DNA from: Alcanivorax sp. | GTDB taxonomy: Bacteria > Pseudomonadota > Gammaproteobacteria > Pseudomonadales > Alcanivoracaceae | Assembly (NCBI GenBank): GCA_013823245.1 | Contig: PNLU01000008.1 | Span: 1 to 53,520, forward strand | Reading direction: 5' to 3' | DNA: 53,520 bases | In this document: positions 1-53,520 of the stretch, one piece after another | Numbering within the stretch: position 1 is the stretch's first letter | Layout of the letters: each line of letters opens with the position of its first letter | Notes under the pieces: generated by a model | Database searches by the model: none | What the model saw: only the letters and a program-made list of their open reading frames with translations | Told to the model about the DNA's origin: nothing | Position numbers and translations under genes: made by a program

Positions 1-2
1 CT

Positions 3-878
3 CGCCGAGCTCTGGAAGGCAGCGACGAGCGCTTTGAGCATTACCTGCGCCTTGCGAACGATCTGCCGCCGACCCCCCGCTCGCTGGAGGGTACGGAGGT
101 GGATGGCGAGCTGCGGGCTGACGCCGATGGTAATCTGGTGATCGAGTCAGACATACGTCGGGTGTTCGATTATTTTCTTTCCACCGTCGGCGAGGATGAT
201 GTGGAACAGGTGAAGGCACGTATTGCCTTGCATCTGGCAGAGGTGCTGCCGGACAGTGCCGCGCGTCAGGCCTGGGAGCTGTTCGAGCGCTACGAGGCAT
301 ACGGCGAGGCGATGGAAGCGATGCCGCAGCACGATGGCACGGTAGCCGGTATGGGGGAATCGCTCAAACAACGCCAGCAGTTGCGGCAGGAGTGGTTGGG
401 GCAGAACGTAGCCGAGGCGTTTTATGGCTTTGACGATGCCTTCGATAACTACACGCTGGCGCGCATGGCCGTGCAACAGGATGAGTCCCTGAGCGCGGAG
501 GAGCAGGCGGCGCGTTTGCAGGCGCTTGAAGATAATTTGCCGGCGCCAGTGCGTGAGGTGCGTCAGCGTGCCAATTTGCCGGTGCAGGTCAGTCAGGATG
601 TGGCGGCCTTGCGTGAGGCGGGCGCGACTGATCATGAAATCCGCGCCCTGCGCGAAGCGGCTCTGGGCAGAGAGGCGGCCGAGCGTCTGGAAGCGCTGGA
701 TCAGCAACGTGCCCAATGGGATCAGCGCTATGCAGAGTATCGCCGTCAGGTAGCGGAGATCGCGGCCAGCGGTCTGGCGCCGGAAGATCAGGAAAGGGAA
801 GTCGCCCGCTTGCGTGAAAACACCTTCGATGAGCAGGAACGGCGCCGGGTGCAGGCGCTGGATCGTATGCAGGAATAA
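3..878 (+). CDS. lifO: Lipase chaperone (foldase), 5' end missing
   Basis: This is a steric foldase of the LifO/LipB family, an inner-membrane-anchored periplasmic protein that folds secreted class I lipases before type II secretion. The reading frame is open from base 3, so the gene starts outside the window; the N-terminal membrane anchor and variable linker are missing. The visible part begins with a segment matching the family signature, containing LPPTPRSLEGTEVDGEL and then RRVFDYFLSTVGED, which corresponds to the RxxFDY motif needed for foldase activity. The rest is helix-rich and charged, ending at a TAA-bounded tail. A GTG at 99 could be mistaken for the start, but the signature continues upstream of it. 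The gene converges on the lipase gene instead of following it in an operon. Family assignment is confident; the partner lipase is inferred from adjacency. Confidence 0.93.
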   Translation, partial: RRALEGSDERFEHYLRLANDLPPTPRSLEGTEVDGELRADADGNLVIESDIRRVFDYFLSTVGEDDVEQVKARIALHLAEVLPDSAARQAWELFERYEAYGEAMEAMPQHDGTVAGMGESLKQRQQLRQEWLGQNVAEAFYGFDDAFDNYTLARMAVQQDESLSAEEQAARLQALEDNLPAPVREVRQRANLPVQVSQDVAALREAGATDHEIRALREAALGREAAERLEALDQQRAQWDQRYAEYRRQVAEIAASGLAPEDQEREVARLRENTFDEQERRRVQALDRMQE

Positions 879-889
879 CAGGGAATCAG

Positions 890-917
890 GCGGGAACGTC
901 CCCCGAAACGTTCCCGC
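890..917. terminator. Hairpin between the convergent foldase and lipase genes
   Basis: A perfect 10-bp inverted repeat (GCGGGAACGT at 890-899 and its complement at 908-917) encloses an 8-base loop. It lies in the 47-base gap between two converging genes, so a bidirectional terminator is likely. No long T run follows on either strand, so termination strength is uncertain. A second small hairpin (CGGTCT/AGACCG) lies just after it and overlaps the end of the lipase gene. Confidence 0.6.
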
Positions 918-925
918 GACGGTCT

Positions 926-1882
926 TTACAGACCGGCGTTCTTCAGGCGATTGGCCTGCTGACGATAGACCGTCAGCGGGTCAGTGCTGAACCAGGCCGT
1001 CAGGCCCAGGGCCTGGTTGACCTCGTCAAAGTGGTTCTGGTTGTAATCGGTGCGCAGCACTCGGCCCAGATGGGCTGAACAGGCAGCCACCAGGCCATCA
1101 TTGGGTTCGTCGAACGCGGTCGATGTGGCCAGCACCAGATAGTCGAACGGGTCAAACGGGTTGGTGTATATGCCGGTGCCGCTCCAGGAGTAGTAGCGCA
1201 CCCCGTTATCACCCACTTCCTGTCCTGCACCGCAATACTCCGTTGGCATACCTTCCGGATACTGGGCATTGAAGGCCAGCGAGCCCGCTGTGCTCAGATC
1301 GTGGACACTGGCGTCCAGATCCTGCGGCAGGTCGCTGTTGCCTGCGGCCCAGCTGATCATGGTGGCGAAAGCTTCACCGATGCCCTTGACGAACGGATCG
1401 ACGCCGCTGCCCTGGATGTACTCAATGTAGTTATCGGCCACAGGCGTGCCCCAGTTGACCCCGGCAACGCTGCTGACCGAAGCCACCATCTGTGGATAGA
1501 CCGACGCGACATAGCGTGCCGTCGGGCCACCGTGGCTGTGGCCGATGATATTGACGCGCTCGGCACCGGAAGCCGCCAGGATATCCTCGATCTGTCGTGC
1601 GGCCTGTTCACCACGAATTTCCGTGCTGTTCAGGGCCGACACTTGCAGCGTATAGACCTCGGCACCGCTGCTGGCCAGCTCCTCAGCCACCTTGTAGAAG
1701 TAATCGACACCAAGGATATTGTCGAAACCGAACATGCCATGAACCAGCACAATGGGATACTGGGTCTGGGTATAGGTGTCGCGACCGAACAGACGATCCC
1801 AGAAACTCGCATGGGCCGACAGGCTGGTAGTGGTTAATAGCACCGCCGTAAGGGCGGCGACCAGACGTGATGTCATTTTCAT
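926..1882 (-). CDS. lipA: Secreted class I triacylglycerol lipase
   Basis: An extracellular lipase of the Pseudomonas/Burkholderia class I type, which hydrolyses long-chain triacylglycerols and normally needs a LifO foldase. The 318-residue product has a signal peptide ending near residue 25 (cleavage after AHA). The oxyanion region is VLVHGMFGF, the nucleophile is Ser116 in GHSHGG, the acid is the Asp of PNDGLV, and the catalytic His lies in the NHFDEVNQ segment. Two cysteines (YCGAG and AACSA) fit the conserved disulphide. ATG 1882 is chosen because an AGAGGAC ribosome site lies 8 bases upstream; ATG 1876 is an alternative. The 157-base leader carries an imperfect inverted repeat. The AraC-type gene upstream reads in the same direction and could control it. 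Confidence 0.95.
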   Translation of the reverse strand: MKMTSRLVAALTAVLLTTTSLSAHASFWDRLFGRDTYTQTQYPIVLVHGMFGFDNILGVDYFYKVAEELASSGAEVYTLQVSALNSTEIRGEQAARQIEDILAASGAERVNIIGHSHGGPTARYVASVYPQMVASVSSVAGVNWGTPVADNYIEYIQGSGVDPFVKGIGEAFATMISWAAGNSDLPQDLDASVHDLSTAGSLAFNAQYPEGMPTEYCGAGQEVGDNGVRYYSWSGTGIYTNPFDPFDYLVLATSTAFDEPNDGLVAACSAHLGRVLRTDYNQNHFDEVNQALGLTAWFSTDPLTVYRQQANRLKNAGL

Positions 1883-1916
1883 ATCAAAATGTCCTCTTTA
1901 TTCCTGTTATGGTTTG

Positions 1917-1941
1917 GTGCCGGAAAGCGCAGTTCCGACAC
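1917..1941 (-). promoter_or_regulatory. Inverted repeat in the lipA upstream region
   Basis: Nine-base arms (GTGCCGGAA at 1917-1925 and TTCCGACAC at 1933-1941, one mismatch that would be a G-U pair in the lipA-sense RNA) are separated by 7 bases. The site is 35-59 bases upstream of the lipA start. It could be an operator or a leader hairpin. No convincing -35/-10 pair was identified beside it. Confidence 0.35.
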
Positions 1942-2039
1942 ACTGATCCTAGGAAGAGAGGCACGTTAAATCATTCGGGTAAATGTCTTAAAAACAGCGT
2001 CTTTTTCCGACAATAATAATGATCAGCTAACAACGTTTA

Positions 2040-3032
2040 TTACTTTCTGGCCTCTTGCCGTCTTATCCGGCCAGGTGAGGTGCCAGTCCAGTTGCGAAAG
2101 GCCTTTGTGAAGCTGGCCTGGTCGCTGTAGCCAAGTCGCTCGGCAATATCGGCAATACTTATTTTCCCTTCGCTGAGATATTGCCGTGCCAGGCGGGTAC
2201 GCACTTCATTGCGCAGATCACTGAACTGCATGCCTGCATCCTTGAGATGGCGACTGATCGTGCGGTTTGTGCTGCCCAGGCTCTCCGCCACCCGATCCAG
2301 CGTGCATTCGCGACCGGGTGCCTGCTCAATTCGCTGGCGTATGCGGGCCACGATGCGCAGTGCCGCTTCGGATTGGGGTTTGTGGTCGCAGCGCTCCTCA
2401 TCGCGGGCCCCCGCCCGGCGCGGCGGCCGGGAGACCACCAGACCGTCATGGGGCTCGCCCAGTCGTACCTCGCAACCGAAAAGCTTTTCGTACACAGGCA
2501 GCAGGTGCGTGTCGCGTTGCTGCATATGGACCCGGTGGCAGCGGGTCATGGACGAAGCGACCCGGCACATGCTGCCCAGATACGCCTGGGCGATAAAATC
2601 ACGCCAGCGCCCCAAAGGCCAGATGTCCTGCAAACGGATCATCGCATGCTCGCCCTGGCTGGCCAGTTGCAGCCCCATCAGGGGTGTGCGCGCATTAAGA
2701 AACTGCACCGCTTTCCATGTGAGTTCGCCTCGATTATGGGTGTTGAGCAAGGAGAAGGCTTGCAGGCCATGAACGGAAAGATCCAGTTCCAGACCATAGC
2801 GCACAGCGAGCGCATCCTGTTGGTCCCAGCGTTCGCATGAGGCGGCGAGGCGAAAGAAATCGCGCACTGAAATATAGGCTTCCGGGTTGTCCAGAAGCGC
2901 CTCGTCGAGATGGCATTCTGCCAGCATGCGGCGCCGTTGAGGACCGTTTTGGCACGCCAGTCTTGAAAGTACACGGGCGTACACAACGGGAACAAGTGGT
3001 GCTTCGGCCAGTAGGGATGTCTCGAACTTCAT
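2040..3032 (-). CDS. AraC-family transcriptional regulator
   Basis: A 330-residue regulator with the layout of the AraC group that carries an N-terminal arabinose-binding-type domain (about residues 20-200, including the segment LACQNGPQRR and the region around DFFRLAASCE). The C-terminal 100 residues contain two helix-turn-helix units: one around RVAESLGSTNRTISRHLKDAG and one around ADIAERLGYSDQASFTKAFRNWTG, which carries the usual AraC signature. The effector is unknown. It lies upstream of and co-directional with lipA, and diverges from the GNAT/GH3/RND gene set across a 256-base region, so either could be its target. The start ATG has a weak AAAGGG-like ribosome site. Family assignment is confident, target is not. 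Confidence 0.93.
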   Translation of the reverse strand: MKFETSLLAEAPLVPVVYARVLSRLACQNGPQRRRMLAECHLDEALLDNPEAYISVRDFFRLAASCERWDQQDALAVRYGLELDLSVHGLQAFSLLNTHNRGELTWKAVQFLNARTPLMGLQLASQGEHAMIRLQDIWPLGRWRDFIAQAYLGSMCRVASSMTRCHRVHMQQRDTHLLPVYEKLFGCEVRLGEPHDGLVVSRPPRRAGARDEERCDHKPQSEAALRIVARIRQRIEQAPGRECTLDRVAESLGSTNRTISRHLKDAGMQFSDLRNEVRTRLARQYLSEGKISIADIAERLGYSDQASFTKAFRNWTGTSPGRIRRQEARK

Positions 3033-3070
3033 CGCTTTATACCCTTTTTTTAAGCGGTTATTTCTTTTTC

Positions 3071-3086
3071 TGTGAGGTTGCTCACA
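3071..3086. promoter_or_regulatory. CRP/Vfr-like palindrome
   Basis: TGTGAGGTTGCTCACA is a perfect palindrome with the TGTGA-N6-TCACA layout of CRP/Vfr sites. It lies in the divergent region between the AraC-type regulator and the GNAT/GH3 gene set, 39 bases before the regulator's start codon. A further GTGAG half-site follows at 3095-3099. The position is too close to the regulator gene for a standard class I or II activator site, so repression, or action on a promoter not yet found, is possible. Confidence 0.45.
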
Positions 3087-3234
3087 CTCGATCCGTGAGT
3101 TTCTGTTTTCTTATTTTTATGTGAATAGTTGTACACAAATACTGGCGCGAATGGCAATAGGAATTAGGCATTAGCCCTGTCTGGAAAAAACAACAAACTG
3201 GCGGCGAGTATCCTTCTGTAGAACGAGCGGCTTG

Positions 3235-3240
3235 CATAAT
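3235..3240 (+). promoter_or_regulatory. Possible -10 element for the GNAT/GH3/RND operon
   Basis: CATAAT lies about 50 bases upstream of the first gene of the biosynthesis/export operon. No good -35 match sits at 17 bases; the nearest hexamer is CCTTCT. This would fit an activator-dependent promoter, but the call is weak. Confidence 0.3.
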
Positions 3241-3288
3241 GTGGCACCTCCGTTGTGTTTCTGATGCACATTCTGAAAGGTGCTGACC

Positions 3289-4098
3289 ATGAGTAACGCG
3301 AGAAAGGCGGTTATTTCGCACTATCGCCCCATAAAAAAAATAACGCCGCTGGATATCCAGCAGATGTACGAGATCTTCAGGAAGTATTATGCCAACACGA
3401 CCCTGGAGATATTCCTTCGAGATCTGGGCAAGAAGCAGGGGCTGTTCCTGATTCGTGATCGCGAGACCCGACGCATTGTCGGCTTCTCCACCGTCACCAA
3501 CATGCCGTTGAAATATGGCAACAGAACAGTGCGTGGCGTCTTCAGTGGCGACACGATTATCGAGCGCGAATACTGGGGTTGCCGGGCGCTGAACAAGCTC
3601 TTTTTCCTCTATATGCTGCGCACCCGGCTTCGCTATCCGACCACGCCGGTGTTCTGGTTGCTGATCTCCAAGGGCTACAAGACCTATCTGCTGCTGGCCA
3701 ACAATTTCCCCCGTTACTATCCGCATCCGGAGGGCCGCTACGACCGCTATGCACCGATGGTGCGTGAGTACTGTGATGCCCTGTTCCCCGGTTGCTTTGA
3801 TCCGGAAAGAGGTCTGCTGGACTTCGGCAAGGACTACCAGTATCTGGAGGGGGATGTTGCGGAGATCACTGCGGAAATGCGTCGCAAGTCGGCCAAGATC
3901 GACTTTTTTGAGCGCAGCAACCCATCCTGGCGCGAAGGTACCGAATTGCCCTGCATCGGTCAGGCGGGGTATCTCGATTTCCTGCTGTATATCCGTGACC
4001 GGTTTTTCCGCCGTAGCGCCCCCGTCCGCATTGCGGCCCCCGCCCCGGAGGAGGCCAGCGAGGTGAGCGGTGCTGCCACCCAGCAGGGTTCCTCATGA
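3289..4098 (+). CDS. GNAT-like acyltransferase, first gene of the GH3 cassette
   Basis: A 269-residue cytoplasmic protein with features of the acyl-CoA N-acyltransferase (GNAT) fold: a helix-rich N-terminus, a central strand (IVGFSTVTNMPL), a VFSGDTII strand followed by an acyl-CoA-loop-like GCRALNKLF turn and helix, then LISKGYKTYLLLANNF. The last ~70 residues are variable and end in a low-complexity Ala/Glu/Pro tail. ATG 3289 is chosen over the in-frame GTG at 3280 because GAAAGG lies 8 bases upstream. The stop overlaps the GH3 start (ATGA), so translation is probably coupled. GNAT is a fold-level call from sequence pattern; substrate and acyl donor are unknown. It probably modifies or supplies an intermediate in the pathway of the following genes. 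Confidence 0.7.
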   Translation: MSNARKAVISHYRPIKKITPLDIQQMYEIFRKYYANTTLEIFLRDLGKKQGLFLIRDRETRRIVGFSTVTNMPLKYGNRTVRGVFSGDTIIEREYWGCRALNKLFFLYMLRTRLRYPTTPVFWLLISKGYKTYLLLANNFPRYYPHPEGRYDRYAPMVREYCDALFPGCFDPERGLLDFGKDYQYLEGDVAEITAEMRRKSAKIDFFERSNPSWREGTELPCIGQAGYLDFLLYIRDRFFRRSAPVRIAAPAPEEASEVSGAATQQGSS

Positions 4099-5753
4099 GT
4101 CTGTCGCACCGTATCGGGCACGGTCTGCTGCGCGCCCTGGTCACCCCGACAGGTCGGCGTTTCCGCGCGGGCCTGGGTGATCTGGAGGCGGTACAGCGCG
4201 CAAATCTGTCGCGCCTGTTGTCCCGCGTGGCCGGGGCGCACCGCGACCAGGTGTTGCCCGCCGTGGACCGGCACTGGCGCTGGGAAGACTTTGCCCGGGC
4301 CCTGCCCGTGACCGGCTATCAGGACTGGCAACAGGTCATCGAGCGGCAGCGCCGTTTTGGTGAGGGCAGCCTGATTCGCTCACCGGTCGCCCGTTACCAG
4401 CCGACCAGTGGCTCGACCTCCGGCGTCAAATGGCTGCCTTATACCGAGATGTTCCTGAGCCAGCTCAACAGCGCCATTGGTGCCTGGCTGCATGACCTGT
4501 ACCGGCAATACCCGCGTATGGCCCACGGCTCGCATTACTGGTCGGTCTCCTGGTTGCCGAACGATATGCGTCAGCAAGCGGATGCCCACATCAACGACGA
4601 CATGAAGCTGCTGTCGTCGGGCCGGCGGCTGCTGGCGTCCCTGACCCAGACCGCGCCCGAGTCGATCTCGCTGGCGCACACCTCGGAAGACGCCCAGTTT
4701 GCCACACTGGTTTATCTGGTCGCAGACGCCCAGCTGTCGGTGATGTCGGTGTGGAGCCCAAGCTTTGCGCTGACCCTGTTTGATCGGCTTTTTGACTGGC
4801 GCGATGAGCTGGTCGACGTGTTGCGCCGGGGGGCGTGGGGACGCCGACAGGCGTCCCTGCAACATCTGCCTTGTCCGCGCAGCCCGCGCGCGGCTGCGGT
4901 GCTGTACGACTGGCAAGGTGCCCCCGAGCCCGCCCTGTTTGCGGCGCTGTGGCCCCGGCTGGCGCTGGTCAGTGCCTGGGACACCGCCGCGTCGACCACC
5001 TGGGCCGATGCCCTCAGGGCGCTGCTGCCGCATGCGGATTTTCAGGGCAAGGGCCTGTGGGCCACCGAGGGCGTCGTCACCTTCCCCTGGCAGGGACACA
5101 CCCCGCTGGCGTATCAGAGTCACGTGTACGAATTCGAAGATCTCGACAGTGGCCGGATTCTGCCCCCCTGGGCGTTGCGCGAAGGGCAGGAAGTGCAACC
5201 CCTGCTGACCACGGGCAGCGGCATGCTGCGTTACCGGATGCAGGATCGTGTGCGCGTCAGTGGTCACCTGGGCAGCGTGCCCTGCCTGACCTTTCTGGGC
5301 CGCGATGACGGCGTGGACATGGTCGGGGAAAAGCTCAGTGCAGTGTTTGTCCAGCAGGTACTGGATGCGCTGCCGCTGGCAGACGGCCAGCGTGTAGTGA
5401 CCCTGCTGGCCGCCCAGGACTGTGACGGCGAGGGCCGCGCCGGATACCTCTTGCTGCTCGACAGTGACCGGCCTGACGTCCCCACAGACAGTGCGCGTCT
5501 GGCAGCGCGCCTCGACGAAGCCCTGGGCCAGCAGTTTCACTACACTCTGGCCCGCAACCTGGGGCAACTGGCGCCTGCCCGGGTGCTGTGCCACCGGCAT
5601 ATGCGCGAGCATTATCTCGGGCTGTGCCGGGATCTGGGCATGATCGAGGGCAACATCAAGATCGAGCCCCTGCGACTGTGGCCCGGGGCCCTGCCTGCGG
5701 CGCTGCGCTTGCCCGCCGCCCGTCAGGGGGAGGTGGACTCATGCGCTGTGTGA
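4095..5753 (+). CDS. GH3-family acyl-adenylating enzyme
   Basis: A 552-residue member of the GH3 family, known from plants as acyl-acid amido synthetases that adenylate a carboxylic acid and join it to an amine. Bacterial members are mostly uncharacterised. Motifs seen: the phosphate-binding loop PTSGSTSGVKWLPYT near residues 100-115, the LWATEGVVTFPW segment, the hinge-like RYRMQDRVRVSG, and FLGRDDGVDMVGEKLS before the C-terminal domain. Length is in the normal range for GH3 proteins. It overlaps the upstream GNAT-like gene by 4 bases and the downstream tandem GNAT gene by 13, indicating one translation unit. Inference: it activates a carboxylic acid (fatty or aromatic) for amide formation, with the adjacent acyltransferases completing the product. 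The substrates cannot be read from sequence. Confidence 0.88.
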   Translation: MSLSHRIGHGLLRALVTPTGRRFRAGLGDLEAVQRANLSRLLSRVAGAHRDQVLPAVDRHWRWEDFARALPVTGYQDWQQVIERQRRFGEGSLIRSPVARYQPTSGSTSGVKWLPYTEMFLSQLNSAIGAWLHDLYRQYPRMAHGSHYWSVSWLPNDMRQQADAHINDDMKLLSSGRRLLASLTQTAPESISLAHTSEDAQFATLVYLVADAQLSVMSVWSPSFALTLFDRLFDWRDELVDVLRRGAWGRRQASLQHLPCPRSPRAAAVLYDWQGAPEPALFAALWPRLALVSAWDTAASTTWADALRALLPHADFQGKGLWATEGVVTFPWQGHTPLAYQSHVYEFEDLDSGRILPPWALREGQEVQPLLTTGSGMLRYRMQDRVRVSGHLGSVPCLTFLGRDDGVDMVGEKLSAVFVQQVLDALPLADGQRVVTLLAAQDCDGEGRAGYLLLLDSDRPDVPTDSARLAARLDEALGQQFHYTLARNLGQLAPARVLCHRHMREHYLGLCRDLGMIEGNIKIEPLRLWPGALPAALRLPAARQGEVDSCAV

Positions 5754-6820
5754 TTCGGCCCGCCACCGCCGAGGATGACGGCGCTATCCTGTCGCTGGTG
5801 CGGCAGACTCCGCAGCCCGGCCGGGTACTGCTCAACTTCGAGCGCGAGCCCAGTTACTTCCATGGCAGCAGCATCAGCTGCCAGCAGGATGATGTCTGGG
5901 TCGCGCGCGCGGCCAACGATAACCAGGTGCTGGCCGTCGTCAATATCGGCCGCCGTCAGGTGTACCTCAACGGCACACCGGTGGCGTTGCGTTACGCTCA
6001 CGATCTTCGCCTGGCGCCTCAGGCCCGAGGCTCGCGCCTGTTGCTGCGGTTGTTCCGTGAACTGGAAACGGTGCTGGCACCCGGCGAGTGGATGTCCACT
6101 GTCATCCTGCGCGACAACGAATTGTCCATGGCCACCGTCGGCAGCGGGCGTGCGGGCTTGCCCACGTATTACCCGCATGGCGACATCACCACCCATCTGT
6201 TGTTTGCGCCGCCCCGGGGTCGTCAGCACGGTCCCCGCGTGACTCGCGCCACGAATGCCGATGTGCCAGCGCTGCGTGAATGGCTGCGTGAGCAGGCGCC
6301 ACGGCGCCAGTTCTTTCCGGTCTACCGCTTCAACGCCTTGCTGGCGGGCTCCCCCTATTACCGGGGGCTGTCGCTGTCCGACTTTTTCCTGGCCTGGCGC
6401 GGACGGCAGCTGGTGGGCGTGGCCGGATGCTGGAACCAGAAGGGCTTCAAACAGACCCGGGTGCTGGCCTATCCCACCGGGCTGGGCTGGCTGCGTCATG
6501 CCTGGAACCTGAACAGCCGCCTGCGCGGCGGGCTGCGATTGCCGCCGGCGGGCGGCACCCTGGATTACCTGATGCTGCATACCCTGCTGGTGGAAGACGA
6601 TGACCCGGCGATTGTCGATGCATTGCTCCGGCGCATGCTTGAGCAGCGCGACGTGCCTGCCCTGAGCACCGGCTTTTTTGATAGTGATCCGGCGGGCGAG
6701 GCGGTGCAGGGATATCGTCGCCAGAGCCTCGGCAGTCGTCATTATCTGGTCAGCTACGATGGCGACCCCCGCGATCAACTGGATGGCCGTTTGCCCTATG
6801 TGGAGGTCGCCCGGCTATGA
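5741..6820 (+). CDS. Tandem GNAT-domain acyltransferase
   Basis: A 359-residue protein that appears to contain two GNAT-type domains. The first spans about residues 1-165: IRPATAEDDGAILSLVRQT, then a strand-loop region RYAHDLRLAPQARGSRLLLRLF typical of the acyl-CoA-binding turn. The second starts near residue 166 with VTRATNADVPALREWLRE and ends around VEVARL. ATG 5741 is preferred because GGGGAGG lies just upstream; it begins inside the GH3 gene. The stop overlaps the next start (ATGA). Two-domain GNAT proteins often keep only one active site; here the RGSRLL turn in the first half looks the more canonical. Substrate is unknown. Its place between an adenylating enzyme and a condensation-like enzyme argues for a biosynthetic role. 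Confidence 0.75.
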   Translation: MRCVIRPATAEDDGAILSLVRQTPQPGRVLLNFEREPSYFHGSSISCQQDDVWVARAANDNQVLAVVNIGRRQVYLNGTPVALRYAHDLRLAPQARGSRLLLRLFRELETVLAPGEWMSTVILRDNELSMATVGSGRAGLPTYYPHGDITTHLLFAPPRGRQHGPRVTRATNADVPALREWLREQAPRRQFFPVYRFNALLAGSPYYRGLSLSDFFLAWRGRQLVGVAGCWNQKGFKQTRVLAYPTGLGWLRHAWNLNSRLRGGLRLPPAGGTLDYLMLHTLLVEDDDPAIVDALLRRMLEQRDVPALSTGFFDSDPAGEAVQGYRRQSLGSRHYLVSYDGDPRDQLDGRLPYVEVARL

Positions 6821-7872
6821 CGACGCTTCCGGTTTATCTGCGCCGGGACGGCACAGCCCCCTGGTTTCGTGCCCGTGATCCGCTTGGTATCTCCAGCGAG
6901 ATTCGAGTGGCCTGGCTGGCGCCGCGCACCGGCGCGATCCATTGGGAATACCTGTCTCATCAGGAGGTGGACGGGCAGGGCGCCATGCAGCGCCTGGCCC
7001 GGTGCCACGGTGCCCGTATCCTGCAGCAGCCCGAGGCCGTAGCCCACCCGGTGCCGGCGTTCAGTCGTCTGGCCTGGGCACGCTGGCGGCAGCAGACCCG
7101 TCCGGCCACACCCATGCCCTTTACCCGCTGGCGGGCCACTTCCACATCCGGCAGCAATGAGGTGTCGGTGGGCTGGTTCAGCGTCGCCGAGACACTGGCC
7201 CTGAAGCAGGCCGCCCGGCAGCGGAGTGTACCGCTGACGGCCCTGTTGCTGTCGGCATTGCACGACATGGTGATGACCCGTCTCGTCGAGCCGGGTACCA
7301 CGGCGGGGGCCTGGCTGTTCCCGGTCAACCTGCGCGGCAGTGTCGAACTGGCTGATCCCGAGGCCAACAACCTGAGCGGTTTTTATTTGCCGCTGCCTGC
7401 GGCGGCGGATGCGGCACTGATCCACAATGCGGTGCGCGAACGTCTGCGTGCCGGCGACCACTGGTGGCTGTGGCATCAGGGGCGCTGGGCCAGCCTGTTA
7501 CCGCAAGCCTGCATCAATTACCTGTACCGGCATCTGCTGGGGCGCAGCAGTTACCTCGGCTCGTTCAGCTATCTGGGGGAGTGGTGGCTGGATTACCGCG
7601 ACAGCGATATTCCGCCGCGCACCGTGATGGCCATCTGCGGGCCCGGCAGCCCGAATCATCCGGTCGCCAATGGCATCCTGATTTGTAACGGCGCGCTGAC
7701 CCTGAGCCTGCGGCTGGACCCGATACTGGGTTGCGACGATGCAGCGCGGGACGCCTGCCTGGCCGCCTGGCAGGACAACCTGCTGGCGCTGTTGCCCGCG
7801 TCGTCCCGTGGCCCGGCGGGTGAGCAACGTCGCCACCTGGCCCCGGATGACCTGCTGGAGGCGCACGCGTGA
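6817..7872 (+). CDS. Condensation/CAT-superfamily acyltransferase-like protein
   Basis: A 351-residue protein with the hallmarks of the CoA-dependent acyltransferase superfamily (CAT, NRPS condensation domains, WS/DGAT, PapA-type). The motif SHQEVDG has the HxxxDG part of HHxxxDG, with His48 as the likely general base and Asp52-Gly53 conserved; the first His of the pair is Ser47. A later FPVNLRG...NNLSGFYLPLP stretch resembles the PVSLR...GN...LPLP core of WS/DGAT and condensation enzymes. No carrier-protein domain is attached. It overlaps both neighbours by 4 bases. It probably joins an activated acyl group to an amine or hydroxyl in the product made with the GH3 and GNAT proteins. The exact subfamily cannot be fixed from sequence alone. 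Confidence 0.72.
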   Translation: MTTLPVYLRRDGTAPWFRARDPLGISSEIRVAWLAPRTGAIHWEYLSHQEVDGQGAMQRLARCHGARILQQPEAVAHPVPAFSRLAWARWRQQTRPATPMPFTRWRATSTSGSNEVSVGWFSVAETLALKQAARQRSVPLTALLLSALHDMVMTRLVEPGTTAGAWLFPVNLRGSVELADPEANNLSGFYLPLPAAADAALIHNAVRERLRAGDHWWLWHQGRWASLLPQACINYLYRHLLGRSSYLGSFSYLGEWWLDYRDSDIPPRTVMAICGPGSPNHPVANGILICNGALTLSLRLDPILGCDDAARDACLAAWQDNLLALLPASSRGPAGEQRRHLAPDDLLEAHA

Positions 7873-9044
7873 CCCGATTGCCCCTGCGGTGGCAAATCGC
7901 CACGACGCTGGCCGTGCTGGCCAGCCTGATACTGGTGCTGTGGTTACTGCAACAGCGGCCCCTGCCGGAAGCAAGAGAACCGGCGCGCGAGCGCGCGGTG
8001 GCCGTGGACGTGGTGACCGTGCAGCCGGGCGTGCGCACGGTGCCGGTGACCACCCACGGTGTCGTGCAGTCCGCCCGCCAGGTGGTGCTGGTGGCGCGGG
8101 TCAGCGGCGCGGTCACCGACGCCCATCCGGCGTTTCGCAATGGCGGCATGGTCGAGCAAGACGACCTGCTGCTCAGTCAGGACCCGGAGCCGTATGAACT
8201 GGCCCTGTCGCGTCAGCGCCACGAAGCCAGCGCCGCACGTTTGCACCTGGCGGATACCCGCGCCCGCGCCCAGGTGGCGCGACGGACCAACGGAGAGCAG
8301 GCGTCGGATTATGCCCGCCTGGTGCCGCACATGGATGAAGCGCAGGGGCGGCTGGCGGCGGCCGAGGCCGGGGTCCGCGATGCTCAGCGGCAGTTGGCAG
8401 AAACCCGGGTCAAGGCACCGTTTGCCGGGCGCTTGCGTGATGTCCAGGTGCAGCCGGGGCAGCAGGTGGCGGCGGGCGAGCGTCTGGCCACCTTGTACAG
8501 CACCCGCAGTCTGGAAGTGCGATTGCCGGTACGCGATGACTGGCTGGCACTGCTGGACATGCCACTGCACGGCAGCCCTGGCGAGCAGGGCCCGGAGGTG
8601 ACGCTTGCCGGGCGCTTCGGCGGTCAGGCCGGTCGCTGGTCGGGCCGGGTCGTGCGCCGCGAAGGCGGCCTGAACGACAACCGCATGATTTATCTGGTGG
8701 CCCAGGTCGAACTGGAAGAAGAGGCGGCTGTGCCGCTGGAGCCGGGCATGCTGGTGGAGGCCACGCTGCGTGGCCGCCCGGCGCCGGAACTGGTGCGACT
8801 GCCGCGCTCCGTGCTGGCGGGCGCCGGGCATATCTGGAAGGTCGATGAAGACGAGCGCCTGCGTCGTGTGCCGGTCACGCCGGTCTATCAGGACGCCGAT
8901 GCTATCTATGTGCAGACCGGTCAACTGGCCCGTGGCGACCGGATCGCCCTGAGCGGTGGCTTGCGCTGGGCAGAAGGCACCCGCGTACAGGCCCGGCCCT
9001 TTGGCCGCACCCTGGACCTCAGCGCTGGCGAGGGCGTGCGGTGA
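7869..9044 (+). CDS. RND efflux periplasmic adaptor (membrane fusion protein)
   Basis: A 391-residue HlyD/AcrA-type adaptor linking an RND permease to an outer-membrane channel. It has an N-terminal membrane anchor (residues ~8-27, with LPLRWQIATTLAVLASLILV), a first lipoyl half (VVLVARVSGAVTDAHPAFRNGG), a helical hairpin rich in Ala/Arg/Glu (~95-145), the second lipoyl half (VKAPFAGRLRDVQVQPGQQV), then beta-barrel and membrane-proximal domains. It lacks a lipobox cysteine, so it is anchored by a helix. The GTG start overlaps the previous stop (GTGA) and its own stop overlaps the next GTG. No outer-membrane channel gene is in the cluster, so a shared TolC is likely. Substrate is probably the product of the upstream enzymes (inference). 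Confidence 0.93.
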   Translation: MTRLPLRWQIATTLAVLASLILVLWLLQQRPLPEAREPARERAVAVDVVTVQPGVRTVPVTTHGVVQSARQVVLVARVSGAVTDAHPAFRNGGMVEQDDLLLSQDPEPYELALSRQRHEASAARLHLADTRARAQVARRTNGEQASDYARLVPHMDEAQGRLAAAEAGVRDAQRQLAETRVKAPFAGRLRDVQVQPGQQVAAGERLATLYSTRSLEVRLPVRDDWLALLDMPLHGSPGEQGPEVTLAGRFGGQAGRWSGRVVRREGGLNDNRMIYLVAQVELEEEAAVPLEPGMLVEATLRGRPAPELVRLPRSVLAGAGHIWKVDEDERLRRVPVTPVYQDADAIYVQTGQLARGDRIALSGGLRWAEGTRVQARPFGRTLDLSAGEGVR

Positions 9045-12000
9045 ACAGTATCCGCTGGTTCACCCGGCGTCCGGCAGTGGCCAACCTGCTGATGCTGGTG
9101 CTGGTTATCGGTGGCGTGCTGGCCATGGGCAAGACCCGCCAGGAAACGCTGCCCAACGTGCCGCTGGATCGTCTCGGCATCATGGTCAATTTTCCCCAGG
9201 CGGCGCCGGACCGGGTTGAGGCGCTGGTGTGCATGCCGCTGGAAAATGCCCTCTATGGCATCGAGGGGCTGGCCGAGATGATCACCGAAGCCCGCGAGGG
9301 CTTGTGCAGCATCACGGTGGATATCGAGCAGGGTTACCAGACCCGCGTGGTACTGGAACAGGTGCGCACCGCCCTGGATGCCCTGGACACCCTGCCAGCC
9401 CGTGCCGGACGCCCCCGGGTTCAGGAACTGGTCGTGCGCAACCGGGTGGCGCGGCTGGTGCTGTCCGGTGAACTGGCGCCCTGGGCACTGTATGCGCTGG
9501 CGCGCGAAGTGCGCTCCGGGCTGCTGGCCAGCGACGTCATCTCGGTGGTGGATATCGAGAACCTGCCCGCCCGGGAACTGGCACTGGAGGTGACGGCGGC
9601 GGACCTGCGCCGCCATGATCTGTCGCTGGCGGAAATGGCGGCAGGTGTACGCACCTCACTGGACAGTGTGGCGGGGGGCATTCTGCGCAGCGGCGAAGGA
9701 CCGCTGTTGCTGGAAACCGGACGCCGCGCCGATGACGCCGGGGCTTACCTGATGCGCCCCCTGCGGCAGTACGGGCACGGAGACGTGTTGCGGTTGGGGG
9801 ATGTCGCCACACCCGGTGACGGTTTCGCCCGAGACACCATGCGTGCCTGGCTGGACGGTGAACCCGCCGTGGCGCTGGATATCTACCGCATCGGTCGTCA
9901 GCAGGTGCTGGATGTGGCGGATGCGGTGCAGGCTTACCGCGACGCGCTGGTATTGCCGCCGGGGGTCAATCTGACCCTGTGGCAGGACGACGCCGAAGCC
10001 TTCCGCAGCCGCTCGGGTATGCTTTGGCGCAATGCTCTGGTGGCGCTGTCGATCCTCGCGGTGGTGCTGACGCTGGCGCTGGGCGTCGGGCTGGCGCGCT
10101 GGATCGCATTGGGCATTCCGGTGGCGATGCTGGGCGCTTGCCTGGTGATGCCGATACTGGGCGAATCGTTCAACACCATCTCTCTGTTCGCGTTCATTCT
10201 GGTGCTGGGCATCGTGGTGGATGACGCCATCATCGTGGGCGAGAGCGTGCACCACCAGCGGCGCCTGGGCTATCGCGGCGAGGAAGCCGCCCTGCGCGGG
10301 GCCGCTGCAGTGGCCCGTCCCGTCACCTTCGCCGTGCTGACCACCGCGCTGGCCTTTGCGCCCCTGCTGTTCCTGCCCGGCGCAGAAGGGGCGCTGATGC
10401 GCGTGGTGCCGGTGGTGGCCATCGCCATTCTGATGCTGTCGCTGGTGGAATCCCTGTGGATACTGCCCGCCCACCTGGCGGGAATCAGCGACCGCCCGAG
10501 GCGCTTTACCGCCGCGTCCGATCGCCTCAGCGAGCGCGTCAATACCGGGCTGGACAAGGTGCTGCTGCGGGTTTACCGGCCCTTGATTGAACGGCTGCTG
10601 GCCTGGCGCTATCCGGTGATTGTCGGGTTTGCCGGGCTGCTGGCGCTGTGTGCCTCGCTGCTGGCCAACGGCTGGGTCAACACCGTGCTGTTCTCGGACG
10701 TGGCGGCCGACCATGTGGTGGCAGAGGTGGTGTTCCCCCAGGGCACCAGCGATCGGCGTACCGGGAATGCCCTGCAGCGGCTGGAAACCTCAGCGATCCG
10801 GCTGGCGGAGGACCTGGAGGCGGCCCACGGTCGTCCGGTGATTGCCCACCGCTTTGCCGAGCAGGGGTTTCACGAAAAGATTTCCAATGCGGCAGACCCG
10901 GACGCTGCCCAGCGGGTGCGCGTGGGCCTGAAGCTGGCGCCCGACAGCCCGCTGTCACCCAACGAGGTGGCGCGCCAGTGGCGGGCGTTGCATGGCCCGG
11001 TGAGCGAGGCGCTGTCGACACGCTTCGATGCCAGCCTGATCCAGACGCGCCCGGATATTCATATCAACCTGTTCCATGACGATCCGCAGGTGCTGGATCG
11101 TCTGGCGGCAGAACTGGAGGGCTTGCTGCGCAGCCTGGCCGGGGTACACGAGGTCAGCAACAGCCTGCACGCGCGCCGCAGCCAGGTGGATATTTCGCTG
11201 ACCGAGGCCGCCCGCCATGCGGGCCTGAACGAAGACAGCCTGGGCAGCCAGGTGCGCGACGCGGTGCACGGCATCGAGATCGACCGCATGCCGGAGCAGG
11301 ACACCGAGGTGCCGGTGATGCTGCGCCTGCGGGCTGACGACACCGATTCGCTCTGGGCCCTGGCGCAGATGCCGGTGCGCCTGCCCAGCGGCGACTGGGC
11401 GCCGTTGTCGGTGATGGCCACGCTGGTGGAGCGCGATGCGCCCGCCTTGATGAGCCGCTTCGATCGGCGCCGCAATGCCACCGTGTCCGGCTTCGTCGAC
11501 AGCCGTATCAGTTCACCGGGTGCGGTGATGCGCCAGGTGCAGGCCGGGATGCTGGATGACCTGCATGAGATCGCCCCCGAGGCCGACTGGGGGATCGCGG
11601 GCAAGCCGAAGGCCATCGAGGCCTTTCTGGATCATCTGAGTTACACCTACCTGCTGGCGTTGATCGGCATGTTCTTCGTGCTGACGGTGTTGTTCGGCAC
11701 CTGGTCGCAGCCGTTTCTGGTGATGAGCGTGATTCCGTTCGGTCTGGTGGGGGCGGTGCTTGGGCACCTGCTGCTGGGGCTGGACATGACACTCTGGTCG
11801 GTGATCGGGGTGATTGCAGTGAGTGGTGTGGTGGTGAACGACAACCTGGTGCTGATTGATGAAGTGAACCGGTTGCGTCGTGACCAGGTGCCGCTGCATG
11901 AAGCGGTGGTGTCGGCCGGTGCTGCACGTTTCCGGCCAATCATGCTGACGACGGTCACGACTTTCCTCGGTGTGGGGCCGCTGTTGCTGGAGGGCAGTGC

Positions 12001-12274
12001 GGAGGCGGCGTTTCTGGTGCCGATGGCCGTGTCGCTGGCATTCGGGGTGCTGTTTGCCACGCTGGTGAGTCTGGTGCTGGTGCCGTTGCTGATGTGTGCG
12101 GGTGCGGATATCCGACAGTGGTGGCTGCGCCAGCGGGGTGAGCCGCAGGCCGATGTCGACGGGGCCTACCGGCAGGGCAGGGAAACTGTTGGAGGGGCAA
12201 GAAACCCCTATACCGATCCGGTGCTGCAAGCGGCGTGGGAGGCCGGTCGTCATGACCGGCATCCCGCCGACTGA
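9041..12274 (+). CDS. RND-family efflux permease
   Basis: A 1077-residue inner-membrane proton-driven transporter of the RND superfamily, in the expected size range. It shows the usual duplicated plan: TM1 near residues 12-30, a large periplasmic domain, TM2-6, TM7 near 525-545, a second periplasmic domain, and TM8-12. The proton-relay pair is D394-D395 in GIVVDDAIIVGE of TM4. The segment VVARPVTFAVLTTALAFAPLLFL is a typical RND TM5/6 region. A GTG start overlaps the adaptor stop. The last ~60 residues are hydrophilic. A 7-bp hairpin lies in the final codons (12242-12260), and only 4 bases separate the stop from the convergent gpmA. It is the last gene of the GNAT/GH3 operon and most likely exports that product. 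Confidence 0.95.
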   Translation: MNSIRWFTRRPAVANLLMLVLVIGGVLAMGKTRQETLPNVPLDRLGIMVNFPQAAPDRVEALVCMPLENALYGIEGLAEMITEAREGLCSITVDIEQGYQTRVVLEQVRTALDALDTLPARAGRPRVQELVVRNRVARLVLSGELAPWALYALAREVRSGLLASDVISVVDIENLPARELALEVTAADLRRHDLSLAEMAAGVRTSLDSVAGGILRSGEGPLLLETGRRADDAGAYLMRPLRQYGHGDVLRLGDVATPGDGFARDTMRAWLDGEPAVALDIYRIGRQQVLDVADAVQAYRDALVLPPGVNLTLWQDDAEAFRSRSGMLWRNALVALSILAVVLTLALGVGLARWIALGIPVAMLGACLVMPILGESFNTISLFAFILVLGIVVDDAIIVGESVHHQRRLGYRGEEAALRGAAAVARPVTFAVLTTALAFAPLLFLPGAEGALMRVVPVVAIAILMLSLVESLWILPAHLAGISDRPRRFTAASDRLSERVNTGLDKVLLRVYRPLIERLLAWRYPVIVGFAGLLALCASLLANGWVNTVLFSDVAADHVVAEVVFPQGTSDRRTGNALQRLETSAIRLAEDLEAAHGRPVIAHRFAEQGFHEKISNAADPDAAQRVRVGLKLAPDSPLSPNEVARQWRALHGPVSEALSTRFDASLIQTRPDIHINLFHDDPQVLDRLAAELEGLLRSLAGVHEVSNSLHARRSQVDISLTEAARHAGLNEDSLGSQVRDAVHGIEIDRMPEQDTEVPVMLRLRADDTDSLWALAQMPVRLPSGDWAPLSVMATLVERDAPALMSRFDRRRNATVSGFVDSRISSPGAVMRQVQAGMLDDLHEIAPEADWGIAGKPKAIEAFLDHLSYTYLLALIGMFFVLTVLFGTWSQPFLVMSVIPFGLVGAVLGHLLLGLDMTLWSVIGVIAVSGVVVNDNLVLIDEVNRLRRDQVPLHEAVVSAGAARFRPIMLTTVTTFLGVGPLLLEGSAEAAFLVPMAVSLAFGVLFATLVSLVLVPLLMCAGADIRQWWLRQRGEPQADVDGAYRQGRETVGGARNPYTDPVLQAAWEAGRHDRHPAD

Positions 12275-12278
12275 GCTA

Positions 12279-13031
12279 TCAGTGCTCGCCCTTGCCCTGG
12301 TTGGCCACCGCAGCGGCGGCTTTCTCAGCGGCATCAGCATCACCCAGATAACCGCTGCGAATCGGTTTCAGGTCGTCATCCAGCTCGTACACCAGCGGGA
12401 TACCCGTGGGGATATTGAGCTTCAGGATCTCTTCATCGGACACCTGGTCGAGATGCTTCACCAGCGCCCGCAGGCTGTTGCCATGGGCTACGATCAGCAC
12501 CTGCTTGCCAGCCCGAATCTGCGGCGCGATCTCGGCGTCGAAGTAAGGCACGAAGCGGTCCACGGTGTCTTTCAGGCTCTCGCTCAGCGGAATCTGGTCT
12601 TCGCTCAGATCCTTGTAAACGCGCTGGCGGCCCGCGTAGCGCTCATCGTCGCGGTCCATCTTCGGCGGCGGGGTGTCATAGCTGCGGCGCCAGATCAGCA
12701 CCTGCTCATCACCGTATTTCTGCGCGGTTTCGGCCTTGTTCAGACCTTGCAGGGCGCCGTAGTGACGCTCATTCAGGCGCCAGTTGCGAATCACCGGAAT
12801 CCACATCTGGTCCATGCCGTCGAGGATGGTCCACAGGGTGCGAATCGCGCGCTTGAGCACTGAGGTGTAGGCCACATCAAACTCGAAGCCTGCCTCTTTC
12901 AGCAGCTCTGCGGCGCGGGCGGCTTCGGCGCGGCCCTGCTCGGTCAGATCGACATCTTTCCAGCCGGTAAAGCGGTTGTCCTGGTTCCAGACGCTCTGGC
13001 CATGGCGGACCAGCACGAGTTTCGTCGTCAT
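12279..13031 (-). CDS. gpmA: 2,3-bisphosphoglycerate-dependent phosphoglycerate mutase
   Basis: The 250-residue cofactor-dependent enzyme interconverts 3- and 2-phosphoglycerate in glycolysis and gluconeogenesis. The phosphohistidine motif [10 protein letters not shown] has His10; the second catalytic His is in [16 protein letters not shown]-equivalent residues appear as [11 protein letters not shown], and the length matches the family. ATG 13031 is used because it begins exactly at the conserved [11 protein letters not shown] start; an upstream in-frame GTG/ATG extension has no similarity. An extended -10-like TGCTATCCT lies about 50 bases upstream on the same strand. Confidence 0.96.
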
Positions 13032-13120
13032 CGGGCAATCCCTGTATCGCGAGGTTTCGGGTGCAAGTTTTGAGGGTGCGAAGGATAGCAGGGCAATTCG
13101 CCCGGCGCAGCCCCGCCTGC

Positions 13121-14197
13121 TCAATAGACCGGGATCGCCCAGCGCCCGATCCGGTCGCCGCCCAGCGTGCCCATGTACAGATAGCCCTCATGCTCCGTCG
13201 CCGAGGTCAGCTCGTACAGCATCTCGCCATCCGGGTCGCGCGGCGCCATGCGAATCACACCGTCGGTATCCAGAAACAGCACCATGCCGTAATGCTCCGG
13301 CGCCGGTTGCAGCCAGGCGGGCAGGCGCGCGGTGAGATTGCGCAGGCGCGGCGAGTCACTGATCGCATCAAGCTGCGGATTGCGACGGCTTGGCAAGGCC
13401 ACCCAGTAGCCGCTGCCGTCCGGGCGCGTGGAAATATTGTCCGGGAAGCCCGGCAGGTTTTCCGCAAACAGGTCACGGGTGCCCGCCAGCGGGCCGTCCA
13501 GCCAGTAGCGCGTGATCCGGTAGCGGCCGGTTTCCGTGATCAGCAGGTACTGGCCGTCCGCCGACAGCGTTACGCCGTTGGCAAAATAAAGGTCCTCCAG
13601 CACGACCCGCGTTTCGCCAGTGTCCGGATCAAAGGCGAGCAGGCGGCCGTTCGGGCGCCCTTCGATCAGGTCCAGCTGGTAGTCGTCCAGACCGAAGCGG
13701 GTGGAGGCATCGGTGAAGTAGATGACGCCGTCCGGGGCGATGGCCACGTCGTCGGCAAACAGGATGGTCTGGCCGTCCACGCTGTGGGTCAGCACCTCGA
13801 TCTCGCCATCCGGTGCCACACGCAGCAGACCGCGATGGGCATCGGCCACCAGCAGGCTGCCGTCTTCATCGAACTCCATGCCCAGCGGTCGGCCGCCGGT
13901 GTTGGCCAGCAGGGTGATCTGCCCGTCGTCACGGCTCACGCGCACAATGCGACCGTCCACGGTGCCGGTGTAGATGTGCCCATCGCGATCAATGGCGATA
14001 TCTTCCGGGCCATCCAGCACGCCCAGCCCCATGAGGGTGGCCTGGCGCAGGTCGGTGTTTTCCGCCAGAACGCCTTCGTCGGCGGGGGGCGGTGGCGCAG
14101 CCCAGCCCACGGCATCCACCTGGCCGGGTCGGGTCAGCAGAGCGGCCATTATCAGTACCAGTGCCGTCAGGATCAGCAATATTTTCAGTGTGCGCAC
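13121..14197 (-). CDS. Strictosidine synthase/SMP-30-like beta-propeller protein
   Basis: A 358-residue protein with an N-terminal hydrophobic segment (residues ~4-21) acting as a signal anchor, followed by a six-bladed beta-propeller. Repeated blade signatures are seen: [63 protein letters not shown], and [28 protein letters not shown] and the Asp/Asn pattern fit the strictosidine-synthase/SMP-30-gluconolactonase superfamily, where members act as lactonases or esterases. In bacteria the substrate is usually unknown. It is divergent from rnd and upstream of gpmA on the same strand, with 89 bases between them. Confidence 0.85.
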
Positions 14198-14258
14198 ACG
14201 TCTTCTCCCTGTTGTTATGCTCCGGGAGTATAGGGTATCAGGGGCCGCTTGCCGCCCC

Positions 14259-14264
14259 TATAAT
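14259..14264 (+). promoter_or_regulatory. -10 element of the rnd operon
   Basis: A perfect TATAAT lies 30 bases upstream of the rnd start codon, in the divergent region with the beta-propeller gene. There is no good -35 at 16-18 bases. It would give a leader of about 25 bases. Confidence 0.5.
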
Positions 14265-14294
14265 GTGCGGCCAGACACGCACCGAAGGCGACTC

Positions 14295-15380
14295 ATGACC
14301 TACCACTGGATAGACCAGCCCGCCCGGCTGGCCGAGATGGCCAGCACCCTGGCCGCCGACCGGCCCCTGTTTCTGGACACCGAATTCATGCGCGAACGCA
14401 CCTTCTGGCCCCGGCTGGCGCTGGTGCAGGTGAATGCGGGCGAGCAGGGTATATGGCTGATCGATCCCACCACCATGACGGATGATCCGGCGCCGCTGAC
14501 GCAGCTGCTGTCCGGCCGCACGCTGGTGATGCACGCCTGCTCGGAAGACATCGAAGCGCTGCGTATGCACACCGGCGAGGAGCCCGCGGCGATCCGCGAC
14601 ACCCAGATTGCGGCGGCACTGACCGGCCATGATCTGCAATGCAGCTACCAGCGCCTGGTGCGCGACCTGACCGGTACCGAGTTGCCCAAGGATGCCACCC
14701 GCACCGACTGGCTGCGCCGCCCGCTGAGCGAGCAGCAACTGGCCTATGCCCGTGATGACGTGGTCTGGCTGCCGGAACTGCTGGCACAGCTGGACACACG
14801 GCTGGCCACGCTGGGTCGCGACCATTGGTGGCAGGAAGAATGTGACCGGCAACTGGCACAGGCCACGCAAGTGGCCGACCCGGAGGACGCCTGGCGTCAG
14901 GTCAAGGGGGCTGGCAACCTGAGTGGCGTGGCCCTGGCCCGTCTTGTGGTGCTGGCGCGCTGGCGCGACATCCAGGCGCGTGAGCGTGACATGCCGCGCG
15001 GCTTCCTGGTGCGCGACCCGGCGATGCTGGCGCTGGCACAGGAAGCGCCGACCCGGCGCGAGCAACTGGCCGCGCTGGACCTGCATCCGTCCACCATCCG
15101 CCGTGATGGCGAAACCCTGCTGGCGCTGTTGCGCGAGGGCGAACAGCAGACGCCGCCACCGGCCTTGCCCGGCCCGCCGACGCCGGAAGAACGTGCCCTG
15201 ATCAAGGCCCTGCGCAGCCGCGTGGCCGAGATCGCCGAGGCGCTGCAACTGAGCCCGGAAGTGCTGATGCGCCGCCGCTGGCTGGAGGCCCTGGCCCGGC
15301 ATCCGGAGCAACTGCCGGAACCGCTACTCGGTTGGCGCCATGAGGTGGTCACCCGCCCCCTGCTGGAGATGCTGCCATGA
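14295..15380 (+). CDS. rnd: Ribonuclease D
   Basis: A 361-residue 3'-5' exoribonuclease that trims tRNA precursors. The DEDDy catalytic residues are visible: Asp28 and Glu30 in FLDTEFMRE, Asp in HACSEDIEAL, and the Tyr/Asp of YARDDVVWLPEL. A helical HRDC domain follows (about residues 210-290), with a second helical domain to the end. ATG 14295 follows GAAGGCG and begins exactly with the conserved MTYHWID start; an ORF extension upstream runs through the neighbouring antisense gene and is rejected. It is the first gene of rnd-ycgL-ycgN, an order also found in pseudomonads. Its stop overlaps the ycgL start. Confidence 0.95.
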   Translation: MTYHWIDQPARLAEMASTLAADRPLFLDTEFMRERTFWPRLALVQVNAGEQGIWLIDPTTMTDDPAPLTQLLSGRTLVMHACSEDIEALRMHTGEEPAAIRDTQIAAALTGHDLQCSYQRLVRDLTGTELPKDATRTDWLRRPLSEQQLAYARDDVVWLPELLAQLDTRLATLGRDHWWQEECDRQLAQATQVADPEDAWRQVKGAGNLSGVALARLVVLARWRDIQARERDMPRGFLVRDPAMLALAQEAPTRREQLAALDLHPSTIRRDGETLLALLREGEQQTPPPALPGPPTPEERALIKALRSRVAEIAEALQLSPEVLMRRRWLEALARHPEQLPEPLLGWRHEVVTRPLLEMLP

Positions 15381-15673
15381 CGGCGCAACATCTGTTCTGT
15401 TCGATCTATCACAGCGCACGCCACGAGGGCATGTACCTGTACGTGAACAAGGAACGTGGTCTGGACGCGGTGCCGGAGGCTCTGCGCGAGCGCTTCGGCA
15501 CGCCGCGTCATGTCGTGGACATGCTGATGAAGCCCGGGCGGCCGCTGGCGCGCGTGGACGCCGAAAAAGTCCGCGAAGCGCTGCTGTCCCAGGGCTGGTT
15601 CCTGCAAATGCCGCCGCCACCGGATGACGACCTCTACCTGGCGCCGGGCCGCCGGCCCCCAGCTGATGCGTGA
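15377..15673 (+). CDS. ycgL: YcgL-domain protein
   Basis: A 98-residue protein of the YcgL family, conserved in gammaproteobacteria and of unproven function. The typical core is present: CSIYHSARHEGMYLYV, then PEALRERFG, VMDMLM-like VVDMLMKPGR, and QGWFLQMPPP. The start overlaps the rnd stop (ATGA) and the end overlaps ycgN by 8 bases, so all three are translated together. Confidence 0.9.
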   Translation: MTAQHLFCSIYHSARHEGMYLYVNKERGLDAVPEALRERFGTPRHVVDMLMKPGRPLARVDAEKVREALLSQGWFLQMPPPPDDDLYLAPGRRPPADA

Positions 15674-16118
15674 GCGCTTCTGGGAGCGCTTCCCGCTGGA
15701 AGCGCTGACCGCAGAAGAGTGGGAGGCCCTGTGCGACGGCTGCGGGCGGTGTTGCCAGGTGCGTCTGGAAGACGAGGACAGCGGCGAGGTCTATGTCACC
15801 CGGCTGGCCTGTCGTCTGCTGGATACCGCCACATGCCGTTGTACCGATTACCCCAACCGTCTGGCCCGGGTGCCCGGCTGTGTTCAGGTGACCCCGGAGG
15901 TGGCGGGCTGGGACTGGCTGCCGAGCAGTTGCGCCTACCGGCGCCTGGCCCGGGGTGAGGAGCTGGCATCCTGGCACCCGTTGCTCAGCGGTGACCCGCA
16001 CAGTGTGGAGCAGGCGGGGATCGCCATGCGCGGCCGCCTGGTCAGCGAGGTCGGGGTGGCCGAAGAAAACTATGAGGACTATATCCTTGAGGACCAGGTC
16101 GTGCGGTGGCGCGATTGA
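15666..16118 (+). CDS. ycgN: YcgN family cysteine-cluster protein
   Basis: A 150-residue member of UPF0260 (YcgN), a family with a conserved cysteine cluster probably binding metal or an iron-sulphur centre. Cysteines at 23, 26, 29 and 30 form the CDGCGRCC motif; others follow in LACRLLDTATCRCTDYPNR, PGCVQV and SSCAYR, with the usual WDWLPSSCAYR signature. ATG 15666 gives the family's standard MRERFWERFPLE start, while an ORF extension upstream is in the ycgL region. Function is unknown. Confidence 0.92.
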   Translation: MRERFWERFPLEALTAEEWEALCDGCGRCCQVRLEDEDSGEVYVTRLACRLLDTATCRCTDYPNRLARVPGCVQVTPEVAGWDWLPSSCAYRRLARGEELASWHPLLSGDPHSVEQAGIAMRGRLVSEVGVAEENYEDYILEDQVVRWRD

Positions 16119-16140
16119 TTCCGCCCGCGTGACGGCAATC

Positions 16141-16149
16141 TGCTATCAT
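16141..16149 (+). promoter_or_regulatory. Extended -10 element before the membrane protein/HIT pair
   Basis: TGCTATCAT is an extended -10 (TGn plus TATCAT at 16144-16149) lying 39 bases before the next start codon. No -35 is needed or evident at the normal spacing. Confidence 0.4.
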
Positions 16150-16187
16150 GCGGGCCCTGATGCCGGTGACTTACAGGAGACAAGTGC

Positions 16188-16511
16188 GTGTCCGGAGACA
16201 GTTACATGATGGCCTGGCTGGCTTACCTGGGTGCTGCGACGATCGTGGTGGCGGTGATCTGGTGGCTGACCGTACGCTGGGCAGTATGGCTGAAGACGCC
16301 CCTGCGCGCGCTGTCGATTGCGATTCTGTTCATGCCGTGGCTCGTTTCCGAAGAGACTGAAGCACTGGCACCAGCATGGATCATTACCCTGTTCGAGGCG
16401 CTGATTCAGGCCGACGGGCAGGCCATGCGTGCCGGAGCGCCGTTGCTGGCGGCCTGCGTGCTGGCCCTGATGCTCGGCGGTCTGGTCCTGTTCTTGCGGC
16501 GGCGCCTGTGA
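16188..16511 (+). CDS. Small membrane protein of unknown function
   Basis: A 107-residue protein with about three transmembrane segments: residues ~9-28 (AWLAYLGAATIVVAVIWWLT), ~38-54 (LRALSIAILFMPWLV) and ~83-103 (PLLAACVLALMLGGLVLFL), ending in a basic RRRL tail. A GTG start follows the AGGAGA ribosome site at 16175-16180. The stop overlaps the GTG of the HIT gene (GTGA). I do not recognise the family; similar small proteins follow ycgN in related bacteria, but this is not verified. Confidence 0.75.
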   Translation: MSGDSYMMAWLAYLGAATIVVAVIWWLTVRWAVWLKTPLRALSIAILFMPWLVSEETEALAPAWIITLFEALIQADGQAMRAGAPLLAACVLALMLGGLVLFLRRRL

Positions 16512-16972
16512 AAAAGAGCGGGGACTGCATCTTCTGTGAAATCGCGGCGGGGACACTCCCCGCCAGCGTGATCTATGAGGATGAGCAGGCCATGGTCATC
16601 CTCGACCTGTTCCCGGTGCGCGAGGGGCATGCGCTCGTGATTCCGCGCCAGCATGCGCCATTGGTAGAGCAACTGGAGCCCGAACTGATCAACCACATGA
16701 TGGATCTGGCGCGCCGTACCATTGCGGCGCAGAAAGCCGCCGGGCTGGCCGTCAAGGGACATAATCTGGTGATCAACGATGGCAAGGCGGCCAACCAGCA
16801 TGTCCCCCATGTCCACCTGCACGTGATCCCGCGCCGGGGCGGCGATACGCTGGCCATGATGCTGGGCTGGGCCACCCGCATGATGAATATCTTTGGTCTG
16901 GCGGCCCGCCGTGACCGCCTTGATCGCCTCGCCGGACTGCTGCGCGAGCGCTTCGAACCTCCCTCGCTTTAA
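16508..16972 (+). CDS. HIT family protein
   Basis: A 154-residue histidine-triad nucleotide hydrolase/transferase. The triad motif is H101-V-H103-L-H105-V, within NQHVPHVHLHVIPRRGGD, and the N-terminus CIFCEIAAGTLPASVIYED is the standard HIT start with a CxxC pair. The C-terminal extension after the triad is longer than in HinT. A GTG start at 16508 overlaps the preceding stop; the longer upstream ORF lies in the neighbouring gene's sequence and is rejected. Likely acts on AMP-linked substrates in the cytoplasm. Confidence 0.9.
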   Translation: MKKSGDCIFCEIAAGTLPASVIYEDEQAMVILDLFPVREGHALVIPRQHAPLVEQLEPELINHMMDLARRTIAAQKAAGLAVKGHNLVINDGKAANQHVPHVHLHVIPRRGGDTLAMMLGWATRMMNIFGLAARRDRLDRLAGLLRERFEPPSL

Positions 16973-16974
16973 CC

Positions 16975-17154
16975 TCAGGTCAGTACGAAGTAATCCACGA
17001 CGATGGCTGCCACGGCCACCACCGCCACCATGCTCGCCAGTAACAGCAGCAGACGCCATACCGGTCGATAAGATGAAGGCGCCGCCTCGTAGTCGCGGCC
17101 GTGGATGCGTTCATGCTGGGTACGGGGGCGCGGGGGAGGGGTCTGTTCGGTCAT
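16975..17154 (-). CDS. Small single-pass membrane protein
   Basis: A 59-residue product with a Pro/Arg-rich N-terminal tail (EQTPPPRPRTQHERIHGRDY) and one transmembrane helix at about residues 33-54 (RLLLLLASMVAVVAVAAIVVDYF). It converges on the HIT gene with a 2-base gap. A GGAGA ribosome site lies 11 bases before ATG 17154; an in-frame ATG at 17214 would extend it by 20 residues that show no feature. Function unknown. Confidence 0.55.
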   Translation of the reverse strand: MTEQTPPPRPRTQHERIHGRDYEAAPSSYRPVWRLLLLLASMVAVVAVAAIVVDYFVLT

Positions 17155-17227
17155 GGCTGACAGGGTCTCCGAATCATTTGAAACAGGATGACGTTCCGGG
17201 CGCCAAGGGTACATGAACGGGGCAAAA

Positions 17228-17251
17228 AAAACGCCCCTTTCGGGGCGTTTT
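17228..17251 (-). terminator. Rho-independent terminator of the TRAP permease gene
   Basis: AAAACGCCCC (17228-17237) and GGGGCGTTTT (17242-17251) form a 10-bp stem with a 4-base loop. On the minus strand it is followed by a run of T residues (the A tract at 17224-17231), so it terminates the permease transcript 20 bases after its stop codon. Confidence 0.9.
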
Positions 17252-17271
17252 CATGTGGGCTCCAGCGGGGA

Positions 17272-19419
17272 TCAGCCTCGGCCGACCTTCTGGAACAGCC
17301 ACTCGTGCAGTCCGTCGAACCAGAGCGGCAGGAAGGTCACGGTAATCAGCGCCGTGAGCATCACCGCAATGGGCAACAGGAACTTCTCGTAGCGATCCCA
17401 GAAGGGCCCGGTGGTGAGCTTGGCTTTCTCCACCTCGTCGTCGCCCACCACCTGTCGTGTCAACAGGTGGTTCAAGGCAACAGGCGGTGTCAGGTACCCC
17501 AGCTCGAAGGCCACCAGCGTCATCATCCAGAAGTGCAGTGGGTCAATGCCGGCCGCAAAGGCCACCTGGGCAATGGTCGCGTTCACCAGAATCACAGCGC
17601 CATACGGGTCCATGATCATACCGATGCCCACCAGCACCAGCATCAGCAGGGCAGCCGCCACCCAGACCGAAGCGAAGTCGGTCGGCATGGCTTCCATCAG
17701 GCCGGTACGCTCGATGATACCGCCCACGCTTACAGACAGCGCCATCAGCATCAGCAGGGCACCGATGTGGCCGGTGGTTTCGTTGGTGGCGCGGCGCAGG
17801 GCCGGTTCAAAGCCCGTCGGGCGTGGATCACCGCCAGCGGTATCTTCCACTTCCAGACCCAGCTGTTCAGGCGTCTTCTTCGAGAAAACGTACTCGTAGA
17901 TCAGGATCGACAACAGCACCACCGGCAGGATGATCGGCGCCGAGAACTCGTCCAGGCGACGGTCCAGCACGTGGTTGAAGAACATGATGACCGCAGCCAT
18001 CAGGACCACATAGGGGATCAGCGGACGCAGACGGCGGATGCTCTCCGGCAGGGCCTCACGGAATGGCGCGATGCGAGCCGGTTCCTTGCGGGCGAACTGC
18101 GAGAAGATAAAGAACAGGAACGCGGTCAGGAAGAAGATCTTCAGGCCCGAGCCGAACAGTTCGGCGGTGGTCACCTGGTTGTTCAGCGCCGCGATGATGA
18201 CCACCAGCAGACATGGACGCAGCACCACACCCATGGAGCCGGACATGGCGGTGGTCGCCAGAGCCATCTGTGGGCGTGCCCCGGCACGCATCAGTTCGCT
18301 GTAGATCACCGCACCGGCCGCGATCACGAAGATCCCGGAGGCCCCGGTGTAGGCGGTCGGCACGGCGGTCACCAGCAGGACCACGAAGCAGAGCAGTTCC
18401 GGTGACATCTTCCACGGCCGCAGCACGTTGAACACCAGCTGCGCCATGCGGGTCTGCTTGAGCATCATCCCGATCCAGATATACAGGGCCAGGTTCAGGA
18501 ACATGGTGGAGTGTTCCATCATCATGCCCAGGTAGACGCTCATGCCGTGGTAATAGCCATCCAGCATGAAACGCGTACCAGCCGACAGCGACATGAAGCC
18601 GTACAGCGGGATGGTGAGCAGGGCCTTGCCATAGTTGCCGCCCTGCTCAAGCGTCTTCGGCGGCTTTACCAGATGATAGATATTGATGGCTGCGAGCACC
18701 CCGAACCCGGTTATCCAGATCAGGTTGAGTCCGTAGTGACTGACCGATATGCCCTCCGCGATGCTCATCAGCTGACGCTCGCGGTACTGCACCGCCGAGA
18801 CGAACAGCAGGGTATTGGCGGACAGCAGGGCGATGGTGGATACATAGTGGTCGCGCACCGTACGCACCGGGCGAATGGCGATGTGGTGGCGACTCATGGT
18901 GGCGGTGGCCGCACAGATCAGCACCAGCAGCGTCAGCAGGGTGCGGCGGCTCTCGCCAATGGTGGTGATCATGCGGGATACGCCGACCTCCACCGTCCGG
19001 AAGGCCTTGACCCCCGGGGTGACCCGCTCCTCAATGCGTTCGAACCTGTCCCAGCGCTCGTTACACACCTGCACCGACCGCTCGATGGAGCGCCGGATGG
19101 CGTCCTCGTCGATATCGGTGCCGAACATGTCCGCCAGCGGATCATCGGCCATATCGGCCTCGCGCTGGGCGACCGTGCGCTGGACCTGCTCGTCGATGTC
19201 GGGGTTGCGGTCACAGGTGGGTTCACCCACCACCCCGGCACCACGCAGCAGGAAGTACTCCTCCCAGGTGGCTTCGCCCACGCGCAGCAGCTGCGAGTGG
19301 ATGATCTCGCCGGAGGCGACGAAGATGGTGATCAGCAGAATGATGAGAGTAGGGAGAGACGATATCCACTCGCCGACAGAGCGATTGGCTATCTTGAATG
19401 AAGACGACGCTGTAGTCAT
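17272..19419 (-). CDS. TRAP transporter fused large permease
   Basis: A 715-residue inner-membrane protein of the TRAP (DctM-type, fused QM) permease class, which imports solutes delivered by a periplasmic binding protein using ion gradients. TM1 (about residues 19-38) is followed by an acidic, helical soluble loop of roughly 110 residues with two cysteines (PTCDR, QVCNERW), before TM2 (~158-175). The M-like half has many helices and the pattern TAVPTAYTGASGIFVIAAGAVIYSELMRAG, then GIGMIMDPYGAVILV and GYLTPPVALNHLLTRQV, matching DctM signatures. The loop is unusual for DctQ. It lies downstream of the TatT-like and AdeT1/2-like genes, separated by a hairpin with T run, so it may have its own promoter; none was pinned down in the 246-base gap. 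Substrate unknown. Confidence 0.88.
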   Translation of the reverse strand: MTTASSSFKIANRSVGEWISSLPTLIILLITIFVASGEIIHSQLLRVGEATWEEYFLLRGAGVVGEPTCDRNPDIDEQVQRTVAQREADMADDPLADMFGTDIDEDAIRRSIERSVQVCNERWDRFERIEERVTPGVKAFRTVEVGVSRMITTIGESRRTLLTLLVLICAATATMSRHHIAIRPVRTVRDHYVSTIALLSANTLLFVSAVQYRERQLMSIAEGISVSHYGLNLIWITGFGVLAAINIYHLVKPPKTLEQGGNYGKALLTIPLYGFMSLSAGTRFMLDGYYHGMSVYLGMMMEHSTMFLNLALYIWIGMMLKQTRMAQLVFNVLRPWKMSPELLCFVVLLVTAVPTAYTGASGIFVIAAGAVIYSELMRAGARPQMALATTAMSGSMGVVLRPCLLVVIIAALNNQVTTAELFGSGLKIFFLTAFLFFIFSQFARKEPARIAPFREALPESIRRLRPLIPYVVLMAAVIMFFNHVLDRRLDEFSAPIILPVVLLSILIYEYVFSKKTPEQLGLEVEDTAGGDPRPTGFEPALRRATNETTGHIGALLMLMALSVSVGGIIERTGLMEAMPTDFASVWVAAALLMLVLVGIGMIMDPYGAVILVNATIAQVAFAAGIDPLHFWMMTLVAFELGYLTPPVALNHLLTRQVVGDDEVEKAKLTTGPFWDRYEKFLLPIAVMLTALITVTFLPLWFDGLHEWLFQKVGRG

Positions 19420-19604
19420 TGTTCACCCGGTTGTTGTTATCAGCACCCGGTCAGGTGCCGGGGCATGATGGATTGTGTTAAAGCCGGATACCAAACGGGG
19501 CATCCCGGAGCATCGCCCGATTCTATGTGACCTGAGCCCCCATGCCTACACCGAAGCGCTCATTCAAAGCAGCTTTTCAGTAATTGCATGTCTGGGGAAT
19601 GTAA

Positions 19605-19629
19605 AAACGGGGCCGATCAGGGCCCGTTT
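19605..19629 (-). terminator. Terminator of the binding-protein/TatT transcript
   Basis: AAACGGGGCC and GGCCCGTTT pair as a 9-bp stem with one bulged G and a 6-base loop. In the minus direction it ends in TTTTT (complement of 19603-19607). It lies about 40 bases beyond the binding-protein stop and would separate this transcript from the permease gene. Confidence 0.7.
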
Positions 19630-19665
19630 CTGTTTCGGGCGTTACCGAGTCCTCCGGCAATGGCC

Positions 19666-20682
19666 TTATTCGAGGTTCTCGCTGCACTCGCCACGCGAGC
19701 TGTCCAGTCGGCAGCGGATGTTGCGCAGCAGGGACATCATTTCCTTGCTGTACACGCCCTGTTCGGTCAGGTCGATACGGGCTTCGCGCATCATTTCGTC
19801 GTAGCGCATGGTGTCATCCTCGCTGACACGGATCCAGCGATCGTCGCTGACATCGTTGTAGGCGTTGTCCACCACGGCTTGAGCCCGGTCATACAGGTTC
19901 TCGAACACGTACTTGCGTGACCAGGCGGCAAAGCCCTCGGGCAGCTTGTCGTGACGTGCAATCAGCTGCATGGTCAGCTGGCCCAGGGTGTAGTCGACGA
20001 TACCGCCGTCCGGGCCCATGCCGCGATACAGTTCCAGTGCGCTGTAGGCCGCCATCGGAGCAAAGCAGATGTCCACGCTATGGTTATTGAAGCGACCGGA
20101 GAAGTTGGTGATATCAGACATCACCGGCGACATGCCGACGCGGGAAGCCATGCGGCCCTGGGCCACGTCATATTCCATCACCGCGATGGACTTGCCGGCC
20201 AGCGCGTTGACGTTGTTGATGCTCTGGTCCTTCACGAACAGATAGGCCGCACCCATGGGCGCGATACCGATGACTTCGTAGGGGCCATTGCGCAGGTTCG
20301 GGGTGATACGCGGGTTTTCGCTGGCCAGCACCTGGGCCACCATGCGCAGCGCATCATAATTGGGAATAGCGCCGATGGAATCCAGGCTGCCGGTGTAGCT
20401 GTTGAGCTGGCGACCACGGATACCGGTGATGGCGGCCACATCACACTGGCCACCGGTCAGTTCTTCATAGGCGATATTTTCATCAGTGAAGGCGCGCATG
20501 CGGAAATCGACACCTTGGCCGAGGGCGGCGGTGCGGTAGTCGCGCATCAGGTTGAAGATGTCGCCGGAGCTGCCGATGATGTCGAACACGCACAGACGAA
20601 GTTGAGTGTTGGCACTGGCCTGGGACGTAAAGCCCAGCGCCAACGCGGCCACTGCCACGGAGAGAAAACGGGAAATGCGCAT
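19666..20682 (-). CDS. AdeT1/2-like periplasmic solute-binding protein (copy 1)
   Basis: A 338-residue secreted protein resembling the family named putative solute-binding protein AdeT1/2, which has the fold pattern of TRAP substrate-binding proteins. A signal peptide ends after residues ~22-23 (LGFTSQASAN). Conserved blocks shared with two paralogues in this window are LCVFDIIGSSGDIFN, GGQCDVAAITGIRGRQLN, LDSIGAIPN, DICFAPMAAYSALELYRGMG and a C-terminal RNIRCRLDSSRGEC disulphide-type pair. ATG 20682 is chosen for the AGGAGG site 8 bases upstream. It follows the TatT-like gene, with an 11-bp hairpin between them. It lacks the ~60-residue N-terminal region of the other two copies. It is the most likely cognate receptor for the permease; the ligand is unknown. 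Confidence 0.82.
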   Translation of the reverse strand: MRISRFLSVAVAALALGFTSQASANTQLRLCVFDIIGSSGDIFNLMRDYRTAALGQGVDFRMRAFTDENIAYEELTGGQCDVAAITGIRGRQLNSYTGSLDSIGAIPNYDALRMVAQVLASENPRITPNLRNGPYEVIGIAPMGAAYLFVKDQSINNVNALAGKSIAVMEYDVAQGRMASRVGMSPVMSDITNFSGRFNNHSVDICFAPMAAYSALELYRGMGPDGGIVDYTLGQLTMQLIARHDKLPEGFAAWSRKYVFENLYDRAQAVVDNAYNDVSDDRWIRVSEDDTMRYDEMMREARIDLTEQGVYSKEMMSLLRNIRCRLDSSRGECSENLE

Positions 20683-20701
20683 GGTTACTGCCTCCTGATC
20701 C

Positions 20702-20729
20702 GGTAGCGGCCGCACCCCCGGCCGCTACC
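20702..20729 (-). promoter_or_regulatory. Intercistronic hairpin between tatT-like and binding-protein genes
   Basis: GGTAGCGGCCG (20702-20712) and CGGCCGCTACC (20719-20729) form a perfect 11-bp stem with a 6-base loop. It sits directly upstream of the AGGAGG ribosome site of the binding-protein gene and has no T run, so it looks like an RNA processing or stabilising element rather than a terminator. Confidence 0.6.
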
Positions 20730-20742
20730 AAGCACGGTTAAG

Positions 20743-21774
20743 TTAGAGCAAATCGTCAATGTCAAAAGCGGGCTGGGAAGAACGCTGATCGTCCCAGAAG
20801 GTCCCGAGGCCGCCAAACGGCGTACGTTTGCCTGTGGCTTCCGTCCACAGGCGGTCCGAAATCCCCGTGATCAGGAACTCGGCCAGCGCATCCAGCATGG
20901 CGTAATTCTGATCGATATGGCTGTCGTTCTTGGAAAACTCACGGATGGCGCGGCGTACTCGCTGTTCGTCACCGACACTGTGAGCGGCGATGGCGAAGAG
21001 GGCGCTGGGCAGACGAACACCCTGCTCGAAACCGATACGCACAGAGCGGTCCATTTCACGCCACGGGTCAGCACCTTCCGGTGCGAACATGGGCAGGATG
21101 CTCCACAGGGCAGCGCGGGTGCCGTTGGGCACGCCCCACCATTTCTCGTTGTCTACACAGGCGGCGCCACGCTCTACCTTGGCAGCGATATCGCGGGGAA
21201 TACCCAGCGAGGCATCCGAAGCGCCATCGTTCAGCACCGCCTGGACACCGGCGATCTGGCCGACCAGCCATACCAGCTCGTCGAAATCGGTACGCAGGCG
21301 CGGGCACTGGCCATTGTCGGCTTCACCGTACTGGGCCGTGGTGCGCTGGTAGGCCTTGTGGTAACGCTGGGCGGTCACACGGAGATAACGCTTCTGCAGC
21401 TCACGCGCATCCTGGGCTTCGGACACACGGCCTTCCTTCAGGGCGCGGCTGTAACGCAGCTCCTCTTCCAGCGCCAGGGCCTCGGTACAGGTGGCCGCCA
21501 CCGTGAAGACCAGCGGTGCCAGACGGTCCGGGTTGGAGCCTACGGATTCAAAGGAAAGCAGCAGCGGGGTCAGGGCCTCACCAGTGGCGCAGCCCATGGC
21601 CACGTCGTTGTCCATCAACAGGTAGGGCACCATTTCGGCCCGGCCATAGTTGATCAGTACATCACCGGTGGTCTTGTAGATGATACCGCAGCCCTGCAGC
21701 ACAACCAGGAGAGAGGCCAGGAGAGCCAGCCGCAAACGACTGAAGGAGCCCAGCAATGTGGGTAACACGTTCAT
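20743..21774 (-). CDS. TatT-like TRAP-associated lipoprotein
   Basis: A 343-residue predicted lipoprotein with signal peptide and lipobox LQGC (Cys29). The body is helical, with repeated helix pairs and six further cysteines, and resembles TatT (the T component of TPAT systems first described in Treponema pallidum), a helical-repeat lipoprotein that partners a TRAP binding protein. Seen features: the LQGCGIIYKTTGDVLINYG start, AAPGE-like acidic loops and LPSALFAIAAHSVGDEQRV. It is the first gene before the AdeT1/2-like copy 1, with a 60-base gap carrying a hairpin. GGAGA lies 7 bases before the ATG. The TatT assignment is by pattern and context, so moderate. Likely role: holding or presenting a hydrophobic ligand. 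Confidence 0.72.
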   Translation of the reverse strand: MNVLPTLLGSFSRLRLALLASLLVVLQGCGIIYKTTGDVLINYGRAEMVPYLLMDNDVAMGCATGEALTPLLLSFESVGSNPDRLAPLVFTVAATCTEALALEEELRYSRALKEGRVSEAQDARELQKRYLRVTAQRYHKAYQRTTAQYGEADNGQCPRLRTDFDELVWLVGQIAGVQAVLNDGASDASLGIPRDIAAKVERGAACVDNEKWWGVPNGTRAALWSILPMFAPEGADPWREMDRSVRIGFEQGVRLPSALFAIAAHSVGDEQRVRRAIREFSKNDSHIDQNYAMLDALAEFLITGISDRLWTEATGKRTPFGGLGTFWDDQRSSQPAFDIDDLL

Positions 21775-21799
21775 GTAGCGATCTCCGTATTATTGTTCT

Positions 21800-21831
21800 G
21801 ACTGTTGTAATCACAGACAGTTGTAGTCACT
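21800..21831. repeat. Tandem 16-bp repeat in the tatT leader
   Basis: GACTGTTGTAATCACA (21800-21815) is followed directly by GACAGTTGTAGTCACT (21816-21831), differing at three positions. It lies in the untranslated leader between the predicted tatT promoter and its start codon. Confidence 0.6.
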
Positions 21832-21888
21832 GAGAGTAGTTCTGATACGACGGCAACAGTACCGAACGGTCATTATTGGCACAAGCGC

Positions 21889-21920
21889 CAATTACAAAAA
21901 ACATAGCATGCAATTACAAA
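21889..21920 (-). promoter_or_regulatory. Promoter of the tatT-like/binding-protein operon, with direct repeat
   Basis: On the minus strand TTGTAA (21919-21914) and TGTAAT (21896-21891) are a -35/-10 pair with 17-base spacing. Both lie inside copies of the same 10-mer: CAATTACAAA occurs on the plus strand at 21889-21898 and again at 21911-21920, spaced 22 bases (two helical turns). That makes a regulator site overlapping the promoter possible. The expected transcript leader is about 110 bases. Confidence 0.55.
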
Positions 21921-21999
21921 CGCTTATACTCCCGGTGTAAGCTATGCGCTGGCCCGGAACGGCCGCTTGAAGCCCTCGAAATTAAGGTGATGACTCCGG

Positions 22000-23367
22000 A
22001 TGAGTAAAAAGACTGAGGTTGAACTGATGCGTGAGCGCATGGCCGCCCGCCGGGCAGGCCTCGTGCTGGCCCGGGACACCGCCCGTGGCGGCCTGCGTCT
22101 GCTCCAGACCGGCGCCGTGCTGGCACGTACCGGCGCGGGCTGGTTGCTGGGTCAGCGGCCACCGCTGCCGCGCCTGTTGCGTGAAACCTTCGAGTCACTG
22201 GGTACCACCTACATCAAACTGGGCCAATTTATCGCCAGCTCACCCTCACTGTTCCCCGACACCTACGTCGAGGAGTTTCAACAATGTCTGGACCGCACTC
22301 CGGCGCTGCCGTTCCATTTCATCCGCGACACCATCGAGCGTGAACTGGGCAAGCCGCTGGAGACCCTGTACCGCCGCGTCGACCCCAAGCCCCTGGCCTC
22401 CGCGTCCATCGCCCAGGTCCATGCCGCTACCCTGCATACCGGTGAAGAAGTCGTTATCAAGGTCCAGAAGCCCGGCGTCAGCACCGTATTGCTGACCGAT
22501 TTCAATTTTCTCTACTTCGCCGCCCGCATTGTCGAGATGCTGACCCCCGGCCTGTCCCGCTCCGCCGTCTCCGGCGTTATCGAAGAACTGCAGGGCTCGA
22601 TGCTTGAAGAATGCGACTTCCTCAAGGAAGCCGGGCACCTGGAACAGTTCAACGCCTTCCTCGAACTCACCGGCAATGAACGCGCCGTGGCCCCGAAACC
22701 ATACCGCGAACTGACCACCACCCGCGTCCTGACCATGGAGCGTTTCTACGGCGTGCCCCTGACCGACCTTGAGGTGCTGCGCCAGCACGTCGATGACCCG
22801 GCCGAAACCCTGGTCAGCGCCCTCAACACCTGGTTCTCCAGCCTGATGCTGTGTGACTTCTTCCACGCCGACGTGCACGCCGGCAACCTGATGCTGCTCA
22901 AGGACGGCCGCGTCGGCTTTATCGACTTCGGCATGGTCGGCCGCATCCGCAAGAACACCTGGGAAGCCATGTCGCAATTCCTGGACGGCATCAGCAATGG
23001 CGACCACCGCAGCGTGGCCGAAGCCATGATCACCATCGGCATGACCCGCGAAACCGTCAGCGTCGACGCCCTGACCCGCGACCTGCAAAGCTTTCAATCG
23101 CGCCTGGAAAACGTCGACCCGGCCAGCCTGCTGGAAGGCAACCGCAACGAACGCGAAGTCAATCGCCTGCTCATGGATATCGTCAAGATCGGCGAACAAC
23201 ATGGCATCCGCTTTCCGCGCGAATTTGCCTTGCTGCTGAAACAGTTCCTGTATTTCGACCGCTACATCCAGGCCCTGGCCCCGGAACTCGACATGTTCTC
23301 CGACACCCGCGTCGACATGTTCAGCGGCCTCGATGGCTTCCCCGCGCCGCCGGAACGTTTGCACTAA
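22000..23367 (+). CDS. UbiB/ABC1-family atypical kinase-like protein
   Basis: A 455-residue UbiB (ABC1/ADCK) family protein, atypical kinase-like ATPases linked to isoprenoid lipid and quinone metabolism. The KxGQ signature is K73LGQ76 in YIKLGQFIASSPSLFP. The Ala-rich loop is SASIAQVHAA, the ATP-site Lys is in VIKVQKPG (near 152), HADVHAGN is the catalytic loop and DFGMVGRI the metal-binding motif. It lacks the C-terminal membrane pair of E. coli UbiB and is shorter, so it may be a paralogue of the ubiquinone enzyme. An AAGGTG site lies a little upstream of ATG 22000; TATACT at 21925-21930 is a weak possible -10. It diverges from the TatT-like operon. Confidence 0.88.
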   Translation: MSKKTEVELMRERMAARRAGLVLARDTARGGLRLLQTGAVLARTGAGWLLGQRPPLPRLLRETFESLGTTYIKLGQFIASSPSLFPDTYVEEFQQCLDRTPALPFHFIRDTIERELGKPLETLYRRVDPKPLASASIAQVHAATLHTGEEVVIKVQKPGVSTVLLTDFNFLYFAARIVEMLTPGLSRSAVSGVIEELQGSMLEECDFLKEAGHLEQFNAFLELTGNERAVAPKPYRELTTTRVLTMERFYGVPLTDLEVLRQHVDDPAETLVSALNTWFSSLMLCDFFHADVHAGNLMLLKDGRVGFIDFGMVGRIRKNTWEAMSQFLDGISNGDHRSVAEAMITIGMTRETVSVDALTRDLQSFQSRLENVDPASLLEGNRNEREVNRLLMDIVKIGEQHGIRFPREFALLLKQFLYFDRYIQALAPELDMFSDTRVDMFSGLDGFPAPPERLH

Positions 23368-23495
23368 GTAGGGCGTCGGATGGCGGGAAAGGTTTCCGGG
23401 GCTAAAACAGATGTATTCACGGCGTGTCCTGGAAGCCTTTACCGCCAGCCGCCGACCAGGCTACGGAGCTCAGCCCGATCAACAGTCAGGCGTCG

Positions 23496-24659
23496 TTACT
23501 CCACCGGATTGGTACACTCCCCCCGCCGATTATCAAACCGACACCGAATCCGCCGCTGCAACGTCAACATGTCCGCGTCGTAATACCCTTCCTCGCGTAA
23601 CTGCAACCGCGCATCCTGCATCATCGTTTCGTATTCCTGCTTGTCTTCCTCGGGAATCTGGATCCACCACCGATCCGGCACCTTCGCCGCTTCGGCGTTC
23701 AACTGTTCCATGATTTCCCCATAGCCCTCGAAGAACGCCTCACGCACCAGCTGCGCCACCTCATTGGGAAACTTGTCCACCCGACCAATCAACTGCATCG
23801 TGATCTGCGCCAGCGGATAATCAATAATGCCGCCCCTGTCACCCATGCCCCGATACAATTCCAGAATCTCGTAGGCGATCAACGGCGCAGGCAGCACATC
23901 CACCACCCCGTTGTTGAACATGTTGGGCGCACTCACCAGATCCGCCGCCACCGGCGTCGCACCGATCTGCGACACCATCCGTGCCTGGGTCGGATCATAT
24001 TCCAGCACCGGAATCCGTTTGCCCGCCGCCCGCGCCAGCGAATTGATGTTCTTGTCGTTCACAAAGACATAGGCACCGCCGCCCGGCGCAATACCCATCA
24101 CCACATAATTGTTGCTGACCATCTTGTCGGCCATGCGCGGGCTTGCCAGCACCTGCAACAACATGTGCATGTGATCGTCGGTCGGCAGGCCGCCCACCGA
24201 ATCAATGGTGCCGGTGAACTTGTTGAACATGCGCGCCCGCAGTCCGGTCATCAGTGCGGCATCGCAACGCCCGGCGCGTAACTCTTCCACCAGGACCCCT
24301 TCGTTGGTGTAGGGCACCAGCTCCACATCCACACCGAACTCCATCACCCGCAACCGCTGGTCCCGCGCCGCCTGATAGATCGGCCCGTTGCGCCCGGCGA
24401 TATCCCAGACACACAAACGGCGCTTCACCAGCGCATCATCGGGAAAGCCCGATGCCCGGCGCATTGCCGCCACACGCTCTTCAATGGGCAGGCTGGTGTC
24501 AAAGGCAATGGCGCGCAATTGCTCGGCCATTTCCGCCGTGATTTCCACGCCAGGCGCCAGCTGTGCCAGTTCTGCACGTTGTGCCGGTGTGATCTCCACC
24601 GCCCAGGCGGGCAGGGCGATGCTGGTCAGCAGGGTCAACAGGAAGGCTATTGTTTTCAT
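23496..24659 (-). CDS. AdeT1/2-like periplasmic solute-binding protein (copy 2)
   Basis: A 387-residue secreted protein of the same family as copy 1, with a signal peptide ending after PAWA (residue ~20). It adds an N-terminal helical region of about 60 residues (ITPAQRAELAQLAPGVEI onwards) that copy 3 also has and copy 1 lacks. The shared core is LCVWDIAGRNGPIYQ, RCDAALMTGLRARMFNKFTG, TIDSVGGLPTDDH, NNGVVDVLPAPLIAYEILELYRGMG and the C-terminal RRIRCRFDNRRGEC. ATG 24659 gives a clean signal peptide; GTG 24677 is an alternative. It is convergent with the UbiB-like gene and divergent from the acylase gene. Likely an orphan receptor, probably for a related ligand; not proven. Confidence 0.82.
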   Translation of the reverse strand: MKTIAFLLTLLTSIALPAWAVEITPAQRAELAQLAPGVEITAEMAEQLRAIAFDTSLPIEERVAAMRRASGFPDDALVKRRLCVWDIAGRNGPIYQAARDQRLRVMEFGVDVELVPYTNEGVLVEELRAGRCDAALMTGLRARMFNKFTGTIDSVGGLPTDDHMHMLLQVLASPRMADKMVSNNYVVMGIAPGGGAYVFVNDKNINSLARAAGKRIPVLEYDPTQARMVSQIGATPVAADLVSAPNMFNNGVVDVLPAPLIAYEILELYRGMGDRGGIIDYPLAQITMQLIGRVDKFPNEVAQLVREAFFEGYGEIMEQLNAEAAKVPDRWWIQIPEEDKQEYETMMQDARLQLREEGYYDADMLTLQRRIRCRFDNRRGECTNPVE

Positions 24660-24821
24660 TCTCACGCTCACTTTCACACTCGCTCTCCGCGGCAGCGCCG
24701 CTGCAATGTCCTGATGCCTCAGGGTTGTAGCAGGCGCCGGGCATCACGGCCTATGACCCATCAGACCCGCGATGTGACTTTGGAGTCAATTTAGGATTTT
24801 TGTAAATCCATGAGGTTTATC

Positions 24822-24859
24822 GTAGCCGGGGCCTCCCGGTGGCGGGCGCGCCGGGCTAC
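24822..24859. repeat. REP-like inverted repeat with GTAG heads
   Basis: GTAGCCGG (24822-24829) and CCGGGCTAC (24851-24859) are imperfect inverted arms. On each strand the arm begins with GTAG followed by a GC-rich palindrome (CCGGG-gcct-CCCGG on the plus strand). This is the layout of a pair of GTAG-headed REP sequences. It lies in the divergent region before the acylase gene, near a possible TATAAC -10 at 24877-24882. Confidence 0.45.
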
Positions 24860-24904
24860 AACTCGGGGAACAACAATATAACGCGCTACGACCCGGGAAC
24901 GCCC

Positions 24905-27403
24905 ATGATCAGATTTCGCTGCCGCCTGCCTGCGGCCCTGACTGCCAGCCTGTTGCTTGCCGCCTGCGGCGGCAGCAGTTCCATCAATACCGGTGCCCCC
25001 GGCGGGGAAGACCCACGCATCGGGGGTTATGACGCCACCCTGCGGCGCACCAGCGAGGGGATTCCGCACATCACGGCGGCCGACTTCGGCAGCATGGGGT
25101 ATGCCTATGGCTACGCCCAGGCTGAAGACAACCTGTGTCTGCTGGCCGAGGATACCCTGACCATTCGCGGCCTGCGCGCCCGCTACCTGGGCGGCGACGG
25201 CACCTACACCATTCCGGCCAACGGTGCCGTGGCCAGCAACATCGACGCTGATTTCTTCTGGCGCCATGTGGCCACTGATGACGCCATCGCCCCTCTGCGT
25301 CAGAACAGCGACCCGGAAGTGCTGGAGGCCTCGAAGGGCTTTGTCGATGGCTTCAACCGCTATCGCCAGGAAATCCTCGACGGCGAGCATCCCGGGCGCC
25401 ACCTGGCCTGCCGCGACGCCGACTGGCTGCTGCCGCTGACCGAAGACGACATGTACCGGCGCTATTTCCGGCTGGCCGTCCTCGCCAGTTCGTCTGTGTT
25501 TGTCGAAGGGGTGGCCTCCGCCCAGCCGCCAGCATTGCTGGACCCACTGGACACCCTGCCGATCAACCCCGCCGACATCATCAGCGACCTGCTGGAAGCG
25601 GTGGGCGGCGCGGTCAACGGCATCAGCAACCTGCTGCCGTTCCCGTTTTCCCGCGAACTGCCGTTCGGCAGCAACATGTATGGCCTGACCGGCGAGACCA
25701 CCAGCGACGGCCAGTCCATGCTGTTCGGCAACCCCCACTTCCCCTGGGAAAAGACCGAACGGCTGTATATGGCCCACCTGCAAGTGGGTGATATCGAGAT
25801 CATGGGGGCCGCCCTGATCGGTCTGCCCGCCGTGCTGATCGGCTTCAACGAACACTTTGCCTGGAGCCATACCGTGTCCACGGCGTTCCGGTTCAGCTTC
25901 TACGAACTGAGCCTGAACCCGGTGAATCCGCGCCAGTACTTCTTCGACGGCGAACTGCGCGATATGGAAGCGCACCCCATCACCATCGAGATCCTGGAGG
26001 CTGACGGCAGCATTCGCCCGGAGACCCGCACCCTGTACCGTTCTCACTACGGGCCGATGCTGGAATTCGAGGTGTCCGGCGTGCCGATCCTGAACTGGAC
26101 GCCGGTGGCGGCCTACACCCTGCGTGATGCCAACGCCGAGAACGATCGTCTGCTGAACCAGTTCTTCCGCTGGAACCAGGCCAAAAGCTTCGAGGAATTC
26201 GTCGACCTGCACAGCAGCGTGCTGGGCACCCCGTGGGTCAACACCGTGGCCACCGGCCCGGGCAAGCCGGTCTACTATGGTGATGTGACTGTGGTACCGA
26301 ATGTCCCCGACGACCTGACCCTGACCTGCGCCACGGCACTGACACCGGTGTTTGCCCTGTTGCAGCCCGGCGTGCCGATCCTGCGTGGCAACAGCAGCAG
26401 TTGTGACTGGCGCACGGACGATGACGCGCCCGCGCCGGGCATTTTTGGCCCCGCCAACCTGCCCAAGCTGACCCGCGATGACTGGGTGCATAACTGCAAC
26501 GACAGCTACTGGCTGACCAACCCGGCGGAACCGCTGACCGGCTTTGCCGCCATCATCGGTGATGAAGAAAGCGCCCGCTCGCTGCGCACCCGGCAATGTA
26601 TCCGGCACGTCACCGACCGCCTGGACGGCAGTGACGGTCGCCCGGGCAATACCTTCGATCTGGAGACGTTGCAGGAGGTGGTGCTGGAAAGCCGTCTGAT
26701 GACGGTGGAGCTGGCCCGCGACACGATTCTGAATACCTACTGCGCCATTCCGTTACCGCTGCCGTTGCTTGGCACCAGCGGCCCGGTGGATGTCAGTGAG
26801 GCCTGCGACGTGCTGGCCGAATGGGGCGGCACTCATAATCTGGAGGCCCGGGGCGGGCATATCTGGCGCGAGTTCTGGCGCGGCATCAACCCGCTGCCAC
26901 TGGAGTTGCCCGGCATGTGGTTGCAGCCGTTCAACGTCAACGACCCGGTCAATACGCCCGCGCAACTCAACCCGCTCAGCCCGCTGGTGGAAACAGCGTT
27001 TGCCGATGCCGTGAGCACGGCGGTGGCGTCCGGCTTCCCGCTGGATACGCCGATGGGTGAGCTGCAGTTCTCCGCCATTCATGACGAGCGCATTCCGGTG
27101 TTTGGCGGGGAGGGGTTCGAGGGCGCCTTCACCATTGCCAGCTCGCGGGGTGGCCTGACCAGTGAGGGGTACCCCATTGTTTTCGGGAACAGCTATATCC
27201 AGACGGTCACCTGGGACGAGCAGGGCAACCCGATAGCGGAAGGCTTCGTCACCTATTCCCAGTCCACCGACCCGGCGTCGCCGTACTTCAGCAATATGAC
27301 GAAGGCTTACCGTGACAAGGACTGGATTCGCTTCCGGTTTCGGGATGCCGACATCAACGCCGACCCGGGTCTGATCACCCGCCAGTTGAGAGGGCCGCGC
27401 TGA
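24905..27403 (+). CDS. Penicillin-acylase/PvdQ-type N-acyl amide hydrolase, lipoprotein
   Basis: An 832-residue Ntn-hydrolase precursor of the penicillin acylase family, closest in pattern to acyl-homoserine-lactone acylases (PvdQ, QuiP). A lipobox LLAACG (Cys19 region) follows the signal peptide, so the enzyme is probably membrane-tethered. After an alpha region comes a spacer and the self-processing site at Gly255-Ser256 (FGSNMYGL); Ser256 would become the beta-chain N-terminal nucleophile. The beta chain carries LFGNPHFPWEKTERLYMAHLQVG and GFNEHFAWSHTVSTAFRFSFYELSLNP, both typical of AHL/acyl-amide acylases. ATG 24905 gives a lipoprotein signal; the longer ORF start is unsupported. It lies between two AdeT1/2-like genes. 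Probable role: cleaving N-acyl compounds in the periplasm or outside. Confidence 0.9.
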   Translation: MIRFRCRLPAALTASLLLAACGGSSSINTGAPGGEDPRIGGYDATLRRTSEGIPHITAADFGSMGYAYGYAQAEDNLCLLAEDTLTIRGLRARYLGGDGTYTIPANGAVASNIDADFFWRHVATDDAIAPLRQNSDPEVLEASKGFVDGFNRYRQEILDGEHPGRHLACRDADWLLPLTEDDMYRRYFRLAVLASSSVFVEGVASAQPPALLDPLDTLPINPADIISDLLEAVGGAVNGISNLLPFPFSRELPFGSNMYGLTGETTSDGQSMLFGNPHFPWEKTERLYMAHLQVGDIEIMGAALIGLPAVLIGFNEHFAWSHTVSTAFRFSFYELSLNPVNPRQYFFDGELRDMEAHPITIEILEADGSIRPETRTLYRSHYGPMLEFEVSGVPILNWTPVAAYTLRDANAENDRLLNQFFRWNQAKSFEEFVDLHSSVLGTPWVNTVATGPGKPVYYGDVTVVPNVPDDLTLTCATALTPVFALLQPGVPILRGNSSSCDWRTDDDAPAPGIFGPANLPKLTRDDWVHNCNDSYWLTNPAEPLTGFAAIIGDEESARSLRTRQCIRHVTDRLDGSDGRPGNTFDLETLQEVVLESRLMTVELARDTILNTYCAIPLPLPLLGTSGPVDVSEACDVLAEWGGTHNLEARGGHIWREFWRGINPLPLELPGMWLQPFNVNDPVNTPAQLNPLSPLVETAFADAVSTAVASGFPLDTPMGELQFSAIHDERIPVFGGEGFEGAFTIASSRGGLTSEGYPIVFGNSYIQTVTWDEQGNPIAEGFVTYSQSTDPASPYFSNMTKAYRDKDWIRFRFRDADINADPGLITRQLRGPR

Positions 27404-27435
27404 CCCGAGGCATGCTGGCACTACTCTCTCGGGTC
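27402..27435. terminator. Possible hairpin between acylase and binding-protein genes
   Basis: GACCCGAG (27402-27409) and CTCGGGTC (27428-27435) form a perfect 8-bp stem around an 18-base loop, overlapping the last codons of two convergent genes that are 17 bases apart. No T tract follows, so termination is only suggested by position. Confidence 0.4.
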
Positions 27436-28623
27436 GGTGCACTCACTGCGGTCGCTCTCGAAGCGGCAGCGGATACGCCGCTGCAACTGCAGCATGTCGC
27501 CGTCGTAATAACCCAGCCCGCGTAACTCCACGCGGGCATCTTCCATCATGGTTTCGTATTCCTGCTTGTCACCTTCCGGGATATTGATCCACCAGTCGTC
27601 CGGCACCCGCTCGGCCTCGCGGCGCAGGAACGCCATGATGTCTTCATAGGCTTCAAAGCTGGCCTCACGGATCAACTGCGCCACCTCGTTGGGAAACTTC
27701 GCCCGGCGGCCCACCAGTTGCATGCTCAACTGGGTCAGCGGGTAGTCGATGATGCCGCCGTCCGGGTCCAGCCCGCGATACAGCTCCAGCGCCTCGTAGG
27801 CCACCAGCGGGGCGGCCAGCACATCGACCACACCATTATTGAACATGCCCGGCGCCCGGGTGATGTCGGCCTGCACCGGGGTGGCACCCAGCCCGGCGAC
27901 CATCTGCGCCTGCATCGGATCATAGTCCAGCACCACCACGCGTTTGCCCGCCGCCTTGCCCAGCGTGTTGATCTCGCGGTCATTCACGAAGATATGGGCC
28001 GCGCCTGCCGGGAAGATGCCCAGGATCACGTATTCCCCGTGCACCATGCGCCCGGCGTTACGCGGGTGCGCCAGCACCTGCAACAGGGTGCGCATGTGGT
28101 CATCGGTGGGCACCGCGCCGATGGCGTCCACCGTGCCGGTGAACTTGTTGAACTGCCGCGCCCGCAGGCCGGTCATCAGCGCCGCGTCGCAGCGGCCACT
28201 GAGCAGTTCTTCCACCATCACGCCTTCGTTGGTGTAGGGCACCATATTGATGTTCAGGCCGTACTGCGCGGCCCGCACTCGTTGCTCTTCGGCGATGGTG
28301 AACACCGGCCCGGCGCGTCCGGCGATATCCCAGATGCAGATAGTCACCGCCATGCGCTGGTCTTCCGGCAGCTGGTCCAGCCCGGCCAGACGGCTGATGG
28401 CGCGCAGGCGCTGGTCCACGCTCATGTCCGGGTTGTAGGTGATTTCCTGCATCAGCTCGACCAGCTCCGGGGTGATTTCCACACCCGGGGCCAGGCGCTG
28501 GAAGGCCTCGCGCTGTTCATCGCTGATCGACGGGCCGCGCTGACGCTCGCTGGCGGGCAGGGCGGCGGTGGTGAGCACCAGGCAGGCGCCCAGCAGTAGC
28601 GTGATGATTCTTGGCATGGCCAT
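27421..28623 (-). CDS. AdeT1/2-like periplasmic solute-binding protein (copy 3)
   Basis: A 400-residue secreted protein, the closest relative in this window of copy 2. A signal peptide ends near residue 24 (ALPAS). The N-terminal region EAFQRLAPGVEITPELVEL matches the extension of copy 2. The core is ICIWDIAGRAGPVFT, GRCDAALMTGLRARQFNKFTG, TVDAIGAVPTDDH, NNGVVDVLAAPLVAYEALELYRGL and RRIRCRFESDRSEC at the end. ATG 28623 is used; ATG 28617 would also serve. It converges on the acylase gene with a 17-base gap. Probably another binding protein for the nearby TRAP permease or an independent sensor; ligand unknown. Confidence 0.82.
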   Translation of the reverse strand: MAMPRIITLLLGACLVLTTAALPASERQRGPSISDEQREAFQRLAPGVEITPELVELMQEITYNPDMSVDQRLRAISRLAGLDQLPEDQRMAVTICIWDIAGRAGPVFTIAEEQRVRAAQYGLNINMVPYTNEGVMVEELLSGRCDAALMTGLRARQFNKFTGTVDAIGAVPTDDHMRTLLQVLAHPRNAGRMVHGEYVILGIFPAGAAHIFVNDREINTLGKAAGKRVVVLDYDPMQAQMVAGLGATPVQADITRAPGMFNNGVVDVLAAPLVAYEALELYRGLDPDGGIIDYPLTQLSMQLVGRRAKFPNEVAQLIREASFEAYEDIMAFLRREAERVPDDWWINIPEGDKQEYETMMEDARVELRGLGYYDGDMLQLQRRIRCRFESDRSECTDPRE

Positions 28624-28751
28624 ACGTCCCGTGTAGTGCCTTTCGTTTTAGTGTCAGGCACCATCGTCCCTCGCAGGGGAAGGGGCATCTATGACCATAA
28701 AGGCACGGGGCAGGGCGCAAGGGTCAACGTGGCGTGAAGCCCAGCGCTCTG

Positions 28752-29540
28752 TCAACCAGGCTGGGCGTTCAAGGCCTGCCCGGTCACGCCGACAGACGCC
28801 GGCCCGAGCAAATACAGGTAAGCAGGCACCAGCGCCTCCGGCGGCGTCACCGACATCGCCTCTTCGCCCGGGTAGGCCATCGCCCGCATACGTGTGCGCG
28901 TGGCACCGGGGTTGATGCTGTTGACGCGAATCTTCGAGGTGTTTTCCAGCTCGTCGGCCAGCACCTGCACCAGCCCCTCGGTGGCAAACTTGCTCACCGC
29001 GTAGGCGCCCCAGAAGGCGCGGCCCTTGCGGCCCACGCTGGAGGAGGTAAACAGCACTGAGGCTTCTGGTGCCGCCCGCAGCAACGGCAGCATCGCACGG
29101 GTCAGGTAGAAGGCGCTGTTCAGGTTCACCTGCATCACGCTGTCCCAGGTGCTGTAGCCGTAGTTATCCAGTGGCGTAATATCACCGAGGATCGAGGCAT
29201 TGTGCAGCAGGCCGTCCAGGCGCCCGAATTCCTTGTCCAGCATGGCCGCCAGTTCCTCGACATTGGCCGGGGTGGCCACTTCCAGGTTGACCGGTACCAG
29301 GGCCGGTTGCGCCCCGCCCGCAGCCAGAATCTCGTCGTAGACCTTTTCCAGCTTGTCCTGGGTGCGGCCCAGCAGCACTACCGTGGCGCCCGCCTTGCCC
29401 AGGGCCAGCGCGACGGCGCGGCCGATCCCTTCGCCCGCGCCGGTGACCAGGATGACCCGGTCTTTCAAGGCATCGGCGGGGCACTCATAGGCCAGGGCGG
29501 CGGCCTGTGCGGCGTTCGGGTCCAGTGTGGTCTTGCTCAT
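28752..29540 (-). CDS. yciK: YciK-type short-chain dehydrogenase/reductase
   Basis: A 262-residue SDR oxidoreductase. The NAD(P) motif is VTGAGEGIGRA (TGxxxGIG), the NNAG-like motif appears as LHNASILGD, and the catalytic Ser/Tyr/Lys are in TSSSVGRKG and GAYAVSKFA (YxxxK). YciK proteins are conserved next to mupP and ubiG in pseudomonads, which supports the name; substrate unknown. ATG 29540 is used, giving MSKTTLD; AGGA lies 11 bases upstream. It is the last gene of the mtaD-ubiG-mupP-yciK set, 33 bases after mupP. Confidence 0.88.
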   Translation of the reverse strand: MSKTTLDPNAAQAAALAYECPADALKDRVILVTGAGEGIGRAVALALGKAGATVVLLGRTQDKLEKVYDEILAAGGAQPALVPVNLEVATPANVEELAAMLDKEFGRLDGLLHNASILGDITPLDNYGYSTWDSVMQVNLNSAFYLTRAMLPLLRAAPEASVLFTSSSVGRKGRAFWGAYAVSKFATEGLVQVLADELENTSKIRVNSINPGATRTRMRAMAYPGEEAMSVTPPEALVPAYLYLLGPASVGVTGQALNAQPG

Positions 29541-29573
29541 GGAATACACAATCCTGTCGATACGTTTTCAGGG

Positions 29574-30230
29574 TCAGATGTGCAGCAGCGGCAACAGATC
29601 GCTGGCCTCATCAATATAGTGGTCGGCGTGCCAGGCGCGTGGATCTTCATTCGGGTCCAGATAGCCGAACAGGGCCGCCACCGTGGTCATGCCCGCATTG
29701 CGGCCCGCTTCGATGTCGCGCAGATGATCGCCGACGTACAGGCAGCGGGCCGGGTCGGCCTCGACCTGGCGGGCGGCGATCAGCAGGCCTTCGGGGTCTG
29801 GCTTGCGCAGGGCGACATGGTCCGGGCAGATGATCGGGCCGACTCGCTCGATCAGGTCCAGCCCCACCAGCACCGGCAGCGTGAAGCGTTCCGGCTTGTT
29901 GGTGACAATGCCCCATGGGATGCCCGCGTTATCCAGGGTGTCCAGCACTGCATCCATGCCGACAAACAGGCACGAATCCACGGCCACGCGTTGCTCGTAG
30001 GCGTCCAGCAGGGTATTCAGGGCCGCATCAAAGCCCGCGTCGCCGGGGGCCAGGCCGAAACCCAGCGTTACCAGCGCCCGGGCGCCGTTGGACACCTGGC
30101 TGCGCACAGCGGCCAGCGTCTGTTCGGGGCGGCCAGCCGCTGCCAGCACCTGATTCAACACCACGTAAAAGTCGGGAGCGGTGTCGATCAGGGTGCCATC
30201 GAGGTCGAAAAAGACGGCTTCTGGCTTCAT
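29574..30230 (-). CDS. mupP: HAD phosphatase, probable MurNAc 6-phosphate phosphatase
   Basis: A 218-residue HAD-superfamily phosphatase. The motifs are [11 protein letters not shown] (nucleophile Asp), VTNKPERF, and [17 protein letters not shown]. By sequence alone it could be phosphoglycolate phosphatase (Gph). The position after ubiG and before yciK is that of MupP in Pseudomonas (PA3172), which dephosphorylates N-acetylmuramic acid 6-phosphate in cell-wall recycling, so MupP is preferred. Its ATG overlaps the ubiG stop by 4 bases. Confidence 0.85.
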
Positions 30231-30949
30231 TTGGTCGCGTACATCAGATAATTCACAGACACATCCCGGTTCAGTTTATACACCTGCGTCAGCGGGTTAT
30301 AGACCATGCCCGTGGTGTCCTTGACCTCCAGCCCGGCGGCCCGGCACCAGGTGGCCAGTTCTGACGGGCGGATCAGCTTGGCGTACTCATGGGTGCCACG
30401 CGGCAGCAGGCGCAGCACATACTCGGCGCCCACAATGGCAAACAGGAACGACTTGGGGTTGCGGTTGATGGTGGAGAAGAACAGCTTGCCGCCCGGCTTC
30501 GCCAGCTTCGCGCAGGCTGCCACCACCGAGGCGGGGTCGGGCACGTGCTCCAGCATCTCCAGGCAGGTCACCACGTCATATTGCCCGGCGCGCTCGTCGG
30601 CGATTTCTTCTGCGGGCACCGCCAGGTATTCCACCTCCACACCGGATTTCTGCGCGTGCAGGCGGGCCACGGCCAGCGGTGCTTCGCCCAGATCAATGCC
30701 GGTAACGGCCGCGCCGCGCAGGGCCATGCCCTCGGACACCAGGCCGCCGCCGCAGCCGATATCAATGGCGCGCTTGCCCGGCAGGCCCACACGCTCATCG
30801 ATATAGTTCAGGCGCAGCGGGTTGATATCGTGCAGCGGCCGGAATTCACTGTTCGGGTCCCACCAGCGCTCGGCCAGCGCCTCGAACTTGGCGATCTCGC
30901 CAGCGTCCACATTGCGCGGGGTGCTCTGTCCCGGTTGCGACTCATGCAT
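30227..30949 (-). CDS. ubiG: Ubiquinone O-methyltransferase
   Basis: A 240-residue SAM-dependent methyltransferase acting twice in ubiquinone synthesis. The SAM motif is [46 protein letters not shown] is the family's second block, and the N-terminus [26 protein letters not shown] is diagnostic for UbiG. It overlaps mupP by 4 bases downstream and mtaD by 8 bases upstream, indicating translational coupling. Confidence 0.96.
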
Positions 30950-32267
30950 TGATATTCTCCTGCCATGTCTGCGTATCGCGCAGGATACGGCCAGTGTTCA
31001 GGGTCAGCAGCTGGCGCTCGGCCATCAGGCAGCGGCCCGCCACCCAGGTGTGCGTCACCTGCTCACGCCCGGCGGCGTAGACCACCTGGGCAATCGGGTC
31101 GTACACCGGCTGGGTTTCCAGCGCCGACATATTAATGGCGATGATGTCCGCCTGCTTGCCCGCCACCAGCGAACCGGTCAGCTGATCCAGGCCCAGCGCC
31201 CGGGCGCCGTTCAGGGTCGCCATGGCCAGCGCGGCGTCTGCGGGCAGCGCGTCGGCCGCCCCGGCTACGCCCTTGGCCAGCAGGGCGGCGGTGCGCAGCT
31301 CGCCAAGCATATCCAGGTCATTGTTGCTGGCGGCGCCATCGGTACCCAGCGCCACATTGACCCCGGCGTTGCGCAGCGCTTCCACCGGCGCAAAGCCGCT
31401 GGCCAGCTTCAGGTTCGATTCCGGGCAATGCACCACGTGGGTGCCGGTGTCCGCCACCTGACGAATCTCGTCCTCGGTCAGCTGCGTCATATGGACCGCC
31501 AGCAGGCGCGGCGACAGCAGCCCCAGGCGGGCCAGTCGGGCGAGCGGGCGCTCACCGCTGGCGTCCACCGAGCCCTGTACCTCACCGGCGGTCTCGTGCA
31601 CATGCATCATGATCTGGCAGTCGAGTTCTTCCGCCAGGGTCAGGATGCGCTGCAGCGGTTCATCGGACACCGTATAAGGCGCGTGCGGACCGAAGCCCAC
31701 GCTGATCAGCGGGTCGTGGCGCCAGTTATCCGCTGCCGCCGTGGCCAGTCGCAGGTAGTCGTCCGGCCCCTGGCCCATGGGGGTGGGGAAGTCCAGCACC
31801 GGGCAGAACAGGCTGGCGCGCAACCCGGCCTCGGTGGCCACCCGGGCAATCGCCTCGGGGAAGAAGTACATGTCGGCAAAGCAGGTGGTGCCACTGCGGA
31901 TCATCTCGGCGGCCGCCAGGCGGGTGCCGTCGGCAACAAACTGCTCGCTGACCCATTTGCCCTCGGCGGGCCAGATATGCTGCTCCAGCCAGGTCATCAG
32001 CGGCAGGTCGTCCGCCAGGCCCCGGAACAGGTTCATGGCGGCGTGGGTATGGGCGTTGACCAGCCCCGGCATCAGCAGGTGCTGGTCCAGTCGCAGGGTC
32101 TCGGTGGCCTGCCAGCGGCGGCTCACCTCGGCCACCGGCAGGATGTCCACGATGCGGGTGCCGGTAATGACCACAGCATGGTCGGTGAGCAACCGCGACG
32201 GCCCCTCCACCGGGGCGATCCAGCGGGCCTGGATGATCAGATCGGCATGCGCCGCAGCTTGCGCCAT
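30942..32267 (-). CDS. mtaD: MTA/SAH deaminase (TRZ/ATZ-type amidohydrolase)
   Basis: A 441-residue amidohydrolase-superfamily deaminase, the probable 5'-methylthioadenosine/S-adenosylhomocysteine deaminase that feeds purine salvage. Metal ligands are visible in [15 protein letters not shown] (HxH), [25 protein letters not shown] and [16 protein letters not shown]. The gene is in the same position as the Pseudomonas homologue, upstream of ubiG. ATG 32267 follows AGGAGG with a 6-base gap; a longer ORF start lacks one. It diverges from gyrA. Confidence 0.88.
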
Positions 32268-32293
32268 GGAACCTCCTGTCAAATGTGGTGGCG

Positions 32294-32302
32294 AGTATAG
32301 CA
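32294..32302 (-). promoter_or_regulatory. Extended -10 of the mtaD-ubiG-mupP-yciK operon
   Basis: On the minus strand the sequence reads TGCTATACT, an extended -10 with a near-consensus hexamer, 27-35 bases before the mtaD start. No clear -35 is present. Confidence 0.5.
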
Positions 32303-32329
32303 CCCTGTGTGCAGCCGTCACGGCCATGC

Positions 32330-32335
32330 TATGAT
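32330..32335 (+). promoter_or_regulatory. Possible -10 of gyrA
   Basis: TATGAT lies 68 bases before the gyrA start, preceded at 17 bases by the poor -35 GTGTGC. Weak -35 boxes are common at supercoiling-sensitive gyrase promoters, but the call rests on one hexamer. Confidence 0.35.
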
Positions 32336-32403
32336 TGCCCGCTTGCGGCGGCCCGGGTTGGCTGCGGCGTTTGGTACCAGGCTATCGATTAAGAAGGATC
32401 AGC

Positions 32404-35130
32404 ATGACGGACCTCGCCAGAGAAGTTACTCCGGTCAACATTGAAGACGAGCTCAAGCAGTCCTACCTCGACTACGCCATGAGTGTGATTGTCGGGCGTG
32501 CCCTGCCAGATGTGCGTGACGGCCTCAAGCCGGTGCACCGCCGGGTGCTGTTCGCGATGCACGAGCTGAGCAACGACTGGAACAAGCCCTACAAGAAATC
32601 CGCCCGTGTCGTCGGTGACGTCATCGGTAAATACCACCCGCACGGTGATTCCGCCGTGTACGACACCATCGTCCGCATGGCCCAGCCGTTCTCCCTGCGC
32701 TATATGCTGGTAGACGGGCAGGGCAACTTCGGTTCCGTGGACGGCGACTCTGCCGCCGCCATGCGATACACCGAAGTGCGCATGTCCAAGATCGCCCACG
32801 ACCTGCTGGCCGACCTGGACAAGGAAACCGTCAATTTCGTTGATAACTATGACGGTACCGAGAAAATTCCCGAAGTCATGCCCACCCGGGTGCCGAACCT
32901 GCTGGTGAACGGCTCCTCCGGTATCGCCGTGGGCATGGCCACCAATATCCCGCCGCACAATCTCGGCGAAGTCATTGATGGCTGTCTGGCCCTGATCGAC
33001 GACGACAGCCTGACCGTCGATGACCTGATGGACTACATCAAGGGCCCGGATTTCCCCACCGCTGGCATCATCAATGGCCGCGCCGGGATCATCCAGGCCT
33101 ACCGCACCGGCCGTGGCCGTATCTACGTGCGCGCCCGGGCGGATATCGAAGATTCAGCAAAGAAGGACAAGCAGGCGATCATCATCACCGAGCTGCCCTA
33201 CATGCTGAACAAGGCGCGGCTGATCGAAAAGATTGCCGAGCTGGTCAAGGACAAGAAAATCGAAGGTATCACCGAGCTGCGTGACGAATCCGACAAGGAC
33301 GGCATGCGCGTGGTGATCGAGCTGCGCCGTGGCGAAAATGCCGAGGTGGTGCTCAACAACCTGTATTCGCAGACCCAGCTTGAGTCTGTGTTCGGCATCA
33401 ACATGGTCGCCCTGATGGACGGCCAGCCGCGCCTGCTGAACCTGAAAGAAATGCTGGAAGCCTTTATTCGCCACCGGCGCGAAGTGGTGACCCGGCGTAC
33501 CGTGTTCGAGCTGCGCAAGGCGCGGGAAAAAGGCCATGTGCTGGAAGGTCTGGCCGTGGCCCTGGCGAACATCGACCCGGTGATCGAGCTGATCAAGAAG
33601 TCCCCCTCCGGCGCGGAAGCCAAAGAAGCGTTGATCGCTCGCGGCTGGGCTCCGGGTCAGGTGCTGGACATGCTCGACCGTGCCGGCGGCGCCGACGCCT
33701 GCCGCCCCGACGGTCTGGACGAGCAGTTCGGCCTGCGCGACAACCTCTACTGGCTGTCGCCGGATCAGGCCCAGGCGATTCTGGACCTGCGCCTGCAAAA
33801 GCTGACCGGGCTGGAACAGGACAAGCTGGTTCAGGACTATCAGGGCCTGCTGGAAACCATTCGCGAACTCGGCCTGATCCTGGCCGACCCCGAGCGCCTG
33901 CTGGAAGTGATCCGCGAAGAGCTGCGTGCCATTCGCGAGGAATACAACGACGACCGCCGCAGCGAAATCCAGACCTCGCGTCTGGACCTGTCGATGGAAG
34001 ACCTGATCGCCGAAGAAACCGTTGTGGTGACGCTGTCCAACGGCGGTTACGCCAAGATGCAGCCGATCGACACCTATCGCGCCCAGAAGCGTGGCGGGCG
34101 CGGCAAGGCGGCCACGGCGGTGAAAGACGAGGATTATGTGGAGCACCTGCTTGTCGCAGGCACCCACGACACGCTGCTGTGCTTCACCAATAAAGGCAAG
34201 GTCTTCTGGTTGCGTGTCTTCGAACTGCCGCAGGGTGGTCGTGGCTCGCGTGGCAAGCCGATCGTCAACCTGATTCCGGCCCTGCAGAAGGACGAGCGGA
34301 TTACCGCCATCCTCCGTCTGGACCGCGAAATGGTGGCCCAGCAGGGCAACACGGATGACGACGCCGACAGCGAAGATGCCGACGTGGATGTGGCGGACGA
34401 TATCGAGCTGGCCGAAGACGCCGTGGTGGATACGGTGCCGGGGCCGTTCATTTTCATGGCCACCTCAAACGGCATGGTCAAGCGTACCCAACTGGCCAAG
34501 TTTGCCCGCCCGCGCAGCAATGGTCTGATCGCCGTGCGCCTGCAGGACGGCCAGAGCCTGGTGAACGTGGCCGTGACCCAGGGCGACGAAGACGTGATGC
34601 TGGTGGCCAGCAACGGTAAGGTGGTGCGTTTCCGCCAGGCCGCGGTGCGCGTGATGGGCCGTACCGCACGGGGTGTGCGCGGCATGAAAGTGGCTGAAGG
34701 CGAAGAGATCATTACCCTGATCGTGCCGCAGCCGGAAGGCCAGTTGCTCACCGCCTCGGAAAACGGTTACGGCAAGCGCACCAACGTGGACGAATTCCCC
34801 ACCAAGGGGCGTGGCACCCAGGGCGTGATTGGCATGGTGGTCAACGAGCGCAACGGCAACCTGGTCGGTGCGACCCAGGTGTTCGGTGGCGAAGACCTGA
34901 TGCTGATTTCCAACCAGGGCACGCTGGTGCGTACCCGGGTGGACGAAGTCAGCACCCTGAGCCGTAATACCCAGGGTGTGACCCTGATCCGTCTGGGCGA
35001 CAACGAACGCCTGGTGGGTGTGGAGCGCATTCCTGAACTGGAGGGGGTAGAGGACGAGGACGAGGTGGACAGCGATGACACCGCGCCCGAGACGACTGCC
35101 CAGACCGATACCGACGACGAGAACAGCTGA
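32404..35130 (+). CDS. gyrA: DNA gyrase subunit A
   Basis: A 908-residue type II topoisomerase subunit that cleaves and rejoins DNA to introduce negative supercoils. The active-site Tyr122 lies in AAMRYTE, and the numbering is the same as E. coli through this region. The quinolone-determining positions are wild type (Ser83 and Asp87 in GDSAVYD). The C-terminal pinwheel contains the GyrA box QKRGGRG. An acidic Asp/Glu-rich insertion near residues 645-675 interrupts the C-terminal domain, and the tail is also acidic. ATG 32404 follows AAGAAGGA; an upstream in-frame extension lacks similarity. serC starts 4 bases after the stop. Confidence 0.97.
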
Positions 35131-35134
35131 CATC

Positions 35135-36214
35135 ATGACGCGCGTTCATAACTTCTGCGCCGGTCCGGCGGCGCTGCCGGAAGAAGTGCTCAAACAGGCC
35201 GCCAGTGAAATGCTGGATTACCACGGCCGTGGCCTGTCGGTAATGGAAATGAGCCACCGCTCCGAGGAGTTCGTGGCCATCGCCGAGACGGCCGAGCGTG
35301 ATTTGCGTGAGTTGCTGAACATCAGCGACGACTACGCCGTGCTGTTCCTGCAAGGCGGCGCCAGCCAGCAATTTGCCATGGTGCCCATGAACCTGATGGG
35401 CGAGAAGCGCAAGGCCGACTACATCAATACCGGGCAATGGTCGATCAAGGCGATCAAGGAAGCGCGTCGCTATGGCACGGTGAATGTCGCCGCCAGCAGC
35501 GAAGACACCGCTTTCAGCACGGTGCCGCCGCAAAACACCTGGGCGCTGTCTGATGATGCCGCCTATGTGCACTACACGCCGAACGAAACCATCGGCGGGC
35601 TGGAATATTCGTTTGTGCCGGAAACCGACAAGCCGCTGGTGGCGGATCTCTCGTCCACCATCCTGTCGCGGCCGCTGGACGTGTCCCGTTACGGCCTGAT
35701 TTATGCCGGTGCGCAAAAGAATATCGGCCCGGCGGGTATTACCGTGGTCATCGTGCGCCGCGATCTGATCGGCCGTGCCGGTGAGCAGGTGCCCGCCATG
35801 CTCGATTACCGCATCCATGCGGAAAACGGCTCCATGTACAACACGCCGCCGACCTATGCCTGGTATCTGGCCGGGCTGGTGTTCAAGTGGCTCAAGGCCC
35901 AGGGCGGCCTGACCCACATGGCCACCATAAACCGGCGCAAGGCAGAAAAGCTGTATCACTATATTGATGAAAGCGGCTTTTACAGCAACCCGGTGGAACG
36001 CCACAGCCGCAGCTGGATGAATGTGCCGTTCGTGCTGGCCGACGACAGCCTCGACAAGACGTTCCTGAAAGGTGCAGAAGGCGCAGGCCTGCTGAATCTG
36101 GCCGGGCATCGCAGCGTCGGCGGCATGCGCGCCAGCATTTATAACGCGGTGCCGGAAGCCGCTGTGGACGCCCTGATCAATTACATGAAGGATTTTGCCC
36201 AACGCCATGGCTGA
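35135..36214 (+). CDS. serC: Phosphoserine aminotransferase
   Basis: A 359-residue PLP enzyme that makes phosphoserine (serine pathway) and the pyridoxal precursor 4-phosphohydroxythreonine. The PLP lysine is in YAGAQKNIGPAG. The family start MTRVHNFCAGPAALPEEVL and GGASQQFAMVPMNLM are visible. It overlaps pheA by 8 bases and follows gyrA directly, as in pseudomonads. The start ATG has no strong ribosome site, so coupling to gyrA translation is likely. Confidence 0.96.
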   Translation: MTRVHNFCAGPAALPEEVLKQAASEMLDYHGRGLSVMEMSHRSEEFVAIAETAERDLRELLNISDDYAVLFLQGGASQQFAMVPMNLMGEKRKADYINTGQWSIKAIKEARRYGTVNVAASSEDTAFSTVPPQNTWALSDDAAYVHYTPNETIGGLEYSFVPETDKPLVADLSSTILSRPLDVSRYGLIYAGAQKNIGPAGITVVIVRRDLIGRAGEQVPAMLDYRIHAENGSMYNTPPTYAWYLAGLVFKWLKAQGGLTHMATINRRKAEKLYHYIDESGFYSNPVERHSRSWMNVPFVLADDSLDKTFLKGAEGAGLLNLAGHRSVGGMRASIYNAVPEAAVDALINYMKDFAQRHG

Positions 36215-37307
36215 CAAGAAAACCGCCGAGCAGAGCCTGGAATCACTGCGCCAGCAGATCGACGCACTGGATAACCAGCTCCAGGGTGTGTTGAACCAGC
36301 GTGCGCGTCTGGCGCAGCAGGTGGCCGAGGTCAAACTCAGCGAAGACAGCCAGGCGGTGTTCTATCGCCCCGAGCGCGAGGCGCAGATCCTGCGCCGGGT
36401 AAAGGACAGCAACGAAGGCCCGCTGGACGGTGAAACCGTGGCGCGGCTGTTTCGCGAAATCATGTCTGCGTGTCTGGCGCTGGAACAGCGCCTGAAGGTG
36501 GCGTTTCTGGGGCCGGAAGGCACCTTCACCCAGCAGGCCGCGCTCAAGCATTTCGGCCACAGCGTCGATACTGTGCCCATGGGTGCGATCGATGAAGTGT
36601 TCCGTGAAGTGGAATCCGGCGCCGCCCATTACGGCGTCGTTCCGGTGGAAAATTCCACCGAGGGCGTGGTCAATCACACCCTCGACAGTTTCATGGATTC
36701 GTCGCTGCAGATTTGCGGTGAAGTGGAGTTGCGCATTCACCACCATTTGCTGGTGGGGGACAACACCCAGGAAAAAAGCATCTCGCGCATCTATTCGCAC
36801 CAGCAGACCCTGGCCCAGTGCCGCAAGTGGCTGGATGCGCATATGCCCCACGCGGAGAGGATTGCCGTCAGTTCCAACGCCCAGGCGGCCCGCCGTCTGA
36901 AGGACGAATGGAATGCCGCCGCCATTGCCGGCGAAGCGGCCGCCGAAATCTATGGTCTGAAAATCCTGCGGCGCAATGTCGAGGATCGTCCGGACAACAC
37001 GACCCGTTTCATTATCATCGGTCGTCAGGGCACGCCAGCATCCGGCCAGGACAAGACCAGCATGCTGGTGCGCATGAAAAATCGCCCCGGTGCCCTGTAC
37101 CGGGTGCTCAAGCCGTTCAGTGACGAAGGCGTAGACCTGACCCGTGTCGAGTCGCGACCCTCACGCAGCGGCAACTGGAGTTACGTATTCTTTATCGATT
37201 TTGAAGGGCACCGTGATGACGACGCTGTCCGGCGGGTGCTTGCAGCCCTGGAACAGGACGCGCTCGATATCCGGATGCTCGGCTCGTATCCTAAAGCCGT
37301 TATCTAA
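36207..37307 (+). CDS. pheA: Bifunctional chorismate mutase/prephenate dehydratase (P-protein)
   Basis: A 366-residue enzyme for phenylalanine synthesis. The N-terminal AroQ chorismate mutase spans about residues 1-90 (LRQQIDALDNQLQGVLNQRARLAQQVAEVK). The prephenate dehydratase spans ~95-275 (FLGPEGTFTQQAALKHFG, VPVENSTEGVVNHTLDSFM and NTTRFIIIG with the Thr-Arg-Phe motif). A C-terminal ACT domain (MLVRMKNRPGALYRVLKPF, then LTRVESRPSRSGNWSYVFFIDF) binds phenylalanine for feedback inhibition. ATG 36207 is preferred over the in-frame TTG 36195. Confidence 0.96.
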   Translation: MADKKTAEQSLESLRQQIDALDNQLQGVLNQRARLAQQVAEVKLSEDSQAVFYRPEREAQILRRVKDSNEGPLDGETVARLFREIMSACLALEQRLKVAFLGPEGTFTQQAALKHFGHSVDTVPMGAIDEVFREVESGAAHYGVVPVENSTEGVVNHTLDSFMDSSLQICGEVELRIHHHLLVGDNTQEKSISRIYSHQQTLAQCRKWLDAHMPHAERIAVSSNAQAARRLKDEWNAAAIAGEAAAEIYGLKILRRNVEDRPDNTTRFIIIGRQGTPASGQDKTSMLVRMKNRPGALYRVLKPFSDEGVDLTRVESRPSRSGNWSYVFFIDFEGHRDDDAVRRVLAALEQDALDIRMLGSYPKAVI

Positions 37308-37326
37308 GACATCGCGGAGCTGTGTC

Positions 37327-38427
37327 ATGCCAGTTGATTTTATCGCCCTGTCCAATGCAGGGGTTCAGCAGCTCAAACCCTATGAGCCCGGCAAGCCGAT
37401 TGAGGAACTCGAGCGCGAGCTGGGGATCACCGATATCGTCAAGCTGGCCAGCAACGAAAGCCCCTTTGGGCCGAGTCCCCGTGTCCTGTCTGTGCTGAAG
37501 CACGCCTCGGAGAGTCTGCACCGTTATCCGGATGGCTCCGGCTACCGGCTCAAGGCCGCGCTGGCCGAACGGCTGGGGGTGCGCGCCGCGCAGATCAGCC
37601 TGGGCAACGGCTCCAACGACATTCTGGAATTGGTGGCGCGCGCCTGGCTGTGCCCCGGCGACGAAACCGTATTCAGCCAGCATGCGTTTGCGGTCTACCC
37701 GCTGGTTACCATGGCCTGCTCGGCCAAACCGATTGCGGTGCCCGCGAAGGAGTATGGCCACGATCTGGAAGCCATGCTGGCGGCGATCACCGAGCGCACC
37801 AAAATTGTGTTTATTGCCAACCCGAATAATCCCACCGGCACCTGGGTGAGTGCCGCGGCCCTCGACCGTTTTCTGGCCCGGGTGCCGGAGCATGTGCTGG
37901 TGGTGCTGGATGAAGCCTATTTCGAGTACGTGGAAGAGACCGCCTACCCGAGTGGCCTGAGCCGCCTGCCGGCCTATCCGAACCTGATCGTGACACGCAC
38001 CTTCTCCAAGATTTATGGGCTGTCCGGCTTGCGTATGGGCTACAGCGTGTCGAGCCTGGACATCGCCGAAGTGCTGAACCGGGTGCGCCAGCCGTTCAAC
38101 TGCAACAGCCTGGCTCTGGCGGCTGCTGAGGCGGCCCTGGATGATCTCGATCATCTGGAATACTGCCGTGACCTGAATACTTCCGGCCTGGCGCAAGTGG
38201 CAGAGGGTCTGGAGCAACTGGGCCTGTCCTATATTCCCTCGGTGGGCAATTTCATTGCCTTCGATTGCGGCCGCGAAGCGATGCCGATCTACGAGGCCCT
38301 GCTGCGCGAGGGTGTGATCGTGCGGCCCATTGCGGCCTATGGCCTGCCCAATCACCTGCGCGTGTCCATCGGCCTGCCGGAAGAAAACGAGCGCTTTATC
38401 GAAGCCCTGGGTGTGGTGCTCGGATGA
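37327..38427 (+). CDS. hisC: Histidinol-phosphate/aromatic aminotransferase
   Basis: A 366-residue fold-type I PLP aminotransferase. Seen: KLASNESPFGPSP, SLGNGSNDILELV, IANPNNPTGTWVS, VVLDEAYFEYVEE, the Lys of TRTFSKIYGLSGLRMGY and the Arg of LRVSIGLPEENERF. In this position (between pheA and tyrA) it is the HisC2-type gene of pseudomonads, able to act on histidinol phosphate and aromatic precursors. Its stop overlaps the tyrA-aroA start (ATGA). GGAG lies 9 bases before ATG 37327. Confidence 0.93.
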   Translation: MPVDFIALSNAGVQQLKPYEPGKPIEELERELGITDIVKLASNESPFGPSPRVLSVLKHASESLHRYPDGSGYRLKAALAERLGVRAAQISLGNGSNDILELVARAWLCPGDETVFSQHAFAVYPLVTMACSAKPIAVPAKEYGHDLEAMLAAITERTKIVFIANPNNPTGTWVSAAALDRFLARVPEHVLVVLDEAYFEYVEETAYPSGLSRLPAYPNLIVTRTFSKIYGLSGLRMGYSVSSLDIAEVLNRVRQPFNCNSLALAAAEAALDDLDHLEYCRDLNTSGLAQVAEGLEQLGLSYIPSVGNFIAFDCGREAMPIYEALLREGVIVRPIAAYGLPNHLRVSIGLPEENERFIEALGVVLG

Positions 38428-40718
38428 ACGGAGAGGGGGCCATCGACCCACTGTTCCAGCGCGTCTGCATTATCGGGCTGGGGCTGATCGGCGGCTCGCT
38501 GGCCGCCGCCCTGCGTGAGCAGCGGCTGGCGCGCACCATTGTCGCGGGCGGTCGTTCGGCCCGCACCCTGGAACGCGGCCTGGCACTCGGGCTGATCGAT
38601 GAAGGCCATCAGGATCTGGCCGCTGCGGTGGCCGGTGCCGATCTGGTATTCGTTGCCACGCCGGTCTCGGCCATGGCGGCCACCTTTGCCTGCATCGCGC
38701 CGGCCCTGGCCCCCGGCGCCATTATTACCGACGGCGGCAGCGTCAAGGGCGCCGTGATTCAGGCGGCCCGCCAGCACCTGGGCGCCCGGGTATCGCGCTT
38801 TGTGCCTGGCCACCCGATCGCCGGCAAGGAAAAGAGCGGTGTGGACGCCGCCGACGCCAGCCTGTATCGCCAGCATCGTGTGATCCTGACCCCGACCGCC
38901 GACACCGACCCGGCGGCGACCCTGGCCGTGCGCCGCATGTGGACCGCTGTGGGCGCCGAAGTGCTGAGCATGCGTGCCGACCAGCACGACCAGGTGCTGG
39001 CCGAAACCAGCCATCTGCCGCACCTGCTGGCGTTCTCGCTGGTGGACACCCTGGCCCGGCAGGGCGACTCCACCGATATCTTCCGGTATGCTGCCGGCGG
39101 TTTTCGCGACTTCACCCGCATCGCCTCCAGCGATCCGGTGATGTGGCACGACATTTTTATGGAAAACAGGGACGCCGTGCTCAGCGCCGCCGACCTGTTT
39201 GCCGCCGGGCTGTCCCGCTTCCGCGAAGCGGTGGCCGCTGGCGACAGTGATGCCCTGCTGGGCATCATGACCCGTGCCAACAGTGCCCGGGCCCGGTTCC
39301 TGGCGATGAACGCCCGGACCTCCTACACCCATGCCATTGATGCAGCAGACGAGCAGTTCATGAACGCAGAATCCCGGCGCGAGGGCGCCAGTGTGTCCTT
39401 TACCGTGCAACCCGGTGGCCAGCTCAACGGCCAGGTCCGCGTGCCCGGCGACAAGTCCATTTCTCACCGCAGCATCATGCTCGGCGCGCTGGCCGACGGC
39501 ATCACCGAGGTGGAAGGCTTTCTGGAAGGCGAAGACGCGCTGGCCACATTGCAGGCATTCCGCGACATGGGCGTGGTGATCGAAGGCCCGCATGCGGGCC
39601 GTGTGCGCGTGCACGGCGTTGGCCTGCACGGTTTGCAGGCGCCCACCCGCAGCCTCTATATGGGCAACTCCGGCACCTCCATGCGTTTGCTGATGGGCCT
39701 GCTGTCGGGCCAGGCGTTCGATACCGAACTGACCGGCGATGCCTCCTTGTCCAAGCGCCCGATGGAGCGTGTGGCGCGCCCCCTGCGCGACATGGGCGCC
39801 AGCATCAGCACCACCGACGCGGGCGGCAAGGGCACACCGCCTGTGCAGGTGCGCGGTGGCAAGCCGCTCAAGGGCATTCATTACGACCTGCCGGTGGCCT
39901 CCGCCCAGGTCAAGTCGGCCATCCTGCTGGCCGGTCTGTACGCTGATGGCGAGACCTCGGTGACCGAACCGGCGCCGACCCGCGACCATACCGAGCGTAT
40001 GCTCACCGGCTTCGGCTACCCGGTGCAGCGCGACGGTGCCACCGCACGCCTGAAAGGCGGCGGTCGGCTGACCGCCTGCCAACTGGAAGTCCCGGCGGAT
40101 ATCTCGTCGTCCGCGTTCTTCCTGGTGGGCGCCAGCATTGCCGAGGGCGCAGAACTGCTGCTGCCCCACGTGGGCATCAACCCCACCCGCACCGGCGTCA
40201 TCGACATCCTGCGCCTGATGGGCGCCGACATCACCCTGGAAAACGAGCGTGATGCGGGCGGCGAGCCGGTGGCGGACATTCGCGTCAAGAGCGCCCCCCT
40301 CAAAGGCATCACCATCCCCGAGGAGCTGGTGCCGCTGGCCATCGACGAATTCCCGGCGCTGTTTGTGGCCGCCGCCTGCGCCGACGGCGATACAGTGCTG
40401 CACGGGGCCGAGGAACTGCGGGTCAAGGAATCCGACCGGATTCAGGTGATGGCTGATGGTCTGGCCGCGCTGGGCGTGCCCCATGAGGTCTACGACGACG
40501 GTATCCGTATTCAGGGTGCCGGGCAGGGCAAGCCTGCCTTCACCGGCGGCGAGATCGAGAGCCATGGCGACCATCGCATTGCCATGAGCTTTGCCATGGC
40601 CGGCCTGCGCGCCAGCGGCCCGATTCATATCCGTGATTGCGCCAACGTGGCAACGTCCTTTCCTGGCTTTGCCGAACTGGCCGCCCGTGCCGGTCTGCAC
40701 CTGACGGTGGAAAACTGA
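38424..40718 (+). CDS. tyrA-aroA: Fused prephenate dehydrogenase / EPSP synthase
   Basis: A 764-residue fusion. Residues 1-~310 are a prephenate (cyclohexadienyl) dehydrogenase: [17 protein letters not shown] is the NAD motif and [12 protein letters not shown] the catalytic His region. From residue ~323 an EPSP synthase follows: [44 protein letters not shown] and NPTRTGVI. Together GDKS, SAQVK, RDHTE and NPTR satisfy the class II EPSP synthase motifs. The Gly equivalent to E. coli Gly96 is retained, and the Pro101 position reads Leu. Thus tyrosine and shikimate steps are joined, as in Pseudomonas. The stop shares one base with the cmk start (TGATG). Confidence 0.95.
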
Positions 40719-41410
40719 TGTCCGAGGCAATCAGCCCCGTACTGGCCATAGATGGACCCTCTTCCTCCGGCAAGGGCACCGTGGCGCGCATTGTCGCCCG
40801 CCGCCTGGGCTGGCACCTGCTGGATTCCGGCGCCCTGTACCGGGTGCTGGGCCTGCACGCCGAGCAACAGGGCGTGGCCCTGGATGACGAGCAGGCCGTC
40901 GAGGCCCTGGCACGGCGCCTGCCAGTGCAGTTCCGGGAAGAGGGGGGTGACACCGTGGTGCTGCTGGATGGCGCCGATATCAGCCATGCCATCCGTGACG
41001 AGCGGGTCGGCGAGCTGGCCTCCCGCGTGGCGGTGCTGCAGCCGGTGCGCGACGCCCTGCTGGCGCGTCAGCAGGCCTTTGCCGAGGCCCCCGGGCTGGT
41101 GGCGGACGGCCGTGATATGGGCACCGTGGTGTTCCGTGACGCACCGCTCAAGATCTTCCTGACCGCCAGCGCGGAAGAGCGCGCCCGGCGGCGCTATAAC
41201 CAGTTGAAGGAAAAGGGGTTTGGTGCTAACCTCCCCGCCCTTGTTGAGGACATCCGCGCCCGGGATGACCGTGATACGCAGCGTGAGGTGGCGCCCCTGA
41301 AGCCCGCCGATGATGCAATCGTTATCGACAGCACCTCGCTGAGTATCGATGACGTGGTCAACCGGATCCTCGATGAAGCCGCCCGTCGTTCCCTCGTTCA
41401 GTCGGCTTGA
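40718..41410 (+). CDS. cmk: Cytidylate kinase
   Basis: A 230-residue enzyme that phosphorylates CMP and dCMP. The P-loop is [18 protein letters not shown] is the nucleotide-binding block and [27 protein letters not shown] the family's lid and C-terminal region. It is translationally coupled to tyrA-aroA and followed by the rpsA leader, the standard gammaproteobacterial order. Confidence 0.96.
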
Positions 41411-41417
41411 AGTACAG

Positions 41418-41498
41418 CGGGTGGTTACCCGTGGGCCGCAAATGTAAACCAGCAAGGTCCCCGGTTAACCCGACATGAGCTGCCCATGCCTGCTGGTT
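41418..41498 (+). promoter_or_regulatory. Structured rpsA leader (possible S1 autoregulation)
   Basis: A small stem CGGGT/ACCCG (41418-41422 and 41427-41431, 4-base loop) is followed by a perfect 8-bp pair AACCAGCA (41447-41454) with TGCTGGTT (41491-41498). The rpsA start lacks a strong ribosome site (only ACAGG about 11 bases upstream). In E. coli the rpsA initiation region is hairpin-rich, lacks a good Shine-Dalgarno sequence and is controlled by S1 itself, so a similar element here is plausible. Confidence 0.45.
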
Positions 41499-41533
41499 GG
41501 TATGGCCGAAAATCCATGACAGGTATCCACATT

Positions 41534-43210
41534 ATGACCGAAAGTTTTGCTGAACTTTTTGAAGCCAGCTTGCAGGATCTCGACGTTGCTCGCGGTTCCA
41601 TTATTCGCGGCACCGTAGTTGCTATCGACAGCGACTGGATCACGGTAAACGCTGGCCTCAAGTCCGAGGGCATCATCCCCCGCGAAGAATTCCTGAATGA
41701 AGCCGGAGAACTGGAAATCGCCGAAGGCGATGAAGTCGAAGTCGCGGTAGACGCGATCGATGACGGTCTCGGTTTCACCCGTCTGTCCCGCGAAAAAGCG
41801 AAGCGCGCCGAAATCTGGACCGATCTCGAAGCCGCCTTCGACAAAGATGAAATCATCAAGGGCCAGATCAGCGGCAAGGTCAAAGGCGGTTTCACCGTCG
41901 ATATCGGCCTTATCCGCGCCTTCCTGCCAGGTTCCCTGGTCGACATCCGCCCGGTGCGCGATGTGGCTCACCTGGAAGGCAAGGACCTGGACTTCAAGGT
42001 CATCAAACTGGATCCCAAGCGCAACAACGTGGTGGTATCGCGCCGCGCTGTCATGGAAGCCGAACACTCCGCAGAGCGCGAGCAACTGCTCGAGTCGCTG
42101 CAGGAAGGCATGGTCGTCAAGGGTATCGTCAAGAACCTCACCGACTACGGTGCGTTCGTTGACCTGGGCGGTATCGACGGTCTGCTGCACATCACCGACA
42201 TGGCCTGGAAGCGCATCAAGCATCCGAGCGAAATCGTTGAAGTGGGTCAGGAAATCGAAGTCAAGGTACTCAAGTTCGACCGCGACAAGATGCGCGTTTC
42301 TCTCGGCCTGAAACAGCTGGGCGAAGATCCGTGGCACGACATCGTTGGCAAGTACCCGGAAGGTGCACGCGTCAAGGCCAAGGTGACCAACCTGACCGAT
42401 TACGGCTGCTTTGCCGAGATCGAGGAAGGCGTGGAAGGTCTGGTGCACGTGTCCGAGATGGACTGGACCAACAAGAACATCCACCCGTCCAAAGTGGTCA
42501 GCATTGGCGACGAAGTCGAAGTGATGATTCTGGATATCGACCAGGAGCGTCGCCGTATTTCCCTGGGCATCAAGCAGTGCATGTCCAACCCGTGGGAAGC
42601 CTTTGAAACCAACTACAACAAGGGCGACCGCATTTCCGGCAAGATCAAGTCGATCACCGACTTCGGTATCTTCATTGGTCTGGAAGGCGGCATCGACGGT
42701 CTGGTGCACCTGTCTGACATCTCCTGGGAAGAAGCAGGCGAAGATGCAGTACGCAAATTTGCCAAGGGCGACGAGCTGGACACCGTGATTCTGTCGGTGG
42801 ACGCGGAGCGCGAGAGAATTTCCTTGGGTATCAAGCAGTTGACAGACGATCCGTTTGCTCAGTATGTTGCAACCAACGACAAGAACAGCATTGTCAACGG
42901 TAAGGTGACGGCGTCTGACGCCAAGACCGTGACCGTTGAGCTGGCCGAGAACGTCGAAGGTGTGATCAAGGCAAGCGAAATCAGCCGTGATCGTGTTGAA
43001 GACGCCAGCGCACTGTTCAAGGCCGGTGATGACGTTGAAGCCAAGATCATTGCGATCGACCGCAAGAACCGCATCATTAACCTGTCGATTCGTGCCAAAG
43101 ACATGGCCGATGAGCGTGAAGCCCTGGACGACCTGAGCAAGCAGGACGCCCAGGCGCCGAAGACCATCGGTGACCTGATCAAGGCGCAAATGGAAGGTAG
43201 CGACCAGTAA
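41534..43210 (+). CDS. rpsA: 30S ribosomal protein S1
   Basis: A 558-residue ribosomal protein with six S1 (OB-fold) repeats that binds mRNA during initiation. Repeats begin near residues 20, 105, 190, 275, 360 and 450, with typical segments such as [23 protein letters not shown] and [24 protein letters not shown], and a C-terminal [15 protein letters not shown] tail. ATG 41534 gives the family's [10 protein letters not shown] start. Its leader is structured. A 13-bp hairpin separates it from ihfB. Confidence 0.97.
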
Positions 43211-43222
43211 GGCTGTCCTCCT

Positions 43223-43250
43223 CGAACCGCACACGCCCGTGTGCGGTTCG
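43223..43250. terminator. Strong intercistronic hairpin between rpsA and ihfB
   Basis: CGAACCGCACACG (43223-43235) and its perfect complement (43238-43250) form a 13-bp stem with a 2-base loop. No T run follows, so partial termination, processing or mRNA protection, rather than full termination, is likely. Confidence 0.6.
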
Positions 43251-43278
43251 CGGGCAGGAGGCCCAGGGGATAAGAAAC

Positions 43279-43650
43279 ATGGCGTTAACCAAGTCTGAAC
43301 TGATCGAACGGATTGCCGCCCGTCAAACGCAACTCTCTCCCAAAGACGTGGAGCTGGCAGTCAAATCCCTGATTGAAGAAATGGCGGATACGCTGGCCAA
43401 TGGTGGCCGTATCGAGATCCGCGGTTTCGGCAGCTTTTCCCTGCATTTCCGCGCCCCGCGCGTGGGCCGTAACCCCAAGACCGGGGCCTCGGTGGAATTG
43501 CACGGCAAGTATGTGCCTCATTTCAAACCTGGCAAGGAACTGCGTGAGCGCGTGAACGTGGCGATGCAGGAGAACCCGGGCGAACAGGCCGGTGAAGGGG
43601 ATATCCAGTCCCTGTCTGTGCACCCCCGCCAGATTGCCGCGTCGTCCTGA
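43279..43650 (+). CDS. ihfB: Integration host factor subunit beta
   Basis: A 123-residue HU/IHF-family DNA-bending protein; with IhfA it forms IHF. The start [25 protein letters not shown] is typical, and the DNA-intercalating Pro motif is in [12 protein letters not shown] (RNPKTG). The C-terminus is about 27 residues longer than E. coli IhfB, with a Gln/Glu/Ser-rich tail ([13 protein letters not shown]). A purine-rich AGGGGATAAG precedes the ATG. It starts the ihfB-lapA-lapB series. Confidence 0.95.
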
Positions 43651-43661
43651 GGGCTGATGCC

Positions 43662-43898
43662 ATGCGCTGGTTGCTGAACCTGCTGCTGGTGACCCTGACC
43701 CTGCTGGTGTTTCTGGCCGCCATACTGTTCCTGTTGGGCAATGCCCAGCCCACCTCGCTGGAACTGTTACTGACCGACTGGCAGCCGCAGGCCCCGCTGG
43801 GTCAGTGGCTGCTCGGCTTTCTGCTGGCCGGTATGCTGCTGGGCCTGACGGCTGGCGCCATACTGGCCACCGGCTGGCGACGTCGCCCGCGCTCATGA
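43662..43898 (+). CDS. lapA: LapA-type inner membrane protein
   Basis: A 78-residue protein of the lipopolysaccharide assembly protein A (DUF1049) family, which works with LapB in regulating LPS synthesis through LpxC turnover. Two transmembrane segments (residues ~3-25 and ~46-68) flank a short NAQPTSLELLLTDW loop, with a basic GWRRRPRS end. It overlaps lapB by 4 bases (ATGA) and follows ihfB by 11 bases. Confidence 0.88.
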   Translation: MRWLLNLLLVTLTLLVFLAAILFLLGNAQPTSLELLLTDWQPQAPLGQWLLGFLLAGMLLGLTAGAILATGWRRRPRS

Positions 43899-45061
43899 TC
43901 TCCTCGCCCTGGCTGTTGCTGGCGCTGTTTCTGGCCATTGCCGCAGGGTTCTTTCTCGGACGTATGGAAACCCGACGGCGGCGCCGCTTGCGCCGGGGGC
44001 CTCGCGGGCTACCGACCTTCCTGTCGCGCGACACCACCACCAGCCCCCGCGATCACGCCCTGGAAGCGCTGCTCAGCAGCACCGACACCGACCCGGACAC
44101 CGTAGACACCCACCTGGCCATGGGCCGCCTGTTCCGCAAGCGCGGCGAACTGGAGCGCGCCACGCGCCTGCATCAGCGTATGGCCGATAACCCCGAATTG
44201 CCGGAAACCGTGCGCGAAGACGCCGCACTGGAACTGGCCCGGGATTACCTGTCGGCGGGCCTGCTGGACCGGGCCGAAGCGCTGTTGCAGCACATGGTGG
44301 ACCACGGTAATCGCCACGCCCCCCTGGCCATGCGCCAGTTGATGATGCTGTTCGAACAGGAGCGTGACTGGCACAGCGCTCTGAATACCGGCGAGCGACT
44401 GCTGCGCCGCGACGCCAGCGTGGCGCCGGTGCTGGCGCATTATTGCTGTGAACTGGCCGAACGCCTGAACCCGCGCGAAGAAAACGCCCGCCGCCGCCTG
44501 CTGCACCGGGCGCTGACCTTCGACCCGGGTTGTGCTCGCGCCAGCATCCTTCAGGGCCAGCTCGAGCGTGCTGCGGGTCATCCTGAACGCGCCTTGCGCG
44601 CGTACCGCCGCGTACGCCGCCAGGCGCCACAGCATCTGCCACTGGTACTGGATGACCTGGCTGCCTGCTTCAGCGACCTGGAGCGCGAGGATGAGCTGTT
44701 CGATATGCTGCTGGACCTGAGCCTGGCGCATCCGTCCAGCGCGCTGTTGCGGCGTCTGGTGCCGCTGCTGGTGGCGCGCGGTGGGGAAGGGGAGGCGGTT
44801 CGCTTTCTGACCAGTTATCTGCAACAGCACCCGTCACTGGAAGGCCTGGGCGAGTTGGCTAGCCTGGCGCTGGGCGGTGAAGGCCCGGCCGAGACGGCCC
44901 CCGAGAGCCCCAATGCACAGGAACAGTCACTGCGCTTGCTCGGTGCCCTGACCAAGCGTGCGGCGAACACCGGTTACCAATGCAGCCAGTGCGGCTACCG
45001 CGCCACAAAAATGCACTGGCACTGCCCGAGCTGCAAACACTGGAATACCCTGGCACCGTGA
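43895..45061 (+). CDS. lapB: Lipopolysaccharide assembly protein B
   Basis: A 388-residue membrane-anchored TPR protein controlling LPS amount via FtsH and LpxC. It has one N-terminal transmembrane helix (residues ~5-22), about nine TPR-like repeats (GRLFRKRGELERATRLHQRM, ELARDYLSAGLLDRAEALLQHM) and a C-terminal rubredoxin-like metal site (CSQCGYRATKMHWHCPSCKHW, two CxxC pairs). The longer ORF start within lapA is rejected. Confidence 0.94.
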   Translation: MISSPWLLLALFLAIAAGFFLGRMETRRRRRLRRGPRGLPTFLSRDTTTSPRDHALEALLSSTDTDPDTVDTHLAMGRLFRKRGELERATRLHQRMADNPELPETVREDAALELARDYLSAGLLDRAEALLQHMVDHGNRHAPLAMRQLMMLFEQERDWHSALNTGERLLRRDASVAPVLAHYCCELAERLNPREENARRRLLHRALTFDPGCARASILQGQLERAAGHPERALRAYRRVRRQAPQHLPLVLDDLAACFSDLEREDELFDMLLDLSLAHPSSALLRRLVPLLVARGGEGEAVRFLTSYLQQHPSLEGLGELASLALGGEGPAETAPESPNAQEQSLRLLGALTKRAANTGYQCSQCGYRATKMHWHCPSCKHWNTLAP

Positions 45062-45134
45062 CCCCCACCCAAACCCGACAAATTTCCGGTAAACTGCCCG
45101 CCACTCGAAAACCAGCACAAGGATCATCCTCCCC

Positions 45135-45845
45135 ATGCCCGTGAACACCCCGATCATTGTTGCCCTGGATTTCCCCACTGCCGACGCCGCCCTGGCCATG
45201 GCGGATCGCCTGGACCCGCGCCGGGTGCGCGCCAAGGTCGGCAAGGAATTGTTCACCCGCAGCGGCCCGGCAGTGATCGAGGCCCTGCACCAGCGCGGTT
45301 TCGAGGTGTTCCTGGACCTCAAATTCCATGACATCCCCAACACCGTCGCCGGGGCCGTGAAAAGCGCCGCCGAGCTGGGCGTGTGGATGACCAACGTCCA
45401 CGCCAGTGGCGGCCGCCGCATGCTGGAAGCCGCCGCCAACGCCATCGCCAATCATGCGCAGCGCCCCCTGCTGACCGCCGTGACCGTGCTCACCAGCATG
45501 GGCGCCGAAGACCTGGCGGAGATCGGTATCAGCGCCAGCCCGGAAGAACAGGTGCTGCGCCTGGCACGCCTGACCCGGGACAGCGGCCTGGACGGCGTGG
45601 TCTGCTCGGCCCGCGAAGCCACTCTGTTGCGTGATGCCTGCGGCGCGGACTTTCGCCTGGTGACCCCCGGTATTCGTCCCGCCGGGGCCGACGCTGGCGA
45701 CCAGACCCGCGTGGTCACCCCGGCAGATGCCATGGCGATGGGGGTGAACGACATGGTGATGGGTCGTCCGATTACCCAGGCCGATGACCCGGCGGCGGCG
45801 GTGGAGCGCATTCTCGCCAGCCTGCCTGGCATGGCAGATCGCTGA
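45135..45845 (+). CDS. pyrF: Orotidine 5'-phosphate decarboxylase
   Basis: A 236-residue enzyme for the last step of UMP synthesis. The active-site motif is [13 protein letters not shown] (Lys/Asp chain), with [12 protein letters not shown] at the start and [25 protein letters not shown] near the end. CACAAGGATCATCCTCCCC precedes ATG 45135. It follows lapB by 73 bases and is the last of the core block before the polysaccharide locus. Confidence 0.96.
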
Positions 45846-45894
45846 CAAAAATTACCCGGGATCACCCACAGACGGCCCCGCGCCCGTGACCTAA

Positions 45895-45940
45895 CCTTGT
45901 TGACGCCCGGCACCTGGACGCCGGTTCACTGACAACAAGG
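45895..45940 (+). promoter_or_regulatory. Leader hairpin covering the comEA-like ribosome site
   Basis: CCTTGTTG (45895-45902) pairs perfectly with CAACAAGG (45933-45940). An inner CCGGC/GCCGG stem (45907-45911 and 45920-45924) extends the structure. The outer arm contains four of six bases of the AAGGAG ribosome site (45937-45942), so the site would be partly hidden. Confidence 0.45.
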
Positions 45941-45948
45941 AGATTCAC

Positions 45949-46248
45949 ATGAACAGCAAGCAGATTCTGACCCGGATACTGGCCCCTCTGGCACTCTGCC
46001 TGGCCCTTTGGGCTCCGGGTGTGAGTGCCGAACCCGCTATCGATGCCCGGCCCATGGTGAATATCAATCAGGCCAGCGCCGATGAACTGGCCGAGGCCCT
46101 GCAAGGGGTCGGTTTGACCCGGGCCGAGGCCATTGTCGCCGACCGTGAACAGCATGGTGCTTTTGGCAGCGCTGCCGAACTGGCCCGCGTGCCCGGGATT
46201 GGCCCGGCCACTGTGGACCGTAACCGGGCCTGGATCCAGACCGACTAA
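45949..46248 (+). CDS. ComEA-like helix-hairpin-helix protein
   Basis: A 99-residue exported protein. A signal peptide ends near residue 26 (GVSA), then a ComEA-type double helix-hairpin-helix domain follows: NINQASADELAEALQGVGLTRAEAIVADRE and AELARVPGIGPATVDRNRAWI. Such domains bind DNA without sequence preference; free-standing ComEA in Gram-negatives is periplasmic and pulls in DNA during transformation. A competence role is suggested, not shown. It lies between pyrF and the polysaccharide genes, with a leader hairpin that covers part of its ribosome site. Confidence 0.88.
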   Translation: MNSKQILTRILAPLALCLALWAPGVSAEPAIDARPMVNINQASADELAEALQGVGLTRAEAIVADREQHGAFGSAAELARVPGIGPATVDRNRAWIQTD

Positions 46249-46261
46249 CCCTTCACGCCGA

Positions 46262-46342
46262 GCCGGCAGGGGCGAACGTATCGCTTACGTAAAAGTACGG
46301 TAAAACAAGCGTTTCCACGCCCCTGCGGGCGCCCCTGCTGGC
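46262..46342 (+). repeat. Inverted repeat with two competing arms
   Basis: GCCGGCAGGGGCG (46262-46274) pairs with CGCCCCTGCTGGC (46330-46342), with one G-U-type mismatch. A second copy of CGCCCCTGC at 46318-46326 can pair with the same left arm instead. The two right arms are a 12-bp tandem repeat. A small TGGCA/TGCCA hairpin follows at 46339-46351. It lies between comEA-like and wzi and has no T run. The intervening bases hold a TTACGTAA palindrome (46285-46292). Confidence 0.5.
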
Positions 46343-46396
46343 AAAGTGCCACTTGACGATCAGTTCACATTTCGGCACCCTTCCTTGCGCCATTGA

Positions 46397-46415
46397 CGGT
46401 AAGATAACCGGTAAG
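46397..46415 (+). promoter_or_regulatory. Repeated CGGTAAG motifs before wzi
   Basis: CGGTAAG occurs at 46397-46403 and 46409-46415, 12 bases apart, and CGGTAAA occurs at 46298-46304. They resemble only loosely the GGTAG core of the ops pause element recognised by RfaH, but sit upstream of a polysaccharide operon that contains an RfaH-like gene. They could equally be an operator. Confidence 0.25.
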
Positions 46416-46507
46416 TTTGCAGAGCCCATGGATGTGCCGTGCCCCCCACCCCGACGCAAGTCGCAAAATGCTATCGCCGTCCGTGTGGTCGGGGAACGCA
46501 GCTCGCA

Positions 46508-48046
46508 ATGCCCCCTCAAATCCCCGGCAACTTTACTGCGGCGGCGCATGATTTGAGAACCTGGCACCCATACATTGTCGTGAAGCTGGCCCTGACGCTG
46601 GCCCTGATCCTGCTGGCGCCAGCCATCCACGCCACCCCCTGGCTGGAGCCCGGCGACGTGCGCGCCCGCCACAGCGTGCAATGGCTGGCTGACCGTGGCT
46701 GCCTGAATATCCCGGCCAACACCTGGCCGATCATGTGGGCCGATCTGAGCCGCGCCCTGAACCACGATGCCCCGGACCATTGCCGCGACAGCCTGGCCTG
46801 GCGCTACCTGCGCTTCGAGCGCGATTACCACATGACCGACCAGCCCCGGATCAGCCTGCGTGCGGCCGGGGCCAGCCGTGAACCCTGGCTGCGGGATTTC
46901 GACGACGCCCCCCGGGAAAAGGCCGAGATCGGCGCCCGCCTGGATATGAAAACCGACCATCTGGCCTTCGGTCTGGCACCCACCTATGTGCGCGACCCCC
47001 GCGACGGCGACCGCCTGCGGCTGGACGGCTCCTACCTGGCAGGCACGGCGGGCAACTGGGTGCTGGGCGCCGGGGCGATTGATCGCTGGTGGGGCCCGGG
47101 CTGGCACAGCGCCGCGCTGCTCTCCAGCAACGCCCGGCCGGTGCCCGGCGTCTGGTTGAACCGGCGCCGCAGCGACGCCCCGGAATGGATCGGCCTGCGC
47201 TGGCTCGGGCCCTGGAACTTTGTTGCCTTTGCCGGGCAACTGGAGTCTGATCGATTTATCAGTGAAGCGAAGCTGATTGGCGCCCGCTTCAGCTTTCGTC
47301 CGTGGCAGCATCTGGAGATCGGCCTGATGCGTACTTTCCTCTGGGGTGGGGAAGGGCAGAGCGAATCCTGGAGCTCGTTACGCAACTGTACGCTGGGGCA
47401 ATCGAACGTCTATGGAGATACCGAAAACCCCTGCGACCAGATTGCCGGTGGTGATTTCCGCCTGTCGCTGCCGGTGGGTGACAACACCGTCGGTCTTTAT
47501 GGCGAGGTCATTGGTGAAGACGAAGCCGGTTTTCTGCCCTCACAATTGTTTGGCACCTTTGGTGTGGATGCGGCCTCGCGTCTGGCCGGTGGTGAACAGC
47601 GTTTCTTCGTGGAATTTACCGACACCGTGGCCGGAGTCTTCTCCAGTGAAGAGCGTCCGTTATCATCATATGAACATAGTACTTTTCGGACCGGCAATCG
47701 TTATAAGGGCCGCACGTTGGGCTCCACGTGGGAGTCGAATTCACGCGTGGTTTCCCTGGGGGCAAACCAGTTTTTCCGGAACGGGAGTGATATTTCCGTG
47801 ACCTACAGCAGGGCAGAGCTGAACAGAGTTGATACACTTCGCGACCGTTCTCCTGCAAATCAAACTCCATTGTTTGAGGTGTCTTACTCACAAGACGTGG
47901 ACATTTATGCCCTGCGTTACAGACGCCCGGTACTGGGGGGGCGTCTGACGCTGTCGGGGTACCACACCAGTAAAGAGATCGAGACAGAGGCCAGAATCTG
48001 GTCGAGAACGACAGCCATGGCGGCCTGGGAGTTTCGTTTTGACTGA
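46508..48046 (+). CDS. wzi: Wzi-family capsule assembly outer-membrane protein
   Basis: A Wzi-type beta-barrel that helps hold polysaccharide at the cell surface. A hydrophobic signal segment VVKLALTLALILLAPAIHA precedes TPWLEPGDVRARHSVQWLADRG, the usual Wzi start. Later signatures are WVLGAGAIDRWWGPGWHSAALLSSNARPVPG and ISLRAAG-type strands. With ATG 46508 the n-region before the signal is 24 residues longer than normal; GTG 46580 (giving MKLALTLALIL) would be a cleaner signal peptide, and neither has a strong ribosome site. It opens the wzi-wza-wzb-wzc series. Codon position and A+T content become visibly richer in the 47600-48000 part than in its neighbours. Confidence 0.85.
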   Translation: MPPQIPGNFTAAAHDLRTWHPYIVVKLALTLALILLAPAIHATPWLEPGDVRARHSVQWLADRGCLNIPANTWPIMWADLSRALNHDAPDHCRDSLAWRYLRFERDYHMTDQPRISLRAAGASREPWLRDFDDAPREKAEIGARLDMKTDHLAFGLAPTYVRDPRDGDRLRLDGSYLAGTAGNWVLGAGAIDRWWGPGWHSAALLSSNARPVPGVWLNRRRSDAPEWIGLRWLGPWNFVAFAGQLESDRFISEAKLIGARFSFRPWQHLEIGLMRTFLWGGEGQSESWSSLRNCTLGQSNVYGDTENPCDQIAGGDFRLSLPVGDNTVGLYGEVIGEDEAGFLPSQLFGTFGVDAASRLAGGEQRFFVEFTDTVAGVFSSEERPLSSYEHSTFRTGNRYKGRTLGSTWESNSRVVSLGANQFFRNGSDISVTYSRAELNRVDTLRDRSPANQTPLFEVSYSQDVDIYALRYRRPVLGGRLTLSGYHTSKEIETEARIWSRTTAMAAWEFRFD

Positions 48047-48053
48047 CAACGCA

Positions 48054-49172
48054 ATGATTCAGACGGGGCGCACCCTGATCGTGGTGCTGGCACTGGTGGC
48101 GCTGGGCGCCTGTACCGTGATTCCGGGGTCGCATATTTCCACCTCGGGCAGCAGCCGCTGGTTTGATGACCGCGAGGGCGAGGCGGTGGACCCCGACGAA
48201 GTGCGGGTGATCCCGATTCGCCCGGGCCTGGCCGCGCTGACCCCGGTGGTGACAGAGCCCACCTTGCCGGACGCGCTCGAGCATGAAGGCCATTACGACT
48301 ATGTTGTCGGCCCCGGCGATGTGCTCAACATCACCGTGTGGGACCACCCTGAACTGACCATTCCGGCCGGCTCCATGCGCAGCCCCTCGGAAGCGGGTAA
48401 CTGGGTGCATAACGACGGCACCATCTTTTATCCCTATGTCGGCGTGATCGAGGTGGCCGGGCTACGGGTCACCGAAATCCGTGAAGTGATCACCCGGCGG
48501 ATTTCCCGCTATATCGAAGACCCGCAGGTGGATGTCACCGTGGCTGCATTCCGCTCGCAGCGGGTGTATGTGGCGGGTAGCGTGCGTGAACCCGGTGCCT
48601 ACCCGGTCACCAACGTGCCCATGCGCCTGCTGGACGCTGTGAACGCTGCCGGTGGTGTCACGGAAGAGGCCGACTGGCGCAACGTGGTGCTGACCCGTGA
48701 CGGCCGTGAATACCGGTTGTCGCTGCGTGAAGTCTACGAGCGTGGTGACGCCCGCTATAACGTGCTGCTGAAAGCCGGTGACGTGGTGCATGTGTCCCGC
48801 GCCGACGACAACAAGGTGTTCCTGCTGGGAGAAGTGCGTAACCCGAAATCCCTGATGATGGGCCGTAATGGCCTGACTCTGGCGGAAGCCCTGTCGGAAG
48901 CAGGCGGTATCAATGAATTGCAGGCCGATGCCACCGGCGTATTCGTGATGCGCCGTGCGCCGGACGAAGCGGGCGTGATCGACCTGTTCCAGTTGAACGC
49001 GAAAGATGCCACCGCGCTGGTGCTGGCCGATGAGTTTGTGCTCAATCCGCGCGACATCATCTATGTGACCGCCGCGCCGATTGCCCGCTGGAACCGTATT
49101 ATTTCCCAGATCATGCCGACCATTCAGGGCATCTACTTTACCGCCCGGACAGATCGGGAGCTTGATCGCTGA
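48054..49172 (+). CDS. wza: Polysaccharide export outer-membrane lipoprotein
   Basis: A 372-residue Wza-family exporter that forms the outer-membrane channel for capsule or exopolysaccharide. The lipobox is LGAC (Cys20). VVGPGDVLNITVWDHPEL begins the polysaccharide export (Poly_export) domain, followed by SLBB domains around VYVAGSVREPGAYPVTNVPMRLLDAVNAAGG and VFLLGEVRNPKSLMMGRNGLTLAEALSEAGG. ATG 48054 is used. The stop overlaps the wzb start (TGATG). Works with Wzc across the envelope. Confidence 0.94.
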   Translation: MIQTGRTLIVVLALVALGACTVIPGSHISTSGSSRWFDDREGEAVDPDEVRVIPIRPGLAALTPVVTEPTLPDALEHEGHYDYVVGPGDVLNITVWDHPELTIPAGSMRSPSEAGNWVHNDGTIFYPYVGVIEVAGLRVTEIREVITRRISRYIEDPQVDVTVAAFRSQRVYVAGSVREPGAYPVTNVPMRLLDAVNAAGGVTEEADWRNVVLTRDGREYRLSLREVYERGDARYNVLLKAGDVVHVSRADDNKVFLLGEVRNPKSLMMGRNGLTLAEALSEAGGINELQADATGVFVMRRAPDEAGVIDLFQLNAKDATALVLADEFVLNPRDIIYVTAAPIARWNRIISQIMPTIQGIYFTARTDRELDR

Positions 49173-49600
49173 TGTTTGAGCGCATCCTGGTGGTCTGCGA
49201 CGGCAATATCTGCCGCAGCCCCACCGCCGCCGCCATGCTGGCCCGGGAGACCGGCAAGCAGGTGTCGTCGGCCGGGCTGGTGGCACTGGTGGATCACGAT
49301 ATGGATGCCACGGCGCGTGCCGTAGCGGAAGAAAACGGCCTGATGTGCCCAACGCACCAGGCGCGCAAGTTGACCCGTGAACTGTGCCGCGAGGCCGACC
49401 TGATACTGGTGATGGAAACCCGCCATTGGGATCGCATTGCGGCCATGGCCCCGGAGGTCAGTGGCAAGACCTTCCTGCTGGGCAAATGGGTGAACGATCA
49501 GGAAATTCCTGATCCGTACAAGCGCAGCCGGGAAGTGTACGAGAAAGCCTACGAAATGATGGTCGGGGCCACGGCGGCCTGGGCCCGAAGAATTGTGTGA
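49172..49600 (+). CDS. wzb: Low-molecular-weight protein tyrosine phosphatase
   Basis: A 142-residue phosphatase that removes phosphate from the Wzc tail to cycle polysaccharide polymerisation. The signature C9-D-G-N-I-C-R15-S matches C(X)5R, and the general acid is in IPDPYKRSREVYE (DPYK). It sits between wza and wzc, as in group 1 capsule and colanic acid operons. Confidence 0.94.
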   Translation: MFERILVVCDGNICRSPTAAAMLARETGKQVSSAGLVALVDHDMDATARAVAEENGLMCPTHQARKLTRELCREADLILVMETRHWDRIAAMAPEVSGKTFLLGKWVNDQEIPDPYKRSREVYEKAYEMMVGATAAWARRIV

Positions 49601-49612
49601 CCGGAGCAAGGC

Positions 49613-51796
49613 ATGACCCAGCAGAACAGCGCCCGCAGTGCAGCGGATGACGAAATCGACCTGACGCGGCTCTGGGCGCTGCTAGTGGACCACCGCTGGC
49701 AGATCGGCCTGATTGCAGGTATTGCCTGTTTCATGGGGGCCGCCTATGCCTTCATGGCCACGCCGATTTATCGCGCCGACGCCCTGTTGCAGGTGGAAGC
49801 CAAACAAGGCGGCATGCCCGTGTTTGGTGAACTGTCAGAACTGTTTTCCGGCGAAAGCTCCGCCCAGGCCGAAATGGAAATCCTGCGCTCACGCATGGTG
49901 ATTGGCGACACGGTGCAGGAGCTGAAACTGGATATCGACGTCGAGCCGGTGATCAGCGGGTTGTTTGCCCGGCTGCGAGGCCCCTCGCCGCAGGACAACC
50001 GCATGCTGTTCGCGGGCTGGGCCGACGCCCAGCGGCAATTGTGGATCGACCAGTTGATGGTGCCGCAGTGGCTGCTGGATGAACCCCTGCTGCTGACCTA
50101 CCTGGGCGATAACCGTTTTGAACTGCACCATGAAGACCGTCTGCTGGCCAGCGGTGTGGTGGGTGAAGATGTGCGCGATGCCGATGACAGCGGCATCCTG
50201 ATTCGCCTGAACCAGCTCAACGGCGAGGCAGGCGATCAATACCGTGTGACCAAGCGCCGCCCGCTGGCCGCCATCCGCTCCTTGCAAAACAATATCGAAG
50301 TGGCCGAGCGGGGCCGCAACACCGGCATCCTGACCGTGGGCATGAGCGGCCCGGTGCCCGAACGCGTGCAGCAAACGCTGGATGCGGTGGCACGCAATTA
50401 CCTGCTGCAGAACATTCGTCGTCGCTCGGCGCAGGCCGAGCAAAGCTTGTCGTTTATCGAAGAGCAATTGCCGGGCATTCGCGAAACGCTGGATGAGGCA
50501 GAAACGGAGCTGAATGCCTTCCGCCTGGAATCCGAATCCGTGGATATTTCCCTGGAAACCCAGTCGCTGCTGGGCCGCGTGGTGCAACTGGAAGCCAAGC
50601 TGAACGACCTGCGCTTCAAGGAAAGTGAAGTCTCGCGCCTGTACACCCGCGAGCACCCGGCCTACCGCACCCTGGTGGAACAGCGCCAGAGCCTGGAGGA
50701 AGAAAAAGAGCGCCTGAACCGCGAAATCCAGAACCTGCCAGAAACCCAGCAGCAGATATTGCGCCTGATGCGCGATGTCGAGCTGAACCAGGAAATCTAT
50801 GTGCAGCTGCTCAACCGCGCCCAGGAACTGCGTATCCTGAAAGCGGGGACTGTGGGCAACGTGCGCATTATCGACGCCGCCGAAGTGCAGCCCGCGCCGA
50901 TTCGCCCGAAAAAGGGCCTGATCATTGCCCTGTCCACCTTGCTGGGCCTGATGGGCGGGGTGGGTATGGTGCTGGTGCGCGCTGTGTTCAACCGCACTAT
51001 TGAAAGCCCCGAACAACTGGAGCAGGAGGGCATTGCCGTGTACGCCACCCTGCCGTTGTCGGAAGACCAGCAGAAGAACGAACGCCTGCTGCAACGGGTC
51101 AGCCGCCGCAAGGGCGCACCGCCGCGGCGGCATCACTTGCTGGCCGAAACCAATCCCGGCGACCTGACCATCGAGGCCCTGCGCAGCCTGCGCACCAGCC
51201 TGCATTTCGCCATGATGGAAGCCAGTAACAATGTGTTGATGATCTCTGGCCCCAGCCCGGCAGTGGGCAAGTCCTTTATCTCGGCCAACCTGGCCATGGT
51301 GCTGGCACAGATCGGCCAGAAAGTTGTGCTGGTGGACGGTGATCTGCGCAAGGGGCACATGCACAAGTACTTCACCGGCGGGGCCGAGCGCGGTCTGTCC
51401 AACTACCTGGCGGGCAGTAACACCGAAGAAGAAGTGGTTCGTCACACTGACGTGGACGGCCTGGATTTCATCTCCCGGGGCGAAATCCCCCCGAACCCCG
51501 CCGAGCTGCTGATGCACCCGCGTTTCCGCACCCTGATGGACAGCCTGAGCAGCCGCTATGACCTGGTGGTGATCGACACCCCGCCGGTGCTGGCCGTGAC
51601 CGACGCCGCCATCATCGGTCAGGTGGCGGGCACCAGCATGGTGGTGGCCCGCTACGGCCACAACTCGGTGAAAGAGGTAGACCTGACCCTGCGCCGCTTC
51701 GAGCAGAACGGCGTCACCGTGAAGGGCTGCATCCTCAACGCGGTGGAGCGCAAGGCCAGTAACGCCTATAGCTATTACGCCTACGAGTACAAGTGA
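49613..51796 (+). CDS. wzc: Polysaccharide co-polymerase tyrosine autokinase
   Basis: A 727-residue inner-membrane bacterial tyrosine kinase that controls polymer length and export. An N-terminal Wzz domain (TM1 about residues 30-50) precedes a large periplasmic coiled-coil region (~265-400), TM2 near 440-460 (LIIALSTLLGLMGGVGMVLV), then a cytoplasmic kinase domain. The Walker A is GPSPAVGKSF (near 545), Walker A' VVLVDGDLRKG and Walker B YDLVVIDTPPVL. The C-terminal tyrosine cluster AYSYYAYEYK has five Tyr. GGAGCAAGG lies just before the ATG. Confidence 0.95.
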   Translation: MTQQNSARSAADDEIDLTRLWALLVDHRWQIGLIAGIACFMGAAYAFMATPIYRADALLQVEAKQGGMPVFGELSELFSGESSAQAEMEILRSRMVIGDTVQELKLDIDVEPVISGLFARLRGPSPQDNRMLFAGWADAQRQLWIDQLMVPQWLLDEPLLLTYLGDNRFELHHEDRLLASGVVGEDVRDADDSGILIRLNQLNGEAGDQYRVTKRRPLAAIRSLQNNIEVAERGRNTGILTVGMSGPVPERVQQTLDAVARNYLLQNIRRRSAQAEQSLSFIEEQLPGIRETLDEAETELNAFRLESESVDISLETQSLLGRVVQLEAKLNDLRFKESEVSRLYTREHPAYRTLVEQRQSLEEEKERLNREIQNLPETQQQILRLMRDVELNQEIYVQLLNRAQELRILKAGTVGNVRIIDAAEVQPAPIRPKKGLIIALSTLLGLMGGVGMVLVRAVFNRTIESPEQLEQEGIAVYATLPLSEDQQKNERLLQRVSRRKGAPPRRHHLLAETNPGDLTIEALRSLRTSLHFAMMEASNNVLMISGPSPAVGKSFISANLAMVLAQIGQKVVLVDGDLRKGHMHKYFTGGAERGLSNYLAGSNTEEEVVRHTDVDGLDFISRGEIPPNPAELLMHPRFRTLMDSLSSRYDLVVIDTPPVLAVTDAAIIGQVAGTSMVVARYGHNSVKEVDLTLRRFEQNGVTVKGCILNAVERKASNAYSYYAYEYK

Positions 51797-51827
51797 GGTG
51801 GAGGTGTCGCCCAGACTCTGATAAATT

Positions 51828-51879
51828 GGGACGCGTATCACATAAATGCCGGGGAACACCCGGCACAAGAGAGCGTCTC
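51828..51879 (+). promoter_or_regulatory. Two-stem leader structure before rfaH
   Basis: TGCCGGG (51847-51853) and CCCGGCA (51859-51865) form a perfect 7-bp hairpin with a 5-base loop. An outer pair GGGACGC (51828-51834) with GCGTCTC (51873-51879) has one G-U pair. The structure ends 40 bases before the rfaH start and has no T tract, so a leader control or pause element is more likely than a terminator. Confidence 0.4.
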
Positions 51880-51919
51880 AAAAGGCGCCACCAACACCGG
51901 GGAATCAAGGAGCGAACCC

Positions 51920-52429
51920 ATGCAGGCCGATACGCGCAGCCGCTGGTTTCTGATACAGAGCAAGCCCAGGCAGGGCGCCCGAGCACAGCAGCATCTGAAC
52001 CATCAGGGCTACCAGACCTATCTGCCACAAATCACCCACCAGACCCTGCGCAAGGGTCGTCGCGAAATCGTGACCGAACCGCTGTTTCCCGGCTACCTGT
52101 TTATCCGCCTGCGCCCGGGCGCCGACAACTGGCACCCGATCCGCTCCACCCGGGGCGTGTTGCGCCTGGTGTCCTTCAGCACCAGCCCCACCCCGGTGGC
52201 CGATAGCATCATCGACAGCATTCGCCAGCGCCTGGCTGAACAGCCGGATACCGATCTTCACCTGTTTCGGCCCGGTCAGCCCTTGCGCCTGCAGGGCGGT
52301 GGCTTCGATGATGTCGAGGCCATCTTCGAGCGGTTCGACGGCGAGCAGCGCGTGATGGTATTGATGAACCTGATGAACCGCCGCCAGCGTGTGCGTGTAC
52401 CCCTGAGTCATGTCGCCTGCATGGCCTGA
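51920..52429 (+). CDS. rfaH: RfaH-type transcription antiterminator (NusG paralogue)
   Basis: A 169-residue NusG-family protein. The NGN domain spans about residues 1-105 (RWFLIQSKPRQGARAQQHLNHQGYQTYLPQI and EPLFPGYLFIRL, a family hallmark), and the C-terminal KOW region starts near 115 (RPGQPLRLQGGGFDDVEAIFER). RfaH lets polymerase cross long polysaccharide operons by recognising the ops element. Here the gene lies inside such an operon, 123 bases after wzc. AAGGAGCG precedes ATG 51920. A dedicated regulator of this locus is inferred. Confidence 0.9.
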   Translation: MQADTRSRWFLIQSKPRQGARAQQHLNHQGYQTYLPQITHQTLRKGRREIVTEPLFPGYLFIRLRPGADNWHPIRSTRGVLRLVSFSTSPTPVADSIIDSIRQRLAEQPDTDLHLFRPGQPLRLQGGGFDDVEAIFERFDGEQRVMVLMNLMNRRQRVRVPLSHVACMA

Positions 52430-52443
52430 CGCTATAATGAATA

Positions 52444-53448
52444 ATGAAAAGAATATTGATCACCGGCGGCTGCGGCTTTGTCGGCAGCGCCCTCATTCGC
52501 GAGTTACTGACGCACACCGATGTCCGGATCACCAATCTGGACGCGTTGACCTATGCCGCCCAACCGGCCGCCCTGGCGGCCTTCGAGGGCAGTGAACGCT
52601 ACCATTTTGTGCGCGGCGACCTGACCGACGCCGTGCTGCTGCATACCCTGCTGGCCGACACCCAACCTGATGCCGTGATCCACCTGGCCGCTGAAACCCA
52701 CGTTGATCGCTCCATCAATGGCCCCGCCGCCTTCCTGCGCAGCAACCTGCAAGGCACCTTTACGCTGCTGGAAGCCGTGCGCGACTGGTGGAGCCGCCAG
52801 AGCGAGGCCGTGCAGGCCCGTTTTCGCTTGCTGCAGGTGTCCACCGATGAAGTCTATGGCGATCGCGGCGAGCACGGCGCCCCGGCCTGCGAAGACGACC
52901 CCTGGCGCAGCAGTTCACCCTATGCCGCCAGCAAGGCTGGCGCTGACCACCTGGCCGACGCCTGGCATCGCACCTGGGGCCTGCCGGTAATCGTGTCTCA
53001 CAGCAGCAACAACTACGGCCCCTGGCAGTACCCGGAAAAACTCATCCCCGTGGTGATTCGCCAGGCGCTGGCCGGCCAGCCGATTCCCCTGTACGGCGAC
53101 GGCCAGCAGGTGCGCGACTGGCTGCACGTGGACGACCATGCCCGCGCCCTCTGGTGCCTGGTGCAGCATGGCGAACCCGGCCAGCACTACAACATCAGCG
53201 CCCAATGCCCGCTGACCAATCTCGATCTGGTGCAGCGCCTGTGCGCCTTGATGGGTCGTGACGCCAGCCTGATCCAGAGCGTGGCGGACCGCCCCGGGCA
53301 CGACCGCCGCTACGCCATCACCAGCGACCGTATCCGCGCACTGGGTTGGCAGCCACAGGTGCCGCTGGAGCAGGGCCTGCAGGACACTGTGGCTTTTTAT
53401 CGCCAGTACTTTTCTCAAAGTACATCTGAGGGTGCGCAGTATGTCTGA
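52444..53448 (+). CDS. rfbB: dTDP-glucose 4,6-dehydratase
   Basis: A 334-residue extended SDR that makes dTDP-4-keto-6-deoxyglucose, a precursor of rhamnose and other deoxysugars. The NAD motif is TGGCGFVGSALI, STDEVYGD holds the catalytic Thr/Asp/Glu, and YAASKAG is the YxxxK motif; SNNYGPWQYPEKLIP follows. The start has only a weak GATAATGAATA leader, so it may be coupled to rfaH (14-base gap). Its end overlaps rmlA by 8 bases. Confidence 0.93.
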   Translation: MKRILITGGCGFVGSALIRELLTHTDVRITNLDALTYAAQPAALAAFEGSERYHFVRGDLTDAVLLHTLLADTQPDAVIHLAAETHVDRSINGPAAFLRSNLQGTFTLLEAVRDWWSRQSEAVQARFRLLQVSTDEVYGDRGEHGAPACEDDPWRSSSPYAASKAGADHLADAWHRTWGLPVIVSHSSNNYGPWQYPEKLIPVVIRQALAGQPIPLYGDGQQVRDWLHVDDHARALWCLVQHGEPGQHYNISAQCPLTNLDLVQRLCALMGRDASLIQSVADRPGHDRRYAITSDRIRALGWQPQVPLEQGLQDTVAFYRQYFSQSTSEGAQYV

Positions 53449-53520
53449 GCGCAAGGGCCTGCTACTGGCGGGCGGCGCGGGCACGCGCCTGCATCCGATC
53501 ACCCGCGGGGTGTCCAAGCA
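53441..53520 (+). CDS. rmlA: Glucose-1-phosphate thymidylyltransferase, 3' end missing
   Basis: The first 26 codons of a nucleotidyltransferase run off the right edge. They read MSERKGLLLAGGAGTRLHP, with the LAGGAGTRLxP signature of RmlA-type enzymes that make dTDP-glucose, followed by ITRGVSKQ. The gene overlaps rfbB by 8 bases, matching dTDP-sugar operons. Family assignment rests on this motif and on the rfbB context. Confidence 0.85.
   Translation, partial: MSERKGLLLAGGAGTRLHPITRGVSK

Follow-up and report, generated by a model that had tools for sequence, protein, structure and literature searches.

A conserved GNAT-GH3-GNAT-condensation-RND gene cassette in Alcanivorax and its possible role in the synthesis and export of acyl-amides

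Results

The cassette and its flanks

The window, that is, the whole stretch of 53,520 nucleotides analysed here, carries six overlapping genes on one strand (g1 to g6). The genes and the features around them are as follows.

926-1882, strand opposite to the cassette: lipase gene, outside the cassette
2040-3032, minus strand: AraC-family regulator, divergent from the cassette (HTH_18, 2.9e-20; Arabinose_bd, 6.9e-18)
3289-4098, plus strand: g1, predicted GNAT-fold protein (ATG start, TGA stop)
4095-5753, plus strand: g2, predicted GH3 adenylating/amide synthetase (ATG start, TGA stop)
5741-6820, plus strand: g3, putative tandem-GNAT-like protein of 359 aa (ATG start, TGA stop)
6817-7872, plus strand: g4, predicted stand-alone CAT/condensation-fold protein (ATG start, TGA stop)
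7869-9044, plus strand: g5, RND periplasmic adaptor (GTG start, TGA stop)
9041-12274, plus strand: g6, RND permease (GTG start, TGA stop)
12279-13124, minus strand: gpmA, convergent flank outside the cassette, 4 bp past g6 (NF010713, 6.8e-127)

The open reading frame calls reproduce the coordinates and layout given in an earlier note on this DNA, with successive overlaps of 4, 13, 4, 4 and 4 bases; the note's description of the six genes as a single translation unit claims more than gene overlaps allow. A promoter and terminator scan reports one promoter-like site (1.0 expected) and eight terminator-like sites (5.2 expected). The gpmA flank is also present in five loci (L016, L017, L029, L045 and L049), and gpmA adjoins a GH3 fragment in L079.

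The GH3 enzyme

Judged by its sequence, g2 is a predicted GH3-family adenylating/amide synthetase with intact nucleotide-binding motifs. It matches PF03321 (4.9e-28, 98.7 bits) and GH3_M (2.1e-11, 44.2 bits) above the cut-off of 23.6 bits, and GH3_C at 17.6 bits, under the same cut-off of 23.6. The motifs are TSGSTSGVK at residue 104, LWATEG at 321, GMLRYRMQD at 376 and GNIKIEPLR at 519; the first is shorter by one residue than its reference counterpart. Their positions are mostly invariant across 22 aligned sequences. A GH3 with these motifs intact would suit the formation of an N-acyl-amide. The closest solved structures are those of plant GH3s, which the g2 profile matches at 1.4e-14.

The predicted acyltransferase-type proteins

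None of g1, g3 and g4 reaches the curated cut-off of any family. For g1, which has no Pfam match and includes the conserved stretch FWLLISKGYKTYLLLANNF, the AlphaFold model (pLDDT 87) predicts a GNAT fold: the best Foldseek match is AAC(2’) (2.2e-6, with a TM-score by target length of 0.55), and N-myristoyltransferases appear further down the list. By eye, the CoA-loop motif of g1 is degenerate. Weak sequence matches suggest that g3 is GNAT-like, namely Acetyltransf_9 (0.043 in the window protein, 0.0016 in its relative in L074) and, as the best PDB profile match, the 164-residue protein BH1408 (0.19). Also by eye, g3 divides into two GNAT-like halves. Searched as profiles against solved structures, g1 and g3 give no reliable match, and aligned to each other they share 53 columns with a probability of 39.

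The AlphaFold model of g4 (also pLDDT 87) places it in the CAT/condensation fold superfamily. Foldseek matches it to 165 PDB chains with E-values of 0.001 or less, including AzeD (5.8e-10), epimerisation and condensation domains, PapA5 and VibH; the best 50 of the 165 are mostly NRPS condensation, epimerisation and cyclisation domains together with acyltransferases. The sequence relation is very weak (PapA5 by profile, 0.59). From the HHxxxDG motif, g4 keeps H48, D52 and G53, and the first His is replaced. The same pattern holds throughout the g4 set, where the second His, the Asp and the Gly are invariant in 14 of 14 sequences and the first His is absent in all 14.

The RND pair and the absence of a carrier protein

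The adaptor g5 matches RND_mfp (TIGR01730; 1.3e-32, 113 bits, cut-off 94.9) and HlyD_3 (6.1e-13), and the permease g6 matches ACR_tran (4.2e-123). The paired Asp residues of g6, in VVDDAI at residue 392, presumably serve in the proton relay. The outer-membrane factor, OEP, has 14 matches in seven frames, all on contigs other than that of the cassette.

The earlier note saw no carrier-protein gene, and this holds: the pathway has no PP-binding domain, and the sole match in the window’s assembly (92% complete) is an 83-residue frame on another contig, C55, presumably the fatty-acid ACP. Family profile searches also find no alpha/beta-hydrolase or methyltransferase among the six cassette genes.

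Conservation of the core and of the gene order

We compared 46 loci chosen by similarity to one GH3, 15 of them from outside the Burkholderiales and 31 from within. The core of g1, g2 and g3 (GNAT, GH3, GNAT-like) is present in 44 of the 46, the remaining two being truncated by contig ends, and the gap between g1 and g2 is 30 bp or less in all 45 loci where it can be measured. The full six-gene order recurs in ten of the 46, from Alcanivorax, Exilibacterium, Bermanella, Oleispira and Thalassolituus, with overlaps or short gaps throughout except for one gap of 560 bp in L053. The arrangement is therefore more than chance, and the genes do form a conserved cassette. A. hongdengensis (L029) has the full order. 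The genome that we take to be A. dieselolei B5 carries g1 to g4, and the one that we take to be A. borkumensis SK2, which is known to make a surfactant, has a GH3 fragment only.

In profile searches of 369 class genomes, g1 and the g2-type GH3 subfamily occur in the same nine, the window’s genome included. The counter-case named in the earlier note, a GH3 gene found only on its own, does not apply: of the eight other class genomes that carry g1, six have the GH3 gene directly beside it. Lone g1 paralogues exist. An upstream gene that seemed conserved in Aquabacterium (c10) is an artefact, an open reading frame antisense to ATP-synthase genes.

Exporter linkage differs by lineage

Outside the Burkholderiales, 12 of the 15 loci, from at least five genera, have an RND pair after the core in the same orientation, and g5 and g6 overlap in eight of these 12. 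Four Alloalcanivorax-type loci have an RND/MFP pair on the opposite strand that is only 33-35% identical. Among the 31 Burkholderiales loci, mainly Aquabacterium, the stretch examined around each core includes no RND pair. The exporters tested there were the RND pair and one ABC set; the latter (HlyD, ABC ATPase and ABC-2 permease) follows g3 in 11 of the 31, and the full set is missing in the other 20, including two loci truncated by contig ends (L047 and L052). A condensation-like gene lies about 7 kb or less downstream of g3 in 26 of the 31. Its product aligns with g4 with an hhalign probability of 54 and has weak Pfam matches to Condensation (0.0012) and PapA_C (0.002).

The earlier note proposed that the cassette makes and exports an acyl conjugate. 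That idea gains support from the linkage of the core to two kinds of transporter, RND and HlyD/ABC-2; the pump is not universal, and to this extent the proposal is weakened. The GH3 and the acyltransferases might instead make a cell-bound molecule resembling an ornithine lipid, the pump being a general efflux neighbour. The 20 Burkholderiales loci lacking a full tested exporter set and the weakly related opposite-strand pumps of the Alloalcanivorax type would agree with this, as would the fact that the sole bacterial GH3 pathway we found, OlsH/OlsI, yields a membrane lipid according to the available part of PMC12493201. We think such a membrane lipid unlikely, though still worth weighing, given the same-strand and often overlapping g5-g6 pairs after the core and, in 11 Burkholderiales loci, a different kind of transporter after g3.

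RND pumps commonly expel xenobiotics, and the plant GH3s, the closest solved structures to g2 by profile, conjugate small acids. Both observations would suit a detoxification route, in which the GH3 conjugates toxic aromatic or short-chain free acids to an amino acid, much as the plant enzymes conjugate hormones, and the pump expels the conjugate. Such a route leaves unexplained the three further acyltransferase-type proteins and the condensation-like gene near the core in both lineages, and we regard it as improbable.

Association with AlkB

AlkB is found in 39 of the 46 core-bearing genomes, with no match in the other seven, and in 24 of the 369 class genomes, counts that are affected by shared descent within few lineages and by the choice of loci through similarity to one GH3. 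AlkB is present in no more than three of the nine class genomes that carry g1. Inside the Aquabacterium genus group, a contrast is impossible because 41 of the 42 genomes have a g1 of some type. The association, which comes from few lineages, hints at a hydrocarbon-linked amphiphile. A wax-ester link was considered and rejected (WS/DGAT in 21 of 369 class genomes and in two of the nine with g1; Fisher p 0.087).

Instead of a surfactant, the product could also be an N-acyl amide that acts as a regulator or inhibitor. An AraC-family homologue is divergent beside g1 in nine of the 15 non-Burkholderiales loci, and related GNAT-GH3-GNAT genes sit in oxygenase-rich clusters of distant Gammaproteobacteria, a setting usual for specialised metabolites. 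Against a signal or antibiotic stand the AlkB association and the wide distribution of the genes within their lineages: 26 of 36 family members encode a full-length GH3, and 37 of the 42 Aquabacterium group genomes a core-type g1. We consider this role improbable as well.

Discussion

Proposed function

The gene set probably serves to link fatty acids to an amine and to release the product from the cell. More specifically, we put at about an even chance that the cassette is a carrier-free pathway for the synthesis and export of an amphiphilic acyl-amide resembling a lipoamino acid. The comparisons establish the gene order and how far it is conserved, the GH3 family membership of g2 with its intact motifs, the predicted folds of g1 and g4, the linkage to exporters and the association with AlkB. 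From these we infer the substrates, the product, the sequence of reactions, the part that each acyltransferase plays, the export and the surfactant role. The GH3 would turn a free fatty acid, which alkane oxidation could plausibly supply, into its adenylate and pass the acyl group on to the amino group of an amino acid or of a comparable small amine. The attachment or transfer of further acyl groups, with CoA or ACP thioesters as donors, would fall to g4 and to one GNAT-type protein or both; alternatively, these proteins may modify the head group. The RND adaptor and pump, working with an outer-membrane channel whose gene lies elsewhere, would then carry the product out of the cell, where it may serve as a surfactant or surface lipid during growth on hydrocarbons. 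Several results count against this reading: the Burkholderiales loci without an RND pair or the full ABC set, the weakly related opposite-strand pumps of the Alloalcanivorax type, the mere GH3 fragment in the presumed A. borkumensis SK2, the lone g1 paralogues, the seven core-bearing genomes with no AlkB match and the low AlkB count among the nine class genomes with g1.

A bolder and rather doubtful extension is that alkane-degrading Gammaproteobacteria and Burkholderiales share one carrier-free GH3 pathway for lipoamide assembly and export, with a fixed core and swapped condensation-like acyltransferases and exporters, and that this is the missing pathway for lipoamino-acid biosurfactants of Alcanivorax, the proline lipid among them. 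If so, oxidised products would be expected from the related cores that accompany Rieske oxygenase, B12-radical-SAM and desaturase genes in other Gammaproteobacteria. Bacterial GH3s are widespread, and OlsH/OlsI, as described in the part of PMC12493201 available, is the one worked-out pathway that we found. By connecting a GH3 subfamily with acyltransferases, exporters and hosts that oxidise alkanes, the cassette offers a candidate, open to direct test, for the pathway by which oil degraders make lipoamino-acid surfactants. The core could also be used in genome mining, to find carrier-free lipid conjugates that would be overlooked when NRPS or PKS genes serve as the query.

Comparison with known systems

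A literature search, thin on subscription journals, returned nothing published on a GNAT-GH3-GNAT-condensation-RND cassette. The earlier note called bacterial GH3 proteins poorly characterised and knew of no described pathway with this layout; this is too strong in that a bacterial GH3 pathway, OlsH/OlsI of the planctomycete Singulisphaera acidiphila, is already published. According to the accessible portions of PMC12493201, OlsH is a bacterial GH3 that converts free fatty acid, ATP and ornithine into N-acyl ornithine, and the pathway’s product is a membrane ornithine lipid. Both systems have a bacterial GH3 in which three nucleotide-binding motifs can be recognised, a partner acyltransferase (predicted for the cassette) and no carrier protein, and for the cassette, too, N-acyl amino acid chemistry from free fatty acid and ATP is predicted; OlsH and g2 are compared here by motifs and description, not by full sequence. 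The two differ in their partners: the OlsH/OlsI operon has the alpha/beta-hydrolase acyltransferase OlsI and an N-methyltransferase, whereas in the cassette the GH3 is accompanied by a pair of GNAT-type proteins, by g4 with its predicted CAT fold and by an exporter.

The plant acyl acid amido synthetases JAR1, GH3.5, GH3.12 and GH3.15 share family and motifs with g2 but are distant in sequence. They act as single enzymes of hormone homeostasis, conjugating small acids, and we know of no such cassette for them. The stand-alone proteins PapA5, VibH and AzeD share the predicted fold of g4 and the HxxxDG part of the motif; g4 differs in its replaced first His and in that the window’s assembly (92% complete) has no carrier protein of the NRPS/PKS type.

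The biosurfactants of Alcanivorax come from the same producer lineage and setting. From what is available of PMC6669457 and PMC5174103, A. dieselolei makes proline lipids and A. hongdengensis a lipopeptide of unknown structure (PMC6669457), and the A. borkumensis biosurfactant is a glucolipid (both papers). In neither paper does the accessible text name an enzyme responsible for the conjugation in the proline lipid. For the response of A. dieselolei to dodecane, the available part of PMC5174103 mentions genes of proline metabolism as well as pssA and yciA, and it includes neither the words multidrug and efflux nor the three locus-tag beginnings searched for. The proline lipid is a lipoamino acid, and we hypothesise a tie between it and the cassette. 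GH3-dependent aminolipid synthesis as such is known; what would be new here is a carrier-free form with several acyltransferases, often linked to an exporter.

Gene families and folds

An earlier note described six overlapping genes as a single translation unit and inferred that they make and export an N-acylated or similarly conjugated small molecule. The genes are found as claimed: six open reading frames on one strand, with successive overlaps of 4, 13, 4, 4 and 4 bases.

3289-12274, forward strand: the six-gene cassette, g1 to g6
13121-14197: strictosidine-synthase-like protein of the SMP-30 type, the next gene beyond gpmA, which is convergent and follows g6
19666-20715 and 23496-24677: genes for two AdeT-type solute-binding proteins (PF19582), flanking an ABC1 kinase-like gene

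Pfam and NCBIfam identify g2 as GH3, g5 as an RND adaptor and g6 as an RND permease, and give g1, g3 and g4 no family above curated cut-offs. The GH3 profile matches plant GH3 structures at 1.4e-14, and conservation covers its three nucleotide-binding motifs as well as a GNIK stretch in the C-terminal part. For g1 and g4, structure models were made from homologues in the fetched loci. The g1 model (pLDDT 87) predicts a GNAT fold, matching AAC(2') at 2.2e-6 with N-myristoyltransferases further down the list. The g4 model (also pLDDT 87) predicts a CAT/condensation fold, with matches to AzeD (5.8e-10), epimerisation and condensation domains, PapA5 and VibH. On weak matches, g3 appears tandem-GNAT-like.

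Conservation of the gene order

A pattern-based scan of genome contigs yields 46 loci, 31 counted as Burkholderiales (including L024 and L030, labelled Proteobacteria only, which fall in the Burkholderiales clade of the tree) and 15 others. The GNAT-GH3-GNAT core, g1 to g3, is complete in 44 of them, the other two (L047 and L052) being cut by contig ends, and the g1-g2 gap is at most 30 bp in all 45 measurable loci. The six-gene order also recurs, with g1 to g6 on one strand in 10/46 loci, every one among the 15 non-Burkholderiales. L053 has a 560-bp gap ahead of g5, L026 and L035 have g5-g6 without a g4 match, and in L040, L043, L044 and genome G019 (L108) g1-g4 are followed by an RND/MFP pair on the opposite strand (33-35% identity). 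A divergent AraC-type gene adjoins 9 of the 15. The genes for a lipase and its chaperone that neighbour the cassette, at 99-1882 in the window, are matched among the 46 loci only in L016, L017 and L051. In L054 (10245-11473) and L055 (18282-19598), from Bermanella and Oleispira, an extra condensation-like gene with an HHxxxDG motif comes right after g6, overlapping it in L055.

Within the window's family, full-length GH3 occurs in 26/36 genomes, the window's own counted, and as a fragment in one, G029; in other families of the order, 1/21 genomes has a weak match. The single contig of G029 (3,120,143 bp) carries a C-terminal GH3 piece alone (L079:10055-10366), adjoining gpmA as in the window's flank, apparently a decayed cassette.

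Partners of the core in other lineages

The GH3 tree was built on the window's sequence, 24 of the 46 loci and 7 further sequences, 32 rows in all. Core rows form one clade (99/98), within which the 11 Burkholderiales rows form one subclade (100/100). None of the 31 Burkholderiales loci has a g5 or g6 match at 1e-6. Of these loci, 26 carry a gene on the opposite strand, at most about 7 kb downstream of g3, whose product weakly matches Condensation or PapA_C; no such gene was found in L041, L061, the contig-end-cut L047 and L052, or L037, whose stretch stops 3 kb past g3. In 11/31, g3 is followed in the same orientation by genes for HlyD, an ABC ATPase and an ABC-2 permease; in L052, HlyD and the ATPase are present and the contig then stops. 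Since the deepest three rows of the subclade (L048, L028 and L061) all have this ABC set, the pattern would be consistent with a single gain and subsequent losses.

In distant Gammaproteobacteria (L072-L078, L109, L110), the core or parts of it lie inside oxygenase-rich clusters, on which our literature search found no paper. Representatives were annotated, the remaining neighbours judged by eye. L074 and L077 have Rieske oxygenases near the core. They are joined in L074 by fatty-acid desaturases and by an NqrB/FG-GAP/ASPIC fusion of 919 residues, and in L077 by B12-radical-SAM proteins. L075 has a P450, and L073 a weak AurF match.

Co-occurrence of g1 and GH3

Across the class, g1 is present in 9/369 genomes, the window's counted, and GH3 at E <1e-50 in the same nine (Fisher p 3e-18, genome relatedness disregarded). 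Six further genomes have a distant GH3 alone (7.1e-24 to 5.7e-13), without g1. The two genes are adjacent in 6 of the 8 other g1-bearing genomes; in G222 both are at contig ends, and in G356 they are on separate contigs. In 7 of these 8, g3 is near GH3, and in the eighth (L078) the contig stops after GH3.

Against strict g1-GH3 coupling count the extra g1 copies and GH3-free g1 regions. At least two g1 matches occur in 26/42 genomes of the Aquabacterium genus group; of eight more g1 regions fetched, GH3 is absent from seven of the stretches and present in the other (L119); and the lone copy in G478 is that genome's sole g1 match. In L112-L118, from the Aquabacterium group, g1-type genes without GH3 in the stretch sit amid seemingly housekeeping genes (by eye), with an ABC exporter nearby in L112.

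Association with AlkB

An AlkB query from the window's genome matches 39/46 core-bearing genomes at 1e-50 (seven unmatched) versus 24/369 class genomes, a comparison in which the 46 represent about four lineages and were selected by similarity to one GH3. Among class genomes, AlkB occurs in 3/9 with g1 versus 21/360 without (p 0.016). The association is suggestive, not proven, and the distant g1-GH3 clusters need not serve hydrocarbon growth.

Proposed product and comparison with known systems

Our literature search, of partial coverage, found no paper on the six-gene cassette. With a single PP-binding domain in the assembly, a thiotemplate route is unlikely. OlsH, the GH3 protein of the Singulisphaera acidiphila ornithine-lipid pathway, converts free fatty acid and ornithine to N-acyl ornithine with ATP and Mg2+, its motif-1 serine being essential (PMC12493201). 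This precedent, the improbability of a thiotemplate and the intact TSGST region in g2 matching OlsH motif 1 lead us to propose that g2 forms an N-acyl amide. The GNAT-type and CAT-fold acyltransferases might then elaborate that amide, and the RND pump could export the product with an outer-membrane factor from elsewhere; all seven OEP frames are on contigs other than the cassette's. A family search of the six genes did not find OlsI, the operon partner of OlsH, so we do not class the cassette as a member of that pathway; we file it as a variant of GH3-dependent aminolipid synthesis outside OlsH/OlsI.
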